Positions 1-49,341 of a stretch of 49,341 nucleotides of DNA are shown here, piece by piece. Position numbers and translations under genes: made by a program. The notes below the pieces were generated by a model, which did no database searches, was not told where the DNA came from, and saw only the letters and a program-made list of their open reading frames with translations. The stretch comes from a virus. Location of the stretch: the IMG/VR virus record IMGVR_UViG_3300010885_059862, positions 1-49,341 of that record. One strand, written 5' to 3'. Every line of letters begins with the position of its first letter. Positions within the stretch are counted from its first letter, which is position 1.

Positions 1-16
1 AGTAAAAATAAAACAT

Positions 17-340
17 ATGGCAAAGAATAAAATAACAACATGCAGTTACTTCATTAAGAGACTGAGAGATAGTGGATATGTAGCCGATAAGCTTTTTAGC
101 GAATTTGGTTTTCAAGATCCTCGTTCTTGGACTGTTATTGTTGATCCGCAGGTAGCATCTATCTTCATTACTTGTTACAACAATCATAATGATATGGGTG
201 AAGAGTACTTTGAAATGCACGATGGAGGACAGTTTATTCCAGAACGTTTCAAGATCAAGACTAGTTCTATCGAGGTCATTATTGAGTACCTGAATAAGTT
301 TGGTATTACTAATAAGTCTTCGACTTATGCAGGAGCCTGA
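17..340 (+). CDS. hypothetical protein, 107 aa
   Basis: Unknown function. A soluble-looking mixed protein with no membrane segment or recognisable motif. The ATG at 17 follows an A-rich leader without a Shine-Dalgarno sequence, as for most genes here. It is the first complete gene in the window, and its end overlaps the ATG of the next gene at 327, which suggests an operon with possible translational coupling. Confidence 0.7.
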   Translation: MAKNKITTCSYFIKRLRDSGYVADKLFSEFGFQDPRSWTVIVDPQVASIFITCYNNHNDMGEEYFEMHDGGQFIPERFKIKTSSIEVIIEYLNKFGITNKSSTYAGA

Positions 341-728
341 TAAAAAAGGCAAAAAGATAAAAAAGAAGGAACTGTCCTTAGAGATGGTTCCTTCTCTTTC
401 TTCTATCTCGTTAAAAACTAAAGAACCCAAATCTTTAGAAGAAATTAAAAATAATCTTTTTGCAGCAATTAATAATGCTGAATTAGAAAAAGGTTTAGAT
501 AAATGGTCTAAAGAAAAGGATTTTGATACCAAAGTATCTATTAGAGACTTAACAGTTTTAAAAGGTATTATTACCGAATATCTCGATACCTTCATGATAA
601 TGGGATATAACGTAGATGGAGAAAGAGTTGTCATACAGCATTTCAATAGTCATAGAGACAAAGATGCTATAATGGAATTTTTAAAAAATCTTTTTATTCA
701 ACAACAGCAAAATAACTTTTTAGACTAA
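327..728 (+). CDS. hypothetical protein, 133 aa, lysine-rich N-terminus
   Basis: Unknown function. The frame is open from a TTG at 300, but I prefer the ATG at 327, which overlaps the end of the previous gene by 14 bases. The first 15 residues are very basic (many Lys); the rest is mixed charged and helical. The glutamine-rich tail (QQQQNN) is close to the C-terminus. No catalytic motif seen. It lies between two other rightward unknown genes. Confidence 0.65.
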   Translation: MQEPDKKGKKIKKKELSLEMVPSLSSISLKTKEPKSLEEIKNNLFAAINNAELEKGLDKWSKEKDFDTKVSIRDLTVLKGIITEYLDTFMIMGYNVDGERVVIQHFNSHRDKDAIMEFLKNLFIQQQQNNFLD

Positions 729-736
729 TTAAATAT

Positions 737-1486
737 ATGGGTTTATCAACAAGTTGGCCGAGTGTAACCGGAGATCGTCTTAATTTTAATGCAAAGCAGT
801 TTATAAATGATGTAGCCGCTGCTGCTGGTGACGACAATTGGGATGGATGGGTAAGAAACGAAGAAGTTGTTATTCCAGAATACCCTTTAGATCCTTCTTT
901 ATTTGCTAATAGTGGCGATCAAAGACATTCTTTAGGTAAAGCATTAAAGAGTGCTTATGATGAATTTTTACCTAGAATTAATGCTTATACAGAAGTTGTA
1001 GAAGCTGGGGGTTGTCAAATAATAAATGAATATATTTGTGATTCTGATGGCAATCCTATTATTAAAGCTTCGCCCAATTGTATGCAAGTTGCAAATACTG
1101 TAACAGCACAAACAAATAACGGAGCAATAAATGTTAATATCCTTAAGCCACAAGAAGTTGTAGATTTTGTAAATAAAGATTATCAGAATTCTGTGAAATT
1201 ACAAGCTGATAGTTTTATCAATTATATCAAAACAAATTATATAAATCAAAATTGGTTTGTAAAATTATGCGACATGAAAGAAATTAATACCTTTTATGTT
1301 CAAGCCACAGCTGCTAATAAAGACTATGTTTATTTAAAATATTATTACGATCAAAAGGATAATATTGCTAAAGGTTTAAATTTAGAATTAAACGTATTAC
1401 AATTTGATAATGACATTGTATCAAGAGGTGATATGAATAATTTTATGCTTTCTATTAAACAACAACCTTTGATATTTGATGTTTAG
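737..1486 (+). CDS. hypothetical protein, 249 aa, possibly virion-associated
   Basis: Unknown function. Soluble, acidic, rich in Asn and aromatic residues, with no signal peptide or membrane segment. It starts 8 bases after the previous stop behind an AT-only leader. It is convergent with the spike gene, and the two stop codons overlap by four bases (TTAG), leaving no room for a terminator. A structural role is only a guess from its position next to baseplate genes. Confidence 0.65.
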   Translation: MGLSTSWPSVTGDRLNFNAKQFINDVAAAAGDDNWDGWVRNEEVVIPEYPLDPSLFANSGDQRHSLGKALKSAYDEFLPRINAYTEVVEAGGCQIINEYICDSDGNPIIKASPNCMQVANTVTAQTNNGAINVNILKPQEVVDFVNKDYQNSVKLQADSFINYIKTNYINQNWFVKLCDMKEINTFYVQATAANKDYVYLKYYYDQKDNIAKGLNLELNVLQFDNDIVSRGDMNNFMLSIKQQPLIFDV

Positions 1487-3519
1487 TCGGTAACACAGTT
1501 TTCTACAGGAACTCTACCAATAACCTTGCCGGTATTTTTATCAATAATGGCATCTGCGCCATTATCATTAACGACTCTATAAGTTAAGTCTGGTGTAGGA
1601 ATTAATGAACCATCTGGATTTCTTACCGGTGTAGCAGTAACAAAGTTTCCACCATTTAAAGCATCTTCACTATCAATTCCATATTTCTGGTTGCGAACTT
1701 TGGAATACAATCCACCGCCACCGCAACCACCACCTAATGCTCTTGGGTGAGGTGAAGGCCAGCATCCAGAAGTCGGAGCTGGTGTTGGAGCAGGATTTCC
1801 AGCAACTCTTTGTGCTCCAGCTCCTGCTAAAGTTTTGTAATAACTTCCCTTAGGCACTGGTGCTTCGTGGGTATGATCACTAACTGGAAGACCATGAGCG
1901 TGAGTAAAATTAAACATCCACCCCCAGCTAACACCAGGACCAGCAGCATTTGCGCAAAATCCTAAATAAATTCCAGTAGGGATTATTTCTATAGTAAGAG
2001 CTAATAATATTAAATTATATGCTTCTGTGATTATATCTGTTATACCGGATTTAGTCATTATCAGAGTTGGTTGAAAAAGATATTTTGTAACTAAATCTAG
2101 AGAGAAATTTTCACTTTTTAATCCAAGGCCTTCTACTTCCCAGGCTGCACCATGGGTACAGAATTTAGAAGATCCATTTAAAGTAACAGGTGCTGCCATA
2201 GTAGGACAATTAATATAAGGCACTGACAAAGCTCCATCTATAGTTAAAGAACCTAACATAGCAGAGTCTCCATTAACATTAAAAGATCCCCTTACGTAAG
2301 TGTGTTTAGAATCTATACAAACACCAGTATCACCACCTTTATTGTCTGCTGCAATTAAAACATTTCCTCCACCAATAGTTGTAAGATTTTTAGAAGTAAG
2401 CGATACTTCTCCTTCAGATCCATTAATATGCACAGACCCGCCTTTGATAGCTATTTCTCCAAGAGATAATATTTCTGTACCATTATTACCTGATGTAATT
2501 TTTAAATTATTTTGAACCTGTATCATCAAATTTCCGTATGGAGGTTGAGGAGCAGGATGATACATTACTACCTTACAATTGCCTTCTGTAGAGACTCTTA
2601 ATTTGTTTTTAAGAGTTGAAGCAGGCCTTAAATTCATAGGCAAGGAATGGTGGGGTCCGGATTCTACATAAGGTTTAACCGCTGGAGGTTTTGCTGTCGG
2701 ATTACCATAAAAATGAATTTCATTATGAGCATGAATTTGAGCACTAGTCGAAACCGGTTTCATACTAGCTGTTAAAGCATTCATTTTTTCGGATAATTTG
2801 TCCATTTCCTCTTTTACTGCCTTTTCAGATGCTTGAACTTTTAAAGACATTCCTTCTTTTATACCAGCTTCACATCCTGGACCACATCCCTTACCTTCAT
2901 TTAAACCAATATTAGTTTTTACTCCCAATAAAGGTACGTAAACCTTCATGACTATTGTTCGTAATACAGCAAAGGGTCCTTGTAGATAAGGAAAATTATC
3001 TAAAAGTCCTCTTAATTTATCAAAAATAATTGTAAAATTATCACTTTTATCATCTGCTAAATGTTGTTGCGCACAATTAGGACAAACTACTTCTTCACCT
3101 TTTGTATTTTTTATGGCATCTAAAGATTTTTGATGAATTTGTTCCAAATATTCTTGCATTTGGGCCATATTAGCTTTGTCTTCTTCTGTCAATTCACCAT
3201 GATTGCGAACTGTTTCTCCTTTATTATAAAAAGCACTACCACCAGAAGTTGTTTCTTGTTTATTGTGAGCAGTTAAATGTACCTCTTCTCCAGCATTTAA
3301 ACTAAGATTGCCTACAGCATTATAAAAAATATTACCTTGAAACAATTTAATAAAAGTTTTCCAAGCATTACCCCAATAAGAAAAAGATCTGTCTTTCGGT
3401 GTTTGAGATCCATTAGGATCTATTTCTTTATCATCTACAAATTGTATGCCACTATATTTCCCGGATAAATGATGTACTTCGAATTGTTTATTTTTTGTAT
3501 AATCTATAGGCGTAGGCAT
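1483..3519 (-). CDS. baseplate central spike / cell-puncturing needle protein
   Basis: Likely needle at the tip of the contractile tail. About residues 340-470 are a Gly/Asn/Ser-rich run of short repeats (GGSVHING, GGGNVLIAADNKGG, SFNVNGD) as expected for a triple beta-helix. Near residues 535-553 lies a His cluster (HAHG, then DHTHEAP) of the HxH type that binds metal in phage spike tips. Earlier parts hold CPNC (about 146-149) and GCGPGC (about 212-217), possible metal or disulfide sites, and an Ala/Lys/Glu-rich helical stretch. A Gly/Pro/Cys-rich linker and a small C-terminal domain follow. It is 14 bases downstream of the OB-fold hub genes, whose products lack the beta-helix that T4 gp5 carries, so this protein probably supplies it. 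Exact fold unproven. Confidence 0.7.
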   Translation of the reverse strand: MPTPIDYTKNKQFEVHHLSGKYSGIQFVDDKEIDPNGSQTPKDRSFSYWGNAWKTFIKLFQGNIFYNAVGNLSLNAGEEVHLTAHNKQETTSGGSAFYNKGETVRNHGELTEEDKANMAQMQEYLEQIHQKSLDAIKNTKGEEVVCPNCAQQHLADDKSDNFTIIFDKLRGLLDNFPYLQGPFAVLRTIVMKVYVPLLGVKTNIGLNEGKGCGPGCEAGIKEGMSLKVQASEKAVKEEMDKLSEKMNALTASMKPVSTSAQIHAHNEIHFYGNPTAKPPAVKPYVESGPHHSLPMNLRPASTLKNKLRVSTEGNCKVVMYHPAPQPPYGNLMIQVQNNLKITSGNNGTEILSLGEIAIKGGSVHINGSEGEVSLTSKNLTTIGGGNVLIAADNKGGDTGVCIDSKHTYVRGSFNVNGDSAMLGSLTIDGALSVPYINCPTMAAPVTLNGSSKFCTHGAAWEVEGLGLKSENFSLDLVTKYLFQPTLIMTKSGITDIITEAYNLILLALTIEIIPTGIYLGFCANAAGPGVSWGWMFNFTHAHGLPVSDHTHEAPVPKGSYYKTLAGAGAQRVAGNPAPTPAPTSGCWPSPHPRALGGGCGGGGLYSKVRNQKYGIDSEDALNGGNFVTATPVRNPDGSLIPTPDLTYRVVNDNGADAIIDKNTGKVIGRVPVENCVTD

Positions 3520-3533
3520 ATAATATAATATAA

Positions 3534-4775
3534 TTAACCGTGAAGGGCGGATATATCTCCGGGATTGGGAACCTGAGCAAAGTAAACGGGTCTTTGAACA
3601 TCTCCTCCATTAAAAAATACCCAAACTTTAGAACCAGCATTTGGTATAGAAAAGGTCCCCACTGGAGATCCTGGCAACCCTACATTACTAGGCACACACC
3701 CAACTGCAGCTGATCTATCTGTATATACTACATTTTTAGCACCATTTAATGATGCAGCCTGAGTTAAAGAAGTTTTATTCAATAAATCATTTGAATTACT
3801 ACCGTTAGCCACTGCTACATCATTTGCTGCTTTATTCCAACCATAAGCTGCTATACCACTATTGCCAATAGTCCAGCCACCGTTTTTAGCACCTGCCACC
3901 ACTGCAAAATCTCTAGCTCTTTGTGTAAATGCTGCAGCTTGGGCATTAGGATCATAAATGTTATCACTTGTTAATCCATTTTCTCCTACAGTCATTTGAA
4001 ATATACCCTCAGACCAATGTACCGGTCCATTATTTTTATAACCTTCGTTATATGTTACATTAACTGGTATATAACCATTTACCGAAGAGTATGTACCGCC
4101 TCCCTTGCCCCCTCCGAGACCGACGTTTTCATGTAATGCTATAGCATCCATATAATTTGCCCATTGTTCAGCAGTCGTAGTAGTGCCTGGTGTAAAATAA
4201 CTAGAATCTGTTGGAGCGGATAAACCAGCAAGACCACCACTTTGAGCCGCAGCTAAATTTATATTGTGCAACTCTTGAGCAGATATAAATTGTAATGTGT
4301 TGCCTTTTGTTGCAAGTCTGCCTTGCTTGTCATAAGCAGATTCTTTATTCCAAGCAGAAGAAATACCAAGATCATTTGCTGTAGGATATGATTTATTAGC
4401 ATTATCTGGCTTAACTGCATTAGTATTCATGTCAAGAGTTGCTGTAGGTAAAGAAGGAACTGCATTACCGTTGCTTTGAAAAGTAGAACCACTATTAACA
4501 GCAGTTTTTCCAGTAGCAGAATTAAAAGTACCACTAGAACCTCCAAATACAGGAGCAGCACATTCAGCCCAAGGCAATGTCGTTTGTAATATCTCTAATA
4601 CAGACTTATCTAAATCTTCTACACCTTTAAATTTTACATTTTTTAATTTTCGATTTAAAGGTTCATAAAGAGTATTAGACAAATAAGGTATCCAAACTTG
4701 CAATCTATTTCTACCTTCTGGGTCTGGAGAACTACTAACTACTAAACCTAAATGTATATCGTAATCTGGTTCCAT
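3534..4775 (-). CDS. baseplate hub OB-fold protein with transglycosylase-like lysozyme domain
   Basis: Functional counterpart of T4 gp5. Residues 1-85 (IHLGLVVSSSPDPEGRNRLQ to LPWAECAAP) and about 340-413 (VGTFSIPNAGSKVWVFF, then RPVYFAQ) look like the two halves of one OB fold. Between them is a muralytic insert with ALHENVG and, some 40 residues on, EGIFQMT, a pattern like SLT-type transglycosylases (catalytic Glu followed by a GxFQ-type motif). Glu216 is the candidate catalytic residue. The adjacent upstream gene has nearly the same OB halves but a different insert. The enzyme would locally open peptidoglycan during tail contraction. Stop lies 14 bases from the spike gene. Domain class is from motifs only. 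Confidence 0.75.
   Translation of the reverse strand: MEPDYDIHLGLVVSSSPDPEGRNRLQVWIPYLSNTLYEPLNRKLKNVKFKGVEDLDKSVLEILQTTLPWAECAAPVFGGSSGTFNSATGKTAVNSGSTFQSNGNAVPSLPTATLDMNTNAVKPDNANKSYPTANDLGISSAWNKESAYDKQGRLATKGNTLQFISAQELHNINLAAAQSGGLAGLSAPTDSSYFTPGTTTTAEQWANYMDAIALHENVGLGGGKGGGTYSSVNGYIPVNVTYNEGYKNNGPVHWSEGIFQMTVGENGLTSDNIYDPNAQAAAFTQRARDFAVVAGAKNGGWTIGNSGIAAYGWNKAANDVAVANGSNSNDLLNKTSLTQAASLNGAKNVVYTDRSAAVGCVPSNVGLPGSPVGTFSIPNAGSKVWVFFNGGDVQRPVYFAQVPNPGDISALHG
3551..3744. repeat. direct repeat A, copy 1 (3' OB half of hub gene)
   Basis: Nearly identical over long stretches to 4795-4990. The best part covers codons for the C-terminal OB half, from just inside the stop codon to the end of the muralytic insert. 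Similarity stops abruptly at the insert boundary. Confidence 0.9.
4430..4775. repeat. direct repeat B, copy 1 (5' OB half of hub gene)
   Basis: Closely similar to 5625-5976. It encodes the N-terminal OB half and a Ser/Thr/Asn-rich linker. With repeat A it frames the unrelated insert, showing gene duplication plus domain replacement. Confidence 0.9.
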
Positions 4776-4776
4776 T

Positions 4777-5976
4777 TTAGCTTCCTGCTAATGCTTTTAC
4801 ATCTCCAGGATTTGGTGACTGAGCAAAGTAAACTGGTCTTTGAACATCACCACCCATAAAAAATACCCAAACCTTTGTACCAGCATTTGGTATAGAAAAG
4901 GTCCCCACTGGAGATCCCGGCAAACCCACATTACTAGGTACACACCCAACTGCGGCTGATCTATCCGTATATACTACATTTTTAGCACCAGAATTTGCTT
5001 TATCATCTACAACCGGAAAAGCAGATGCCATCTTACCATCATAAGGAGCTAATGTAGGCCAATTTTTTGCTATTATAGATTTACCATAATCTGTCGGTGT
5101 AACTACTGCAACGGAATCATACCTCGGATTGTTCAAAGATCCTTCTGGATTATCTGCAGTGTTGTCACTAGACCAATATCCATTACCAGCATAAGTCAAA
5201 GTATGTCCCACATAAGGTTCTCCAGTTTTTGGATCTATACCTGGTTGATGAAAACATAGCACAGTACCGGGTGTAGCGTTATTAATTAGTTTTAAATTTT
5301 CAGAACTTGCTCCAGTGCGAGAAAATTCAACTGGTTTATTCCAAACTTGTTGATTATCAATTTTAATATTTGAATATAATCCTCGTGAATCCCACGCATT
5401 TGCTCCTAATTGACTATCAATTTTATTACCTAAAGTATCCCCTCCCATTAAAGCTGATGCAACAGCAGAAGCACCAGCTTCACACCAATGACCAAAAACA
5501 CCATTTGCCCAACCATTTTTTGGTTGTCTATTAAATCCACCAGCTATTCCTAACACACCCCTATAAAGTTGAGAGGCCCCTACATTTCCAGACTCTACTG
5601 GTTTCATACCAGATGAAGTCATATTAAGAGTTGTAGTAGGTAAAAAAGGAGCTGCATTACCATTACTTTGAAAGGTTGATCCGCTATTGACAGCAGTTTG
5701 ACCTGTAGCAGAATTAAAAGCACCACTAGAACCTCCAAACAACGGAGCACCGCATTCTGCCCAAGGCAATGTTGTTTGTAATATCTCTAATATAGATAAG
5801 TCTATTTTATTTAAATCTTCCGGACTCTTGAAGCTTACATTTTTTAATTTTTGATTTAAAGGTTCATAAAGTGTGTTAGACAAATGAGGAACCCAAACCT
5901 GAATACGATTTCTGCTCTCTGGATCAGGAGAACTACTAACTACTAAGCCTAAATGTATACCTTTAATTGGCTCCAT
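4777..5976 (-). CDS. baseplate hub OB-fold protein with CHAP/NlpC-like cysteine peptidase domain
   Basis: Tandem paralogue of the downstream lysozyme-bearing hub gene, separated by one base. The N-terminal about 120 residues and C-terminal about 75 residues are almost the same as in the paralogue (OB-fold halves). The insert differs: HWCEAGASAVASALMGG has a candidate nucleophile Cys165 at the start of a helix, and YVGHTLTYAGNGYWSSDN has candidate His258 followed by polar residues, as in CHAP or NlpC/P60 amidases and endopeptidases. It probably cuts the peptide part of the cell wall while the paralogue cuts glycan. Whether both sit in one virion is unknown. Confidence 0.7.
   Translation of the reverse strand: MEPIKGIHLGLVVSSSPDPESRNRIQVWVPHLSNTLYEPLNQKLKNVSFKSPEDLNKIDLSILEILQTTLPWAECGAPLFGGSSGAFNSATGQTAVNSGSTFQSNGNAAPFLPTTTLNMTSSGMKPVESGNVGASQLYRGVLGIAGGFNRQPKNGWANGVFGHWCEAGASAVASALMGGDTLGNKIDSQLGANAWDSRGLYSNIKIDNQQVWNKPVEFSRTGASSENLKLINNATPGTVLCFHQPGIDPKTGEPYVGHTLTYAGNGYWSSDNTADNPEGSLNNPRYDSVAVVTPTDYGKSIIAKNWPTLAPYDGKMASAFPVVDDKANSGAKNVVYTDRSAAVGCVPSNVGLPGSPVGTFSIPNAGTKVWVFFMGGDVQRPVYFAQSPNPGDVKALAGS
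4795..4990. repeat. direct repeat A, copy 2
   Basis: Partner of 3551-3744; encodes the C-terminal OB half of the peptidase-bearing hub protein. Differences are scattered and mostly at third codon positions. Confidence 0.9.
5625..5976. repeat. direct repeat B, copy 2
   Basis: Partner of 4430-4775; encodes the N-terminal OB half and linker of the peptidase-bearing hub protein. It has a three-residue insertion after EDLNK relative to copy 1. Confidence 0.9.
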
Positions 5977-5981
5977 CTTTA

Positions 5982-7427
5982 TTAAGCATTAGGATTTGCT
6001 ACCACCGGAGTAGGAGTCACTGGAGCGACTTGTTCTGGTGCTGCACCTGGATTAAAAAAATTCCCTACAGAATTTGCAATATTACCTGGTATAGCAGTTA
6101 TATCAGATACTGCAGGCCCGACAGCTCCTGGTATAGCTTCTACATTAGTTTTAAAATCTGCCAAATTAGTTTTAGCTTTATTAAAATAAGGATTAGAATT
6201 AACATCCAAGAAACTAAATGGATTATCTGGATCTATATATCCAGGATTTGGTATAACATTACCATAAGCAAGATTACCAAAACCATTAGTTCCTGTATTC
6301 CCAGTTCTATACCATTGGCTACTATTTCCAGCAACGCCTTGAGAAAGAGCTATAGGAGCCAACGGACCTAATTGGCTTTCTAATCCATAATGCAAAAGAA
6401 TAGCATTAGCTATTTGAATTGCTTTAATACCAGCTCCTTTAGAAAATCCAAAATTAGTAATCAAATGACCTAAGAATGCCTCTGGATCACTATCTAATTG
6501 ATTTAAAGCTGAGAATACGTTATTAACACCTGGTATTAATCCTGCTAAAGAAATTGGATTATAAGCATAATTAAGTCCTTGAGCAGCATAGTTAACAACT
6601 GTTTGAATAGAATTTAAAGTATTAAACATCGAATCTCCAGCACCGAAAAGTTGAGAAAAAAATCCAACATCATCTAATAAACTTTGAAAAGCTCCTAATA
6701 CCGCACAAATTAAATCTAAAGGTATGCCAAGATTTTGTGTTATAAAATCATAAATGAATTGATTAAGACTATTTAAAAGACTGTTTATCAATCTAGCAAA
6801 TCTTTGCATCATGATAAGAGCGCCGTGATATATGTTATACAAAGACTGGATAAAATTTTGCACAGCTCCTTGAACTTTATAAAGAAATGTTTGTAATCCA
6901 CCAAAGGCTGCTGGTGGTAGAGAAAGATAAGATCTTGTACGAATGATGTTACAAAAATTTTCTATACTATCAACCATACCAGGATGAATATCATTTAAAA
7001 GACCTGCTATTAGTCCGTGGGTATTTTGTGGTGGTCCTGTTATAGGATTTTGAAACATATTAGATGTTAATAAAGCATCTATACCCAATAAACCTCCAGT
7101 AACTAATTCACCTTTTTGACCAGCTGGTGTTTGTTTCTGTAAGGTTTCTAATAAATGATTTTCTTTACACCATTTTACAAAATTAACATAGGTCCCTCTC
7201 GGACCTCCTGAGATAGGATAAGGATCGCCTTGATCAATTGCCCATACATGACCTAAAGAATTTTTGCCGTTTACCAACATATCCAGTCTTGCAGCATATT
7301 GATTACCATCTCCATTAGCCTTAAAAGTATCTAAAACAATTCCCTCTCCAGATGGTTTTAATCCGCTAGCTGTTTCCAATTGCTTTAAAGCGTTTTTATC
7401 TGTAATAGTTGATTGATTAGTCGCCAT
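5982..7427 (-). CDS. unknown protein of the baseplate cluster, 481 aa
   Basis: No family recognised. The N-terminal 130 residues are soluble and mixed. Residues 130-350 are long amphipathic or hydrophobic helices rich in Leu, Ile, Phe and Asn. The C-terminal 60 residues are Pro/Ala/Val-rich, probably disordered. It lies directly upstream of the two hub genes (5-base gap) and shares their strand, so a baseplate or tail-tip assembly role is likely. It could also be a protein delivered through the tail. The ATG at 7427 follows an AT-only leader with TATAAT nine bases upstream of the start codon. Confidence 0.65.
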   Translation of the reverse strand: MATNQSTITDKNALKQLETASGLKPSGEGIVLDTFKANGDGNQYAARLDMLVNGKNSLGHVWAIDQGDPYPISGGPRGTYVNFVKWCKENHLLETLQKQTPAGQKGELVTGGLLGIDALLTSNMFQNPITGPPQNTHGLIAGLLNDIHPGMVDSIENFCNIIRTRSYLSLPPAAFGGLQTFLYKVQGAVQNFIQSLYNIYHGALIMMQRFARLINSLLNSLNQFIYDFITQNLGIPLDLICAVLGAFQSLLDDVGFFSQLFGAGDSMFNTLNSIQTVVNYAAQGLNYAYNPISLAGLIPGVNNVFSALNQLDSDPEAFLGHLITNFGFSKGAGIKAIQIANAILLHYGLESQLGPLAPIALSQGVAGNSSQWYRTGNTGTNGFGNLAYGNVIPNPGYIDPDNPFSFLDVNSNPYFNKAKTNLADFKTNVEAIPGAVGPAVSDITAIPGNIANSVGNFFNPGAAPEQVAPVTPTPVVANPNA

Positions 7428-7451
7428 AATTAATATATTATATAAAAACTT

Positions 7452-8081
7452 ATGGCAAATAGCTTATTTTACCCTCCGATTGGTTTGTCTGGGTATGCAA
7501 GAGCAGGCAAAGATTCTTTATGCATTGCTTTGGTAGAAGCTTTTAAAGAAAGATATAATTTAGAAGCTAAAAGATTTTCTATAGCAGGTGATTGTATAAG
7601 AAAAGATTTAGAAAAATTAATATTTGATAAAACAAATTTATCAGTTTATACCAACAAAGATAAAGAGAAAACCATGCTTAGGCCTATGTTTGTTGAATAT
7701 GGCAGGTTGATGAGAAACACCACAAAAGGACGCTATTTTATAGAGAAATTAAGCGCAGATAAAACATTTAGAAAGAATAATATATCTATAATAACAGACA
7801 TAAGATACATAGAATATCCCAAGGATGAAGTGTGGTGGTTAAAAGATGAAATTAAAGGAACTCTTTTTTATATAGAAAGGGAAGGTTTAGAACCTGCTAA
7901 TAATTTTGAGCTTACTAATAATAAAATTATTAAATCTTTAGCAGACCAAATAATTCCCACCTCAGACTATAAAGACCTGAGAGTCTATAAAAAAGAAATC
8001 AAAAAGATAGCTTTAAATTTAGTAGATATTTATGTTACCACTTACCTACCGGACATCTCTCCGCTCTCAAGTAAGTCTTAA
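7452..8081 (+). CDS. deoxynucleoside monophosphate kinase
   Basis: P-loop kinase that would phosphorylate dNMPs to dNDPs in the cytoplasm, like T4 gp1. The P-loop GYARAGKDS (residues 14-22) has Asp in place of the usual Ser/Thr after GK, as is common in phage dNMP kinases. YGRLMRNT and ITDIRYIEYP fit the nucleotide-binding part and the strand carrying the acidic residue of the family. Length of 209 aa is near that of T4 gp1. It is a lone rightward gene in the leftward tail cluster, divergent from the 481-aa gene. Its 3' end overlaps the convergent zinc-protein gene by 47 bases. Confidence 0.75.
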   Translation: MANSLFYPPIGLSGYARAGKDSLCIALVEAFKERYNLEAKRFSIAGDCIRKDLEKLIFDKTNLSVYTNKDKEKTMLRPMFVEYGRLMRNTTKGRYFIEKLSADKTFRKNNISIITDIRYIEYPKDEVWWLKDEIKGTLFYIEREGLEPANNFELTNNKIIKSLADQIIPTSDYKDLRVYKKEIKKIALNLVDIYVTTYLPDISPLSSKS

Positions 8082-8346
8082 CAGCCATATTACATCCACA
8101 TTTACCACATCTTTCTTGTAAAAGATTAAAGAAATCACATTTTTTACAAATGTTTAATCTTTTTTGAGCTTCATCTTGTTCCACTCTTAAACTATTTCCT
8201 TGAGCTACACTTATAACGTTATTAATAATGCTACTACCCAAATTTTTAGCCATTTGAATCGGTGGTGGATAATGAACATTGTTAGAAGAAACAGTATTCC
8301 TACTTTGAGCTTCTTGTAACTTGATTTTAAGTTGCTCTTTGTTCAT
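8035..8346 (-). CDS. small zinc-binding protein, 103 aa
   Basis: The C-terminal half holds CKKC, CGKCGC and a final CPVGKW, a six-cysteine pattern that probably binds zinc. The N-terminal half is Gln/Asn-rich and looks flexible. Similar short proteins with a CGC..K..CP.GKW ending are common near structural genes of large phages, but the role is unknown to me. It starts one base after the hub gene stop and ends inside the 3' end of the dNMP kinase on the other strand. Confidence 0.65.
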   Translation of the reverse strand: MNKEQLKIKLQEAQSRNTVSSNNVHYPPPIQMAKNLGSSIINNVISVAQGNSLRVEQDEAQKRLNICKKCDFFNLLQERCGKCGCNMAVKTYLRAERCPVGKW

Positions 8347-8347
8347 A

Positions 8348-10042
8348 TTATAATTTTGAATCTAAAACTGGGAACATTTTCTTAAATGCATCTACTTTAG
8401 TTGCCACTACATCATTAAGATAAGTGTCTTGAGTAAACACATGCATAACCTTGACTATAAGCCATTGACCTAAAAATCTGTCATCGAAAGGATTATTCTC
8501 ACTAGAGGTTATTCTATCAACAAATATAAATTTTCCAGGTGTTCTAAAAGTCAATCCAGGAGATTGAAAATATAAAGACTGACTTAAAAATATAACTTCT
8601 TTCATCATCTTTAAAGCTGGTTTATTTTTTGGGAAAAATACTTGAGGTTCAAAATAAGGTGTAGTCATTAAACCAGTTTGTTTGGTTTGATTAACATTCA
8701 TCAATATTTGACCTTTATTATTATAAGCATACAAACCTTGTTTTGCTAAATTTTCTATATTTTCTGCAACTTTAGCAGCTGTATTATCTTCGTAATATAT
8801 GTTAAATTCAGATTTAGAAAAATCAAAATTATGCAATGGTCTATTGGTTATTCTCATATCATCAGAGGATACCATAGGAGCAAATTTGTATTTTTTAATA
8901 CGTGAAGCTATGCCTGATGTAAAATTTTGTATATATGTCCCAGGCATATCAGGAGCTCTAGGCATGTAAGGAGGTGTCAATTCAGAACCTAAACCATCTT
9001 CCAATATTAATTTTTCAATTTGATTTTTTTCTGCATTTTGGAAAAAATAAGAAAGAGGCAATAAATGAAATTTTTTATCTTCACTACTTCTTCCAAAATC
9101 TAAAATCAAAGGAGTTCCATCAGAACTAATACAATTTTGATAAGCATAATTTAAATCATCTAAAGCACAGGAACGAGCTGGTGAGGTATAGATAATATCA
9201 GAAGAGATACCGTCTGGGCCTATTCCAGTATCCCATTCACCAAAACTTGCTAAAGGAATAGAAGGCTTATCAATAGACTCGCCTTCTATATAACCTATTT
9301 TTAAATCTGAATTATTAGGATCACTAGTTTTTGAACCCGCGGCTTTTATTATAGACTTTATAGCCTCAGTAGCATTCATGGCTTTTTCTTTATCTGTTGT
9401 ATTTTTTTTGCCTTGATTCGGTCCATACTGAGCAGTAGACCATTGTATATTTCTTTCTTTTAAAATCTGTAATCTTTCATCTTGAAAATACAATTTACGT
9501 AATTTATTTTGAGCATTATCTGTTGGTAAATCTTCTATATCATAAACAACAAAATCATAAGACATCTCCCATAAATTTTTTGGCAATTCTGATTGAGTTG
9601 CATCATTTCCTATATTTGTAGGATTGTTTATAGGATATATTTTAACACTAATTCTATTACGACCATCATTTCTAAAAATATAAGGTGCTGGTATTTGAGG
9701 AGTATCTGATTCACCATTTACACCACTTTTTAAACTCAAAGAACCTCTTTCAAACATTTCTAAATTATTTTTTAAAATAATCCAGCCATTAGTAGGCCAA
9801 TTTACTAATGTCTCTTCTATGGCCATAGCTTCAACAAATAAGAAAGGTATAAGATGTGGTTGATATCCATCAATTTGATTATACAACCAAATTTCTATGT
9901 GATAAAATTGATCACCTATTTGTTGAATATATTTTAAATTATTGTTATTACCAGCTACAGTAGAAGTTGATTCATATGCAGCAGCTAAATTTCCACCATT
10001 TAATACTATAGGAGATAAAGATGAAAAGGGTGAATTTGCCAT
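8348..10042 (-). CDS. baseplate hub protein, gp27-like candidate
   Basis: A 564-aa virion-type protein: beta-rich, with no signal peptide or membrane segment. N-terminal residues 35-120 (YHIEIWLYN, GWIILKNN) and the later part (KFIFVDRITS, GQWLIVKVMHVFTQDTYLN) resemble hub proteins built from tube-like barrels. The statement FLGQWLIVKV followed by a strand with DVVATKVDAF fits the end of such domains. Its place between a tube-fold protein and the gp5-like genes supports the hub role, as gp27 forms the platform for gp5 in T4. It is longer than T4 gp27. Assignment is from order and general character, not from a signature. Confidence 0.55.
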   Translation of the reverse strand: MANSPFSSLSPIVLNGGNLAAAYESTSTVAGNNNNLKYIQQIGDQFYHIEIWLYNQIDGYQPHLIPFLFVEAMAIEETLVNWPTNGWIILKNNLEMFERGSLSLKSGVNGESDTPQIPAPYIFRNDGRNRISVKIYPINNPTNIGNDATQSELPKNLWEMSYDFVVYDIEDLPTDNAQNKLRKLYFQDERLQILKERNIQWSTAQYGPNQGKKNTTDKEKAMNATEAIKSIIKAAGSKTSDPNNSDLKIGYIEGESIDKPSIPLASFGEWDTGIGPDGISSDIIYTSPARSCALDDLNYAYQNCISSDGTPLILDFGRSSEDKKFHLLPLSYFFQNAEKNQIEKLILEDGLGSELTPPYMPRAPDMPGTYIQNFTSGIASRIKKYKFAPMVSSDDMRITNRPLHNFDFSKSEFNIYYEDNTAAKVAENIENLAKQGLYAYNNKGQILMNVNQTKQTGLMTTPYFEPQVFFPKNKPALKMMKEVIFLSQSLYFQSPGLTFRTPGKFIFVDRITSSENNPFDDRFLGQWLIVKVMHVFTQDTYLNDVVATKVDAFKKMFPVLDSKL

Positions 10043-10045
10043 ATA

Positions 10046-10648
10046 TTAACAAGAAGATATGTTGATATCTTTTAAAAGTTCTACATGCAATTGACTATAA
10101 GCAAATGAAATATCACAAGTTATTTCTGTTGGATCTTGATAGGAATAATTTATCTGTCCTAAGGAAGTAACAAAGGCATTAGTATATTTGAAAGAAATAA
10201 TTTTATTATCAAATTCATCTAAAGCAAAAAGAGTAAAATTTGATATATAATTGGAAAATGGATTTGTTAATCTAATATCCTTTTCTGCAACAAAACTATC
10301 AGGAGCATTTATTTCAGAAGTGCTATTTTCTGAATCATTAAATAAATTTAACCACTTCCATAAAATCCAATAATTCTGATATCCATTACCTACTAAAAAT
10401 TTAACATCTAAAGTAGGATAAGCTGTTCTAAAATTACTAGACACTTTCATAGTTTGTCCCCCAAAAGGTAAAACTATTTCTGGTATAGAAATTTTTGGTA
10501 CAGGAGAACCAAATACTGTAAATTGTATTTGATCAGCTGAATACTTGTTTTCTATAACAGTGTCATGAGAATTTTTTAAAGCATTGGGCAAATCAAGTAC
10601 CAAAAGGAACTTATCATTGCGTGATCTATTTAAAGTGGCTTGTAACAT
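10046..10648 (-). CDS. tail-tube-fold protein (baseplate tube component)
   Basis: 200 aa. The C-terminal strands (IISFKYTNAFVTSLGQINYS and a following EITCDISFAYSQLHVE) follow the pattern of gp19-type tube proteins, where a last pair of long strands closes the barrel. ALDEFDNKIISFKYTNAF is typical of the position before it. The gene lies between terminase and the hub gene, with 3-base gaps each side. It may be a second tube initiator (gp48/gp54-like) or the adaptor between hub and tube. Confidence 0.55.
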   Translation of the reverse strand: MLQATLNRSRNDKFLLVLDLPNALKNSHDTVIENKYSADQIQFTVFGSPVPKISIPEIVLPFGGQTMKVSSNFRTAYPTLDVKFLVGNGYQNYWILWKWLNLFNDSENSTSEINAPDSFVAEKDIRLTNPFSNYISNFTLFALDEFDNKIISFKYTNAFVTSLGQINYSYQDPTEITCDISFAYSQLHVELLKDINISSC

Positions 10649-10651
10649 AAA

Positions 10652-12535
10652 TTAAAATAATACAATGGGTCTGTATTCTTCTATAGAAGACTTATCCTCT
10701 TGAGGAGGATTTTTAAAATTATCTTTTTCTGTACCTCCTTGAGTGTGCAACCAAACCCATAGATTTTTAGCTTCATCTGCTAATACAGCATTATTACCAG
10801 CTCCTTTGACTGGTACATAACTTGGTAATACCGGAGCACTTCTTTTTTCTAAAGTATAGGTACCACCTATTAATAAAGGGCTCTTAGAAATAAGATCAGA
10901 ATTATCAACAAGAGCTTGTATTCTACTAGGTCTTCCTTGATCATCTAATTCAGATAATAAAAAATATTTAGAAACTAAAGAAGGATCTAAAATAAAGAGA
11001 CCCCAGATTAAACCAAATACTCTATCATCCAAATCTTTATCACTTCTTTTACTAAAGGTAAAATTTGGTAAGCGAACAAAATTATAAAGTTCTAATATAG
11101 TATCTAAATCATTAATTTTTACCACCTTTAAACCATTAGACCAATATCTAAAATTGATGATGCCTTTATATCTCGTATTCGTATGGTTATGAACTCCTAA
11201 TCTCTTTCCAGTATCATAATGTTTACTATTACCCTCAAATTGATAAGAGACTATATTTTCATATTGATGTGTTTGATGAAGTACGTCTAATACTTGCTGT
11301 CCGTTATTGTTATTCTCAATAAGAATAGGAGGTCTTCCCCAATCAGTTAAAACACTCATCAACTTCGTTCCGAAATGAAAGGGACTCATAGTATTAGTGC
11401 TATACACTGCTACTTGTTTGATGTCTTGCAAATTAGTAACGTCTAAAATTTGAGCTACTGTATTTGATCTTCCTATACCCTCACCTACGTCAACACCTAT
11501 AATATAAAGATTACCAGGTTTAGGTAATTCAAATATTTTATAGAAACCATTATCATTAATAAGAACAGGTTCTTTGGCTTGTGCTTTTAATTCATCTAAA
11601 TAGCTAGTATCAACAACACTTTTACCAGGAAGAATAAATGCATTGCCATATTCTTGTTCAAAGTCTTCTTCAGATCCCAAAGCAGCTATAGCACTTTTTT
11701 TCCATTCTTCATCTCTTCCAGGGACATCCCACCAATCAACTCTTTCTAAATGCCATTCACTTGATTTTTTTTGAGATTCTTCATATAGTTCATAAAATTT
11801 ATTATCAGTTCCATTAGGAGTACTGATAGCTACTATTTGAGATTTTTTTGAAGAAGAAATAATAGGAATAGCTGACTTCCAAAGTTCCTTCATAAGTTCT
11901 GAAGGACAATGTGCCATCTCATCAATAATAAGAAGATTACTTGTACTACCACGAGGACCAGCAGCTGATGTTGTACTAATGGTGATTGCTGAATCGTTAG
12001 ATAATAGGAATCCGTCCTTTCTCCAGGATTTCATACTTGGTTTGAGATAAATTGGCAATTGCTCAAATGCCATACGAATTCTACCAAAGATTTCTTTTGC
12101 TGTAGATTCTTTATTAGCTATAATAGTAACTCTTTTATCAGATTGGAAACAAACTAACCAAAGAGCATATATAGTTATACAAGTAGTTTTACCCACCTGA
12201 CGAGAAGCTAATACAATATTGAATCTGTTAGCTTTAAAAGACTTTAATAATCTTTTCTGAAATTTATGAAGCTCTATTCTTTTCTTTCCTTCGTCTAGAG
12301 TAGATATATAAAAATGATGTTCTGCAAAATGCAAAATACTTTTAATACAGAGCTTAAGCTCTGATTGCATATCCTCCGTCCATTTAAACGTAGCATTCTG
12401 TCTTAAAATATTTTCATTACCTTGAAAATATTTGCCGTCTGCTAATATATCAGCATTTTCTATTTCCTCTAAGGGTATAGAATTAAGATCTACTTCGTCT
12501 TCATACTCATCTTCGTCTTTTGATTTTCTTGACAT
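10652..12535 (-). CDS. terminase large subunit, ATPase and nuclease
   Basis: DNA packaging motor, equivalent to T4 gp17. The ATPase domain has Walker A SRQVGKTT (residues 111-118) and Walker B LLIIDE (Asp205, Glu206), followed by a coupling motif ISTPNG near 238-242. The RNase H-like nuclease domain has GVDVGEG (Asp349), ILIENNNNG (Glu407) and a late DDRVFGL acidic pair. Length of 627 aa is normal. The first 25 residues are very acidic. It sits among baseplate genes rather than beside a small terminase gene, which is not visible in the window. Its start is 19 bases from a divergent small gene. Confidence 0.95.
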   Translation of the reverse strand: MSRKSKDEDEYEDEVDLNSIPLEEIENADILADGKYFQGNENILRQNATFKWTEDMQSELKLCIKSILHFAEHHFYISTLDEGKKRIELHKFQKRLLKSFKANRFNIVLASRQVGKTTCITIYALWLVCFQSDKRVTIIANKESTAKEIFGRIRMAFEQLPIYLKPSMKSWRKDGFLLSNDSAITISTTSAAGPRGSTSNLLIIDEMAHCPSELMKELWKSAIPIISSSKKSQIVAISTPNGTDNKFYELYEESQKKSSEWHLERVDWWDVPGRDEEWKKSAIAALGSEEDFEQEYGNAFILPGKSVVDTSYLDELKAQAKEPVLINDNGFYKIFELPKPGNLYIIGVDVGEGIGRSNTVAQILDVTNLQDIKQVAVYSTNTMSPFHFGTKLMSVLTDWGRPPILIENNNNGQQVLDVLHQTHQYENIVSYQFEGNSKHYDTGKRLGVHNHTNTRYKGIINFRYWSNGLKVVKINDLDTILELYNFVRLPNFTFSKRSDKDLDDRVFGLIWGLFILDPSLVSKYFLLSELDDQGRPSRIQALVDNSDLISKSPLLIGGTYTLEKRSAPVLPSYVPVKGAGNNAVLADEAKNLWVWLHTQGGTEKDNFKNPPQEDKSSIEEYRPIVLF

Positions 12536-12554
12536 TTATTATAAATATTTAGAG

Positions 12555-12968
12555 TTGAAATCTAAAAAGAAACGGTATAACATTAAAAACTATCTTAAAA
12601 TTTTAGAAGAAATTCCTTCTAAATATTCTTTCTTATCTGTTGATAGTAAAGTTTTTAACTATAAAAGTATATATCCTATTTTTTTATTCAATTATGTTAA
12701 TAAAAAAGGAACTTGGCAACTTATACAAAAAAATATTAAAAAATTAGAAGAAGAAAATAATTGCCGAGAATTAACTAAAGAAGATATAATAAAATTTTTA
12801 GATGATAATTCTGATATAGAATTTGAAACAGAAGCTTTTAGAGATTTTTTACCAGATTATTATTATTTTTGTGTTAAAAATAAAATATATTGTTATGGAC
12901 TGTCAGAATTAAATAAAAAGCAAATAGTAGTTAGGTTCTTTTTTGATATTAAAGAATTCATCTATTAA
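12555..12968 (+). CDS. hypothetical protein, about 137 aa, non-ATG start
   Basis: Unknown. The frame runs with no ATG at all; TTG at 12555 is the most reasonable start because anything further upstream enters the divergent terminase gene. The product is rich in Lys, Glu, Phe and Tyr (DYYYFC near the end) and has no known motif. Codon use is like its neighbours and the frame is long for this base composition, so I take it as real. It overlaps the end of the convergent gp53-like gene by 11 bases. Confidence 0.5.
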   Translation: MKSKKKRYNIKNYLKILEEIPSKYSFLSVDSKVFNYKSIYPIFLFNYVNKKGTWQLIQKNIKKLEEENNCRELTKEDIIKFLDDNSDIEFETEAFRDFLPDYYYFCVKNKIYCYGLSELNKKQIVVRFFFDIKEFIY

Positions 12969-13317
12969 TTTGTTTGTTTAATTCCGATAAAATTACACCA
13001 ACATATTCTTTCTTTAATAATTTTAAAGTGGTTCCTGGAATAGGTCTTTTGGTTGCATCTACTATTTGATTATAAACACATACTAACCACCACAAATCCA
13101 TTGCATTATATTGTTTATATGCAATGGAAACCCAAGTATCATTAAATGTAGTTATATATTCATCTTCTACCACATCACTATTTGAAGGTACAAGATTAAT
13201 AGATCTCAATAAATTATAAAAATTATAACCAGTATCAGAATCTTTATATACGTTAAGAAAATTTTCAAAACTATATAAAGATATGGAAGGCAAATCTGTA
13301 ATGTCGTTTCTATTCAT
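12958..13317 (-). CDS. baseplate wedge protein, gp53-like (LysM-like)
   Basis: 119 aa. The central part reads DTWVSIAYKQYNAMDLWWLV, with NQIVDATKRPIPGTTLKL after it. This is the layout of the LysM-like module found in phage baseplate proteins such as gp53: a W/Y-rich helix, a turn, then IPGT.L strands. In T4 gp53 joins wedges around the hub. It is next to the tube initiator gene (8-base gap), which supports a baseplate role. T4 gp53 is longer, so this would be a minimal form. Confidence 0.6.
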   Translation of the reverse strand: MNRNDITDLPSISLYSFENFLNVYKDSDTGYNFYNLLRSINLVPSNSDVVEDEYITTFNDTWVSIAYKQYNAMDLWWLVCVYNQIVDATKRPIPGTTLKLLKKEYVGVILSELNKQINR

Positions 13318-13325
13318 GGTTATTT

Positions 13326-14411
13326 TTAATTAGAGCCTGGTGCTGGTTGAAATTGCAACTGACCTCCCTTGATAGGAGCCGTTGTTGTAGGTTGATAATT
13401 TAATCCAGCAATAGGATTCATGATCCCTGGTACATTGTTTATATTAGAAAATAGATTATCTCCAGATCCAGTTGCTCCTGAAGGAAATGGATCTATAACC
13501 TGGACTTTTTGTCCTCCTAAAGCACCATACATAACATTAGCTGATTGAGTTAATAAATCTGTAAATGTTATAGTAACTTTATATGCTTCCGGTATTATAG
13601 TAGAACTATCTGATTTATTATCATATATATTATATCCACCAAGTTCAGACAAACATCTAGTAGTCCCTATAGAATCTATTTTTAAATCACTTATATAAGC
13701 AGCTGCCATATAGACACCTCCACTAGTGCGACCGTCTATGTTATAAACTTTAGGAGGAAGAAAAGAAACAAAACTAGTTCTAGTTTTTAAATTTTGAAAT
13801 GCTATTAAACTTACAAAACTAAAATGATCAACTGCTTCTTTAACTGAATATGTATTGTAAAGAGGAAATGATATAGTGATTTTATTATCAGCAGTACTTT
13901 TAAATCCTCTAATAGGTTCTGTACCAAAACCAGGGGAAAATTGACTGCCAGCTCCAGTTATAACTTCTCCGGCTTTGCTTATTATACTGCCTACTTTACC
14001 TCCTAAAGTATTTCCTATAGCTTTTGCAGTATCTATATCTTCCCAAGTGTTGGATATTTGTCCTCTTATAGTATCTCCTGGTCTGACTAAATAAGGTAAG
14101 TTATAAAAAAAGTTTGTAGGAGTTCCACTATATAAACTTAAATAAGGATCTCCTTCTCCTGTATCATTTAATTTATTGATTGCTTTTTCTAAAAGATTTA
14201 AATTAGAAGACCATCTACTATAATCTAAAGTATATTCAGATAATAACAATCTTGGAACTTCTTCTCTATTGCCACTATTAGACCATCTCATCTTTCCGTG
14301 TACGTCAATTAATCCATTACTCTCACCTCCAGGATAAGCTTTTGGATAATTTACTTTTATTTTTCCATAAGAACCTGATTCTTGTTTAATATAAAAAAAG
14401 TTAAATGCCAT
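13326..14411 (-). CDS. baseplate tail tube initiator, gp48/gp54-like
   Basis: 361 aa. Tube-like core, with LVRPGDTIRG near residue 110 and, late in the protein, EAYKVTITFTDLLTQSANVM, the strand-helix ending typical of gp48/gp54 tube initiators. A Gly/Pro-rich flexible tail of about 60 residues follows. These proteins cap the hub and nucleate tube polymerisation. The gene follows the tape measure gene after 4 bases, as expected for tail assembly genes. Confidence 0.6.
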   Translation of the reverse strand: MAFNFFYIKQESGSYGKIKVNYPKAYPGGESNGLIDVHGKMRWSNSGNREEVPRLLLSEYTLDYSRWSSNLNLLEKAINKLNDTGEGDPYLSLYSGTPTNFFYNLPYLVRPGDTIRGQISNTWEDIDTAKAIGNTLGGKVGSIISKAGEVITGAGSQFSPGFGTEPIRGFKSTADNKITISFPLYNTYSVKEAVDHFSFVSLIAFQNLKTRTSFVSFLPPKVYNIDGRTSGGVYMAAAYISDLKIDSIGTTRCLSELGGYNIYDNKSDSSTIIPEAYKVTITFTDLLTQSANVMYGALGGQKVQVIDPFPSGATGSGDNLFSNINNVPGIMNPIAGLNYQPTTTAPIKGGQLQFQPAPGSN

Positions 14412-14415
14412 AATA

Positions 14416-16860
14416 TTATGATCCGTTTAAAGCCCATATAGCGTCTCGTCGAAAAACATAAGGCTGATCTCCTCTTCCAGCAGAAAAATAATTTTCACCA
14501 CCACCACTAGATTGTGTAGAATTATCTATGCTTATTACAGGAGGATTACTAGAAGACTCTGTTAAAGTTTTACTTAAGTCTTTAAAATTATTAGATAAAT
14601 TAAAAACAGCAGTATTTAAAGAAGTCATATAATTTTTAAAATCATTATCTGGATTTCCTAAAACAGAAGAAGATTTAATTTTATTAAATTCTTCATCTGC
14701 CGAAAAGCCTATATTTTGTTTAAAATTATCCAAGCTCAATTTAGATAATTCTGGTTGTTTATTTTGAGTTATTTCATCCCAAATTTTAAATTTAGGATTA
14801 TTTTCTTCTTTGTTTAAATTTGGTGTTATATTTTGTTCTTTTAAAGGGCCTTGCAACATTTTTATATTTCTTTCAACTTCGTCCAATTTATCAGATTCCA
14901 GTGAAGACTTTTGATTGCTTGATGGATTTAATACACCTCCTTTATTTAAATCTAAATTATTTACAGTTTTTGCAATAGCTTCTTCTTGTTCATCTAATTC
15001 AATTTGATCAAAATACCCCATACTAGCAGCAACCATATTTCTGATACCTAATGCTTTAGGTATATAAGGAGATATAGCTTTCCATAATCTTCTTTTTACC
15101 ATTTTTCCCATTTCAGTAAAATCTGGTTTTTTACCGCTTAGATCTTTACTTTGATAATCAGCCACATCCGCATCTAATAGTGCTTGTATATTATCTATTT
15201 TAGTTGATTCCGAAAACTCCGGAACAACCAATCTCATCAAATCTAAATAAGCATACCAGTAATTTCCTTGTTCTACATGATTGCTTATACCTTTAAACCA
15301 TTTAACTATTGACAACCCTCCGATAAAATCATCTGCAAAAACTTGCCCTTTAGTTCTACCAGAATTTTCTGCTTTTATAGTAATGCCCACATCTAAAGCA
15401 TCTAATACAAAACTTAAAGCCGTACCAGCTCCCGGTACAATGGAAGATAACCCAGAAGCTACACTCAGCAAACCACCTGTAGTATCACCTTCTGATATTC
15501 TTTTTAAGCCAAAACCTAAACCAAACAAAGCCCCTATACCGAAAGGTAATTTTTCTATAAGAACTCTGCCGCCAGACATTCCCAACTTCCCTGCAAGATA
15601 TTGGAGTATTTTTCCTTTTACTACTGCCCCTTCAGGTCCTGTAGCTACTTTAGCAGCTACTTGAGAAGCTATTTCTTTGGCTTCTGCTTTTAATATGCTT
15701 GTAGCTTCCTCTGGTTGAAATCCAAATTTAATTAAATCTTTATATCTACCAGCCTGACTCATAAGTTCTGCTGGTAATTCTGATGCTTTGCCTAATGTTG
15801 CTTTATATATGGAACTTATTCCTGGTATATTAGTAAGCAAACCTCTTGCACCTCCAACTGCCACTTCTCCTATTGCAGCTTTAGCTGAACCAGAACCAAT
15901 TAATTTTTGAACTAATTCACTATTAACTGCTTTAGAAGCTAATATAAAAGAACCCCATTTCGCAAAAAAATCTGATATATCTGTAGGTACAAGTTTCTGA
16001 AAAACATTTACATATTTTTTAAAATTAGTACCTAATGTATTATCTATTACAGTTGCTATATTTTTACCAAAAGATCCTGTTAAAAGAGCAAGACCTACTC
16101 CTACAGAGCCTAATGCTAATGCCAAAGGTTTTAATAATCTTACAAGAGAACCTAAACCAAAAGGATCAAATAAAGCCCCAGATCCACCGAATATACCTGT
16201 AACTCCTTTTAAATCATCACCTAATTTTAAAAATCCCTTTTCATTAACTTCTTCTAATTTCTTAAATGAATCGGCATTTAATCCGCCAAATGCCCTTTTC
16301 AATTCATTAATAGATTTTTTAGATAAAGTAATTTCAAATTCTGGTGTTTTAATTTCTGGAGGAGTTTTTGATGCCAATTTCGACATAGGCAATTCTTCAA
16401 CCTCCACTTTTAAAGGTTCTATCTTCGGAACGCTTACAGCAAATTTTTGGCTTAATTGTTTAATAGTATTTTCTAAACGATTTATAGAATTTGATGCTGA
16501 ATTAACATTTTTTAAAGAACGGTTTAAAGCATTAGTTCTTTTTTCTAATTTATCACCTAAAGCCCCTAATACATTTTCTAATTTAGAAAAAACTTCTTTT
16601 GTTTTAGACTCTGAAGCTATATCTAATTTAGATAATATTTTTGTCAAATCATCTGAAACCTTTTTATTAACATCTGAAAAGGTTTTTTCTATTTCTAATT
16701 CTGCTAAAGCATCTATATTAGAAATAACTTTTTTTATTTCTTTGCTTATATCTAAAGAAGTATTATTCTCGCCTAAAATAGCTTTAAGAAGATCTTCTTT
16801 TGTTAAAGGATCTACTTGATCTAATTTAGCTAATAATTTTTCCAGTACTTCCGGGGGCAT
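14416..16860 (-). CDS. tail tape measure protein
   Basis: 814 aa, the longest tail protein here. The first 200 residues are Lys/Glu/Leu-rich coiled coil. Hydrophobic segments lie around residues 230-265 (ALALGSVGVGLALLTGSFG) and near 440-490, as in tape measures that enter the membrane during DNA delivery. The C-terminus is polar and Ser/Asn-rich. It lies between the chaperone-position genes and the tube initiator, which is the usual place. The known scaling of roughly 0.15 nm per residue would suggest a tail near 120 nm (inference). Confidence 0.85.
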   Translation of the reverse strand: MPPEVLEKLLAKLDQVDPLTKEDLLKAILGENNTSLDISKEIKKVISNIDALAELEIEKTFSDVNKKVSDDLTKILSKLDIASESKTKEVFSKLENVLGALGDKLEKRTNALNRSLKNVNSASNSINRLENTIKQLSQKFAVSVPKIEPLKVEVEELPMSKLASKTPPEIKTPEFEITLSKKSINELKRAFGGLNADSFKKLEEVNEKGFLKLGDDLKGVTGIFGGSGALFDPFGLGSLVRLLKPLALALGSVGVGLALLTGSFGKNIATVIDNTLGTNFKKYVNVFQKLVPTDISDFFAKWGSFILASKAVNSELVQKLIGSGSAKAAIGEVAVGGARGLLTNIPGISSIYKATLGKASELPAELMSQAGRYKDLIKFGFQPEEATSILKAEAKEIASQVAAKVATGPEGAVVKGKILQYLAGKLGMSGGRVLIEKLPFGIGALFGLGFGLKRISEGDTTGGLLSVASGLSSIVPGAGTALSFVLDALDVGITIKAENSGRTKGQVFADDFIGGLSIVKWFKGISNHVEQGNYWYAYLDLMRLVVPEFSESTKIDNIQALLDADVADYQSKDLSGKKPDFTEMGKMVKRRLWKAISPYIPKALGIRNMVAASMGYFDQIELDEQEEAIAKTVNNLDLNKGGVLNPSSNQKSSLESDKLDEVERNIKMLQGPLKEQNITPNLNKEENNPKFKIWDEITQNKQPELSKLSLDNFKQNIGFSADEEFNKIKSSSVLGNPDNDFKNYMTSLNTAVFNLSNNFKDLSKTLTESSSNPPVISIDNSTQSSGGGENYFSAGRGDQPYVFRRDAIWALNGS

Positions 16861-16864
16861 ATAG

Positions 16865-16872
16865 AATACTTA
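16865..16872 (-). promoter_or_regulatory. late-promoter-like box TAAGTATT before the tape measure gene
   Basis: TCTAAGTATT lies four bases before the ATG. It is a variant of the TAAATA box seen before other virion genes here; T4 late promoters have TATAAATA. Confidence 0.45.
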
Positions 16873-16897
16873 GACTATATGCCTTAATTGATAGTGT

Positions 16898-17722
16898 TTA
16901 ATTTGTCAAAAACAATAGACTATCTATATCTAAAAGTTTAGTATTTTCACCGTTAGAAGAAGTTATTGTAAGAATATTTTCCAATTCTTTTTTCCATTTA
17001 GTAATAATATCTATTATCTGTTGTATTATAGTTGCTGGTAATTTTTCCACAAATTGTATTTTTTGCGATATAGCAAAGGATTGAAAATTTAAATCCTGTG
17101 AATCTATAGAAATAGATTTGATATATTTTGCAGTTTCTGTTAAGAAAGCATTTGCAATTAAGGATTTAACCTCTTCAACATCATCTGTTTTCTTTTTATT
17201 TTTTGATAAAAACACTTCAAAATTTACCTCAGAAAGAATACTGGGTAAAGATGTTTCGACCTTTATAGAAACATTATTTTTAATTGTCTCAAAAGTAATA
17301 GGTTCTGGCAAACTATATTGTTGTAATTTATTAGATATATTTTTCAGCTCAATATTTTCTGATAAATTTTCATTAAATTCTATTTTTATAGTAGGAGATA
17401 TTTGTTCTCTTAAAGCCAATGATACAGCTATTTTATCCGCTATATTAAACGTGTCCAAAACATCTTTAGGCTCTGAAGCATTGGATATCAATATATCGTA
17501 AAAAGTTTTGGAAAAAGAAGACTTATAAACAGAAGAATCAATCGCTGATTCTAATAATTCTTTTTGTTGTTTAGCATTAATTTCTTTAATAGTTATATTT
17601 TTTCTCAAAGAAGGTATCCAAACCTCGTTTACAAAAGAATCCTTTGTAACTGCTTCTAAGGCATTGAGAGCTTCTTTAAAGGATAAATTAATTGGGGCGT
17701 TTTCCGTAATATCTTCAGACAT
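16898..17722 (-). CDS. tail assembly protein in chaperone position, gp26-like candidate (second of pair)
   Basis: 274 aa. Near residue 36 is WIPSLRKNITIKEINAKQQK, which resembles the opening motif of T4-like baseplate hub assembly proteins (gp26 group) and the motif of the upstream neighbour (MPFCGKNISFREIKNEEQ). The rest is helical and Lys/Glu-rich with no membrane segment. Together the two genes lie between tube and tape measure, where long-tailed phages encode tape-measure chaperones. There is a 5-base gap to the upstream gene, and each has its own ATG. Confidence 0.5.
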   Translation of the reverse strand: MSEDITENAPINLSFKEALNALEAVTKDSFVNEVWIPSLRKNITIKEINAKQQKELLESAIDSSVYKSSFSKTFYDILISNASEPKDVLDTFNIADKIAVSLALREQISPTIKIEFNENLSENIELKNISNKLQQYSLPEPITFETIKNNVSIKVETSLPSILSEVNFEVFLSKNKKKTDDVEEVKSLIANAFLTETAKYIKSISIDSQDLNFQSFAISQKIQFVEKLPATIIQQIIDIITKWKKELENILTITSSNGENTKLLDIDSLLFLTN

Positions 17723-17727
17723 ATAAT

Positions 17728-18687
17728 TTAATTAGGAGGTTGATCACCAAATTCACGCATTAAATCATCCAAGGTTGTTCCGGATGGTTGTACCCCTCCA
17801 GAGTCAGTAGCTTCTTTGCTACCCCTCTCTTCTTGTATTATAGACAAATAAAGTTTGCGTTCTATAGTTGAAATATCATTTATATAAAATGGTGATATAT
17901 GTTTTGAAGCCAAAGCACAATATTCTTTATATATTTCCTTTAAATTGAAAGAATAAAATAATCTTAAAATATCCAAATAAACAGTATTATAAAAACTAAA
18001 CCTATAATCATTTAATTGTTTAATACCAAATAAATCTCCAGAAGCTAATAATTGTAAAGCTTCCATAATTTCATTTTGAATTTTTACTCTAACAGAAATC
18101 GGAAGATTATCAAAAATGTTATCTTGTTCTTCTAAACTAAAATTTTGCAAATTTATAATTGTATTTTTTATTTTTATTTCTTTAATAAATTGAGTTAAAG
18201 ATGAAATAATAGAATTCTCTTCTTTGTTTTTTAAATTAAAAAAATATGATTGACTTTTATGATTAGGCCAATTTAAAGTCACTGTTATATTTTTAAAATT
18301 AATAATTTTAGAATTAAAATGCTTAGATGCATCATATAAATTTTTTATAAAATTTTGTAAATCTATCTTTATTTTAAGTTTTTTTACATCTTCTTTTTCT
18401 TCTATGTCTTGTAATAATTCTAAACTAGAACCAAAAGAAATCATTCGTAATTTTGTCGCAAATAAAATATATTCTATTACATTTAATTCGTTTAATATTT
18501 CTTGATTTTCAACACATTGAAAAATTATTTTTTTTAAAAAATCATTATATAATGCAGGTTCATTATTACTAGAAGGCATTGCTAAATTAGCTTTAGAAAT
18601 AGCTATTTGCTCTTCATTTTTTATTTCTCTAAAAGAAATATTTTTACCACAAAAAGGCATTTCTACATTATGTAGATAATAAGACAT
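17728..18687 (-). CDS. tail assembly protein in chaperone position, gp26-like candidate (first of pair)
   Basis: 319 aa. The N-terminus MPFCGKNISFREIKNEEQIA and a later EYILFATKLRMISFGSSLEL match the layout of T4-like gp26-type baseplate hub assembly proteins. The remaining 200 residues are helical and rich in Lys, Asn, Ile and Phe. The downstream gene starts with the same kind of motif, so the two look like diverged paralogues. The C-terminal 30 residues are Gly/Asp/Pro-rich (DDLMREFGDQPPN), perhaps a flexible tail. Confidence 0.5.
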   Translation of the reverse strand: MSYYLHNVEMPFCGKNISFREIKNEEQIAISKANLAMPSSNNEPALYNDFLKKIIFQCVENQEILNELNVIEYILFATKLRMISFGSSLELLQDIEEKEDVKKLKIKIDLQNFIKNLYDASKHFNSKIINFKNITVTLNWPNHKSQSYFFNLKNKEENSIISSLTQFIKEIKIKNTIINLQNFSLEEQDNIFDNLPISVRVKIQNEIMEALQLLASGDLFGIKQLNDYRFSFYNTVYLDILRLFYSFNLKEIYKEYCALASKHISPFYINDISTIERKLYLSIIQEERGSKEATDSGGVQPSGTTLDDLMREFGDQPPN

Positions 18688-18729
18688 TAATATAATTTAT
18701 TAAACTACTAGAATTTATCTAGTTTAATA

Positions 18730-19428
18730 TTATTGTTTTAGTAAAAGAGAAGGTGTATCTACTTCACTTATGCTATAATAATCATATACAAATTCTACTT
18801 TAGTATAATTTAATCCGTCAGCTGCATAAGTGAGGCTTGAATCTTCTATGGAAACTGGAGCTGCATTGTAAAAAGTTATTTTTTTACGTTTTGCCATAGG
18901 GTTTTTAGCTCCAGTTTTTGCTAATTGAATAACTTCAATAGTTTTGCATCTTATTTTTTTAGGAGAATTATCATTACGAGCAATTAAACCATTATAACCC
19001 ACCAATATAGTCCAGGGTCTCATAATGAAATCTACAAAAGAAGCATTAGTTTCTGTAAAAGTCACTGATAATTTGCCATAACCTTCTCTATTGGATGATG
19101 TAGAAGGACCGAGATAACCCCCATATTTGACATCATTATTACTAGTATTGATGGTTTCACCTGGCAGCGTTATGTCTCTAGCAAAAACACAACCAACCAA
19201 TTGTTCAATGCCTGGATTATATAATTTCTTTTTTAGTTGACTAGTAAGATTAGGACTAATTTGCCAATCTGTACCGTTTTCATAACTTTTTATAGCATCA
19301 CCTACGTTGGTTTTTAAAGCATTAACACTTTCCAGATCAAAGTAAACAAACCATTGACCTTCTAAAGGTATGCTTCCACCCCAATCACCTAAAATTTGGA
19401 AAAAATATTCATAAGCACTAGATGCCAT
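18730..19428 (-). CDS. second tail-tube-like protein
   Basis: 232 aa. Two stretches recall gp19-fold tube proteins: FIMRPWTILVGYNGLIAR in the middle and a C-terminal KKITFYNAAPVSIEDSSLTY followed by a closing YTKVEFVYDYYSI strand. It lies directly after the main tube gene. It may be a minor tube protein, a tube cap or an adaptor near the tape measure. It is larger than the main tube protein. A GGATAAATA box precedes its ATG by six bases. Confidence 0.6.
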   Translation of the reverse strand: MASSAYEYFFQILGDWGGSIPLEGQWFVYFDLESVNALKTNVGDAIKSYENGTDWQISPNLTSQLKKKLYNPGIEQLVGCVFARDITLPGETINTSNNDVKYGGYLGPSTSSNREGYGKLSVTFTETNASFVDFIMRPWTILVGYNGLIARNDNSPKKIRCKTIEVIQLAKTGAKNPMAKRKKITFYNAAPVSIEDSSLTYAADGLNYTKVEFVYDYYSISEVDTPSLLLKQ

Positions 19429-19434
19429 ATAAAA

Positions 19435-19443
19435 TATTTATCC
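19435..19443 (-). promoter_or_regulatory. late-promoter-like box GGATAAATA before the second tube-like gene
   Basis: Six bases separate the box from the ATG at 19428. The same nine bases occur before the tube and sheath genes. Confidence 0.55.
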
Positions 19444-19460
19444 AACCAAATTGGTTATGA

Positions 19461-20018
19461 TTAAGCTAATGTGCTAGACCAGTAAGAATAAGCAATAGTA
19501 ACAGGTTGTGTAACTATCTCACCAGAGGCTGTTATGTCTAAGGCGTATTCACCAATACTAGCACAATAAGCACCGTATAGTGTATAATTGGCAATGACTT
19601 GACCACCCTTACCCATAAGAGCTAAGTCAACAGAACCAGTATCATCCAAACCATATGCTCCAGAACTACCAGTTATACCTTGTTCATTAAAGGTTCCTCT
19701 TGACCATTGTTCTAATTTTTGTCTTATGCTAAGATTTTGTGGCATTCTGAAGGTAACATTCCAACCCTCACTATTAGGATATTTAACTGTACCTGGTACG
19801 TTAAAGTTTAATCCCATGAAAGGAACTGGCACGTTATTAATAGAACGCTGAGGTAATGTAGTTGTAGTGATATAAACTAAATCTTCAGGACCAAAATTAA
19901 CATTGGTTGCTCCTGAATTTATGTTTAAAATTCTAAAGAGATTTGTACGAGCAAAGTCTTTCTGTAAAGCAATGTCGTAGAAATTGCTGATTGTTTGGTT
20001 TTCGAATAGGTTAGGCAT
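19461..20018 (-). CDS. tail tube protein, gp19-like
   Basis: 185 aa, near the usual gp19 length of about 160-190. Visible family features are the N-terminal FARTNLFRIL, then TTTLPQRSINNVPVPFMGL (the loop that precedes the tube-stacking strands), FNVPGTVKYP, GWNVTFRMPQNLSIRQKLEQ, and a closing strand ending ITIAYSYWSS-like. It polymerises as hexameric rings around the tape measure inside the sheath. It is 19 bases downstream of the sheath gene, as in T4 (18 then 19). Confidence 0.85.
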   Translation of the reverse strand: MPNLFENQTISNFYDIALQKDFARTNLFRILNINSGATNVNFGPEDLVYITTTTLPQRSINNVPVPFMGLNFNVPGTVKYPNSEGWNVTFRMPQNLSIRQKLEQWSRGTFNEQGITGSSGAYGLDDTGSVDLALMGKGGQVIANYTLYGAYCASIGEYALDITASGEIVTQPVTIAYSYWSSTLA

Positions 20019-20024
20019 ATACTA

Positions 20025-20033
20025 TATTTATCC
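20025..20033 (-). promoter_or_regulatory. late-promoter-like box GGATAAATA before the tube gene
   Basis: Six bases before the ATG at 20018. Identical to the box before the neighbouring sheath and second tube-like genes. Confidence 0.55.
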
Positions 20034-20037
20034 TTTA

Positions 20038-22383
20038 TTAACCAATTAATTCATCAAAATTGACTCCGGTCTGTGTGGCGATGAAGTCTGCTAATATGAA
20101 TTCGGCGGTTCTTACTGGTTGGATATAAATTGATACCTTCAATTGATTTTGATCAATTATATTAGGTGTGTTGTTTCTCTCATCGCAAACGATCTTATAA
20201 TCATATAAGCCATCATTGTTTTTGGCTTGATCAAAAATTGGCTTGAGTGTGTTTACAAGACGTGTTCTTGCTGTGAAAGTATTTGGTTCGAATACGAAGT
20301 ACTTGAGAACCGCTTGTGTTGATTTTTCTAAGGTTAAGAACAATCTACGAACATTAATTCTATCAAAAGCTGAAGGCTTTGTGAAGAGTGTCTTTTGTCC
20401 ATAGATTACAAATCCGTCACCTGGGAAGTATGCAATAGGATTAATATTAATCTTATAGAGAAGATCACGATGCTTTTGTGTCGGATTGATTGCTAAGTCT
20501 AAAACATTTGTCAAAGCTCCGCGATTAAATCCCGCAGGTGCTGACCATGGGAATGAAGTAGCAGCACTTTGTGCGAATATTGTTGCAGCCCATCCAGAAG
20601 ACGGAACCCAAACTTGACGATTTGCTGTTGTATCATTAACTAACAACCAATTACCATAAATTGCTGCATAACTTGATACAGAATTACCATAAAGGTTTTT
20701 AATAGCCCAATATACATCTGATGAAAATACGTAACCGTTCTTTGCAGTTGTTTTTAAATTACCGTTAACAAATATTTGTCTTAAAGGATCTGCAATGAAT
20801 ACGTGATCTTTACGAGTTTTTTCAGCAAATGCTACAAAAGCTGTTAATATAGAACCGTAATCTAAAGCAACTTGATCACTGACTCCGGTCTGTTGATTTT
20901 TTAAACCAGATATATTTAAATTGTAAAGTTCATCGTAAAGATATGGATTATTGGCTTGCGCATTTCCATAATTAGAATCTGTCCAACGAGCCTTAGCTGA
21001 TGCCCAGATGGTTCCTAAACCAGCTTCGATGGTTACATCTAAAGGAACGTCTAATGTATCAATATTATTTAAAATACGATTTAATTTGTCTGGAATATTA
21101 CCAACATCTTTTGAATTAGAATTGGTATTTGAAATATAAACACCTTCTGAATAAAGATTTTTAGCAGCATTGGCAACTCTTACAGTTTTACCTGGAGTTC
21201 CGTCATTATTAACCCATCCAGTTGCTCTTGAGAGATTAGGATTAACATATACACTAATGTTATTAGAAGACTGATTAGCCAATGTTTGTAATGAGAATGT
21301 AATAGGAGCTCCACCGCTAGGATTATTTTGTTTTCTAGCACCCCATAAGGAACCTGTGTATCCTTCTTGTGTAACATAATCCAATTGTACTGTATCTTGT
21401 GAATATATTGAAGAACGTACTTTGAATAATGCTAAAGTTAAGCAATCATTATATGAGGACTTACTGAAATCATAAGATAATGGGAAGTTTTCAATGATTT
21501 GTGAAATACTGGTTTGATTAGAACTACTTAAAGTACTAACATTGAAGTTTAATCTGGAACTAGGTACAGATACAAATGTCTGACTAAATCCACTAATACT
21601 ATTAACAGCTTTAAGACCAGTGATGCAATCAAAGTTTGTAGCAGGATTATTATTTGAATTATCTGCTAAACCTATGTAGTAACCTTCAAAAATGTTATTG
21701 ACAGCTAATTTAGAAGGATTTAATATAACCAATCCAGCGTTACCTAAATCTGAATATCCAGTAACTGACACTGTATTATAAGCACTGGTAGAAGCATTTC
21801 TTGTATAGTAATTTAAAGCACTTGTTGAAGCATTATAAGATATAACGTCCGTTGCGGATATTACATTATTATTTGTATAGAAACTTGCTAAATTCTGTGA
21901 TCCTACAAACACTGAACTAGAAGCATAGGTTGATGTAGCCCAATTTACATTACCGGCTAAAATATTTTTGTATTGATCCTCTGTTAATAAGATAGACAAG
22001 GGTTCTAAAACTGTAATTGCAGAAGTAGTATTGAAATCCGTACCACCTACTGTACTAATTGGATATACTAAAGCACTATAACTATTAGCAAAACCAACAC
22101 CTGTAGCAGATCCGTAAGGTACTCTTGAAACCAAGAGATTACCGTCGGATTGTGTTAAAATTTGTTTAGCAGACTGATAAAGATATCTTTCAGCTGCATT
22201 GGTAGGAGTGCCAAATATATCTTCGTATTCTGTAATGCTTCCTACATTTACGATTTCATCAGTAGGGCCTTTGTCTGCAAAGCCAGCTGCGAAAATGTTT
22301 GTAGCTCCAGTAGTTCTTGCCAAAAGGCTAAGATCGACTTCGTTAATTTGTACTCCGGGTGATGCTAATGTTAAAGTAGACAT
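20038..22383 (-). CDS. tail sheath protein, gp18-like
   Basis: 781 aa contractile sheath subunit. N-terminal LASPGVQINEVDLS is the classic sheath opening. The C-terminal third has the conserved assembly domain: GDGFVIYGQKTLFTKPSAFD, then INVRRLFLTLEKSTQAVLKY, FEPNTFTARTRLVNTLKPIF and a last strand KVSIYIQPVRTAEFI. The middle 400 residues are Ser/Thr/Asn-rich insertion domains that usually face outward. Larger than T4 gp18 (659 aa). It leads the leftward tail cluster and has its own GGATAAATA box. Confidence 0.95.
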   Translation of the reverse strand: MSTLTLASPGVQINEVDLSLLARTTGATNIFAAGFADKGPTDEIVNVGSITEYEDIFGTPTNAAERYLYQSAKQILTQSDGNLLVSRVPYGSATGVGFANSYSALVYPISTVGGTDFNTTSAITVLEPLSILLTEDQYKNILAGNVNWATSTYASSSVFVGSQNLASFYTNNNVISATDVISYNASTSALNYYTRNASTSAYNTVSVTGYSDLGNAGLVILNPSKLAVNNIFEGYYIGLADNSNNNPATNFDCITGLKAVNSISGFSQTFVSVPSSRLNFNVSTLSSSNQTSISQIIENFPLSYDFSKSSYNDCLTLALFKVRSSIYSQDTVQLDYVTQEGYTGSLWGARKQNNPSGGAPITFSLQTLANQSSNNISVYVNPNLSRATGWVNNDGTPGKTVRVANAAKNLYSEGVYISNTNSNSKDVGNIPDKLNRILNNIDTLDVPLDVTIEAGLGTIWASAKARWTDSNYGNAQANNPYLYDELYNLNISGLKNQQTGVSDQVALDYGSILTAFVAFAEKTRKDHVFIADPLRQIFVNGNLKTTAKNGYVFSSDVYWAIKNLYGNSVSSYAAIYGNWLLVNDTTANRQVWVPSSGWAATIFAQSAATSFPWSAPAGFNRGALTNVLDLAINPTQKHRDLLYKININPIAYFPGDGFVIYGQKTLFTKPSAFDRINVRRLFLTLEKSTQAVLKYFVFEPNTFTARTRLVNTLKPIFDQAKNNDGLYDYKIVCDERNNTPNIIDQNQLKVSIYIQPVRTAEFILADFIATQTGVNFDELIG

Positions 22384-22398
22384 ATAAATTTATGTGAC

Positions 22399-22407
22399 TA
22401 TTTATCC
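22399..22407 (-). promoter_or_regulatory. late-promoter-like box GGATAAATA before the sheath gene
   Basis: Fifteen bases before the ATG at 22383, in the 92-base divergent gap between the sheath gene and the rightward gene at 22476. The gap also contains a T8A7 run but no convincing sigma70 promoter. Confidence 0.5.
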
Positions 22408-22475
22408 TGCATTTGGCTCGTTTTGTTATTTTTTTTAAAAAAACTGTTTATTGTATATTTTGAGAGTAAATAATA

Positions 22476-22889
22476 ATGATGACAAAGTTCGATCAAATAA
22501 TAAACGAAGCTGAAACTAACATAACAACTGCCACATTAAATCAAGCTGGTAATGCTATAAAAAATTTACCAGCACAGACTCAAAAGATTGTTAATACTAC
22601 TTTTGACAAATTAGGCACACAAGCAGGAGAGAATCATGACATCTTAACAAAATTAGCAGATGTTCTAAATGATAAAACACCTACTAAATTTTCCAGCCTT
22701 AGTCCGGAAGATCAAAAATCAGCTTTGAAACTTTTAACAAAATCTGGACTAGATGTTAAAGTAACAGGAAGTACACCAAGTTCAACGTCATCTACTACAC
22801 CGACAGCTCCAACAACACCCACAGCTCCAGCAACAGGGGCTCAACCTACTAATGCAATTCAAACAACAGTACCAGGTGCGGTAGTTTAA
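22476..22889 (+). CDS. small protein with putative capsid-targeting peptide, 137 aa
   Basis: Starts with MMTKFDQIINEA, which resembles the capsid-targeting peptides of T4 internal proteins and contains INE-A, a candidate (I/L)xE site for a gp21-type prohead protease. After it come a helical segment and a low-complexity tail of Thr/Pro/Ala/Ser (about residues 90-125). Unknown mature function. There are tandem ATGs at 22476 and 22479. GAGAGTAAATA lies just upstream, a possible late box. First gene of a rightward cluster with phoH. Confidence 0.65.
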   Translation: MMTKFDQIINEAETNITTATLNQAGNAIKNLPAQTQKIVNTTFDKLGTQAGENHDILTKLADVLNDKTPTKFSSLSPEDQKSALKLLTKSGLDVKVTGSTPSSTSSTTPTAPTTPTAPATGAQPTNAIQTTVPGAVV

Positions 22890-22902
22890 CACAATTTTAT
22901 AT

Positions 22903-23799
22903 ATGGGTAAAAAACCCCACTCAAAAAAGGGAGTCGACCGCAAGCAGTCTGGTCGCATCCGTCACGAAACGACACCAGTCACCGTAGAACCTGGTAAAAC
23001 ATCTGATAACTCTCCTTATGTATTTCAAAGAGATAAAATCTCATTTGATTTAACTATTAAGAATTTACCTTGGACCAATAAACAAAAGGAAATTATCGCT
23101 AGATTTTTAGATAAAGGAACTAAAGTTCTTTTATTAAAAGGACCAGCTGGAACTTCTAAAACAACTCTAGCCATGTATTGTGGTTTAACTCTTCTTAATA
23201 TGAAAAGAATATCTGACATGGTTCTAGTTCGTTCTGCTGTTGAATCTTCTGATTCAAAACTTGGTTTCTTACCAGGAACCTTAGACGAAAAGATAGCAGT
23301 TTATCTCACACCATTTCATGATAAATTTGAAGAACTTCTTTGTAAGGCTCAATTAGATAGATTACAAAAAGATAACAGATTAACTATTTGTCCAATTAAC
23401 TTCGCTAGAGGGCTTCATTTCTCTGCAAAGTTTATTTGTGCAGATGAAGTTCAAAATTTTTCAACCAGAGAAATACACACTCTCATGAGTCGTATAGGAG
23501 AATTTTCTAAAGTATTTCTTTGTGGTGATCCAGAGCAAAGTGATCTTCCATACGGAAAATCAGGTTTCAATAAAGTATATGAATTATTCAATAATGAAGA
23601 AGCAAAGGCTCAAGGTATTTTCTGTATGGAATTAGGAGAAGAAGATATTGTTCGTTCTGAATTATGTAAATTTATTACTCATAAATTTAAAGAACTTCAA
23701 ATATTGAAACAATTAGAAGAAGCTAATAAATATCAGCACAATAAAGAAAATAAGCACGGTGAAGTTATTTCTACTTGGAAACCAAGTGAAACCAAGTAA
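22903..23799 (+). CDS. phoH: PhoH-like ATPase
   Basis: 298 aa P-loop ATPase. Walker A GPAGTSKTT (about residues 79-87), Walker B FICADEVQN with the family's ADE(V/A)QN form, and GDPEQSD as sensor region are all present, as is VLVRSAVESSDSKLGFLPG. The N-terminal 30 residues are basic (GKKPHSKKGVDRKQSGRIRH) and lack a known domain. PhoH proteins are RNA-linked ATPases common in marine and freshwater phages; the substrate is not known. Located between two unknown small genes, 13 bases after the preceding stop. Confidence 0.93.
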   Translation: MGKKPHSKKGVDRKQSGRIRHETTPVTVEPGKTSDNSPYVFQRDKISFDLTIKNLPWTNKQKEIIARFLDKGTKVLLLKGPAGTSKTTLAMYCGLTLLNMKRISDMVLVRSAVESSDSKLGFLPGTLDEKIAVYLTPFHDKFEELLCKAQLDRLQKDNRLTICPINFARGLHFSAKFICADEVQNFSTREIHTLMSRIGEFSKVFLCGDPEQSDLPYGKSGFNKVYELFNNEEAKAQGIFCMELGEEDIVRSELCKFITHKFKELQILKQLEEANKYQHNKENKHGEVISTWKPSETK

Positions 23800-23809
23800 A
23801 TATATTATT

Positions 23810-23992
23810 ATGAATAATAAACCAGAATATCAAAGCCTTTCTAATAGACCTATTGCATGCACCTTTTGTGGAGCTCATGTCGATGGCAGAATAGTTGAGA
23901 GCGTAGATCAAAGAACTAAAAAAGTAGAGAAGAATATCCGTTGGCAATGTGGTCGCTGCGGTAATCTTGTAAGACAAGGGAAAGTAGCTTAA
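23810..23992 (+). CDS. zinc-ribbon protein, 60 aa
   Basis: Starts at the ATG at 23810, 10 bases after the phoH stop. Two knuckles, CTFC and CGRC, about 30 residues apart make a classic zinc ribbon; the C-terminus is basic (LVRQGKVA). It probably binds nucleic acid or protein. The next gene starts one base after its stop, so the genes form an operon. Function unknown. Confidence 0.7.
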   Translation: MNNKPEYQSLSNRPIACTFCGAHVDGRIVESVDQRTKKVEKNIRWQCGRCGNLVRQGKVA

Positions 23993-23993
23993 T

Positions 23994-24449
23994 ATGGATT
24001 TGGACAAAGTTTTAAACGAGGCTATCAACGAAGATATAAGCACTCTCTGGAATAATGCTCATTATGGAGCAACCAGCGAAGCGCCTCGTAAAGACTTTGT
24101 TGGGTTTAGTACACAGGATGGGTATAATTTCCCATATCAACATAATGCCCCTCCTGTGTTTCCACCTACAGAACCACAACCAGAACAAACTCAAAGTTTA
24201 CCTTGGCCTCTTCAAACTGTAACAGATGATTTAGCTGACAGTTTTGTTTATTTAACAGCAGCTACCAATAAAATTAAAACTTGTCTTGATCAAAATGCAG
24301 CTATTTCTCATAATCAAAGAAATCAGTTAGATCAATTATATAAAGGTGCTATAAAAACTTTACAAAACATAAAAATCATAGGAGATGAACTTTTAACAGT
24401 AGCTCCTTTAGCAGGCCCATTACCACCACAGACTCCTGGTCACCAGTAA
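23994..24449 (+). CDS. protein with putative capsid-targeting peptide, 151 aa
   Basis: N-terminal MDLDKVLNEAINED carries LNE-A, a candidate prohead protease site, as in other small proteins of this window. Residues 45-75 are Pro/Gln-rich and probably disordered. Residues 75-135 are helical, with no membrane segment, and the C-terminus is Pro-rich. Unknown function; possible internal head protein. It starts one base after the zinc-ribbon gene. Confidence 0.6.
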   Translation: MDLDKVLNEAINEDISTLWNNAHYGATSEAPRKDFVGFSTQDGYNFPYQHNAPPVFPPTEPQPEQTQSLPWPLQTVTDDLADSFVYLTAATNKIKTCLDQNAAISHNQRNQLDQLYKGAIKTLQNIKIIGDELLTVAPLAGPLPPQTPGHQ

Positions 24450-24494
24450 ATTTAGGTTGACCTTCCTCTTAGTTTCCTGCAAAATCTTCTAATC

Positions 24495-24923
24495 ATGAAG
24501 ATTAATAAAAACCTTATCACATTTATCCAATCCACTGGAGTCGTTGTATTTATTTCAACTCTGGTTGGATTGTCTGTCAAATTAATTAATGGAAATTTTT
24601 GGGTTCCATTTATTTTAGCAACATGCATACAATATGTATTGTTTACATTTTTAGCTAATATTGTTAATAACTATTTTAGTCAAAAAACACGTCTTAAAGA
24701 GTTAGATAAACTAGAACAATTGTCTAGTCTATTAGAATGTGCATATTGTAAAGCACCTAACATTATTACCTTTATTCCAGATCGTAATGAAAGGATTGAA
24801 TTTCATTGTGATAAATGTTCTGGTAAAAATGTAGTGACTATCAATTTTACTGTTGCTAGAATAACAGAACCAGTAGATATTGCACCACCAGCATTGCCTA
24901 CACCTCCTCCTATTGAAGCATAA
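24495..24923 (+). CDS. membrane protein with cytoplasmic zinc ribbon, 142 aa
   Basis: Two membrane helices, about residues 8-30 (FIQSTGVVVFISTLVGLSV) and 35-58 (VPFILATCIQYVLFTFLANI), form a hairpin. A charged helix leads to a ribbon with CAYC and CDKC (about residues 82-110). The C-terminal 20 residues are Pro-rich. The ribbon is probably cytoplasmic. Role unknown; it could recruit a cytosolic partner to the inner membrane. It follows the putative packaged protein by 45 bases. Confidence 0.65.
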   Translation: MKINKNLITFIQSTGVVVFISTLVGLSVKLINGNFWVPFILATCIQYVLFTFLANIVNNYFSQKTRLKELDKLEQLSSLLECAYCKAPNIITFIPDRNERIEFHCDKCSGKNVVTINFTVARITEPVDIAPPALPTPPPIEA

Positions 24924-24937
24924 AAATATAAACGATT

Positions 24938-25258
24938 ATGAACACAAAACAAGACACAGAACTAGGTCCTATGCAAAACCCTTTACCTTGGTGGGATAAA
25001 ACCAAACAAGAGGCATCTAATCTTTCAAGGTGGATTGCTCTTTATGAAGCGGTTAATATTATTGCAGATAAAGCAGAAGAAAAGGGAATAAAAATAGAAG
25101 ATGTTGAATTTAAACCTTTAGCCATTCACAAATATATGGAATCCACAGAAAATATTATTTTCAAAAAGATTTTAGAAGAACAATATAAAATTAAGATTTG
25201 TTACTCAGAACCTCAGAGTGAAGAACATCCAGAATTAGAAGCTAAATACATAGATTAA
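24938..25258 (+). CDS. hypothetical protein, 106 aa
   Basis: Unknown. Charged helical protein with PLPWWDKTKQEASNLSRWIA near the start and an acidic C-terminus. Not a MazG protein: the EExxE pattern is missing. Starts 14 bases after the membrane protein gene, and its stop overlaps the end of the convergent neck gene by four bases. Confidence 0.65.
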   Translation: MNTKQDTELGPMQNPLPWWDKTKQEASNLSRWIALYEAVNIIADKAEEKGIKIEDVEFKPLAIHKYMESTENIIFKKILEEQYKIKICYSEPQSEEHPELEAKYID

Positions 25259-25893
25259 TATCCACCGTATATATTAGTATTGCTACAAGGATTATCTTCT
25301 ACATAATCAAAGTTTTCTAAACCTACTTCATTAGCTGCGTTGTTATCATCAAGCGCTACATTACCTTGACCAGGTCCTGGATTATTATCACCAGTTCCTT
25401 CGTTACTGTAATCGTAGCGCTTAGCTTTGAAAAACCAAACATAATGACCACCTAATGGATTGCCTTGAAATTCATCTATAATTTCTGTTAATTGATAAGT
25501 GTTAGGACCTCTTCTTGGATAATTTAAACGATCTGAACCAAATTCTGATAATGTCATAACATCCCCTGCTTTAGGTTCTGTAGAAATTCCAAAAGTCTCT
25601 ACATAAGTTTCGTAATGAATTACTCCAGATAAATCACTATCAGCAATGATACCAAATTTAGATAATAAAATAGAATCATTATTGATATTTAATAAGACAA
25701 TTAAAGGCTTAGATGGATTAAATCCAGCCGAAGGATCTTCTCCGTATAAAAAATTAGAACCAGAAAGAGTGGTATTATTTGTAAAATATTGGACCTCTTG
25801 TCCATTAATATTAATTTGCTCTTTCCACCAACCATTGAAATTTTGTCTTTCGTTAAAATTGTTTTCTTTGTTTAAATAGCGTAAGGACTCCAT
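25255..25893 (-). CDS. neck protein, gp14-like
   Basis: 212 aa. The order of motifs recalls T4-type gp14: an early GQEVQYF strand, NFLYGEDPSAGF, SILLSKFGI, a Tyr-rich strand HYETYVETFGI, PKAGDVMTLSEFG, then YPRRGPNTYQLTEII and a closing KAKRYDYSNEGTGD. In T4 gp14 joins gp13 to close the filled head and accept the tail. The C-terminal 40 residues are Asn/Asp/Gly-rich. The neighbouring gene starts two bases upstream on the same strand. Moderate confidence, because the match is by pattern only. Confidence 0.55.
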   Translation of the reverse strand: MESLRYLNKENNFNERQNFNGWWKEQININGQEVQYFTNNTTLSGSNFLYGEDPSAGFNPSKPLIVLLNINNDSILLSKFGIIADSDLSGVIHYETYVETFGISTEPKAGDVMTLSEFGSDRLNYPRRGPNTYQLTEIIDEFQGNPLGGHYVWFFKAKRYDYSNEGTGDNNPGPGQGNVALDDNNAANEVGLENFDYVEDNPCSNTNIYGGY

Positions 25894-25894
25894 A

Positions 25895-26233
25895 TTACTT
25901 TTTTAATCTTTCTAAATTAAATCTTTTTGTTTGAGGATTATAACTTAAAGTTATACCAGTGCGATTAATTGATTTGCTATAGGCTTTATCATCTGTATGA
26001 TTAATGTGATAAGTTTTTGTCAGCCTTTTACCTGTAGCATAACCAATATTTGGCCATTTGCCATATTTATCATTTTTTACAATTCTATCTACTAATGGGT
26101 CATTAGCTTGTTGGCTTTTAGAATAAGGCACTTGATTTAAGTGTTTTCTATTCATAGACCTCATAGGGTTCTGCTGATGTTCTCTAGTATGAGGAGTAGA
26201 ATTTTTAAAAAATGAAGAAAAGCTTTCTAGCAT
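25895..26233 (-). CDS. hypothetical basic protein, 112 aa
   Basis: Unknown. Rich in Lys, Arg, Asn, His and Ser, with a calculated basic character that would suit binding of DNA or RNA. No catalytic motif, no membrane segment. Its ATG has TAAGTATC three bases upstream, the variant late box, and a strong bidirectional terminator lies behind the promoter region. Co-directional with the neck gene, so perhaps a head or neck component. Confidence 0.6.
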   Translation of the reverse strand: MLESFSSFFKNSTPHTREHQQNPMRSMNRKHLNQVPYSKSQQANDPLVDRIVKNDKYGKWPNIGYATGKRLTKTYHINHTDDKAYSKSINRTGITLSYNPQTKRFNLERLKK

Positions 26234-26236
26234 AAA

Positions 26237-26244
26237 GATACTTA
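26237..26244 (-). promoter_or_regulatory. late-promoter-like box TAAGTATC
   Basis: CCCTAAGTATC ends three bases before the ATG at 26233 and follows directly after the terminator hairpin, which would isolate this gene pair from upstream transcription. Confidence 0.45.
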
Positions 26245-26256
26245 GGGAATTTGGGT

Positions 26257-26290
26257 AAAAAAAAAACTCCGTCTTGCGACGGAGTTTTTT
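26257..26290. terminator. bidirectional rho-independent terminator
   Basis: Perfect 8-bp stem ACTCCGTC / GACGGAGT (26266-26273 with 26278-26285) and a TTGC loop, with an A run on the left and a T run on the right, so it can act on both strands. It separates the acidic-protein gene from the gp14-like pair. Confidence 0.9.
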
Positions 26291-26309
26291 ATTGATATAT
26301 TATATTATA

Positions 26310-27080
26310 TTAACCTTGTGCGAAAAGTGGCTTACCTGGTGTAACTCCACCAACATTTTGTTTGCCTTTATCTTCTAATTCTTCTGGATTGTGTTTAAAC
26401 TCTGTTGGCTTACCGTCTACTTTAGGGCCTTTTACAATTGAACCAGCCTTCTTAGTAACTGGTACTGCTCCCTTGACTTCATGACCTTTATTTAAACCTG
26501 CTGCAAGCTTATCAACATCCTTAAGAGCATGTCCAAGTACTTCAGCTTCAACTGCCTCAGGCACAACTGGCTCTGCAACTTCTTCTCCAGCAACTTCACC
26601 TTCATCTTCTACAGCACTAGAAACTAATTTCTCTAAAGCCTCAACTGCACCTTTAAGATGAGCTAACACTGCTTCAAGTCCTTCTTCTTCACCCTTTTCA
26701 TGCTCTACTGTACCTTCTGGCTCATTTAAACCAGCAAACTCTAATTCGCCACCCTCATGTCCATCTTGACCTTCTTCCTCTTCCTCAGCTTCTTCAAGCT
26801 CCCAATTTTCTTGGGCTAAAACCTTATTATAAAGAACGTCAAACGGATTTGATGATTCTGATTTAACTGCTTTAGGAGCTGATTCCTCTGGAGTTACGTC
26901 TGCTTGTGACTTACCTTCAACTGGGGTTTCAACTGAGGCATTTGCTTCTGGTCCGGAATCTTTAATAAAATTCTTTGCATTTTCAGAACCCTCAAGCTCT
27001 CCTGTAATATCAGCGACTACATTGGAAGGCTTCTTGGTATCTTCGTTTAATACGGAGAGATATGATTTAATGAGTGACAT
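26310..27080 (-). CDS. acidic protein with putative capsid-targeting peptide, prohead-core-like, 256 aa
   Basis: N-terminal MSLIKSYLSVLNED has LNE-D, a candidate prohead protease site. Residues 85-190 are extremely Glu/Ala/Gly/Val-rich (AEEEEEGQ, GEVAGEEVAEPVV), like scaffold or core proteins. The C-terminal 35 residues are conserved-looking and basic to neutral (TEFKHNPEELEDKGKQNVGG). Visibly more G+C-rich than its neighbours. Likely a head core or internal protein, inferred from composition and the peptide. It ends just before the terminator. Confidence 0.6.
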   Translation of the reverse strand: MSLIKSYLSVLNEDTKKPSNVVADITGELEGSENAKNFIKDSGPEANASVETPVEGKSQADVTPEESAPKAVKSESSNPFDVLYNKVLAQENWELEEAEEEEEGQDGHEGGELEFAGLNEPEGTVEHEKGEEEGLEAVLAHLKGAVEALEKLVSSAVEDEGEVAGEEVAEPVVPEAVEAEVLGHALKDVDKLAAGLNKGHEVKGAVPVTKKAGSIVKGPKVDGKPTEFKHNPEELEDKGKQNVGGVTPGKPLFAQG

Positions 27081-27092
27081 ATGTTGTGAATA

Positions 27093-27100
27093 TATTTACC
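27093..27100 (-). promoter_or_regulatory. late-promoter-like box GGTAAATA
   Basis: GAGGTAAATATATTC lies 12 bases before the ATG at 27080. Same core as the boxes before sheath, tube and holin genes. Confidence 0.5.
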
Positions 27101-27134
27101 TCAATTGATGTCCAATTCAATTAAAATTTTACTA

Positions 27135-27920
27135 TCAAGCATCTTTTAATATTTGTTCTACTTCTTTATTTAGGTTCAAACATTCTATTAATTCATAATC
27201 ATTTTTACCATTTACCCATACTATATAATTCTTTTCAATTTCCATACCAGTATGTTTTTCTATAATATGCTGATAGAGACAAAGCTGTAAACTATATTTT
27301 ACAAATTCACAAGAAGGAAGATACTGAAAAGGTTCTAATAAAGTGTCTCCTCTAGAATTTTTCTTTTCAATAGCCTTGTTAGTTTTATAATCAAATATAA
27401 CTAGTTTTTTGGTTTTAGTATTATAAGAAAGATTATCTATAGTGCCACAAACACTAGCCTCTTCATCGCCTACTACAAATTCTGGCTTAACTAAAACATG
27501 ATCTTCTTTCCACCAATTATAAAAATTTAAAAAATTGGTAATAAGATGTGCTTGTTCTTTATAATAATCTTCTACTGTTCCTATATTATGATTTTCATTT
27601 AAGAAAACCTCTATAGCTTTTCTATCTATAGGTATTTGTCTACGTTGTAGATAATTTTCAGCAAATAAATGAAATTCCGAACCTTTGTGTGAAGAATAGT
27701 CTCTCTTGTAATCCCATTCTTGAAGAATATCTTCTATAAGAACACCTTTCTTATTAGCAACATGCTTAGCCATTTCGTCTCTCGGGAAAGGCTTTTCATA
27801 TTTTTTAAGAATCTTGGTTACTGAATACTTGGCAATCTTACCATTAATTCTATAACTATGATCTTTATCTACAAATAAAATATGATCAAAGGTCTTTTCT
27901 AGTTTAGCAAAATTTTCCAT
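27135..27920 (-). CDS. PD-(D/E)XK nuclease, RecB/Cas4-like
   Basis: 261 aa. Core motifs in order: KGSEFHLFAE (His/Glu region), VKPEFVVGD, GTIDNL (catalytic Asp near residue 160), VIFDYKTNK (D-Y-K, about 174-178) and SLQLCLYQHII (motif QxxxY). These are those of RecB-family exonucleases, including Cas4 and AddB C-terminal domains. No four-Cys iron-sulfur signature, so not a full Cas4. Its ATG overlaps the stop of the upstream AAA+ gene by one base (TAATG), so the pair is translationally coupled. Likely DNA end processing in recombination or repair. Confidence 0.75.
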   Translation of the reverse strand: MENFAKLEKTFDHILFVDKDHSYRINGKIAKYSVTKILKKYEKPFPRDEMAKHVANKKGVLIEDILQEWDYKRDYSSHKGSEFHLFAENYLQRRQIPIDRKAIEVFLNENHNIGTVEDYYKEQAHLITNFLNFYNWWKEDHVLVKPEFVVGDEEASVCGTIDNLSYNTKTKKLVIFDYKTNKAIEKKNSRGDTLLEPFQYLPSCEFVKYSLQLCLYQHIIEKHTGMEIEKNYIVWVNGKNDYELIECLNLNKEVEQILKDA

Positions 27921-29131
27921 TATCTAAATCCAATACGAGGCTCTTCTTCTTTCTTTTCTTCGTAGAAATTTACTTTGTCTTTTAAATTATAAATATCAGC
28001 GATAGACATTTTATCTTTGATTTCTGATTCTATCAATTTATCAGAATATTTCAAGGACTTTGCTAAATTTTTAGCATCTTCTATCTTTAAAAGATCAAAT
28101 TCATAATCTACGCGAAGACGACCTTTTCTTCTTAAAGCTTCATCAACTTCTTGTCTAGAGCAATTATAGGTCAATACAACTGCAGTTTTTAAAATATCAC
28201 TCATAATACCGTCTGACAGATTCAAAAGTGATGATACCGAAGAAGCCATTCCATTATCTTCTCTTTTTATAATAGCTTTTTCTGCATCTTCTAAAATAAG
28301 AACAGAATTAGGCTTTTGTAAAAGAACGGATAAACTATTTGGATCCGAAGTAAAGAACTCCAACATGCTTGTAGGGATATAGATAAAATCTCTATCTATT
28401 TGACCTGCTAAATACTTGATATAGGTAGTCTTACCCGTTCCAGGAGGTCCGTGAAACATATAAAGACCACTAGATTTTTCTGAAAGTCTTTCTTTAATAG
28501 TTTTATCTATTTCTACAAAGTCTTTTCCGTAATTTAGTGTCAAATCAACATTTTCTGGTATATCTACTGAAATGGGTTCAAAATCATATTCACCGTATTG
28601 ATTCTTAATAAAAAGATGAACTCTTCCTTTTGTAGGTTTATGAATAAATTCTATAAAATCTTTAAAAGGTACATCTAGAACATTAGAAGGAAATATAAAA
28701 CCTAAACTAAAAATCTGTGCTGGAGAATATTCTTTATCCTTTTCATTTTCAGACCATTCTAATGCTGGGCTAAAACCTGCAGATATAGTAAGATGCTCTT
28801 TTTCATCTGTTTGATTTTTAATAGTTAATCTTACAAAGACTTTTTTATAAGCAAACCAAAACGTACCACCTCTTAGACCTTTGATACTGTCTTTTTCTAA
28901 TAATTCTATCTTCCCAGTGGAAGTAAAATTCATCAATTTAGCATTTTTAAGTAAAAATAACAATATATCTCCTGTAAATTCTTCATCGGGGTAACAAAAA
29001 CTGGGAGCTACACTATAAGTGTTTTCTATATGCCTTCTTATAGGAAACTCATTGTCATTGACTAGATTATAATAAAGTTCGTCCTTATCTTTAGTCAATT
29101 TCATTACATTTTTGCTAGTTAAATTAAACAT
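27920..29131 (-). CDS. AAA+ ATPase, BCS1-like
   Basis: 403 aa from the ATG at 29131; an in-frame TTG at 29161 lies inside the likely promoter, so I prefer the ATG. Residues about 1-205 are an unknown domain (with TGDILLFLLKN). The C-terminal AAA+ domain has Walker A MFHGPPGTGKTT, Walker B SVLILEDAE, sensor TYNCS and the arginine pair RRKGRLRVDYEF of the BCS1 group. BCS1-type ATPases remodel or move folded proteins. Coupled to the downstream nuclease, which suggests a motor-nuclease pair; partner and substrate unknown. Confidence 0.75.
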   Translation of the reverse strand: MFNLTSKNVMKLTKDKDELYYNLVNDNEFPIRRHIENTYSVAPSFCYPDEEFTGDILLFLLKNAKLMNFTSTGKIELLEKDSIKGLRGGTFWFAYKKVFVRLTIKNQTDEKEHLTISAGFSPALEWSENEKDKEYSPAQIFSLGFIFPSNVLDVPFKDFIEFIHKPTKGRVHLFIKNQYGEYDFEPISVDIPENVDLTLNYGKDFVEIDKTIKERLSEKSSGLYMFHGPPGTGKTTYIKYLAGQIDRDFIYIPTSMLEFFTSDPNSLSVLLQKPNSVLILEDAEKAIIKREDNGMASSVSSLLNLSDGIMSDILKTAVVLTYNCSRQEVDEALRRKGRLRVDYEFDLLKIEDAKNLAKSLKYSDKLIESEIKDKMSIADIYNLKDKVNFYEEKKEEEPRIGFR

Positions 29132-29140
29132 ACTTCTATT

Positions 29141-29168
29141 AATATAGATCAAGTCAAACAACTATCAA
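29141..29168 (-). promoter_or_regulatory. sigma70-like promoter of the AAA+/nuclease pair
   Basis: TTGATA (29163-29168), 16-base spacer, TATATT (29141-29146). The -10 ends nine bases before the ATG at 29131, so the transcript would have almost no leader. Confidence 0.6.
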
Positions 29169-29169
29169 C

Positions 29170-29197
29170 TTGAAATCATATAAAAGACTTTTATAAT
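29170..29197 (+). promoter_or_regulatory. sigma70-like promoter of the HExxH gene
   Basis: TTGAAA (29170-29175), 16-base spacer, TATAAT (29192-29197). Back to back with the leftward promoter. A TAAGTATT box (29199-29206) follows just before the ATG at 29210, so early and late control may overlap here. Confidence 0.65.
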
Positions 29198-29209
29198 CTA
29201 AGTATTGTG

Positions 29210-29635
29210 ATGAAAAAGATAACCAAGAAAGAAATATCAATTATATATAAAAGATGTTTAAGTTTGGTTAAACGTAAACCGGCAGAATTTTTCTCATTAA
29301 AAAAGATGAGGGGTACGCATGGATTATGTAATTGGACAGACCTAGTATTTAATCCGAGCGGAGAATTGTTAGCCACAGCTTATCATGAATGTATACATTA
29401 TCTATTTCCCGATTGGAGTGAAACTCAGGTCCTTTATACAGAAAAAAGAGTTATCAACGGGGTATCACAGTTAGAAAATGCAGCTTTCTTAAAACATATT
29501 TCAGCTAAAATTTATAAATCCGAAATTCAAAAGAATTTTTTAGAGAAGATAGAAAAAAGATCCAAATACAGAAAACGTAAATATTTGAGTACCAAAAAGT
29601 TATCGAATAAAAAAAATACTTCAAAAACTAAGTGA
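29210..29635 (+). CDS. HExxH metallopeptidase-like protein, 141 aa
   Basis: TAYHECIHYLFPDWSE holds an HExxH zinc motif (HECIH) with an acidic residue 8-9 positions later (SETQV), like small SprT/minigluzincin proteins. The C-terminal 35 residues are very basic (KRSKYRKRKYLS and more Lys), suitable for DNA or RNA contact. I chose the ATG at 29210 over the in-frame GTG one codon earlier. No signal peptide, so cytoplasmic. Role unknown; SprT-like proteins act on DNA-bound proteins, but this is only a hint. Confidence 0.6.
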   Translation: MKKITKKEISIIYKRCLSLVKRKPAEFFSLKKMRGTHGLCNWTDLVFNPSGELLATAYHECIHYLFPDWSETQVLYTEKRVINGVSQLENAAFLKHISAKIYKSEIQKNFLEKIEKRSKYRKRKYLSTKKLSNKKNTSKTK

Positions 29636-29667
29636 TTATTATCTTAAATTATAGATAATCAATCACT
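29631..29667 (+). promoter_or_regulatory. long imperfect hairpin upstream of nrdB
   Basis: Arms 29631-29644 and 29653-29667 pair over 14 bp with one bulged G, around an AT-rich loop. The left arm includes the stop codon of the HExxH gene and there is no T run after the right arm. TAAATA follows at 29667-29672. It could slow read-through or protect nrdB mRNA. Confidence 0.6.
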
Positions 29668-29684
29668 AAATAGAAGACAAATAT

Positions 29685-30656
29685 ATGATATTCGATGAAC
29701 AAATTTCACGCAAACCTAACCTTTACCCTTGGACAGAAGAATTTATTGAAGCCATGCACAACGGCTTTTGGACGGATAAAGAATTTAATTTTAAATCAGA
29801 TATACAGCAATTTAAAGTAAATCTCAATGACCAGGAAAGAGAAATCATTATTCGTACCCTTTCAGCAATCGGTCAAATTGAAATAGCGGTAAAAACCTTT
29901 TGGGCTAAGCTCGGGGAAAATCTTCCTCATCCGTCATTAACCGATCTTGGTTATGTAATGGCAAATGTTGAGGTTATTCACAATAATGCTTATGAACGTC
30001 TAATTACAGTTTTAGGACTTGAAGATGTGTTTGAGAAAAATCTTAAACTCAATTGGATTGAAGGTCGGGTAAAATATCTTAGAAAATATACTCACAAATA
30101 TTACAAAGATTCAAAGAAGCAATATCTTTATGCTCTTATTCTTTTTACTCTCTTTGTAGAGAATGTTTCTCTCTTCAGTCAGTTCTACGTTATTAACTGG
30201 TTTGCAAGATTTAAAAATGTTCTCAAGGATACAGACCAACAAGTAAAGTATACTCGCAACGAAGAAAACATTCATGCTTTGGTTGGTATCAAGCTTATTA
30301 ATACGATTAGAAAAGAATATCCAGAATTATTTGATGAAGAATTAGAAGCAAAAATTGCTCACGAAGCAAAAGCAGCGTTTGAATCTGAGTCGGAAATTGT
30401 AGATTGGATGGTCAACGGTATTAAGGAAGAAAATCTTACAGCTCCTATTCTCAAAGAGTTTATTAAAAATCGTATTAATGAATCTCTCAAACAAATTAAA
30501 TTCAAAAAAGTATTTGATGTAGATAAGGAATTGTTAAAGAAGACTAAGTGGTTTGAAGAAGAACTTCTCGGTAATAATATGACCGACTTTTTCCACAGCA
30601 GACCAGTTGAGTACTCAAAAAAGAATCAATCTTTTGACGAATCAGACTTGTTTTAA
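29685..30656 (+). CDS. nrdB: ribonucleoside-diphosphate reductase, small subunit (class I)
   Basis: 323 aa radical-generating subunit. Metal ligands and radical site by family pattern: Glu66 (IEIAVKTFW), Glu96 and His99 with Tyr103 (VEVIHNNAY), Glu159 (LFVENVSLF), Glu194 and His197 (NEENIHALVG). The first ligand is Glu rather than the Asp of E. coli NrdB, while the tyrosine is kept. The C-terminal tail SFDESDLF fits the peptide that docks on NrdA. With nrdA 31 bases downstream it makes dNDPs for replication. Confidence 0.93.
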   Translation: MIFDEQISRKPNLYPWTEEFIEAMHNGFWTDKEFNFKSDIQQFKVNLNDQEREIIIRTLSAIGQIEIAVKTFWAKLGENLPHPSLTDLGYVMANVEVIHNNAYERLITVLGLEDVFEKNLKLNWIEGRVKYLRKYTHKYYKDSKKQYLYALILFTLFVENVSLFSQFYVINWFARFKNVLKDTDQQVKYTRNEENIHALVGIKLINTIRKEYPELFDEELEAKIAHEAKAAFESESEIVDWMVNGIKEENLTAPILKEFIKNRINESLKQIKFKKVFDVDKELLKKTKWFEEELLGNNMTDFFHSRPVEYSKKNQSFDESDLF

Positions 30657-30687
30657 TCTTAAAAAGAGATAAAATATAAAACAGGTT

Positions 30688-32361
30688 ATGACTACAGAAG
30701 CAACAAGCAACATTTATTGGCTAAACAAGGATTCAAGAAAATTTCTCCAGAGAGGTTATCTTTTAGAGGATGAAACGCCAGAACAAAGAATCCAAGATAT
30801 AGCAAAAGCTGCTCAAAAGATTTTAGTAGATTTTACAGGAGATACAAAGTTTGCAAAGAAATTTGAAGACTACATGCATAGAGGTTTTTATTCCCTAGCA
30901 TCTCCTATTTGGTCTAACTTTGGACGCAAACGTGGTTTACCCATTTCTTGCTTTGGTTCTCATATTCCAGATACTATGGAAGGTATCTTGGCTAAAGTTT
31001 CCGAAGTAGGAATGATGACAAAAGGCGGCGGAGGTACTTCAGCTTATTTCGGTGCTTTAAGAGGTAGAGGTGAACCCATTTCATCTGGTGGAGAATCTAC
31101 TGGCACTGTTCATTTCATGGAGCTTTTTGAAAGTCTTATGAGTGTCATTTCCCAAGGAAATGTTCGCCGTGGGTCTTTTGCGTCTTATCTACCTATTGAC
31201 CATAAGGACATAGAAGAATTCTTATCTATTCGCTCAGAAGGAAATAGTATTCAAAACCTTTCTATCGGTGTTACTATCACCGATGAGTGGATGAAATCAA
31301 TGATTGACGGAGATAAAGAAAAACGTAGAATTTGGGGTCTTGTTTTGAAGAAACGTTTTGAATCTGGATATCCTTATCTTTTCTTTACAGACAATGTAAA
31401 CAATCAAGCGCCTCAGGTCTACAAAGATACAAAGATGAAAATTAATCATTCTAATCTTTGTACAGAAATCATGCTTCCTAATAATGATGATGAATCATTT
31501 GTTTGTGACCTTTCTTCTATGAATTTAGAAAAATGGGAAGAATGGAAAGATACAGATGCTGTAGAAACAATGATTTATTTTCTAGATGCAGTCATGTCAG
31601 AATTTATTAGCAAAACAGAAGGTATGCCTTTTATGGATGCTCCTAGATATTTTGCAAAAAGACACAGAGCTTTGGGTCTCGGCATTCTTGGTTGGCATTC
31701 ACTTCTTCAATCTAAGATGATCGCATTTGAATCCATGGAAGCAAAACTTCTCAATACAACTATTTGGAAGACTATAAGAGAAAGAGCTGATAAAGCAACT
31801 AAAGATCTTTCCGAATTAATCGGTGAACCTATTTTATTGAAAGGTTATGGTCGCAGGAATACTACAACATTAGCGGTTGCTCCTACTACATCTAGTTCAT
31901 TTATTCTTGGTCAAGTATCTCCGAGTATTGAACCTTTGGAATCAAATTACTTTGTTAAAGATTTGGCAAAAGGTAAATTCACTTACAAAAACCCTTATCT
32001 TAAAACCCTCCTCAAGTCCAAAGATAAAAACGATGAGGATACTTGGAAAGATATTCTCACACATGGAGGATCAGTTCAACATCTTGATTTTCTTACTCAA
32101 GAAGAAAAAGATGTCTTTAAGACCTTTGCCGAAACTTCGCAGAAGGAAATTGTTATCCAGGCAGCTTCTAGACAAAAATATATTGATCAAGGTCAAAGCC
32201 TTAATCTCATGATTCCAGCAGGAACACCACCCAAAGCTGTAAATGAACTTATAATCTTTGCATGGGAAAATGGAATCAAGAGTCTCTATTATCAGAGAAG
32301 CTCCAATCCAGCCAAGGAACTAGCTCGCTCTATTATGACTTGTAAGAGTTGTGAGGCATAA
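30688..32361 (+). CDS. nrdA: ribonucleoside-diphosphate reductase, large subunit (class I), no ATP cone
   Basis: 557 aa, much shorter than E. coli NrdA (761 aa) because the N-terminal ATP-cone is missing, so activity would not be shut off by dATP at that site. Active residues are present: Cys88 (ISCFGSH), the NLCTEIMLP motif with N-x-C-x-E, and FVCDLSSMN with the second redox Cys; the C-terminal shuttle pair is CKSC. The radical-transfer Tyr pair appears in SLYYQRSS. Acts with NrdB. In-frame and complete. Confidence 0.93.
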   Translation: MTTEATSNIYWLNKDSRKFLQRGYLLEDETPEQRIQDIAKAAQKILVDFTGDTKFAKKFEDYMHRGFYSLASPIWSNFGRKRGLPISCFGSHIPDTMEGILAKVSEVGMMTKGGGGTSAYFGALRGRGEPISSGGESTGTVHFMELFESLMSVISQGNVRRGSFASYLPIDHKDIEEFLSIRSEGNSIQNLSIGVTITDEWMKSMIDGDKEKRRIWGLVLKKRFESGYPYLFFTDNVNNQAPQVYKDTKMKINHSNLCTEIMLPNNDDESFVCDLSSMNLEKWEEWKDTDAVETMIYFLDAVMSEFISKTEGMPFMDAPRYFAKRHRALGLGILGWHSLLQSKMIAFESMEAKLLNTTIWKTIRERADKATKDLSELIGEPILLKGYGRRNTTTLAVAPTTSSSFILGQVSPSIEPLESNYFVKDLAKGKFTYKNPYLKTLLKSKDKNDEDTWKDILTHGGSVQHLDFLTQEEKDVFKTFAETSQKEIVIQAASRQKYIDQGQSLNLMIPAGTPPKAVNELIIFAWENGIKSLYYQRSSNPAKELARSIMTCKSCEA

Positions 32362-32369
32362 ATAATTTT

Positions 32370-32582
32370 ATGAAATTTGATAGTTTAATAAATTTTCTAT
32401 TAGAAGAAGATAAACCTAAGCATCCTAAATCAGAAGCAGGTTATGTTGATCATACAGTAAAAGGTCAGCGATGTGATCAATGCACAATGTGGCGCCAACC
32501 TAATAAATGTTCAGCTGTTGAAGGATTTATTAAACCAAACGGTTGGTGTAAATGGTGGAAACAAAGCCACCGTAAATCATAG
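32370..32582 (+). CDS. four-cysteine HiPIP-like small protein with putative capsid-targeting peptide, 70 aa
   Basis: N-terminal MKFDSLINFLLEED has LEE-D, like the other targeting peptides here. The rest has Cys35, Cys38, Cys47 and Cys60 spaced C-x2-C-x8-C-x12-C, with CSAVEGFIKPNGWCKWW close to the C..V.G.....GWC..W signature of high-potential iron-sulfur proteins. Without the cofactor-binding barrel I cannot say whether it carries Fe-S or zinc. Starts 8 bases after nrdA; convergent with and overlapping the dCMP deaminase end by six bases. Confidence 0.7.
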   Translation: MKFDSLINFLLEEDKPKHPKSEAGYVDHTVKGQRCDQCTMWRQPNKCSAVEGFIKPNGWCKWWKQSHRKS

Positions 32583-32981
32583 ATTTACTACTTCAATTCC
32601 AAAATCTTTAGCTATCTCTGTAAATGAATACGAGGTACCTGTATCATAATGGTTTTTGTAAATTATTTTTTTGATACCATAAGCTGCTAAAGATTTTAAA
32701 CAATCATTGCAGCAAGAATGTGTAACTGCAGCCAAATAACATTCACCCGGTTTGACCATTCTAAGAGCATTGATCTCTGCATGAATAACCCTTTTGTGTT
32801 TTTCTTCTCGATTATTCCATTCTATTTCTACTCCAGCTGGTGCTCCATTATAGCCTAAACTAGCTACAGTATTATCTGTACGAAGTAAACAACATCCAAC
32901 TTTAGTTCGCGGATCTTCACTTCTTAATGAAGCAACCTCTGCAATTTTTAAAGCATACTCTTCCCAGGTTATTCTATTCAT
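32577..32981 (-). CDS. dCMP deaminase family protein
   Basis: 134 aa zinc deaminase. HAEINAL (His67, Glu69) gives the zinc ligand and the catalytic proton shuttle; SCCNDC supplies Cys91 and Cys94. The usual Pro of the PCxxC motif is Cys90 here, an oddity. SLRSEDPRTKVGCCL and GYNGAP match the family. Converts dCMP to dUMP, feeding thymidylate synthesis. Its start lies inside the end of the HNH gene (8-base overlap). Confidence 0.85.
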   Translation of the reverse strand: MNRITWEEYALKIAEVASLRSEDPRTKVGCCLLRTDNTVASLGYNGAPAGVEIEWNNREEKHKRVIHAEINALRMVKPGECYLAAVTHSCCNDCLKSLAAYGIKKIIYKNHYDTGTSYSFTEIAKDFGIEVVNL

Positions 32982-33564
32982 ATTTTAAGAAAATTTCCCA
33001 TTCTTGAATTTTATGTTTATTTTTAATATAAAAAGTAGTAGGCAAAGTCTTTGGTATTTGAGGTTGCCTGATTAATTTTAAACCAGCTTCGTGAGGCATT
33101 TTATCTGCCTTCCTAGCATTAACTTCTCTATGAACTAAAACACAATTAGTCCAATTAGTCTTGCCTCCTTTAGATCTAGGAATAACATGATCTATATTAC
33201 CTTCATTAGGAGTCAGTTTTTGGCCTGTATATTGGCAAATCCCTTCATCTCGTCTCCAAATAGCCTTAGAAGAAAATTTTGGTCTTTTCTGAGGAACTTT
33301 ATCAAATTCTGCTAAAATAATAATTTTAGGAATTTTTATATCGCCTCTCACGGTTTTAACGTAAGAGGCGTTTTCATCATAAGGTAAATTAATCCATTGA
33401 TCCCATTTATAAGGAATCATATTATTAGTGCCTTGAATATCGAGACCTGTAGCATCATTACAGAACATTGCAGCTAATGCTTCAGCTTGTGATTTGACAT
33501 GTATCGCTTGCCAATTACGATTTAAAACTAAAACAGTTTGTCTTTTCAAATATCCACAATTCAT
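32974..33564 (-). CDS. HNH endonuclease-like protein
   Basis: 196 aa from the ATG at 33564, which is one base after the phosphoribosyltransferase stop. N-terminal VLVLNRNWQAI starts a known phage/bacterial HNH subfamily. The HNH core is RRDEGICQYTGQKL, then NIDHVIPRSKGG and NARKAD. The second Cys of the usual CxxC knuckle is Thr. Could be a homing nuclease, but it is an ordinary operon member and may act in DNA metabolism. Confidence 0.75.
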   Translation of the reverse strand: MNCGYLKRQTVLVLNRNWQAIHVKSQAEALAAMFCNDATGLDIQGTNNMIPYKWDQWINLPYDENASYVKTVRGDIKIPKIIILAEFDKVPQKRPKFSSKAIWRRDEGICQYTGQKLTPNEGNIDHVIPRSKGGKTNWTNCVLVHREVNARKADKMPHEAGLKLIRQPQIPKTLPTTFYIKNKHKIQEWEIFLKYE

Positions 33565-33565
33565 A

Positions 33566-34087
33566 TTAATTCTTGAGAGTACCAATATAAGGTATATTTC
33601 TGTATAGTCCCTGATAATCTAATCCATAACCTACTACAAATTCTTCTCCAATTTCAAATCCATAATAATCAGGATCTATTGTATAAGGTCTTTCAATTTT
33701 TTTATTCAATAAAACGCATGTTTTAATAGATTTTGGATTCAATTCTTTTAATTGATTTTTTAACGTATAAAGAGTTAATCCAGAGTCTAAAATATCATCA
33801 ACGATTAAAACATTTTTATTATCACAATTTGGTAAATGTCCGTGAATATTAAGGGTTCCTGAACTTATTTTTTCTCCATTATAACTTGAGACTGTTATGG
33901 TATATAACTGAATTGGAACACTAATCTCTCTTATTAAATCCGCTGTAAATAAAATACTGCCAGCCATAAGACTGATAATAGTTAATGGTTCATTTATATA
34001 ATCTCGACTAATAGCTCTTCCTAAGGATTTAATTTTTGCTGAAAGAACAATTTTTGAAAATAATATGGTTTCTAAATCTTTATGCAT
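33566..34087 (-). CDS. hpt: hypoxanthine phosphoribosyltransferase-like protein
   Basis: 173 aa, near the usual bacterial Hpt length. The PRPP-binding motif VLIVDDILDSGLT (residues 93-105) is intact, and FEIGEEFVVGYGLDYQGLYR matches the purine-binding region of Hpt. GSILFTADLIRE is the N-terminal substrate part. Converts hypoxanthine or guanine plus PRPP to IMP or GMP. The adenylosuccinate synthetase further upstream would use the IMP. Start overlaps nothing; 11 bases after the next gene's stop. Confidence 0.85.
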   Translation of the reverse strand: MHKDLETILFSKIVLSAKIKSLGRAISRDYINEPLTIISLMAGSILFTADLIREISVPIQLYTITVSSYNGEKISSGTLNIHGHLPNCDNKNVLIVDDILDSGLTLYTLKNQLKELNPKSIKTCVLLNKKIERPYTIDPDYYGFEIGEEFVVGYGLDYQGLYRNIPYIGTLKN

Positions 34088-34098
34088 TTTATTAAATT

Positions 34099-34431
34099 TT
34101 AAATTTCATAATACACATCAATTTCTAAATGTGTATCTAATTCAAGTATTTTATTTTCTATCAATTTATCCAAAACGCACTTTGTTATTTCTCTTGAATT
34201 TATTTTGTTTATTCCATTTACATTAAATTTTAAATCATTTTTTAAAGTATTGAATGTAGTAAAATATTTCCCTCTCCTTTTTGTAGCTATTTTATAGATA
34301 ACCAAACGACATCCTTCTTCAATCATATTTTCTTTACTAGGATATTTTAATCTATAAAATATAGTTGCTAAGAAAGTTATAATATAACAAACCCCTACTA
34401 AAATTAAAAAATCTCTAATTAAAGGATTCAT
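34099..34431 (-). CDS. membrane-anchored hypothetical protein, 110 aa
   Basis: Starts at the ATG at 34431; the longer frame would run into the tRNA-Val gene. One N-terminal membrane helix (FLILVGVCYIITFLATIFY) and a cytoplasmic Lys/Asn/Ile-rich domain of about 80 residues with no known motif. It lies between tRNA-Val and hpt on the same strand. Confidence 0.6.
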   Translation of the reverse strand: MNPLIRDFLILVGVCYIITFLATIFYRLKYPSKENMIEEGCRLVIYKIATKRRGKYFTTFNTLKNDLKFNVNGINKINSREITKCVLDKLIENKILELDTHLEIDVYYEI

Positions 34432-34461
34432 AAAGACAAAGTCAACTGAGCTATGTTCTTG

Positions 34462-34537
34462 TGGTACACGATGAGGGATTCGAACCCCCGACATTTTCCG
34501 TGTAAAGGAAACGCTACTACCGCTGAGCTAATCGTGC
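34462..34537 (-). tRNA. tRNA-Val(UAC)
   Basis: Cloverleaf visible on the minus strand: acceptor GCACGAT/ATCGTGT with a G-U end pair, anticodon stem TTTCC/GGAAA, loop TTTACAC with anticodon UAC, T-loop TTCGAAT. Discriminator A and CCA are encoded. Confidence 0.9.
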
Positions 34538-34548
34538 ATATCATAGTT

Positions 34549-34577
34549 ATATTAATACATCAGAAAGAAAAGTTCAA
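34549..34577 (-). promoter_or_regulatory. sigma70-like promoter of tRNA-Val
   Basis: TTGAAC (34572-34577), 17-base spacer, TAATAT (34549-34554), 11 bases before the tRNA 5' end. Spacer ends in GTAT as in the tRNA-Pro promoter. Confidence 0.6.
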
Positions 34578-34837
34578 GACATTTTAATTTTAATTTTAAA
34601 ATCTTTTTTTCCTTTTATCACACGATGATATACACCAGCTGGTATTTCAATCTTGCCTTCTATTAATTGAGGTAATTGATTATCAAATTGAATTAACCAG
34701 TCAGTGGCTTCTAAAGCTTCTACTATTCTATCTTCTTTATCAAAATGCCATTTGAGATCATCTTCATCAACAAATTCAGAAAAAAGTCTAATAACTTCTT
34801 TATCAGAAATTCTTTCTTGTTGAAAGGGAAGACTCAT
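34574..34837 (-). CDS. hypothetical protein, 87 aa
   Basis: Small acidic-to-basic protein with WHFDKEDRIVEALEATDW in the first half and IPAGVYHRVIKGKKDFKIK at the end. I recall similar small proteins in T4-like phages, beside the HAD/DUF-type neighbour, but no function. Its ATG overlaps the stop of the upstream HAD-fusion gene (TAATG), so it is translationally coupled. Confidence 0.7.
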   Translation of the reverse strand: MSLPFQQERISDKEVIRLFSEFVDEDDLKWHFDKEDRIVEALEATDWLIQFDNQLPQLIEGKIEIPAGVYHRVIKGKKDFKIKIKMS

Positions 34838-36000
34838 TACCAGACTCTTGAAGATTTTAGTCCCAGGGCTTTACGATATCGTGAAACATTACAGCTCCAA
34901 TATCCCGCGGTTGTTTTGTCCTTCTTCTGTGAACATTTATGTCTCGCTCTAAAAGATTTAGCTCTAGCTTTATTATTATTGCGAACTTTCATGTTAGGAT
35001 CACCAAAGGTAACTTTTTTAATTGTTCCTTTAGGAGTTTTAACATACACTGCAAATTTCTTAGGACCTCCAGGTGTTCTGAAAGGATGACTAAGTTTTAC
35101 TTTTTTACCATTTTTAATAGCTTCTGTTATATAACCTCTTTGCGGTCCGTTTTCTAAAACGTTAGACGCTTCGGCTAGACTTTCTATGAGAGTGCTAAAA
35201 TCATCTTTACCTGCATTGAATTGAATACCAATTCCACCTGCTTCTTCCCAAGCTTTAATATTCCTTTCCCAATCATCTATTAGTATATTAGGAATACCAT
35301 CTGTCTTAGCGTATTTGGCTTTATCTCTATCAAAAATTCTTTTTTCTGGTTGAATAGAAAGATTCTTATCTAGCCATTCATTTTTGCCTTTGACTACTTT
35401 TGTAGAATCATGATTTTTAAGATTAGCCGAAAGAATATTATACTTTCCTGCTAGGTTTTTAGCAATCTCAACTATATAGTCTGCTAAATCATATTTGGGT
35501 AAATTTGCAAATACTTTATCTGCATCATTCTCATGTATAACAAAGAAATTAGAATAATCTTTTTGTGTTAATTCCTCTATTGGTTTATCATACTCATTGG
35601 CAACGGTCTGATATAAATCACAAAGCACACCATCCATGTCAATAAAGATTTGAGAATGTATAGAGTTGTGTGGTACTATAGCTATACCTTCGGTTAAAAT
35701 GTCTTCCTCTAAAGTAACCGGAGCATCTAAATAAACTTCTCTTCCGTTATAAAGAGCCTTTTCTCCGACTGAAGATTCTATTAATTCTGCATCCTCATCA
35801 TTTAAAGCCAATGCATCTTGTTTGTAAAGTTCCCTTGCTTCCTCTATTAAAGCAAAATATTGATCGGAATAAATTCTAAAAATATTTTCACTCAAGGTTA
35901 ATTTATGTTTTAAGTGATAAGCCATTGCCTCACTAATAGTAGTATCCTTAAGAAGAATCATATGTCCTTCTTCGTTGTTATAGAAATCTTTAAAGTTCAT
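34837..36000 (-). CDS. T4-like conserved protein with inserted HAD phosphatase domain, 387 aa
   Basis: Three parts. Residues 1-115 (LTLSENIFRIYSDQYFALIE, ALYNGREVYLDAPV) and 300-387 (PFRTPGGPKKFAVYVKTPKG, ARAKSFRARHKCSQKKDKTT, GYWSCN) match the two ends of a protein family widespread in T4-like phages. Between them, about residues 116-290, is a HAD domain: FIDMDGVLCDLY (DxD), NILSANLKNHDS (motif II) and ILIDDWERNIKAWEEAGG (motif IV), like 5'-nucleotidases. The C-terminal Cys/His/basic part may bind nucleic acid or metal. Its ATG overlaps the HExxH gene stop (ATGA). Confidence 0.75.
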   Translation of the reverse strand: MNFKDFYNNEEGHMILLKDTTISEAMAYHLKHKLTLSENIFRIYSDQYFALIEEARELYKQDALALNDEDAELIESSVGEKALYNGREVYLDAPVTLEEDILTEGIAIVPHNSIHSQIFIDMDGVLCDLYQTVANEYDKPIEELTQKDYSNFFVIHENDADKVFANLPKYDLADYIVEIAKNLAGKYNILSANLKNHDSTKVVKGKNEWLDKNLSIQPEKRIFDRDKAKYAKTDGIPNILIDDWERNIKAWEEAGGIGIQFNAGKDDFSTLIESLAEASNVLENGPQRGYITEAIKNGKKVKLSHPFRTPGGPKKFAVYVKTPKGTIKKVTFGDPNMKVRNNNKARAKSFRARHKCSQKKDKTTAGYWSCNVSRYRKALGLKSSRVW

Positions 36001-36665
36001 TTCTTTATATTTAGGGCGATATGTTTATTAAAATGATTTTCAAATATAATACCCCACTTTTCTATTTTTTCCCAGTCTGATCTTATTTCATCTGCAAGAA
36101 AAGCTTTATCACAAGAAAGATAAGCCTGTATTTCATCTCTTAATACATTATTACAATATCCAGTTTTGCGAAGAATATTTTTTATTTTATCTAAAAGTCT
36201 TCTAGGAATACTATTAATAAGTTTAGTCACACTTTTTTTATATTTTTTATCCAAATTATAAAATGCATGACACAATTCATGATTGATAGTATGTTGATCA
36301 TTTTTTTGTGCTCCTATTAAATAATAAGGACCTTCTTCTTTTATATGATTAATTATCTTTTTTAAAGTGGTGTCATACATATTCCAGTCTGTCTGAACCC
36401 AAGCACCTTTGTAAAATTTATCTAAAATACCACTAGGGATATTAAAACCCGACCAGTCTTCAGGGTATGTAAATGTTCCTCCGTTTTTCAAAGAATAAAT
36501 TCTTTGAAATTCCATCATAGTAAAACTTTTACTTCTTACTTGTTCAAAAGGGGATTCATAAAATTCCTGGACTCTACAAAAAGTCATAGCTAAGTCATAG
36601 CTATTATCTATTTCACAAAGATAAACACCATCACAAATCTTTGTAAGTTCTGTTTTGATTTTCAT
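35997..36665 (-). CDS. HExxH metallopeptidase-like protein, 222 aa
   Basis: TINHELCHAFYNL holds HELCH, a zinc metallopeptidase motif, with DEIQAYLS about 50 residues later as possible third ligand region. No signal peptide and no membrane segment, so an intracellular peptidase or a peptidase-like binding protein. First gene of a three-gene operon (with the HAD fusion and an 87-aa protein) by overlapping stops and starts. Second HExxH protein in the window; not closely similar to the one at 29210. Confidence 0.6.
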   Translation of the reverse strand: MKIKTELTKICDGVYLCEIDNSYDLAMTFCRVQEFYESPFEQVRSKSFTMMEFQRIYSLKNGGTFTYPEDWSGFNIPSGILDKFYKGAWVQTDWNMYDTTLKKIINHIKEEGPYYLIGAQKNDQHTINHELCHAFYNLDKKYKKSVTKLINSIPRRLLDKIKNILRKTGYCNNVLRDEIQAYLSCDKAFLADEIRSDWEKIEKWGIIFENHFNKHIALNIKK

Positions 36666-36670
36666 TTAAA

Positions 36671-36757
36671 TGGTGGGTAGTCTGGGGAACGATCCCAGCG
36701 AGTCTTTATGACGTTGGATTTACAGTCCAAACCGCCTCCTTAGCGGTATACCTACCC
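36671..36757 (-). tRNA. tRNA-Tyr(GUA), class II
   Basis: Loop CTGTAAA with anticodon GUA, long variable arm, discriminator A and encoded CCA. Acceptor pairs except for the seventh position (G-A). The T-loop is ATCGTTC, with A54 and U58 in place of the invariant U54 and A58. Confidence 0.88.
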
Positions 36758-36805
36758 ATTTAAATTACATAACGTGCATGGTTTTTTCTTCGCTCATGTT
36801 TATCT

Positions 36806-36834
36806 ATAATAGTATATTTTTATTTTTATATCAA
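36806..36834 (-). promoter_or_regulatory. sigma70-like promoter upstream of tRNA-Tyr
   Basis: TTGATA (36829-36834), 17-base spacer, TATTAT (36806-36811) in the 102-base gap between tRNA-Gln and tRNA-Tyr. The gap otherwise holds only a 10-codon frame (MSEEKTMHVM), probably not a gene. Confidence 0.55.
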
Positions 36835-36859
36835 CTTAAAAGAATCATTTTATTTAAAA

Positions 36860-36935
36860 TGGCTACGGAGGAAGGGCTCGAACCTTCAACCAGCGGATCC
36901 AAATTCCGCTGCGCTACCAATTGCGCCACTCCGTA
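36860..36935 (-). tRNA. tRNA-Gln(UUG)
   Basis: Acceptor TACGGAG/CTCCGTA with the U1-A72 pair typical for Gln, anticodon stem GCGGA/TCCGC, loop ATTTGGA with anticodon UUG, T-loop TTCGAGC, G73 and encoded CCA. Confidence 0.92.
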
Positions 36936-36942
36936 TTAAAAA

Positions 36943-37257
36943 TTAAGAAATTAAATTTTCTAGTTTTTGTAAAACTTCAATTTTTTTTTCTAATAGATTT
37001 TCCTGCTTCTTTAAAAGATCTTCTTGTTGCTCTTCTAAAGAACCCTCCTCTAATAAAGTCCCATCAATAACCGGATTTTCTAATAACGAACCTTCTGCAA
37101 TTGGAACCTCAATTATAGGTGTTTCAGTTGACGGTGTCTCTAATAAGGTTTCGTCAGTCTCTGGCACTTCCGTAAGAAGTGTTTCTTCAACAACTGGAGG
37201 ATTGTTTATTAATTTAGTAGGAATGCCTTTGAAAGCGGATGTAGTGGAATTACTCAT
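36943..37257 (-). CDS. low-complexity acidic protein, 104 aa
   Basis: Made largely of imperfect repeats of the type TLLETP/SLLENP/TLLEEG, with Glu, Pro, Thr and Leu dominating, then a C-terminal coiled coil (EEQQEDLLKKQENLLEKK). Many L-x-E sequences are present, which could be cut by a prohead protease if it enters the head. No other clue. Lies two bases downstream of the purA-like gene and seven bases before tRNA-Gln. Confidence 0.6.
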   Translation of the reverse strand: MSNSTTSAFKGIPTKLINNPPVVEETLLTEVPETDETLLETPSTETPIIEVPIAEGSLLENPVIDGTLLEEGSLEEQQEDLLKKQENLLEKKIEVLQKLENLIS

Positions 37258-37259
37258 GA

Positions 37260-38258
37260 TTATATATTAGTCGGGTTTCCAGAAAATACAATATCTTTTT
37301 CTGTTAATTCTGTATTTTCTATTATATCTTTTATTAGACTCTTCTTAAAAGGATTAAGACCAATTGATACGAATCCGTTATTATCAAAATTATATCTAAA
37401 CTCTCCTACCGCTTCTAATACATCACACTTGTTAATAATCAACTTAGTTGCACCAGAAAGATTAATTGCATCTACTAGTTTTCTAACATTGAGCCAATTT
37501 ACAATCCTTTTCCTTCCAGTTGTTGTTCCTACTTCCCCACCGACTTCAATAATTTTATTTAACATCGGATCTTCCCAAAGACTTTCCGGAAATAAGGGAT
37601 CTACACCACTCTTAGTATCATAGATTTTTGCGACTCCTATAATATCTCGAATTTTCTTTGGTGAAAATCCAAGAGAACAAGCATTGTGAGGAAAGGTTTC
37701 AGAACTTGTAACATAAGGATAATCTCCCCAATTAATATCAAGCCAAATACTCTGTGCTCCTTCACAAAGAATCTTACCTTCTAATTTACAGTCCCAAATA
37801 TAAGGTTTAAGTATATCTATATCTTTTGCTCTTAACCCAATGCGATTTGCTTTATCTGCATAACAAGGAGCTATACCTTGGCCTGTAGTTCCTAATTTTG
37901 GTTTGAGATGTTCAATGTCATATGCAATATGATTCAATGTAATAATATGTGCATTTGGATGAATCTTTATAAGATTTGTATCAAATCCGTTTTCTTGTAA
38001 ATAAAAAATTTCATCTTGAAATTTATGAACATTAATAACGCAATTTGGACCAATAATAGATGGTTTATTATGAAATATACCTGAAGGAATCAAATGAGTT
38101 TTAAATTTTTTACCATCGAGATAAACAGTATGACCTGCATTTGGTCCGCCATTCCAACGACAAACCATATCATAATCTTTAGCTAAGGCGCTTGATACTT
38201 TACCTTTGCCTTCGTCACCCCAAGCAAGACCTACAATAACATCTACATAATCAATCAT
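37260..38258 (-). CDS. adenylosuccinate synthetase family protein (short, PurA/PurZ type)
   Basis: 332 aa against about 430 for bacterial PurA; archaeal PurA and phage PurZ enzymes are this short. N-terminal GLAWGDEGKGK keeps the catalytic Asp (Asp15), and GGPNAGHT holds the catalytic His43. LGTTGQGIAPCY, LCEGAQSIWLDI, YPYVTSSETF and GTTTGRKR (aspartate-binding loop) are intact. Reaction: IMP or a dGMP-like substrate plus aspartate and GTP or ATP to the succino-nucleotide. The Asp argues for ordinary PurA or for the Asp-retaining PurZ0 group, against the Ser-type PurZ. TATAAT lies six bases before the ATG. Confidence 0.88.
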   Translation of the reverse strand: MIDYVDVIVGLAWGDEGKGKVSSALAKDYDMVCRWNGGPNAGHTVYLDGKKFKTHLIPSGIFHNKPSIIGPNCVINVHKFQDEIFYLQENGFDTNLIKIHPNAHIITLNHIAYDIEHLKPKLGTTGQGIAPCYADKANRIGLRAKDIDILKPYIWDCKLEGKILCEGAQSIWLDINWGDYPYVTSSETFPHNACSLGFSPKKIRDIIGVAKIYDTKSGVDPLFPESLWEDPMLNKIIEVGGEVGTTTGRKRIVNWLNVRKLVDAINLSGATKLIINKCDVLEAVGEFRYNFDNNGFVSIGLNPFKKSLIKDIIENTELTEKDIVFSGNPTNI

Positions 38259-38296
38259 CCATTTATTATAATGGATGTAATAAAAAAATCTAGGAA

Positions 38297-38659
38297 TTAT
38301 GCGTTGTATACAAGAACACTACCAGAAGTTAATTTAATTGCACTAAATGAACCATTAATAGTGAATCCAACTGGGAACGTAGTGGAACCAATTGAGATAT
38401 TTGAATTATACTGTGTCCCGTTTACAGCTGTAATACCAGAGAAAACCGTATTTGTAATAGCTACTATTTGTTTAAATAAACCTGTTAATGTATTAGTGTT
38501 AGTAATCAAATTAAAACCATTAGCACCGGCTTGATTCGTATCATAAACAGCTGCAGCAAAAAGTGGTACATTTTGATCATTTTGAACATTAAACCAGGAA
38601 TTACTCCAAGCAACATTTGGATTTGTTTGTAATGATTGAAGTGTAGGGGATAATTGCAT
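38297..38659 (-). CDS. hypothetical beta-rich protein, 120 aa
   Basis: Ser/Thr/Asn/Val-rich with many short strand-like runs (NGFNLITNTNTLTGL, SIGSTTFPVGFTINGS) and a final GSVLVYNA. No charged helices. This composition suits an exposed virion or fibre-like protein, but I recognise no family. It lies between the purA-like gene and tRNA-Asn, outside the structural cluster. Confidence 0.6.
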   Translation of the reverse strand: MQLSPTLQSLQTNPNVAWSNSWFNVQNDQNVPLFAAAVYDTNQAGANGFNLITNTNTLTGLFKQIVAITNTVFSGITAVNGTQYNSNISIGSTTFPVGFTINGSFSAIKLTSGSVLVYNA

Positions 38660-38709
38660 ATATTCTTAATTACTTATCTCTTAGATGAACCATTAATACT
38701 TTAAAAAAA

Positions 38710-38785
38710 TGGCTCCCCGGGCTGGGTACGATCCAGCAACCCTGCGATTAACAGTCGCATGCTCTACCAATTGAGCTACCGAGGA
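38710..38785 (-). tRNA. tRNA-Asn(GUU)
   Basis: Acceptor TCCTCGG/CCGGGGA with one G-U, anticodon stem TGCGA/TCGCA, loop CTGTTAA with anticodon GUU, G73 and encoded CCA. T-loop ATCGTAC has A54 and U58, as in the tRNA-Tyr of this window. Confidence 0.9.
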
Positions 38786-38795
38786 ATAAATTTTA

Positions 38796-38869
38796 TCGTG
38801 ATGGAGAGACTCGAACTCTCAAATCTCCTGGTCCCAAACCAGGCGCCTTAACCATTGGGCTACATCACG
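38796..38869 (-). tRNA. tRNA-Pro(UGG)
   Basis: Acceptor CGTGATG/CATCACG, anticodon stem CCTGG/CCAGG, loop TTTGGGA with anticodon UGG, T-loop TTCGAGT, A73. CCA is not encoded. Probably co-transcribed with tRNA-Asn. Confidence 0.9.
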
Positions 38870-38877
38870 TATTATTT

Positions 38878-38906
38878 ATATTAATACGTTTTAGCTGATA
38901 AAGCAA
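38878..38906 (-). promoter_or_regulatory. sigma70-like promoter of tRNA-Pro and tRNA-Asn
   Basis: TTGCTT (38901-38906), 17-base spacer ending in GTAT, TAATAT (38878-38883), eight bases before the tRNA 5' end. Closely parallels the tRNA-Val promoter. Confidence 0.6.
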
Positions 38907-38909
38907 TGA

Positions 38910-39263
38910 CTATACGTCTGGGTTATCGTTTTTTTCTTTTAATCTCTCGTTCCAAATTGGAATATCTTCTAATACATGAGGATTAATATTATGAAAATTA
39001 CCTATATGACCTATAAGCAAATGGCAATTTACACCATGTTTTTCACATTCACAAAGTGTTACAAGATTAGTAGGTTCTAATTCTAATTCTGGATGCAAAT
39101 GAAAAGGTTTAATATGATGTACATTAAGATTTTCATTACCTTCACAAACTGCACAAGTAGGATGTTGTTTTAAATGACTTTCTCTCACACCAGTCCATTT
39201 AGGAGAACGAGAAGCTGTTATAGGAGCTTTGCCTTGAAGAGCGTCTTTAATTCTTGTAAACAT
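38910..39263 (-). CDS. HNH endonuclease
   Basis: 117 aa. CAVCEGNENLNVHHIKPFH gives the first Cys pair and the catalytic His pair; EPTNLVTLCE and GVNCHLLIGH complete the betabetaalpha-metal fold. Free-standing small HNH proteins in tRNA-rich phage regions are often homing nucleases, and this one sits between tRNA-Cys and tRNA-Pro. It could equally serve in packaging, as HK97-type HNH proteins do. Confidence 0.85.
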   Translation of the reverse strand: MFTRIKDALQGKAPITASRSPKWTGVRESHLKQHPTCAVCEGNENLNVHHIKPFHLHPELELEPTNLVTLCECEKHGVNCHLLIGHIGNFHNINPHVLEDIPIWNERLKEKNDNPDV

Positions 39264-39265
39264 AC

Positions 39266-39278
39266 AAATACTTACCCC
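39266..39278 (-). promoter_or_regulatory. late-promoter-like box GGGGTAAGTATTT
   Basis: Two bases before the ATG at 39263. Contains the TAAGTATT core seen before other genes here. Confidence 0.4.
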
Positions 39279-39283
39279 TTATA

Positions 39284-39361
39284 TGGAGCGCCGGACTGGA
39301 TTTGAACCAGTGGTTGTAAGGTTTTGCAGACCCTTGCTTTGGACCGCTCAGCCACCGACGC
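39284..39361 (-). tRNA. tRNA-Cys(GCA)
   Basis: Acceptor GCGTCGG/CCGGCGC, anticodon stem AGGGT/ACCTT, loop CTGCAAA with anticodon GCA, T-loop TTCAAAT, U73 as usual for Cys, and encoded CCA. Ten bases after tRNA-Ser. Confidence 0.9.
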
Positions 39362-39371
39362 GTTAAAACAA

Positions 39372-39459
39372 AAGAGCGAGTGGGATTCGAACCCACGGAG
39401 GTGTATTAGACCTCGGAATTTTAGTAGAATTCTCCTTTAAACCACTCAGGCATCGCTCC
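39372..39459 (-). tRNA. tRNA-Ser(ACU), class II, atypical anticodon
   Basis: Acceptor GGAGCGA/TCGCTCT, D-arm with TGAGTGGTTTAAA, perfect anticodon stem GAATT/AATTC around loop CTACTAA, a long variable arm and T-arm GTGGG/CCCAC with TTCGAAT. The anticodon reads ACU, for codon AGU, where GCU is normal. The discriminator is U, not the usual G of tRNA-Ser, and CCA is not encoded. Identity therefore less sure. Confidence 0.75.
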
Positions 39460-39469
39460 GTATAAAGAT

Positions 39470-39497
39470 ATATTATAGCCTCTGGTGCTCAAGTCAA
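39470..39497 (-). promoter_or_regulatory. sigma70-like promoter of tRNA-Ser and tRNA-Cys
   Basis: TTGACT (39492-39497), 16-base spacer, TAATAT (39470-39475), with an overlapping TATAAT at 39472-39477. It sits in the gap after the hsp20 stop codon. Confidence 0.55.
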
Positions 39498-39511
39498 GGC
39501 TAAAATAAACT

Positions 39512-39994
39512 TTAGTTAACCTTTACGTCAATATTGATGACCTCCGGTTTCACGACTGGCACCTTAACTCGGAGCAGCCCGTCTGTGTATGTCGATGAGA
39601 TAGATTTAACATCTGCATTATCTTTCAGTGTGAAGGACAATTGTCCCTTACGACGACTGATTCCTTTGCGATGGAAGATGATAGTCTCATCATATTCTTC
39701 ATCTTCTTTACTAACGTCAATGACGAGTTTATTCTCTTTAACTTTGACGTTAATATGATCCTTTCCGACACCTGCAAGTGCCACTTCAATATAGAAGGTT
39801 TGCGGGTTGCCCTCGGGATCTGTTTCTGCAACGATGTTATAAGGATAGGTAGCATTTGGCACATCAAATGCTTTATCGAAATCCTTAAGGACATCTGTCA
39901 ACCAACTTTCGTTAAACAGGGCTGGAAGTTGGTTATAACCAGTACCTGCTGCAGGAATGACCCTGCCTAGTGTGTATGTGTTGTTTGTTGTCAT
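39512..39994 (-). CDS. hsp20: small heat shock protein, Hsp20 family
   Basis: 160 aa from the ATG at 39994, chosen because AAGGAG lies seven bases upstream; the longer frame is ignored. The alpha-crystallin domain runs from about residue 50 (YPYNIVAETD) to the conserved YTDGLLRVKVPV near the end; FYIEVALAGVGKDHINVKV is its central part. An ATP-independent holdase; Hsp20 genes are common in T4-like cyanophages and freshwater phages. The gene is richer in G+C than its neighbours (34 of 60 bases at 39541-39600 by hand count) and has a strong Shine-Dalgarno, both unusual here, hinting at recent acquisition. Confidence 0.92.
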   Translation of the reverse strand: MTTNNTYTLGRVIPAAGTGYNQLPALFNESWLTDVLKDFDKAFDVPNATYPYNIVAETDPEGNPQTFYIEVALAGVGKDHINVKVKENKLVIDVSKEDEEYDETIIFHRKGISRRKGQLSFTLKDNADVKSISSTYTDGLLRVKVPVVKPEVINIDVKVN

Positions 39995-40001
39995 ATTTGT
40001 T

Positions 40002-40007
40002 CTCCTT
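40002..40007 (-). promoter_or_regulatory. Shine-Dalgarno site of hsp20
   Basis: AAGGAG with seven bases to the ATG. One of very few canonical ribosome binding sites in the window. TTGACA on the same strand at about 40078-40083 is a possible -35, but no good -10 is correctly spaced. Confidence 0.75.
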
Positions 40008-40104
40008 GTTATAAGCGAGTTAATATGTTTAGCTTTAGTCTTGTTGAGCACCAGAGCTATGAATATAATTATGCTTGAGATGTCAAAAAATGCAACAAAA
40101 ATTT

Positions 40105-40179
40105 TGGCATCCTCGACGGGATTCGAACCCGTGCTAAGCCCGTGAAAGGGGCTGGTGCTAACCGCTACACTACGAGGAC
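40105..40179 (-). tRNA. tRNA-Glu(UUC)
   Basis: Acceptor GTCCTCG/CGAGGAT with a G-U end pair, anticodon stem AGCCC/GGGCT, loop CTTTCAC with anticodon UUC, T-loop TTCGAAT, G73 and encoded CCA. Confidence 0.92.
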
Positions 40180-40196
40180 GTATTTAAAAAAGAATA

Positions 40197-40313
40197 TTAA
40201 AAGAATTTACGTTTAATAGCAACTAGAAAGTTATATATTTTAATAAAACTATATATTATTACAAAAGGCAATAATATTAACCCAGTCATAGCGGCTTCAA
40301 GAGGGTCCAACAC
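40197..40313 (-). CDS. small membrane protein, 38 aa (GTG start)
   Basis: From a GTG at 40313 just after the tRNA-Gly gene, with CTAAGTATAT directly upstream. The frame begins LDPLEAAMTGLILLPFVIIY, has one membrane helix and ends basic (AIKRKFF). An ATG at codon 9 is the alternative start. The longer upstream frame runs through the tRNA and is rejected. Function unknown. Confidence 0.4.
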   Translation of the reverse strand: MLDPLEAAMTGLILLPFVIIYSFIKIYNFLVAIKRKFF

Positions 40314-40329
40314 ATATATACTTAGTGAA

Positions 40330-40401
40330 TGCGGTATGAGAGAATCAAACTCTCGTCTCAGCTTTGGAAGAGCCATGTAATAGTCATTATACCAATACCG
40401 C
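40330..40401 (-). tRNA. tRNA-Gly(UCC)
   Basis: Acceptor GCGGTAT/ATACCGC is perfect; loop CTTCCAA gives anticodon UCC; the anticodon stem has G-U pairs. T-arm GAGAG/CTCTC has loop TTTGATT, so the conserved C56 is U. A73, no encoded CCA. Confidence 0.85.
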
Positions 40402-40408
40402 TTCAAAA

Positions 40409-40482
40409 TGGAGCCTAGTAAGAGAATCGAACTCTTGTTTGATGATTACAAATCAACCGTTTTACCATTAAACTAACCAGGC
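40409..40482 (-). tRNA. tRNA-Thr(UGU)
   Basis: Acceptor GCCTGGT/ACTAGGC, D-stem GTTT/AAAC, loop TTTGTAA with anticodon UGU, T-arm AAGAG/CTCTT with TTCGATT, U73 and encoded CCA. The anticodon stem has one U-U mismatch (28-42). Confidence 0.85.
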
Positions 40483-40484
40483 AT

Positions 40485-40880
40485 TTAAAATCTTATTGGT
40501 GTATCTAATTTAGTAAAGATATATCTTTTTTCTCCTGGAACTTTTCTAAAAAGAGGATTTTTTGTTTTCAAAGAATAACAAAGAGGAATATCTTCTGGAT
40601 TCTCTAGATCTTTTCTACGAGACCAAACAGGATTACCTTTATTATTCTTACCAATACCATAATTCATCTGATATCGCTTCTCTCCAGTCTTAATATCAAG
40701 CAAATTAATGCGATATCTATTGATTCCAATGCGATTGTTATGCGCAACTTTGAATACAGCGCCTTGTTCAATTAAAACTGGTCGGTCTTGCTCATCATAA
40801 GCAATGGAATTGGCTGGAGCTTCTAGAACCATGCCTTTAATAACTTGGCTTTCAATATTTGCTAGTGCTATATGAATCAT
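40485..40880 (-). CDS. hypothetical protein, 131 aa
   Basis: Starts at the ATG at 40880 (MIHIALANIESQ). Beta-rich and charged, with EQGAVFKVAHNNRIGINRY in the middle and a basic C-terminal half. No known motif or membrane segment. Ends two bases before tRNA-Thr, so the mRNA probably continues into the tRNAs. Confidence 0.6.
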   Translation of the reverse strand: MIHIALANIESQVIKGMVLEAPANSIAYDEQDRPVLIEQGAVFKVAHNNRIGINRYRINLLDIKTGEKRYQMNYGIGKNNKGNPVWSRRKDLENPEDIPLCYSLKTKNPLFRKVPGEKRYIFTKLDTPIRF

Positions 40881-40918
40881 ACAATTAATATATGATATAT
40901 TATTAGGAAAAATCAACT

Positions 40919-41056
40919 TTAATTTACTAAAACGTCTTTTTTATTTAAAATGAAAACTGGACTATTTATATTAACTCTCACCTTATATTGAGATTCGCTT
41001 TCGTCTATAATTTCTACTACTTGACCTTTTAAAAGAACAGGATGAGCGTCGGTCAT
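40919..41056 (-). CDS. small protein, 45 aa, with strong Shine-Dalgarno
   Basis: Begins MTDAHPVLLKGQVVEIIDES and continues as alternating strand-like residues (YKVRVNINSPVFILN), resembling a tiny beta-barrel or SH3-like fold. AAGGAG (41062-41067) is five bases before the ATG. It is preceded by a structured leader. Function unknown. Codon composition and the ribosome site make it a convincing small gene. Confidence 0.7.
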   Translation of the reverse strand: MTDAHPVLLKGQVVEIIDESESQYKVRVNINSPVFILNKKDVLVN

Positions 41057-41073
41057 TATAACTCCTTGACGAT

Positions 41074-41118
41074 AACAAAATCTTTTGTTTTTCACGATAA
41101 TACTTAAGGGGTATTATC
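41074..41118 (-). promoter_or_regulatory. structured leader of the 45-aa gene
   Basis: Two perfect inverted repeats: GATAATAC/GTATTATC (41096-41103 with 41111-41118) and AACAAAA/TTTTGTT (41074-41080 with 41083-41089). The first loop contains the TTAAG part of a TAAGTATTA late-like box. The leader ends with AAGGAG. Confidence 0.55.
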
Positions 41119-41302
41119 AGGATTTCAATACATCTTCTATAAGACTTATTAAAGAAGGTCTTGTAGATTCGTGTGTATGAATAGCAATAGCAGCTCTTTG
41201 TGCTTTTGCTTTTTCTTTTGAAAGTGGTTTTTTGCTAAAACATTTGCCAGTTACTTTGCAAACTTTATATCCACCATTTATTTTTTTAATTTTATATGGC
41301 AT
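41117..41302 (-). CDS. small conserved motif protein, 61 aa
   Basis: KVCKVTGKCFSKKPLSKEKA followed by KAQRAAIAIH is a motif I know from scattered proteins of large phages and large DNA viruses, with Cys pair, basic stretch and helix; its function is not established. The C-terminal PSLISLIEDVLKS looks like a separate amphipathic helix and contains LIE-D, similar to the targeting peptides of this window but at the other end. GATAAATA is upstream. Confidence 0.65.
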   Translation of the reverse strand: MPYKIKKINGGYKVCKVTGKCFSKKPLSKEKAKAQRAAIAIHTHESTRPSLISLIEDVLKS

Positions 41303-41306
41303 AAAA

Positions 41307-41441
41307 TTATTTATCTTTATTCTTTATTTTTTGGCAATTATTAACCATTTTGCCGTTTTTCTTTTTTAAGCCGACCTTTTTATATCCTTTCCAACAATGG
41401 ATTTCGTTTAATATATTAAAAACAGTTTTATCAAATTTCAT
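41307..41441 (-). CDS. small protein with putative capsid-targeting peptide, 44 aa
   Basis: MKFDKTVFNILNEI carries LNE-I. It is followed by CWKGYKKVGLKKKNGKM and NNCQK, a Cys-basic-Gly motif of the type CW.GYK.VG..K..GK....C seen in structural proteins of T4-like phages. The protein is strongly basic after the possible cleavage site, as expected for something that goes into the head with DNA. Its stop lies five bases before the ATG of the next gene. Confidence 0.65.
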   Translation of the reverse strand: MKFDKTVFNILNEIHCWKGYKKVGLKKKNGKMVNNCQKIKNKDK

Positions 41442-41447
41442 ATAATA

Positions 41448-41858
41448 TTAGTTTGTCGGCACTGGAGGTCTTCTTTCTAAATAGGTCACTCTACCATCTA
41501 AATTATCCAATTGTTTTTGGAAACCTCCAAGTAATTGATTATAAGCTCTTAATTGTTCTGTAAATGCTGTTTGATTGTTTATTATAATTTCTAATTTGCT
41601 TTGAGTAACTTCAAAGCGAGTTTTGAGGATTTCATCTTGTTTTTTGTCTAATTCAACTTGTTGTTTCATATAATCAACAAATTTATCTTGCTTAACGTAT
41701 GTAGTAGACATCCACATAGTATAATAACCTATTGCTAAAAATACAGTTACAGTCAACAGAGGTTTAATAATCAAATTAATAAACGGTCTGTGTCTTTGTT
41801 CAAAAAAGTTTAATTTTTCTATAAACTTGTCACTAGTAGGGTCTGGCACGTAACTCAT
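41448..41858 (-). CDS. single-span membrane protein with coiled coil, 136 aa
   Basis: A 30-residue polar N-terminus, one membrane helix (IIKPLLTVTVFLAIGYYTMW, about residues 30-50) and a long coiled coil. The C-terminus is Pro-rich. Near the lysis genes, so it could be an antiholin or another membrane-stress protein; it has no lipobox. A GTAAATA box (41869-41875) precedes the ATG. Confidence 0.55.
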   Translation of the reverse strand: MSYVPDPTSDKFIEKLNFFEQRHRPFINLIIKPLLTVTVFLAIGYYTMWMSTTYVKQDKFVDYMKQQVELDKKQDEILKTRFEVTQSKLEIIINNQTAFTEQLRAYNQLLGGFQKQLDNLDGRVTYLERRPPVPTN

Positions 41859-41891
41859 ACAAGAATTATATTTACTTATATCGAAAAGGGC

Positions 41892-42206
41892 TTAATCAAT
41901 AGTGTATTTTGTATCACTTAAAGGTTGTGTAAATGTCGCCCAAACCATTGAAGGTCGGCCCAAACTATATTCAAAAAGAGGATCTGTCATCTGTTCATCC
42001 AATTTTTTTTGTTGTTTTACTATTATTTTATAAGCCTTTTGCAAGGTTTCCGTATCCGTGTTTTTTTCCCACAATACAGTAGTTTCGTAAAAAGGTTCTG
42101 GTAGTAAAAGATTTCCAGCTGATAAAAAAATTGTTTTGGCAAAAAAGGCTTGATGGTTTAAAACCAATTCTTCTTTCAATTTTTCATTTATATCAAAATA
42201 ATTCAC
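41892..42206 (-). CDS. hypothetical protein, 104 aa (GTG start)
   Basis: Starts at a GTG at 42206; no ATG is near. Soluble, helical, Lys/Leu/Glu-rich, with a middle ETLQKAYKIIVKQQKKLDEQ coiled-coil segment. Lies between small unknown genes in the lysis region. Function unknown. Confidence 0.5.
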   Translation of the reverse strand: MNYFDINEKLKEELVLNHQAFFAKTIFLSAGNLLLPEPFYETTVLWEKNTDTETLQKAYKIIVKQQKKLDEQMTDPLFEYSLGRPSMVWATFTQPLSDTKYTID

Positions 42207-42217
42207 TTAAACATTTT

Positions 42218-42388
42218 CTAAGATTTTGATAGGTTAATCAACTCTTTTAAAGCTTCCTCGGGTGATAATGTTTTAACAGATGTTTTAGGTTGTTGAATTA
42301 TCTCTTCTTTAGGCATTAAACGCTGCATTTGAAGCATAACATCCTTTTCTAATTTAATAATTGTTGGATCTTTTTCTATTTGTGGCAT
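42218..42388 (-). CDS. small protein, 56 aa
   Basis: Begins MPQIEKDPTIIKLEKDVMLQ, helical and charged, and ends in an LSPEEALKELINLSKS helix. GGAGGT touches the ATG, too close for a normal Shine-Dalgarno but perhaps used. Overlaps the tail of the 28-codon frame upstream by 13 bases. Unknown function. Confidence 0.55.
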   Translation of the reverse strand: MPQIEKDPTIIKLEKDVMLQMQRLMPKEEIIQQPKTSVKTLSPEEALKELINLSKS

Positions 42389-42462
42389 ACCTCCAAAAGA
42401 GAAGAAAAATTATTAATAGGATTGTGTTTTACGTGAGATGTATATACTTGAGATAAATTCAT
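42376..42462 (-). CDS. possible 28-aa peptide coupled to the endolysin gene
   Basis: Its ATG overlaps the endolysin stop as ATGA, which suggests coupled translation. The peptide (MNLSQVYTSHVKHNPINNFS onward) has no motif and ends inside the next gene. It may only hand ribosomes to the 56-aa gene. Confidence 0.35.
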   Translation of the reverse strand: MNLSQVYTSHVKHNPINNFSSLLEVCHK

Positions 42463-43070
42463 ATACAGGTTTCTACTAATTTGGCTTCAGCTTCTCTTCT
42501 TTCTAATAAACCGTCTAAGCCTTTACCTTGCCATATACGTTTCATTTTACGTAATTCTTTGGCAATACCTTTATAATCTTTTTTTGGAATAAGATCACGG
42601 ATATTGCGCATTTCTAAACGACTGTCTCCGGATAAAGAAGATCCTCTATTGAATACAAGTGATACTATGGCTCCATAAGCATCGTCGCAAAGTTCATCTA
42701 ATTTAGGAAATGCTCTTTCTGCGAGTCTAGCAAACTTTGACCAAATTAAATTATTAAACATTTCAATGGCTTGATCCCAAGTAACAACTATACCACTATT
42801 TTTGTGTTGTTGAGTGTAAGCTTTACCAGCTTGACCCGTCTTACCAGAAGCACCTTTAACAATTTCTAATTGATCTTTTGGCAAAAAATAAAACATTTTT
42901 TCTAATTCAGTTGGTGTATAATAACCACAATCAACTCCAATACCTAAAGTAAACCCAGACGCACCACCAGGCCATTCTGGTTTAGTTAAATGTTTTTCAT
43001 AATAATCTTTTCCTCCACCTACTTCATATTCTAAAATAAGAGCCAGGGCTTTTGGTGACGGGTTTTTCAT
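42459..43070 (-). CDS. endolysin, lysozyme-like
   Basis: 203 aa. ILEYEVGGG near the N-terminus carries the candidate catalytic Glu (Glu14 or Glu16), and GFTLGIGVDCGY (residues 39-50) is the G-x-T-x-G-x-G-x-D signature of T4-lysozyme-like (GH24-type) muramidases. YGAIVSLVFNRGSSL resembles the conserved helix with N-R-G. It cuts peptidoglycan at lysis. No signal peptide, so it needs the holin. The start overlaps the holin-candidate stop (ATGA). Confidence 0.8.
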   Translation of the reverse strand: MKNPSPKALALILEYEVGGGKDYYEKHLTKPEWPGGASGFTLGIGVDCGYYTPTELEKMFYFLPKDQLEIVKGASGKTGQAGKAYTQQHKNSGIVVTWDQAIEMFNNLIWSKFARLAERAFPKLDELCDDAYGAIVSLVFNRGSSLSGDSRLEMRNIRDLIPKKDYKGIAKELRKMKRIWQGKGLDGLLERREAEAKLVETCI

Positions 43071-43531
43071 ACCTCTACCTCCGAAATATTATAATCATCT
43101 TCCTTTGCGTTATTTGTTAATATTGTTTCATTAACATTTACATTTTTATCTTCAACAACTTTTTCGCTTTGAGCATCACCTTCTATACTTGCACTAGATG
43201 CACTATTATATCTTAAATCAACAAGGCCTTGTGCTCCTATATACACAGATATTACGAGACCAAATATTTCTATTATTTTTGTAAAAATAGTGGAATATGC
43301 CGTCACGACAATATCGTGATCTGTTGGTATAAGGAAAAGAAATCCTACTGCCATTAAAAACATAACTACAATCATTATAATAGCTGAAAAAATTACAAAG
43401 AATTTTTTAGAAGATAAATGATTAGTATCTTCCATCTGTTTCTCCAACTCTGGTGGAGTATTAGGTGGTGCTTTTCCGTTCGTAAGAAAAGCACTAACCG
43501 TTTGACCTATATTAACAATATTCTGCCACAT
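43067..43531 (-). CDS. putative holin, two membrane segments, 154 aa
   Basis: Two hydrophobic segments, FFVIFSAIIMIVVMFLMAVG (about residues 43-67) and a second around 83-103 (IEIFGLVISVYIGAQGL), then an acidic C-terminal tail. Overlap with the endolysin gene makes a holin the best guess. It has the GGGTAAATA box seven bases before the ATG. T4 holin-type features (a large periplasmic domain) are absent. Confidence 0.6.
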   Translation of the reverse strand: MWQNIVNIGQTVSAFLTNGKAPPNTPPELEKQMEDTNHLSSKKFFVIFSAIIMIVVMFLMAVGFLFLIPTDHDIVVTAYSTIFTKIIEIFGLVISVYIGAQGLVDLRYNSASSASIEGDAQSEKVVEDKNVNVNETILTNNAKEDDYNISEVEV

Positions 43532-43538
43532 CTATAGG

Positions 43539-43547
43539 TATTTACCC
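43539..43547 (-). promoter_or_regulatory. late-promoter-like box GGGTAAATA before the holin candidate
   Basis: Seven bases before the ATG at 43531. It overlaps the stop codon of a 34-codon frame upstream. Confidence 0.55.
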
Positions 43548-43646
43548 TAGATGATAAAATAAAGAACGAGCCAATCCAAATCCTAAACAAAGACTATAGA
43601 TATACAACAAGGCATAGTGATAGTATGGGATATGATATTTGCACAT
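43542..43646 (-). CDS. possible small membrane peptide, 34 aa
   Basis: MCKYHIPYYHYALLYIYSLC start, with a single short hydrophobic segment (ALLYIYSLCLGFGLA). Placed between a small membrane gene and the holin candidate. Could be an accessory lysis peptide or chance. Confidence 0.35.
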   Translation of the reverse strand: MCKYHIPYYHYALLYIYSLCLGFGLARSLFYHLG

Positions 43647-43657
43647 ATTATTGGCTC

Positions 43658-43786
43658 TTAAAAAAGAGAACCGATTATAAAGCCAATTATAAAAATAAAG
43701 ATGGCTAGAGATGTTTTAGGGTTGCGAGTAATCCAGTCTACAACTGAATTAACTACAGATGAAATTGTTTTAATGAATTTATCCAT
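43658..43786 (-). CDS. small membrane protein, 42 aa
   Basis: An amphipathic N-terminal helix (MDKFIKTISSVVNSVVDWIT), then NPKTS and a C-terminal membrane helix ending GFIIGSLF. The form suits a small pinholin- or toxin-like lysis peptide, but this is inference. Its TAA sits inside the spacer before the next frame. Confidence 0.55.
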   Translation of the reverse strand: MDKFIKTISSVVNSVVDWITRNPKTSLAIFIFIIGFIIGSLF

Positions 43787-43819
43787 ATTAATATTTATGG
43801 ATAAATTATATATTTTCAA

Positions 43820-44401
43820 CTAAAATATTACGAAACGGTTCATTCTCAAATAGATATAAACTGCAATTAAAGCCGTCAAACTGATAATAATAATATTTCT
43901 CCACAAAATAGCGAGATCCTTTTTATAGATTTCAGCTTGTAGATGATTTAAATCTTTTACCATCTTATTAGTATATTCTGTTTGTTTTATTAATTCCTTA
44001 TCTGTATTCTGTTTTGCATTTGCAAGATTTGCATTATCTTTCTTTAACTGTTCTGCAATGGCTTTAACCTTTAATAAATCCTGATATTCTGTTGAATCAA
44101 CAACTACAACTTTGTCACCTTTATACTGACTCGGAACAATAACGACTCTTGTCTTTTCACCAGATTTCACATCTTTTATAACTTCACCTGCTTGATATAT
44201 TGGTTGAATGTCTATTGGTTTTTTTGGTGGTTTGACAAGTCTTGTAGTTTCATTAGAATAATAATAAGCTAAATCAACTCTTGCTTTATTAAGTGAATCA
44301 TTAGCAGCATAAACATTTTGACTAAGAGCTTCTGATTGTTTTTCAGTATAATAGGTACATCCTGTAATAAGCAATGCGGCTATCAATAGTATCTTTTTCA
44401 T
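43820..44401 (-). CDS. putative unimolecular spanin (u-spanin)
   Basis: 193 aa. An N-terminal signal with lipobox LLIAALLITGC (Cys15) would anchor it in the outer membrane. The middle (about 110-160) is a coiled coil with KDNANLANAKQNTDKELIKQ. A C-terminal membrane helix (ILWRNIIIISLTALIAVYIY, about 165-186) would anchor it in the inner membrane. This is the architecture of phage T1 gp11. It would fuse the two membranes in the last lysis step. No Rz/Rz1 pair is visible. In the same strand order as holin and endolysin. Confidence 0.75.
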   Translation of the reverse strand: MKKILLIAALLITGCTYYTEKQSEALSQNVYAANDSLNKARVDLAYYYSNETTRLVKPPKKPIDIQPIYQAGEVIKDVKSGEKTRVVIVPSQYKGDKVVVVDSTEYQDLLKVKAIAEQLKKDNANLANAKQNTDKELIKQTEYTNKMVKDLNHLQAEIYKKDLAILWRNIIIISLTALIAVYIYLRMNRFVIF

Positions 44402-44431
44402 AATATTAATTAGCGTACAATGCCTAATAAT

Positions 44432-44962
44432 CTAGTTTAAATCTTTTGCAATACTAATATCGTTATTAGTAAAGTTAGGATCGACATATTCAATTTCATT
44501 TGAAATATTGTGCTCTTTAATATTGGATGTTGTGGGAAGCATGTCTGAGGATGATGTAGTATATTCTGAATTATAAGCTGTAGCAAGAACTGCATTATTA
44601 TTAGAACAACCACAAACACTCTTCAATGTATCATCGTCATAAGGATATTCTATATTATTCGCCAAACAATTTTCATCTGTTTTTTGCCCAACTAATTTAA
44701 GTCCCTCCTTAATCATATTAGTAATAACGTCGTTAGCAGAAATATCTTGCTCAACTGATTCTTTAACAATCAACTCAAGAATCTCTCTTGGCCACTCTTC
44801 CATATCTAGTTCAAGCTTTACATAAGGACGAAGTTCTATAGAGCCGTCATCGTGTTGTTTAACTTCAAGCTTCTGTCCAGCCTCCCAGCCAAGTTCTTGA
44901 ATCTCCTCATCTGTAAATTGAAGATAGAGGTCGTTAGTAGGTAGTAGTGTCTTTTTTGTCAT
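44432..44962 (-). CDS. AbrB-like domain protein, 176 aa
   Basis: Residues 10-47 (LYLQFTDEEIQELGWEAGQK then VKQHDDGSIELRP) look like a swapped-hairpin AbrB/MazE DNA-binding domain. A helical segment with ANDVITNMIKEGLKL follows. The C-terminal 80 residues are Asn/Ser/Thr-rich and probably flexible. It could be a phage regulator or antitoxin; no toxin gene is adjacent. The ATG overlaps the APS kinase stop (ATGA). Confidence 0.5.
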   Translation of the reverse strand: MTKKTLLPTNDLYLQFTDEEIQELGWEAGQKLEVKQHDDGSIELRPYVKLELDMEEWPREILELIVKESVEQDISANDVITNMIKEGLKLVGQKTDENCLANNIEYPYDDDTLKSVCGCSNNNAVLATAYNSEYTTSSSDMLPTTSNIKEHNISNEIEYVDPNFTNNDISIAKDLN

Positions 44963-45516
44963 AGTATTGTTGTATTGTGTATTTGATTATAGATGATATC
45001 TACAGCTCGTTCAACTGTCATTTTACCATAAGCTGTAGACCTTGGATGTATTCTTATATCAGGCCATTCTGGTACTTCATAAGGAGAGTCAATTCCAGAC
45101 ATATCCTTAATAAGACCTGCTCTAAATTTTTTATATAATCCTTTAGGATCTCTCTCTTCGCATATCTCAAGAGGTGTATCCATATAGACTTCAATAAACC
45201 TAGCATTACAATATTTCGTTAAAATATCTCGTGCCAAAGCTCTCATTTGTTTAAGAGGAGAAATACTTGCTACAATAACAACCTCAGCTCTTTGAAATTC
45301 AATCATATTTCTTACAACATAAATCATTGTATTAACAGCTTTCCATCTACCTTCAATATCAAATCCAATAGGAGTTTTTGAATTGTATCTTAAAGTATCA
45401 GCATCAGCTACTACAGATCTACGGCCCTCAGCTTTAAGCTTTTCATTTAAAGCATTAGCAGTGGTAGTCTTACCAGCACCTGATAAACCTGTAATCCAAA
45501 CAACAGTAGGTTTCAT
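44959..45516 (-). CDS. cysC: adenylylsulfate kinase-like protein (CysC family)
   Basis: 185 aa. P-loop WITGLSGAGKTT (residues 7-18), ADADTLRYN (substrate Asp/Arg), IVASISPLKQMRALAR and the late ERDPKGLYKKFRAGLIKDM with GIDSPYEVP are the APS kinase series. The normal reaction makes PAPS from APS. PAPS in a phage could feed sulfation or salvage, or the enzyme may act on another substrate. Coupled to neighbours on both sides by overlapping stop/start codons (TAATG, ATGA). Confidence 0.82.
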   Translation of the reverse strand: MKPTVVWITGLSGAGKTTTANALNEKLKAEGRRSVVADADTLRYNSKTPIGFDIEGRWKAVNTMIYVVRNMIEFQRAEVVIVASISPLKQMRALARDILTKYCNARFIEVYMDTPLEICEERDPKGLYKKFRAGLIKDMSGIDSPYEVPEWPDIRIHPRSTAYGKMTVERAVDIIYNQIHNTTIL

Positions 45517-45743
45517 TAGTCGAGTGTTATATTATGTTCTTCCATCAGCTTGTGAAGTTCATCTCGAAGCTCATAATAGGCAGCAATTTGCTCCTCTGTT
45601 GCATCATCGGAAGCATATTTAGTTTTATTTCTTAAAAACTGATCTAGATCCCAAAGAACAGAACGATACTTACTAGCATTAACTGCTTGTTCAAATTCGT
45701 ACTGATCCTCGTTTAAATCAAACTCTAAAATTGCTTTAGGCAT
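45516..45743 (-). CDS. hypothetical protein of a phage family, 75 aa
   Basis: Small acidic protein: ILEFDLNEDQYEFEQAVNAS, SVLWDLDQFLRNK and a helical end LRDELHKLMEEHNITLD. Proteins of this pattern are frequent in large phages; function unknown to me. Two bases after the coiled-coil gene; TAATG coupling to cysC. Confidence 0.75.
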   Translation of the reverse strand: MPKAILEFDLNEDQYEFEQAVNASKYRSVLWDLDQFLRNKTKYASDDATEEQIAAYYELRDELHKLMEEHNITLD

Positions 45744-45744
45744 G

Positions 45745-46878
45745 TTACTTTTCTCCTCGCTCTATTTTACACACATTACAAGGGCAAATCCATTTTTCTT
45801 GTTCTTGAAATTTATTAGGAATTGACTTTGATGAGCCTTTCCAATCAATAGGCTCTTCTACCCAAGGCTTAAAAGTCTTCTTTTCTTCAATACCATATAC
45901 CTCCCTCAACTTTGCTTGAACAGCATCATCAACAGCAACCTTTGTTGTACTCCACTTTTCAGGCTCATATCCACCCCAATGAATAGGATACATAGGATGT
46001 TTTTGTTCATCCTTTTCATAAACATAATCAATAATATCTTTCTTTAGCTTTTCATTCTCCTGATAAAGAAAAGTCTGTTGTTCTCTAAGATTCTTTGTAT
46101 GCTCCTTAAGCTTTTCATTCTCTTTATTAGCTGCATTGAGCTGATGCTTATATTCATCTCTATACTTCGTACAACCTTGGTAATTATGATCAAGGATTTG
46201 ATATTTTGCCTTCAATACAGCAATATCATTCTTAAGAGTAAAGATCTCAGCTCTATATGCTTCATTTTGATCACTATCAATCTCACTAACTCTCTCCATT
46301 AACTCAACATTTTCTTTCTTAAGATGTCTAAGACCATTAACCTCCTTCACTAGCTCATCTACATAATCTGCCTTTTCATCATATAGATCCTTCCAGTGCA
46401 TAACACCTGTTCTCCAGTTTTTAATTTCATTCTCGAGCTCTTTAACCTTATCTTCAAGCTTAGTATTCTTAGCTACTTCTTGGTCATATTGAGTCTTCCA
46501 TGTGTCTTTAAAGGACTCTAATTTAAAAGCATTTCTATACTTGTCGATTATATCTTTTAAATGAGCATTCTCCTGTCTGAGCTTAATAGCTGCATTGTGC
46601 TCCTCTGTTCCATCTTCCTCAATAGACTTAAGTTGAGCTTTGAGCTCTTCCTTTTCTTTCAAGAGTTTAGCATTAATCTCTCTTGCTGCATCTCTCTCGT
46701 GAATATAGCCTTTTTGAAGTGCTTTGAGACTTTGAATTTCTTTATAGAACTTCTCAGCCTCTCCTTTAAGATGCTCAACTGATTCCTTAGGTACATATTG
46801 CCAACCAAAAGGATTAGTACCTAGAGTATCATCAATAATCTCTTGTGTGCTTTTATCAGGTCCGAATAGATTGAACAT
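45745..46878 (-). CDS. long coiled-coil protein, 377 aa
   Basis: Residues about 35-285 are heptad-rich (Glu, Lys, Leu, Asn) with no membrane helix. The C-terminal 90 residues are different: YPIHWGGYEPEKWSTTKVAV and a final CPCNVCKIERGEK with a small Cys cluster that may bind zinc. A cytoplasmic scaffold or tether is plausible. It leads an operon with the 75-aa, APS kinase and AbrB-like genes. The promoter at 46886-46913 is perfect. Confidence 0.7.
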   Translation of the reverse strand: MFNLFGPDKSTQEIIDDTLGTNPFGWQYVPKESVEHLKGEAEKFYKEIQSLKALQKGYIHERDAAREINAKLLKEKEELKAQLKSIEEDGTEEHNAAIKLRQENAHLKDIIDKYRNAFKLESFKDTWKTQYDQEVAKNTKLEDKVKELENEIKNWRTGVMHWKDLYDEKADYVDELVKEVNGLRHLKKENVELMERVSEIDSDQNEAYRAEIFTLKNDIAVLKAKYQILDHNYQGCTKYRDEYKHQLNAANKENEKLKEHTKNLREQQTFLYQENEKLKKDIIDYVYEKDEQKHPMYPIHWGGYEPEKWSTTKVAVDDAVQAKLREVYGIEEKKTFKPWVEEPIDWKGSSKSIPNKFQEQEKWICPCNVCKIERGEK

Positions 46879-46885
46879 ATTTAAA

Positions 46886-46913
46886 ATTATAGAGCAAAAG
46901 GCTGGAAAGTCAA
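46886..46913 (-). promoter_or_regulatory. sigma70-like promoter of the coiled-coil/cysC operon
   Basis: TTGACT (46908-46913), 16-base spacer, TATAAT (46886-46891). Only seven bases separate the -10 from the ATG at 46878, so transcription would start at about the start codon. Confidence 0.7.
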
Positions 46914-46923
46914 ATAAATAGTA

Positions 46924-47601
46924 TTGATGTCCAATAATATTCTTGTCATTTCAGACATTCATCTAGGAAGCCCTGTTTCTAAAGTTAAATCATTGGCTAA
47001 GGTTCTAAAGAACGAAAAGTACAATCATTTAATCCTTAATGGAGATGTATTCGATTCTAAGTACATAGAAAGATACAAAAAGAGACATTGGAATATTCTG
47101 AGTCTATTAAGAAAGATATCAAAGAAAAAGAAAGTAACTTTTATTCTTGGTAACCATGATCTAAAGTCAAAGAACATTATCAAGATTCTAGGACTAGAGT
47201 TTGTTGAGAAGTTGGAACTCGAAGTAAATGGAAAGAAGATGTTGTTTATTCATTTTCATCAGTTTGATCCATTTATCTTTAAGCACCCTTGGATAACAGA
47301 TATAGCTGAAAGGATTTATTATTTTTTCCAGAGCATAGATAGAACCAAAACATTTAGTAGATGGTTAAAGAGAACATCTAAAAGGTTCTTAAAGATTAAA
47401 ACCAATATAAGAGACAAAGCTCTAAACTATATCAAAGACAAAAACTATGATGCCATTTTTGGAGGTCATATCCATTTTGCCGAAAGCTTTGTATGTCCAG
47501 AATCAGGAAAAGAGTATCACAACTCAGGCTCTTTCTGTGATGAACCTTGTCACTATCTAATAATTGACAAGGAAGGTAAGGTTACTTTGAAAGAGATTTA
47601 A
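46924..47601 (+). CDS. metallophosphoesterase, LpxH-like calcineurin fold
   Basis: 225 aa. Metal-binding blocks in order: VISDIHLG (D-x-H), LNGDVFD (GD), LGNHD (GNHD), FIHFHQFD and GGHIHFAE (GH-x-H). The overall length and pattern resemble UDP-2,3-diacylglucosamine hydrolases and related phosphodiesterases, but the substrate cannot be told. Lone rightward gene; AATAAATA lies just upstream of the ATG, and its stop overlaps the end of a convergent small gene. Confidence 0.8.
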   Translation: MMSNNILVISDIHLGSPVSKVKSLAKVLKNEKYNHLILNGDVFDSKYIERYKKRHWNILSLLRKISKKKKVTFILGNHDLKSKNIIKILGLEFVEKLELEVNGKKMLFIHFHQFDPFIFKHPWITDIAERIYYFFQSIDRTKTFSRWLKRTSKRFLKIKTNIRDKALNYIKDKNYDAIFGGHIHFAESFVCPESGKEYHNSGSFCDEPCHYLIIDKEGKVTLKEI

Positions 47602-47858
47602 TTAGTAAGATCGACAATAACCCAGTCTTTAGTCATCCAGATCTTCGCTCCTTGCATACCCTGAATATATCTACTATCAACACTCTTAATACCTTCCTTC
47701 ATATGATCACCATCTTGCTGGGTTATATACTGAGATTTACCATCTTGAAGATTAATATATAAATATTTGATATTTTCAGGTGTGATTTTAGGTAATTTTA
47801 AATCCATTGCTTCATTAACTATCTTTAAATAGGCTTCTGTGAGTTTATCAAATTTCAT
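47598..47858 (-). CDS. small protein with putative capsid-targeting peptide, 86 aa
   Basis: MKFDKLTEAYLKIVNEAMDL holds LTE-A and VNE-A. The body (from about residue 20) is a small beta-rich domain with YLYINLQDGKSQYITQQDGD and an end of AKIWMTKDWVIVDLTN. It begins with the same MKFD as the genes at 32370 and 41441. The leader ATAAATAATAATATG is identical to that of the next gene upstream. Confidence 0.65.
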   Translation of the reverse strand: MKFDKLTEAYLKIVNEAMDLKLPKITPENIKYLYINLQDGKSQYITQQDGDHMKEGIKSVDSRYIQGMQGAKIWMTKDWVIVDLTN

Positions 47859-47874
47859 ATTATTATTTATTTAA

Positions 47875-48072
47875 TTAAATCTCATAGAACCAACTCTTCT
47901 TAAACTTCTCAAACTCTCTCATCCAGATATTAAACCTTCTAAGTCTTCTTCCTGCTTTTCTACCTCTCTTCTTTACTTTCTTTACTCCCTTAAAGATCAT
48001 TAAGAAGAATAATATCATTCCTACAGCAAATAAACCCATTGTAATATGGCCAATGAGTTCAAAAGGTGTCAT
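47875..48072 (-). CDS. small membrane protein with basic tail, 65 aa
   Basis: From the ATG at 48072, as the upstream in-frame TTG overlaps the preceding gene. One membrane helix (IGHITMGLFAVGMILFFLMI), then a very basic cytoplasmic tail (KKVKKRGRKAGRRLRR). Its leader shares ATAAATAATAATATG with the neighbour. Function unknown. Confidence 0.6.
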   Translation of the reverse strand: MTPFELIGHITMGLFAVGMILFFLMIFKGVKKVKKRGRKAGRRLRRFNIWMREFEKFKKSWFYEI

Positions 48073-48083
48073 ATTATTATTTA

Positions 48084-48440
48084 TCAAAGAGCAATTTCAA
48101 TAACCTTCTTCTTAAGATCTTCTAACTGCTCAAGATTATATTGTCCATGTTGATCCCATTCTAGATCACCATAATGCTCTATATAAAGATCAATCTCTTC
48201 CAGGATTCCTTTCTTAAAGACATCATTAATAAGATACTCTTCAGCCTCTAACTGAGTCTTAAACTCTGCTTCTCTATCACCCATAATATAACCTATATGT
48301 TCTACTTCAAACTCAACAAGGTCTCCATACATATAATGAGTACTGATCCTAAAATGACAATCTCTGTCCTTATGATGATCTCCACCAATAAGACTATACC
48401 AAATTTTATTCAGCTCAATTATTTTTTCATGATTTGTCAT
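48084..48440 (-). CDS. hypothetical protein, 118 aa
   Basis: ATG at 48440 (MTNHEKIIELNKIW); an in-frame ATG three codons earlier is possible. Acidic and helical, rich in Glu, His and Tyr (HYGDLEWDQHGQYNLEQLED). No motif known. Overlaps the upstream gene by 14 bases. Confidence 0.65.
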   Translation of the reverse strand: MTNHEKIIELNKIWYSLIGGDHHKDRDCHFRISTHYMYGDLVEFEVEHIGYIMGDREAEFKTQLEAEEYLINDVFKKGILEEIDLYIEHYGDLEWDQHGQYNLEQLEDLKKKVIEIAL

Positions 48441-48660
48441 AATCTTCATAAGGATATTCTGCTTCTAATACTGAATCTACATCGATGTCCATATCAATTT
48501 TAATAGGTTCTCCTACTATATGATTATTTTCATCAACTGCTCTTATAATAATAAATCTAGGATTAGTCATAGACTTTTGAACCATACCTGCACCAACAAT
48601 ATGTATCGCATCATTACCTATACCACCATCTGAATCATACTCAACTCTTACTGCTTTCAT
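48427..48660 (-). CDS. hypothetical protein, 77 aa
   Basis: Starts at the ATG at 48660, one base after the stop of the previous gene. Small acidic protein with VRVEYDSDGGIGNDAIHIVG and RFIIIRAVDENNHIVGEPIK; looks like a beta sandwich. Function unknown. Confidence 0.65.
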   Translation of the reverse strand: MKAVRVEYDSDGGIGNDAIHIVGAGMVQKSMTNPRFIIIRAVDENNHIVGEPIKIDMDIDVDSVLEAEYPYEDYDKS

Positions 48661-48661
48661 A

Positions 48662-48934
48662 TTAGTATCCCATATCAAGCTCTTGAGCCTGTTTTGTTAA
48701 TTCATTTAATGACCCAGCCCTTTCTTCTTTCCATATAAGGTTTAATATATGGTCCTGAAAAGTTGTATAGTCATATGCATAGATCTCCCATTCATCAAAA
48801 CCTGCATCCTGAACTGTCTTACCTCTCATATAATTCTCCCACAAAGGGATTAACTCTTCAGGTAAAGCCTTTAGAATATCCTTTTCAAAGATACATCCAT
48901 TTTCATTGGCTCTAAGATTAGGTGCTTGTTTCAT
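48662..48934 (-). CDS. hypothetical protein, 90 aa
   Basis: Soluble acidic protein with two Trp-containing segments (LIPLWENYMRGKTVQDAGFD, DHILNLIWKEERAG). No family recognised. First of a run of three closely packed leftward genes behind a sigma70-like promoter. Confidence 0.65.
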   Translation of the reverse strand: MKQAPNLRANENGCIFEKDILKALPEELIPLWENYMRGKTVQDAGFDEWEIYAYDYTTFQDHILNLIWKEERAGSLNELTKQAQELDMGY

Positions 48935-48940
48935 GTCTTT

Positions 48941-48968
48941 ATTCTATATTAAGAGAAAGCTAGGTCAA
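48941..48968 (-). promoter_or_regulatory. sigma70-like promoter
   Basis: TTGACC (48963-48968), 16-base spacer, TAGAAT (48941-48946), six bases before the ATG at 48934. The -35 overlaps the stop codon of the phosphoesterase gene. Confidence 0.6.
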
Positions 48969-49341
48969 GAGTTTTGTATCTCAAGACCTAGCTGACTATA
49001 GAACTTCTTCCTCAGATCATTCCACTCAATAGGTGTATAATCAATCTGCTCAGCTGAGATACAGAAGTAACGAGGGTCTGGTACTCTAAAGCCATCATGC
49101 TCCTTCATAACTGTTCTCTGATGAATATGTCCATGAATGTTACCTTTGAATCTTCCTAGACAATCTGGATGAATAGGAATGTGTGTAATACAAAAGTTAT
49201 CAAGAACATGAAATGCTCTAATGTCATAGAAGTATGGTAGATAGACTTTAAGCTCTCCGATATCATGGTTACCCTTAATAAGAACCTTCTTACCATTTAG
49301 TCTCTCCATAATATGAATCTGCTTCTTAGCCTTCATAACCA
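48965..49341 (-). CDS. metallophosphoesterase, partial (5' end outside the window)
   Basis: The frame is open to the edge of the window. What is seen is the C-terminal part of a calcineurin-like phosphoesterase: LIKGNHD, ITHIPIHPD and GNIHGHIH. The N-terminal DxH and GD blocks expected before it must lie beyond 49341, so the Met codon at 49336 is probably internal. Phage enzymes of this type often act as small phosphodiesterases; the substrate is unknown. Confidence 0.75.
   Translation of the reverse strand, partial: VMKAKKQIHIMERLNGKKVLIKGNHDIGELKVYLPYFYDIRAFHVLDNFCITHIPIHPDCLGRFKGNIHGHIHQRTVMKEHDGFRVPDPRYFCISAEQIDYTPIEWNDLRKKFYSQLGLEIQNS

Follow-up and report, generated by a model that had tools for sequence, protein, structure and literature searches.

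Tandem phage tail-tip genes with different putative wall-cutting domains inserted into a split OB fold

The window analysed here is the whole 49,341-nt stretch of IMG/VR record IMGVR_UViG_3300010885_059862 (positions 1-49,341), a metagenomic fragment. Two neighbouring minus-strand ORFs, separated by 1 base, encode putative split-OB hub proteins: hub1 (4777..5976, 399 aa), with a Cys-His (NlpC/CHAP-like) insert, and hub2 (3534..4775, 413 aa), with an SLT-like insert. A sequence-only reading had proposed that these are adjacent duplicated genes with alike ends and unrelated centres, and the ORFs, repeats and alignments agree. The N ends are covered by direct repeats of 222 nt (4406-4627/5598-5819, 79% identity) and 192 nt (4587-4778/5788-5979, 78%) and the C ends by one of 193 nt (3552-3744/4798-4990, 90%), lengths and identities that are far above chance expectation. 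The proteins share aa 1 to ~125 and their last ~65 residues; with 82% identity at the N end and 90% at the C end, the shared ends stand, while the earlier description of them as 'near-identical' was slightly generous. Their centres align at background level only, revealing no homology between the inserts. In hub1, the OB N-half (aa 1-82, 5731..5976, defined by profile and alignment) is followed by the insert, a Cys-His domain with its linkers (aa ~126-333, 4978..5601), and by the OB C-half (aa 334-399, 4777..4977, PF04717 positions 41-70). In hub2, the corresponding parts, also on the minus strand, are the OB N-half (aa 1-79, 4539..4775, defined by profile, block pLDDT 69-92 in the model described below), the insert, an SLT-like domain with low-confidence linkers (aa ~123-348, 3732..4409), and the OB C-half (aa 349-413, 3534..3731, PF04717 positions 41-70).

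Neither hub matched PHROGs. Searching 50,697 phage records by tblastn with the hubs and their inserts returned the OB C-half of Alishewanella phages and otherwise chance matches, and a search of genome contigs gave two short matches only, hence no prophage series. Scans of viral contigs with the hub alignments collected 69 full-length related proteins, and this hub group belongs mostly to freshwater tailed phages.

The genes lie in a conserved order: terminase, tube, a ~560-aa protein, a tape-measure-like protein, hub(s) and spike. In the window, all on the minus strand, these are the terminase large subunit (10652..12535), the tail tube protein (10046..10648; phrog_45, 3e-18), a conserved 564-aa protein (8348..10042), the tape-measure-like protein (5982..7427; phrog_305, 3e-5), a conserved neighbour upstream of the hubs, and the spike (1483..3519, 678 aa). 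The 564-aa protein would be a gp27-like hub by position only; it has no PDB profile match and its gp27 identity was not borne out. The homologue of the spike in ten relatives (L040, L041, L044, L045, L047, L048, L051, L052, L055 and L067) is the C-terminal part of a 1070-1250-aa chain, joined on behind the split OB (for example L040 aa 595-1133, E 7e-73), and the spike is presumably a beta-helix. It also carries the His-rich motifs FTHAHG and DHTHE near residues 540-551, which recall metal-binding spike tips but lie ~130 residues short of the C-terminus. Two further genes were observed in this region. A plus-strand P-loop kinase-like gene (7452-8081, GYARAGKDSLC) is embedded in the minus-strand tail operon and occupies an equal position in L001, L002, L014 and L095, and a small four-cysteine protein (8035-8346, CKKCDFFN..CGKCGC), conserved in relatives, is encoded between the 564-aa and tape-measure-like genes.

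The same hub pair is present in L001, a separate assembled contig. In trees of the N ends, hub1 of the window phage groups with hub1 of L001 (support 0.77) and hub2 with hub2 (0.87), which places the duplication before the split between the two phages. Between them, the SLT-like insert of hub2 is kept (87%), whereas hub1 holds the Cys-His domain in the window and a Tlde1-like domain in L001; the earlier reading described the Cys-His centre of hub1 but missed its replacement in the sister phage. In a third sister phage, L002, from the same metagenome as L001, the hub1 gene (6001-6414) is interrupted by the contig end; its DNA is ~97% identical to that of L001 up to about nt 300, then 62% in the linker, possibly announcing yet another insert. 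A second, independent hub pair, L013/L014, was found on another branch and in two metagenomes; tandem duplication arose at least twice. Values of dN/dS of 0.04-0.19 in the OB halves and the insert indicate that both copies are under purifying selection. The two window copies also differ less from each other at synonymous sites (dS 0.53-0.57) than orthologues do (0.81-1.5), a sign of gene conversion, and they are partly homogenised. A hint of conversion in the C-end gene tree is weakly supported (0.50), and the conversion reading rests on dS instead.

Each virion could use only one of the two copies, or one could be an alternative or evolutionary spare, the two products forming separate, competing homotrimers or serving different hosts. 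Most relatives indeed have a single hub gene, two hubs being found in one of the nine long contigs searched (that of L014), and the insert of hub1 varies between close phages while that of hub2 is kept. Purifying selection on both copies and on both OB halves, together with retention of both since before the split between the window phage and L001, weighs in the opposite direction, and we give this possibility slightly less than an even chance.

Neither insert has a direct Pfam match, and PDB sequence searches with both gave chance matches only. The hub1 insert matches Cys-His inserts of other hubs, among them those of L012, L082 and L092, with E 1.4e-7 and 25.5 bits; the best of 500 shuffles scored 6.7 bits. 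Its Cys165 (codon 5482..5484, minus strand), the putative nucleophile, and His258 (5203..5205, minus strand), the putative catalytic His, align with the invariant Cys and His of these related inserts, and the Cys precedes the His, which sits in a GHxxTYxGN-like motif; the NlpC/CHAP label is given on this motif order, and L108, a relative with an Amidase_5/CHAP match, showed no clear profile link to the hub1 insert. Homologues of the hub2 insert occur in L001 hub2, L095 and L121, and Glu216 (4128..4130, minus strand), the putative catalytic Glu, is invariant in the four homologous inserts. The hub2 insert also matches the SLT-type inserts of other hubs, themselves weak SLT matches (hhalign E 6e-7), Glu216 pairing with the SLT Glu. 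The SLT-like and Cys-His identities, as well as the three residues singled out from the sequence beforehand, are thus supported by profiles and conserved motifs at the level of remote homology, and the two inserts would cut peptidoglycan.

This arrangement extends well beyond the window. The OB halves are more than 160 residues apart in 51 of the 69 proteins, with a large insert always in the same place, and 39-155 residues apart in the other 18, in which no enzyme is evident. Best E values for the domains in this slot reach 8e-15 for PF00959, 3e-9 for PF18013, 5e-7 for PF13472, 3e-5 for PF05382, 2e-4 for PF10908 and ~6e-4 for SLT. The cargo comprises GH24 phage lysozyme (L034, L056, L051, L055), Phage_lysozyme2 (L015), Amidase_5/CHAP (L108), weakly matched SLT (L065, L059, L098, L112), M15 (L059, L056) and GH75-like (L038) domains, a Tlde1 domain below cut-off (L001 hub1) and a GDSL domain just below it (L014 hub2); RlpA/3D-like and some M15-like assignments were made from motifs only. 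Several slots contain two domains, as in L056 and L015, where an M15-like domain accompanies a lysozyme. In the GDSL/SGNH insert of L014 hub2 (7193-8269), the motif order is GTND - DGVH - GDSN, and in-silico permutation of the sequence lifted its score with Lipase_GDSL_2 to 42.7 bits, up from 33.5, so this domain looks circularly permuted.

The inserted domains could mainly bind wall or glycan, or be structural decoration, rather than act as enzymes, since they include RlpA/3D-like and GDSL folds, for which peptidoglycan cleavage is not a given, and since divergence keeps the window inserts out of reach of Pfam. We consider this improbable, the catalytic Glu, Cys and His being among the conserved positions and recognised lysozymes being present in several relatives.

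Comparison of close relatives suggests how the cargo changes. Protein identities of N end, C end and insert are 99%, 93% and 20% for L038/L063, 93%, 100% and 31% for L048/L055, and 100%, 98% and 45% for L051/L055. At the DNA level, identity in these swap pairs goes from 90-98% to ~40% and back to 90-97%, with sharp breakpoints at the linkers. The L051/L055 pair also conserves the spacer that separates two inserted domains (83-97%). Near-identical scaffolds bearing different enzymes, together with such breakpoints, identify the loop as a recombinational cassette slot, and the DNA pattern is what cassette exchange by recombination in the conserved flanks would give. The sequence-only reading had recognised the insertion, which holds, but had missed that the site serves as a general swap slot throughout a large group of phages.

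The earlier proposal that the hub ends are halves of one OB fold, with the lytic domain inserted within it, is sustained by sequence profiles and by a structure model. The window proteins score 24.1 and 30.7 bits with PF04717 (curated cut-off 23.8), through the C-half only (profile 41-70). In many relatives PF04717 matches in two pieces that enclose the insert, profile positions 1-32 close to the N-terminus and 41-75 close to the C-terminus. In an insert-free 171-aa protein of Alishewanella phage Slicko01 (L003), which resembles the hubs in the OB alone and serves as an insert-free comparison and not as a close relative, the match is unbroken (positions 1-71). On VgrG, too, the family profile aligns as two segments, here separated by ~20 residues. 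When the OB halves were joined in silico, PF04717 scores were 34.8 and 29.8 bits, a slight rise still short of a full-length match, which is neutral evidence; the missing full-length match perhaps comes from a helical loop of the N half itself.

A first structure model, from four sequences, was discarded (pLDDT 29). The AlphaFold model of hub2, the one hub modelled, was obtained from a 69-row alignment (pTM 0.37). Its confidence is good for aa 1-80 and ~375-413 (block pLDDT 69-94), moderate to good for residues 160-220 and low for the two linkers (93-160 and 324-366), which are predicted to be disordered. VIA-align placed 79 residues between positions 3 and 403 of the model on a continuous stretch, 3..82, of P1 gp5 (9vzk_q, Z 10.2). 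Next come contractile-system spikes, those of A-1(L) (Z 9.3), PVC, eCIS and VgrG, then T4 gp5 (1wth_A, chain residues 6..128, Z 7.9), and unrelated OB proteins rank lower (IF-1, for example, Z 7.2). Two-piece profile matches and model together position the insert between OB strand 3 (LPWAE) and strand 4 (KVWVFF). The hub ends are thus two halves of one gp5/VgrG-type OB fold with the enzyme as an insertion within it, according to the model for hub2 and by homology for hub1.

In two relatives the OB halves are found on two adjacent genes, 5001-5387 and 5395-6027 in L099, 4992-5303 and 5312-6121 in L062. Each half-gene has an ATG of its own, preceded by a TAA stop, and this would be a natural fission within the insert loop. 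The barrel may thus be assembled from two chains, unless a sequencing error accounts for the split in each case.

Could the ends instead be two separate small domains flanking an ordinary lysin? The halves are ~270 residues apart, they are on different genes in L062 and L099, and Foldseek found no match to the hub2 model at E<=0.001, the last because the OB is small and interrupted. Against this, the two halves together fit a single continuous OB of P1 gp5, VgrG and T4 gp5 in VIA-align, PF04717 covers them in order, and the matched halves are only ~20 residues apart in VgrG. The structure prediction proposed earlier as a check, run for hub2, did not show the ends as separate domains, and we regard this alternative as very improbable. 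Least credible of all is that the duplication is an assembly artefact of a metagenomic fragment, given the same pair with a different hub1 insert in L001 and the independent pair L013/L014 from two metagenomes.

The single interrupted OB fold can be compared with known tail tips. As in T4 gp5, the hubs would provide an OB collar with a muralytic domain at the tube end. In T4 gp5, however, the OB is intact and the lysozyme comes after it, ahead of a fused beta-helix (PMC3004832), whereas the domain of the window hubs sits between the OB halves, and their ORFs stop right after the OB, with the spike as a separate gene and no beta-helix in the same chain. P1 gp5 is devoid of lysozyme (PMC9024508); it and the VgrG and eCIS spikes (PF04717) are closest in OB structure and sequence profile, but their OB has no enzyme interruption. 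The diffocin tail tip pairs an NlpC/P60 peptidase with a glycan-cutting enzyme, and its spike OB is interrupted by a short hairpin (residues 24-60 and 81-108; PMC11329794). The window hubs share the interruption and would share the combination, but both diffocin enzymes belong to a single gene and are fused behind a gp27-like hub instead of being placed in the OB loop. In the freshwater myophage A-1(L), a cyanophage, the hub gp15 carries lysozyme, endoglucanase and peptidase domains (PMC10966104); these are in the gp27-like hub protein, and the OB spike of this phage (8kea_D) has none. In the literature searched, with subscription papers mostly outside its coverage, we did not find a lytic domain inside a gp5/VgrG-type OB.

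The best overall explanation, which we consider probable, is that these proteins are subunits of a tail-tip OB collar with an exchangeable wall-cutting domain in the strand 3-4 loop. The lack of a Foldseek match, the pTM of 0.37, the remoteness of the profile and motif matches that identify the window enzymes, and the relatives whose slot contains no enzyme count against it. Each hub gene would encode a subunit of a gp5/VgrG-type collar, expected to be a trimer, capping the tube, and the loop would hold a peptidoglycan-cleaving domain outside the collar on flexible linkers. By analogy with T4 gp5 (PMC3004832), diffocin (PMC11329794) and A-1(L) (PMC10966104), contraction would carry the collar and the separate spike (1483-3519) through the outer layers, and wall digestion by the tethered domains would open the way for the tube to the inner membrane. 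Because the loop tolerates almost any domain, enzymes could be swapped there by recombination, the conserved OB halves and linkers acting as homology arms. In the window lineage, hub2 would keep the SLT-like glycan cutter and hub1 would hold the replaceable activity, Cys-His here and Tlde1-like in the sister phage. Two tandem copies with two different enzymes suggest a modular, mix-and-match drill bit. More tentatively, and at less than even odds in our view, the strand 3-4 loop may be a general cargo slot, open to lysin exchange via the OB halves and even to OB fission, with the window paralogues co-assembling as mixed trimers in which a glycan cutter stays fixed and a second activity can be replaced.

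The new element is the swap slot itself. With it, contractile-tail tips would gain a second enzyme site, often reshuffled by evolution and not described in the literature searched. The fit between the wall-cutting chemistry of a phage and the peptidoglycan of its host becomes testable in this way, and studies of tail-like particles gain a natural and tolerant site for insertions. If true, paired paralogues would break the homotrimer assumption for the tip collar.
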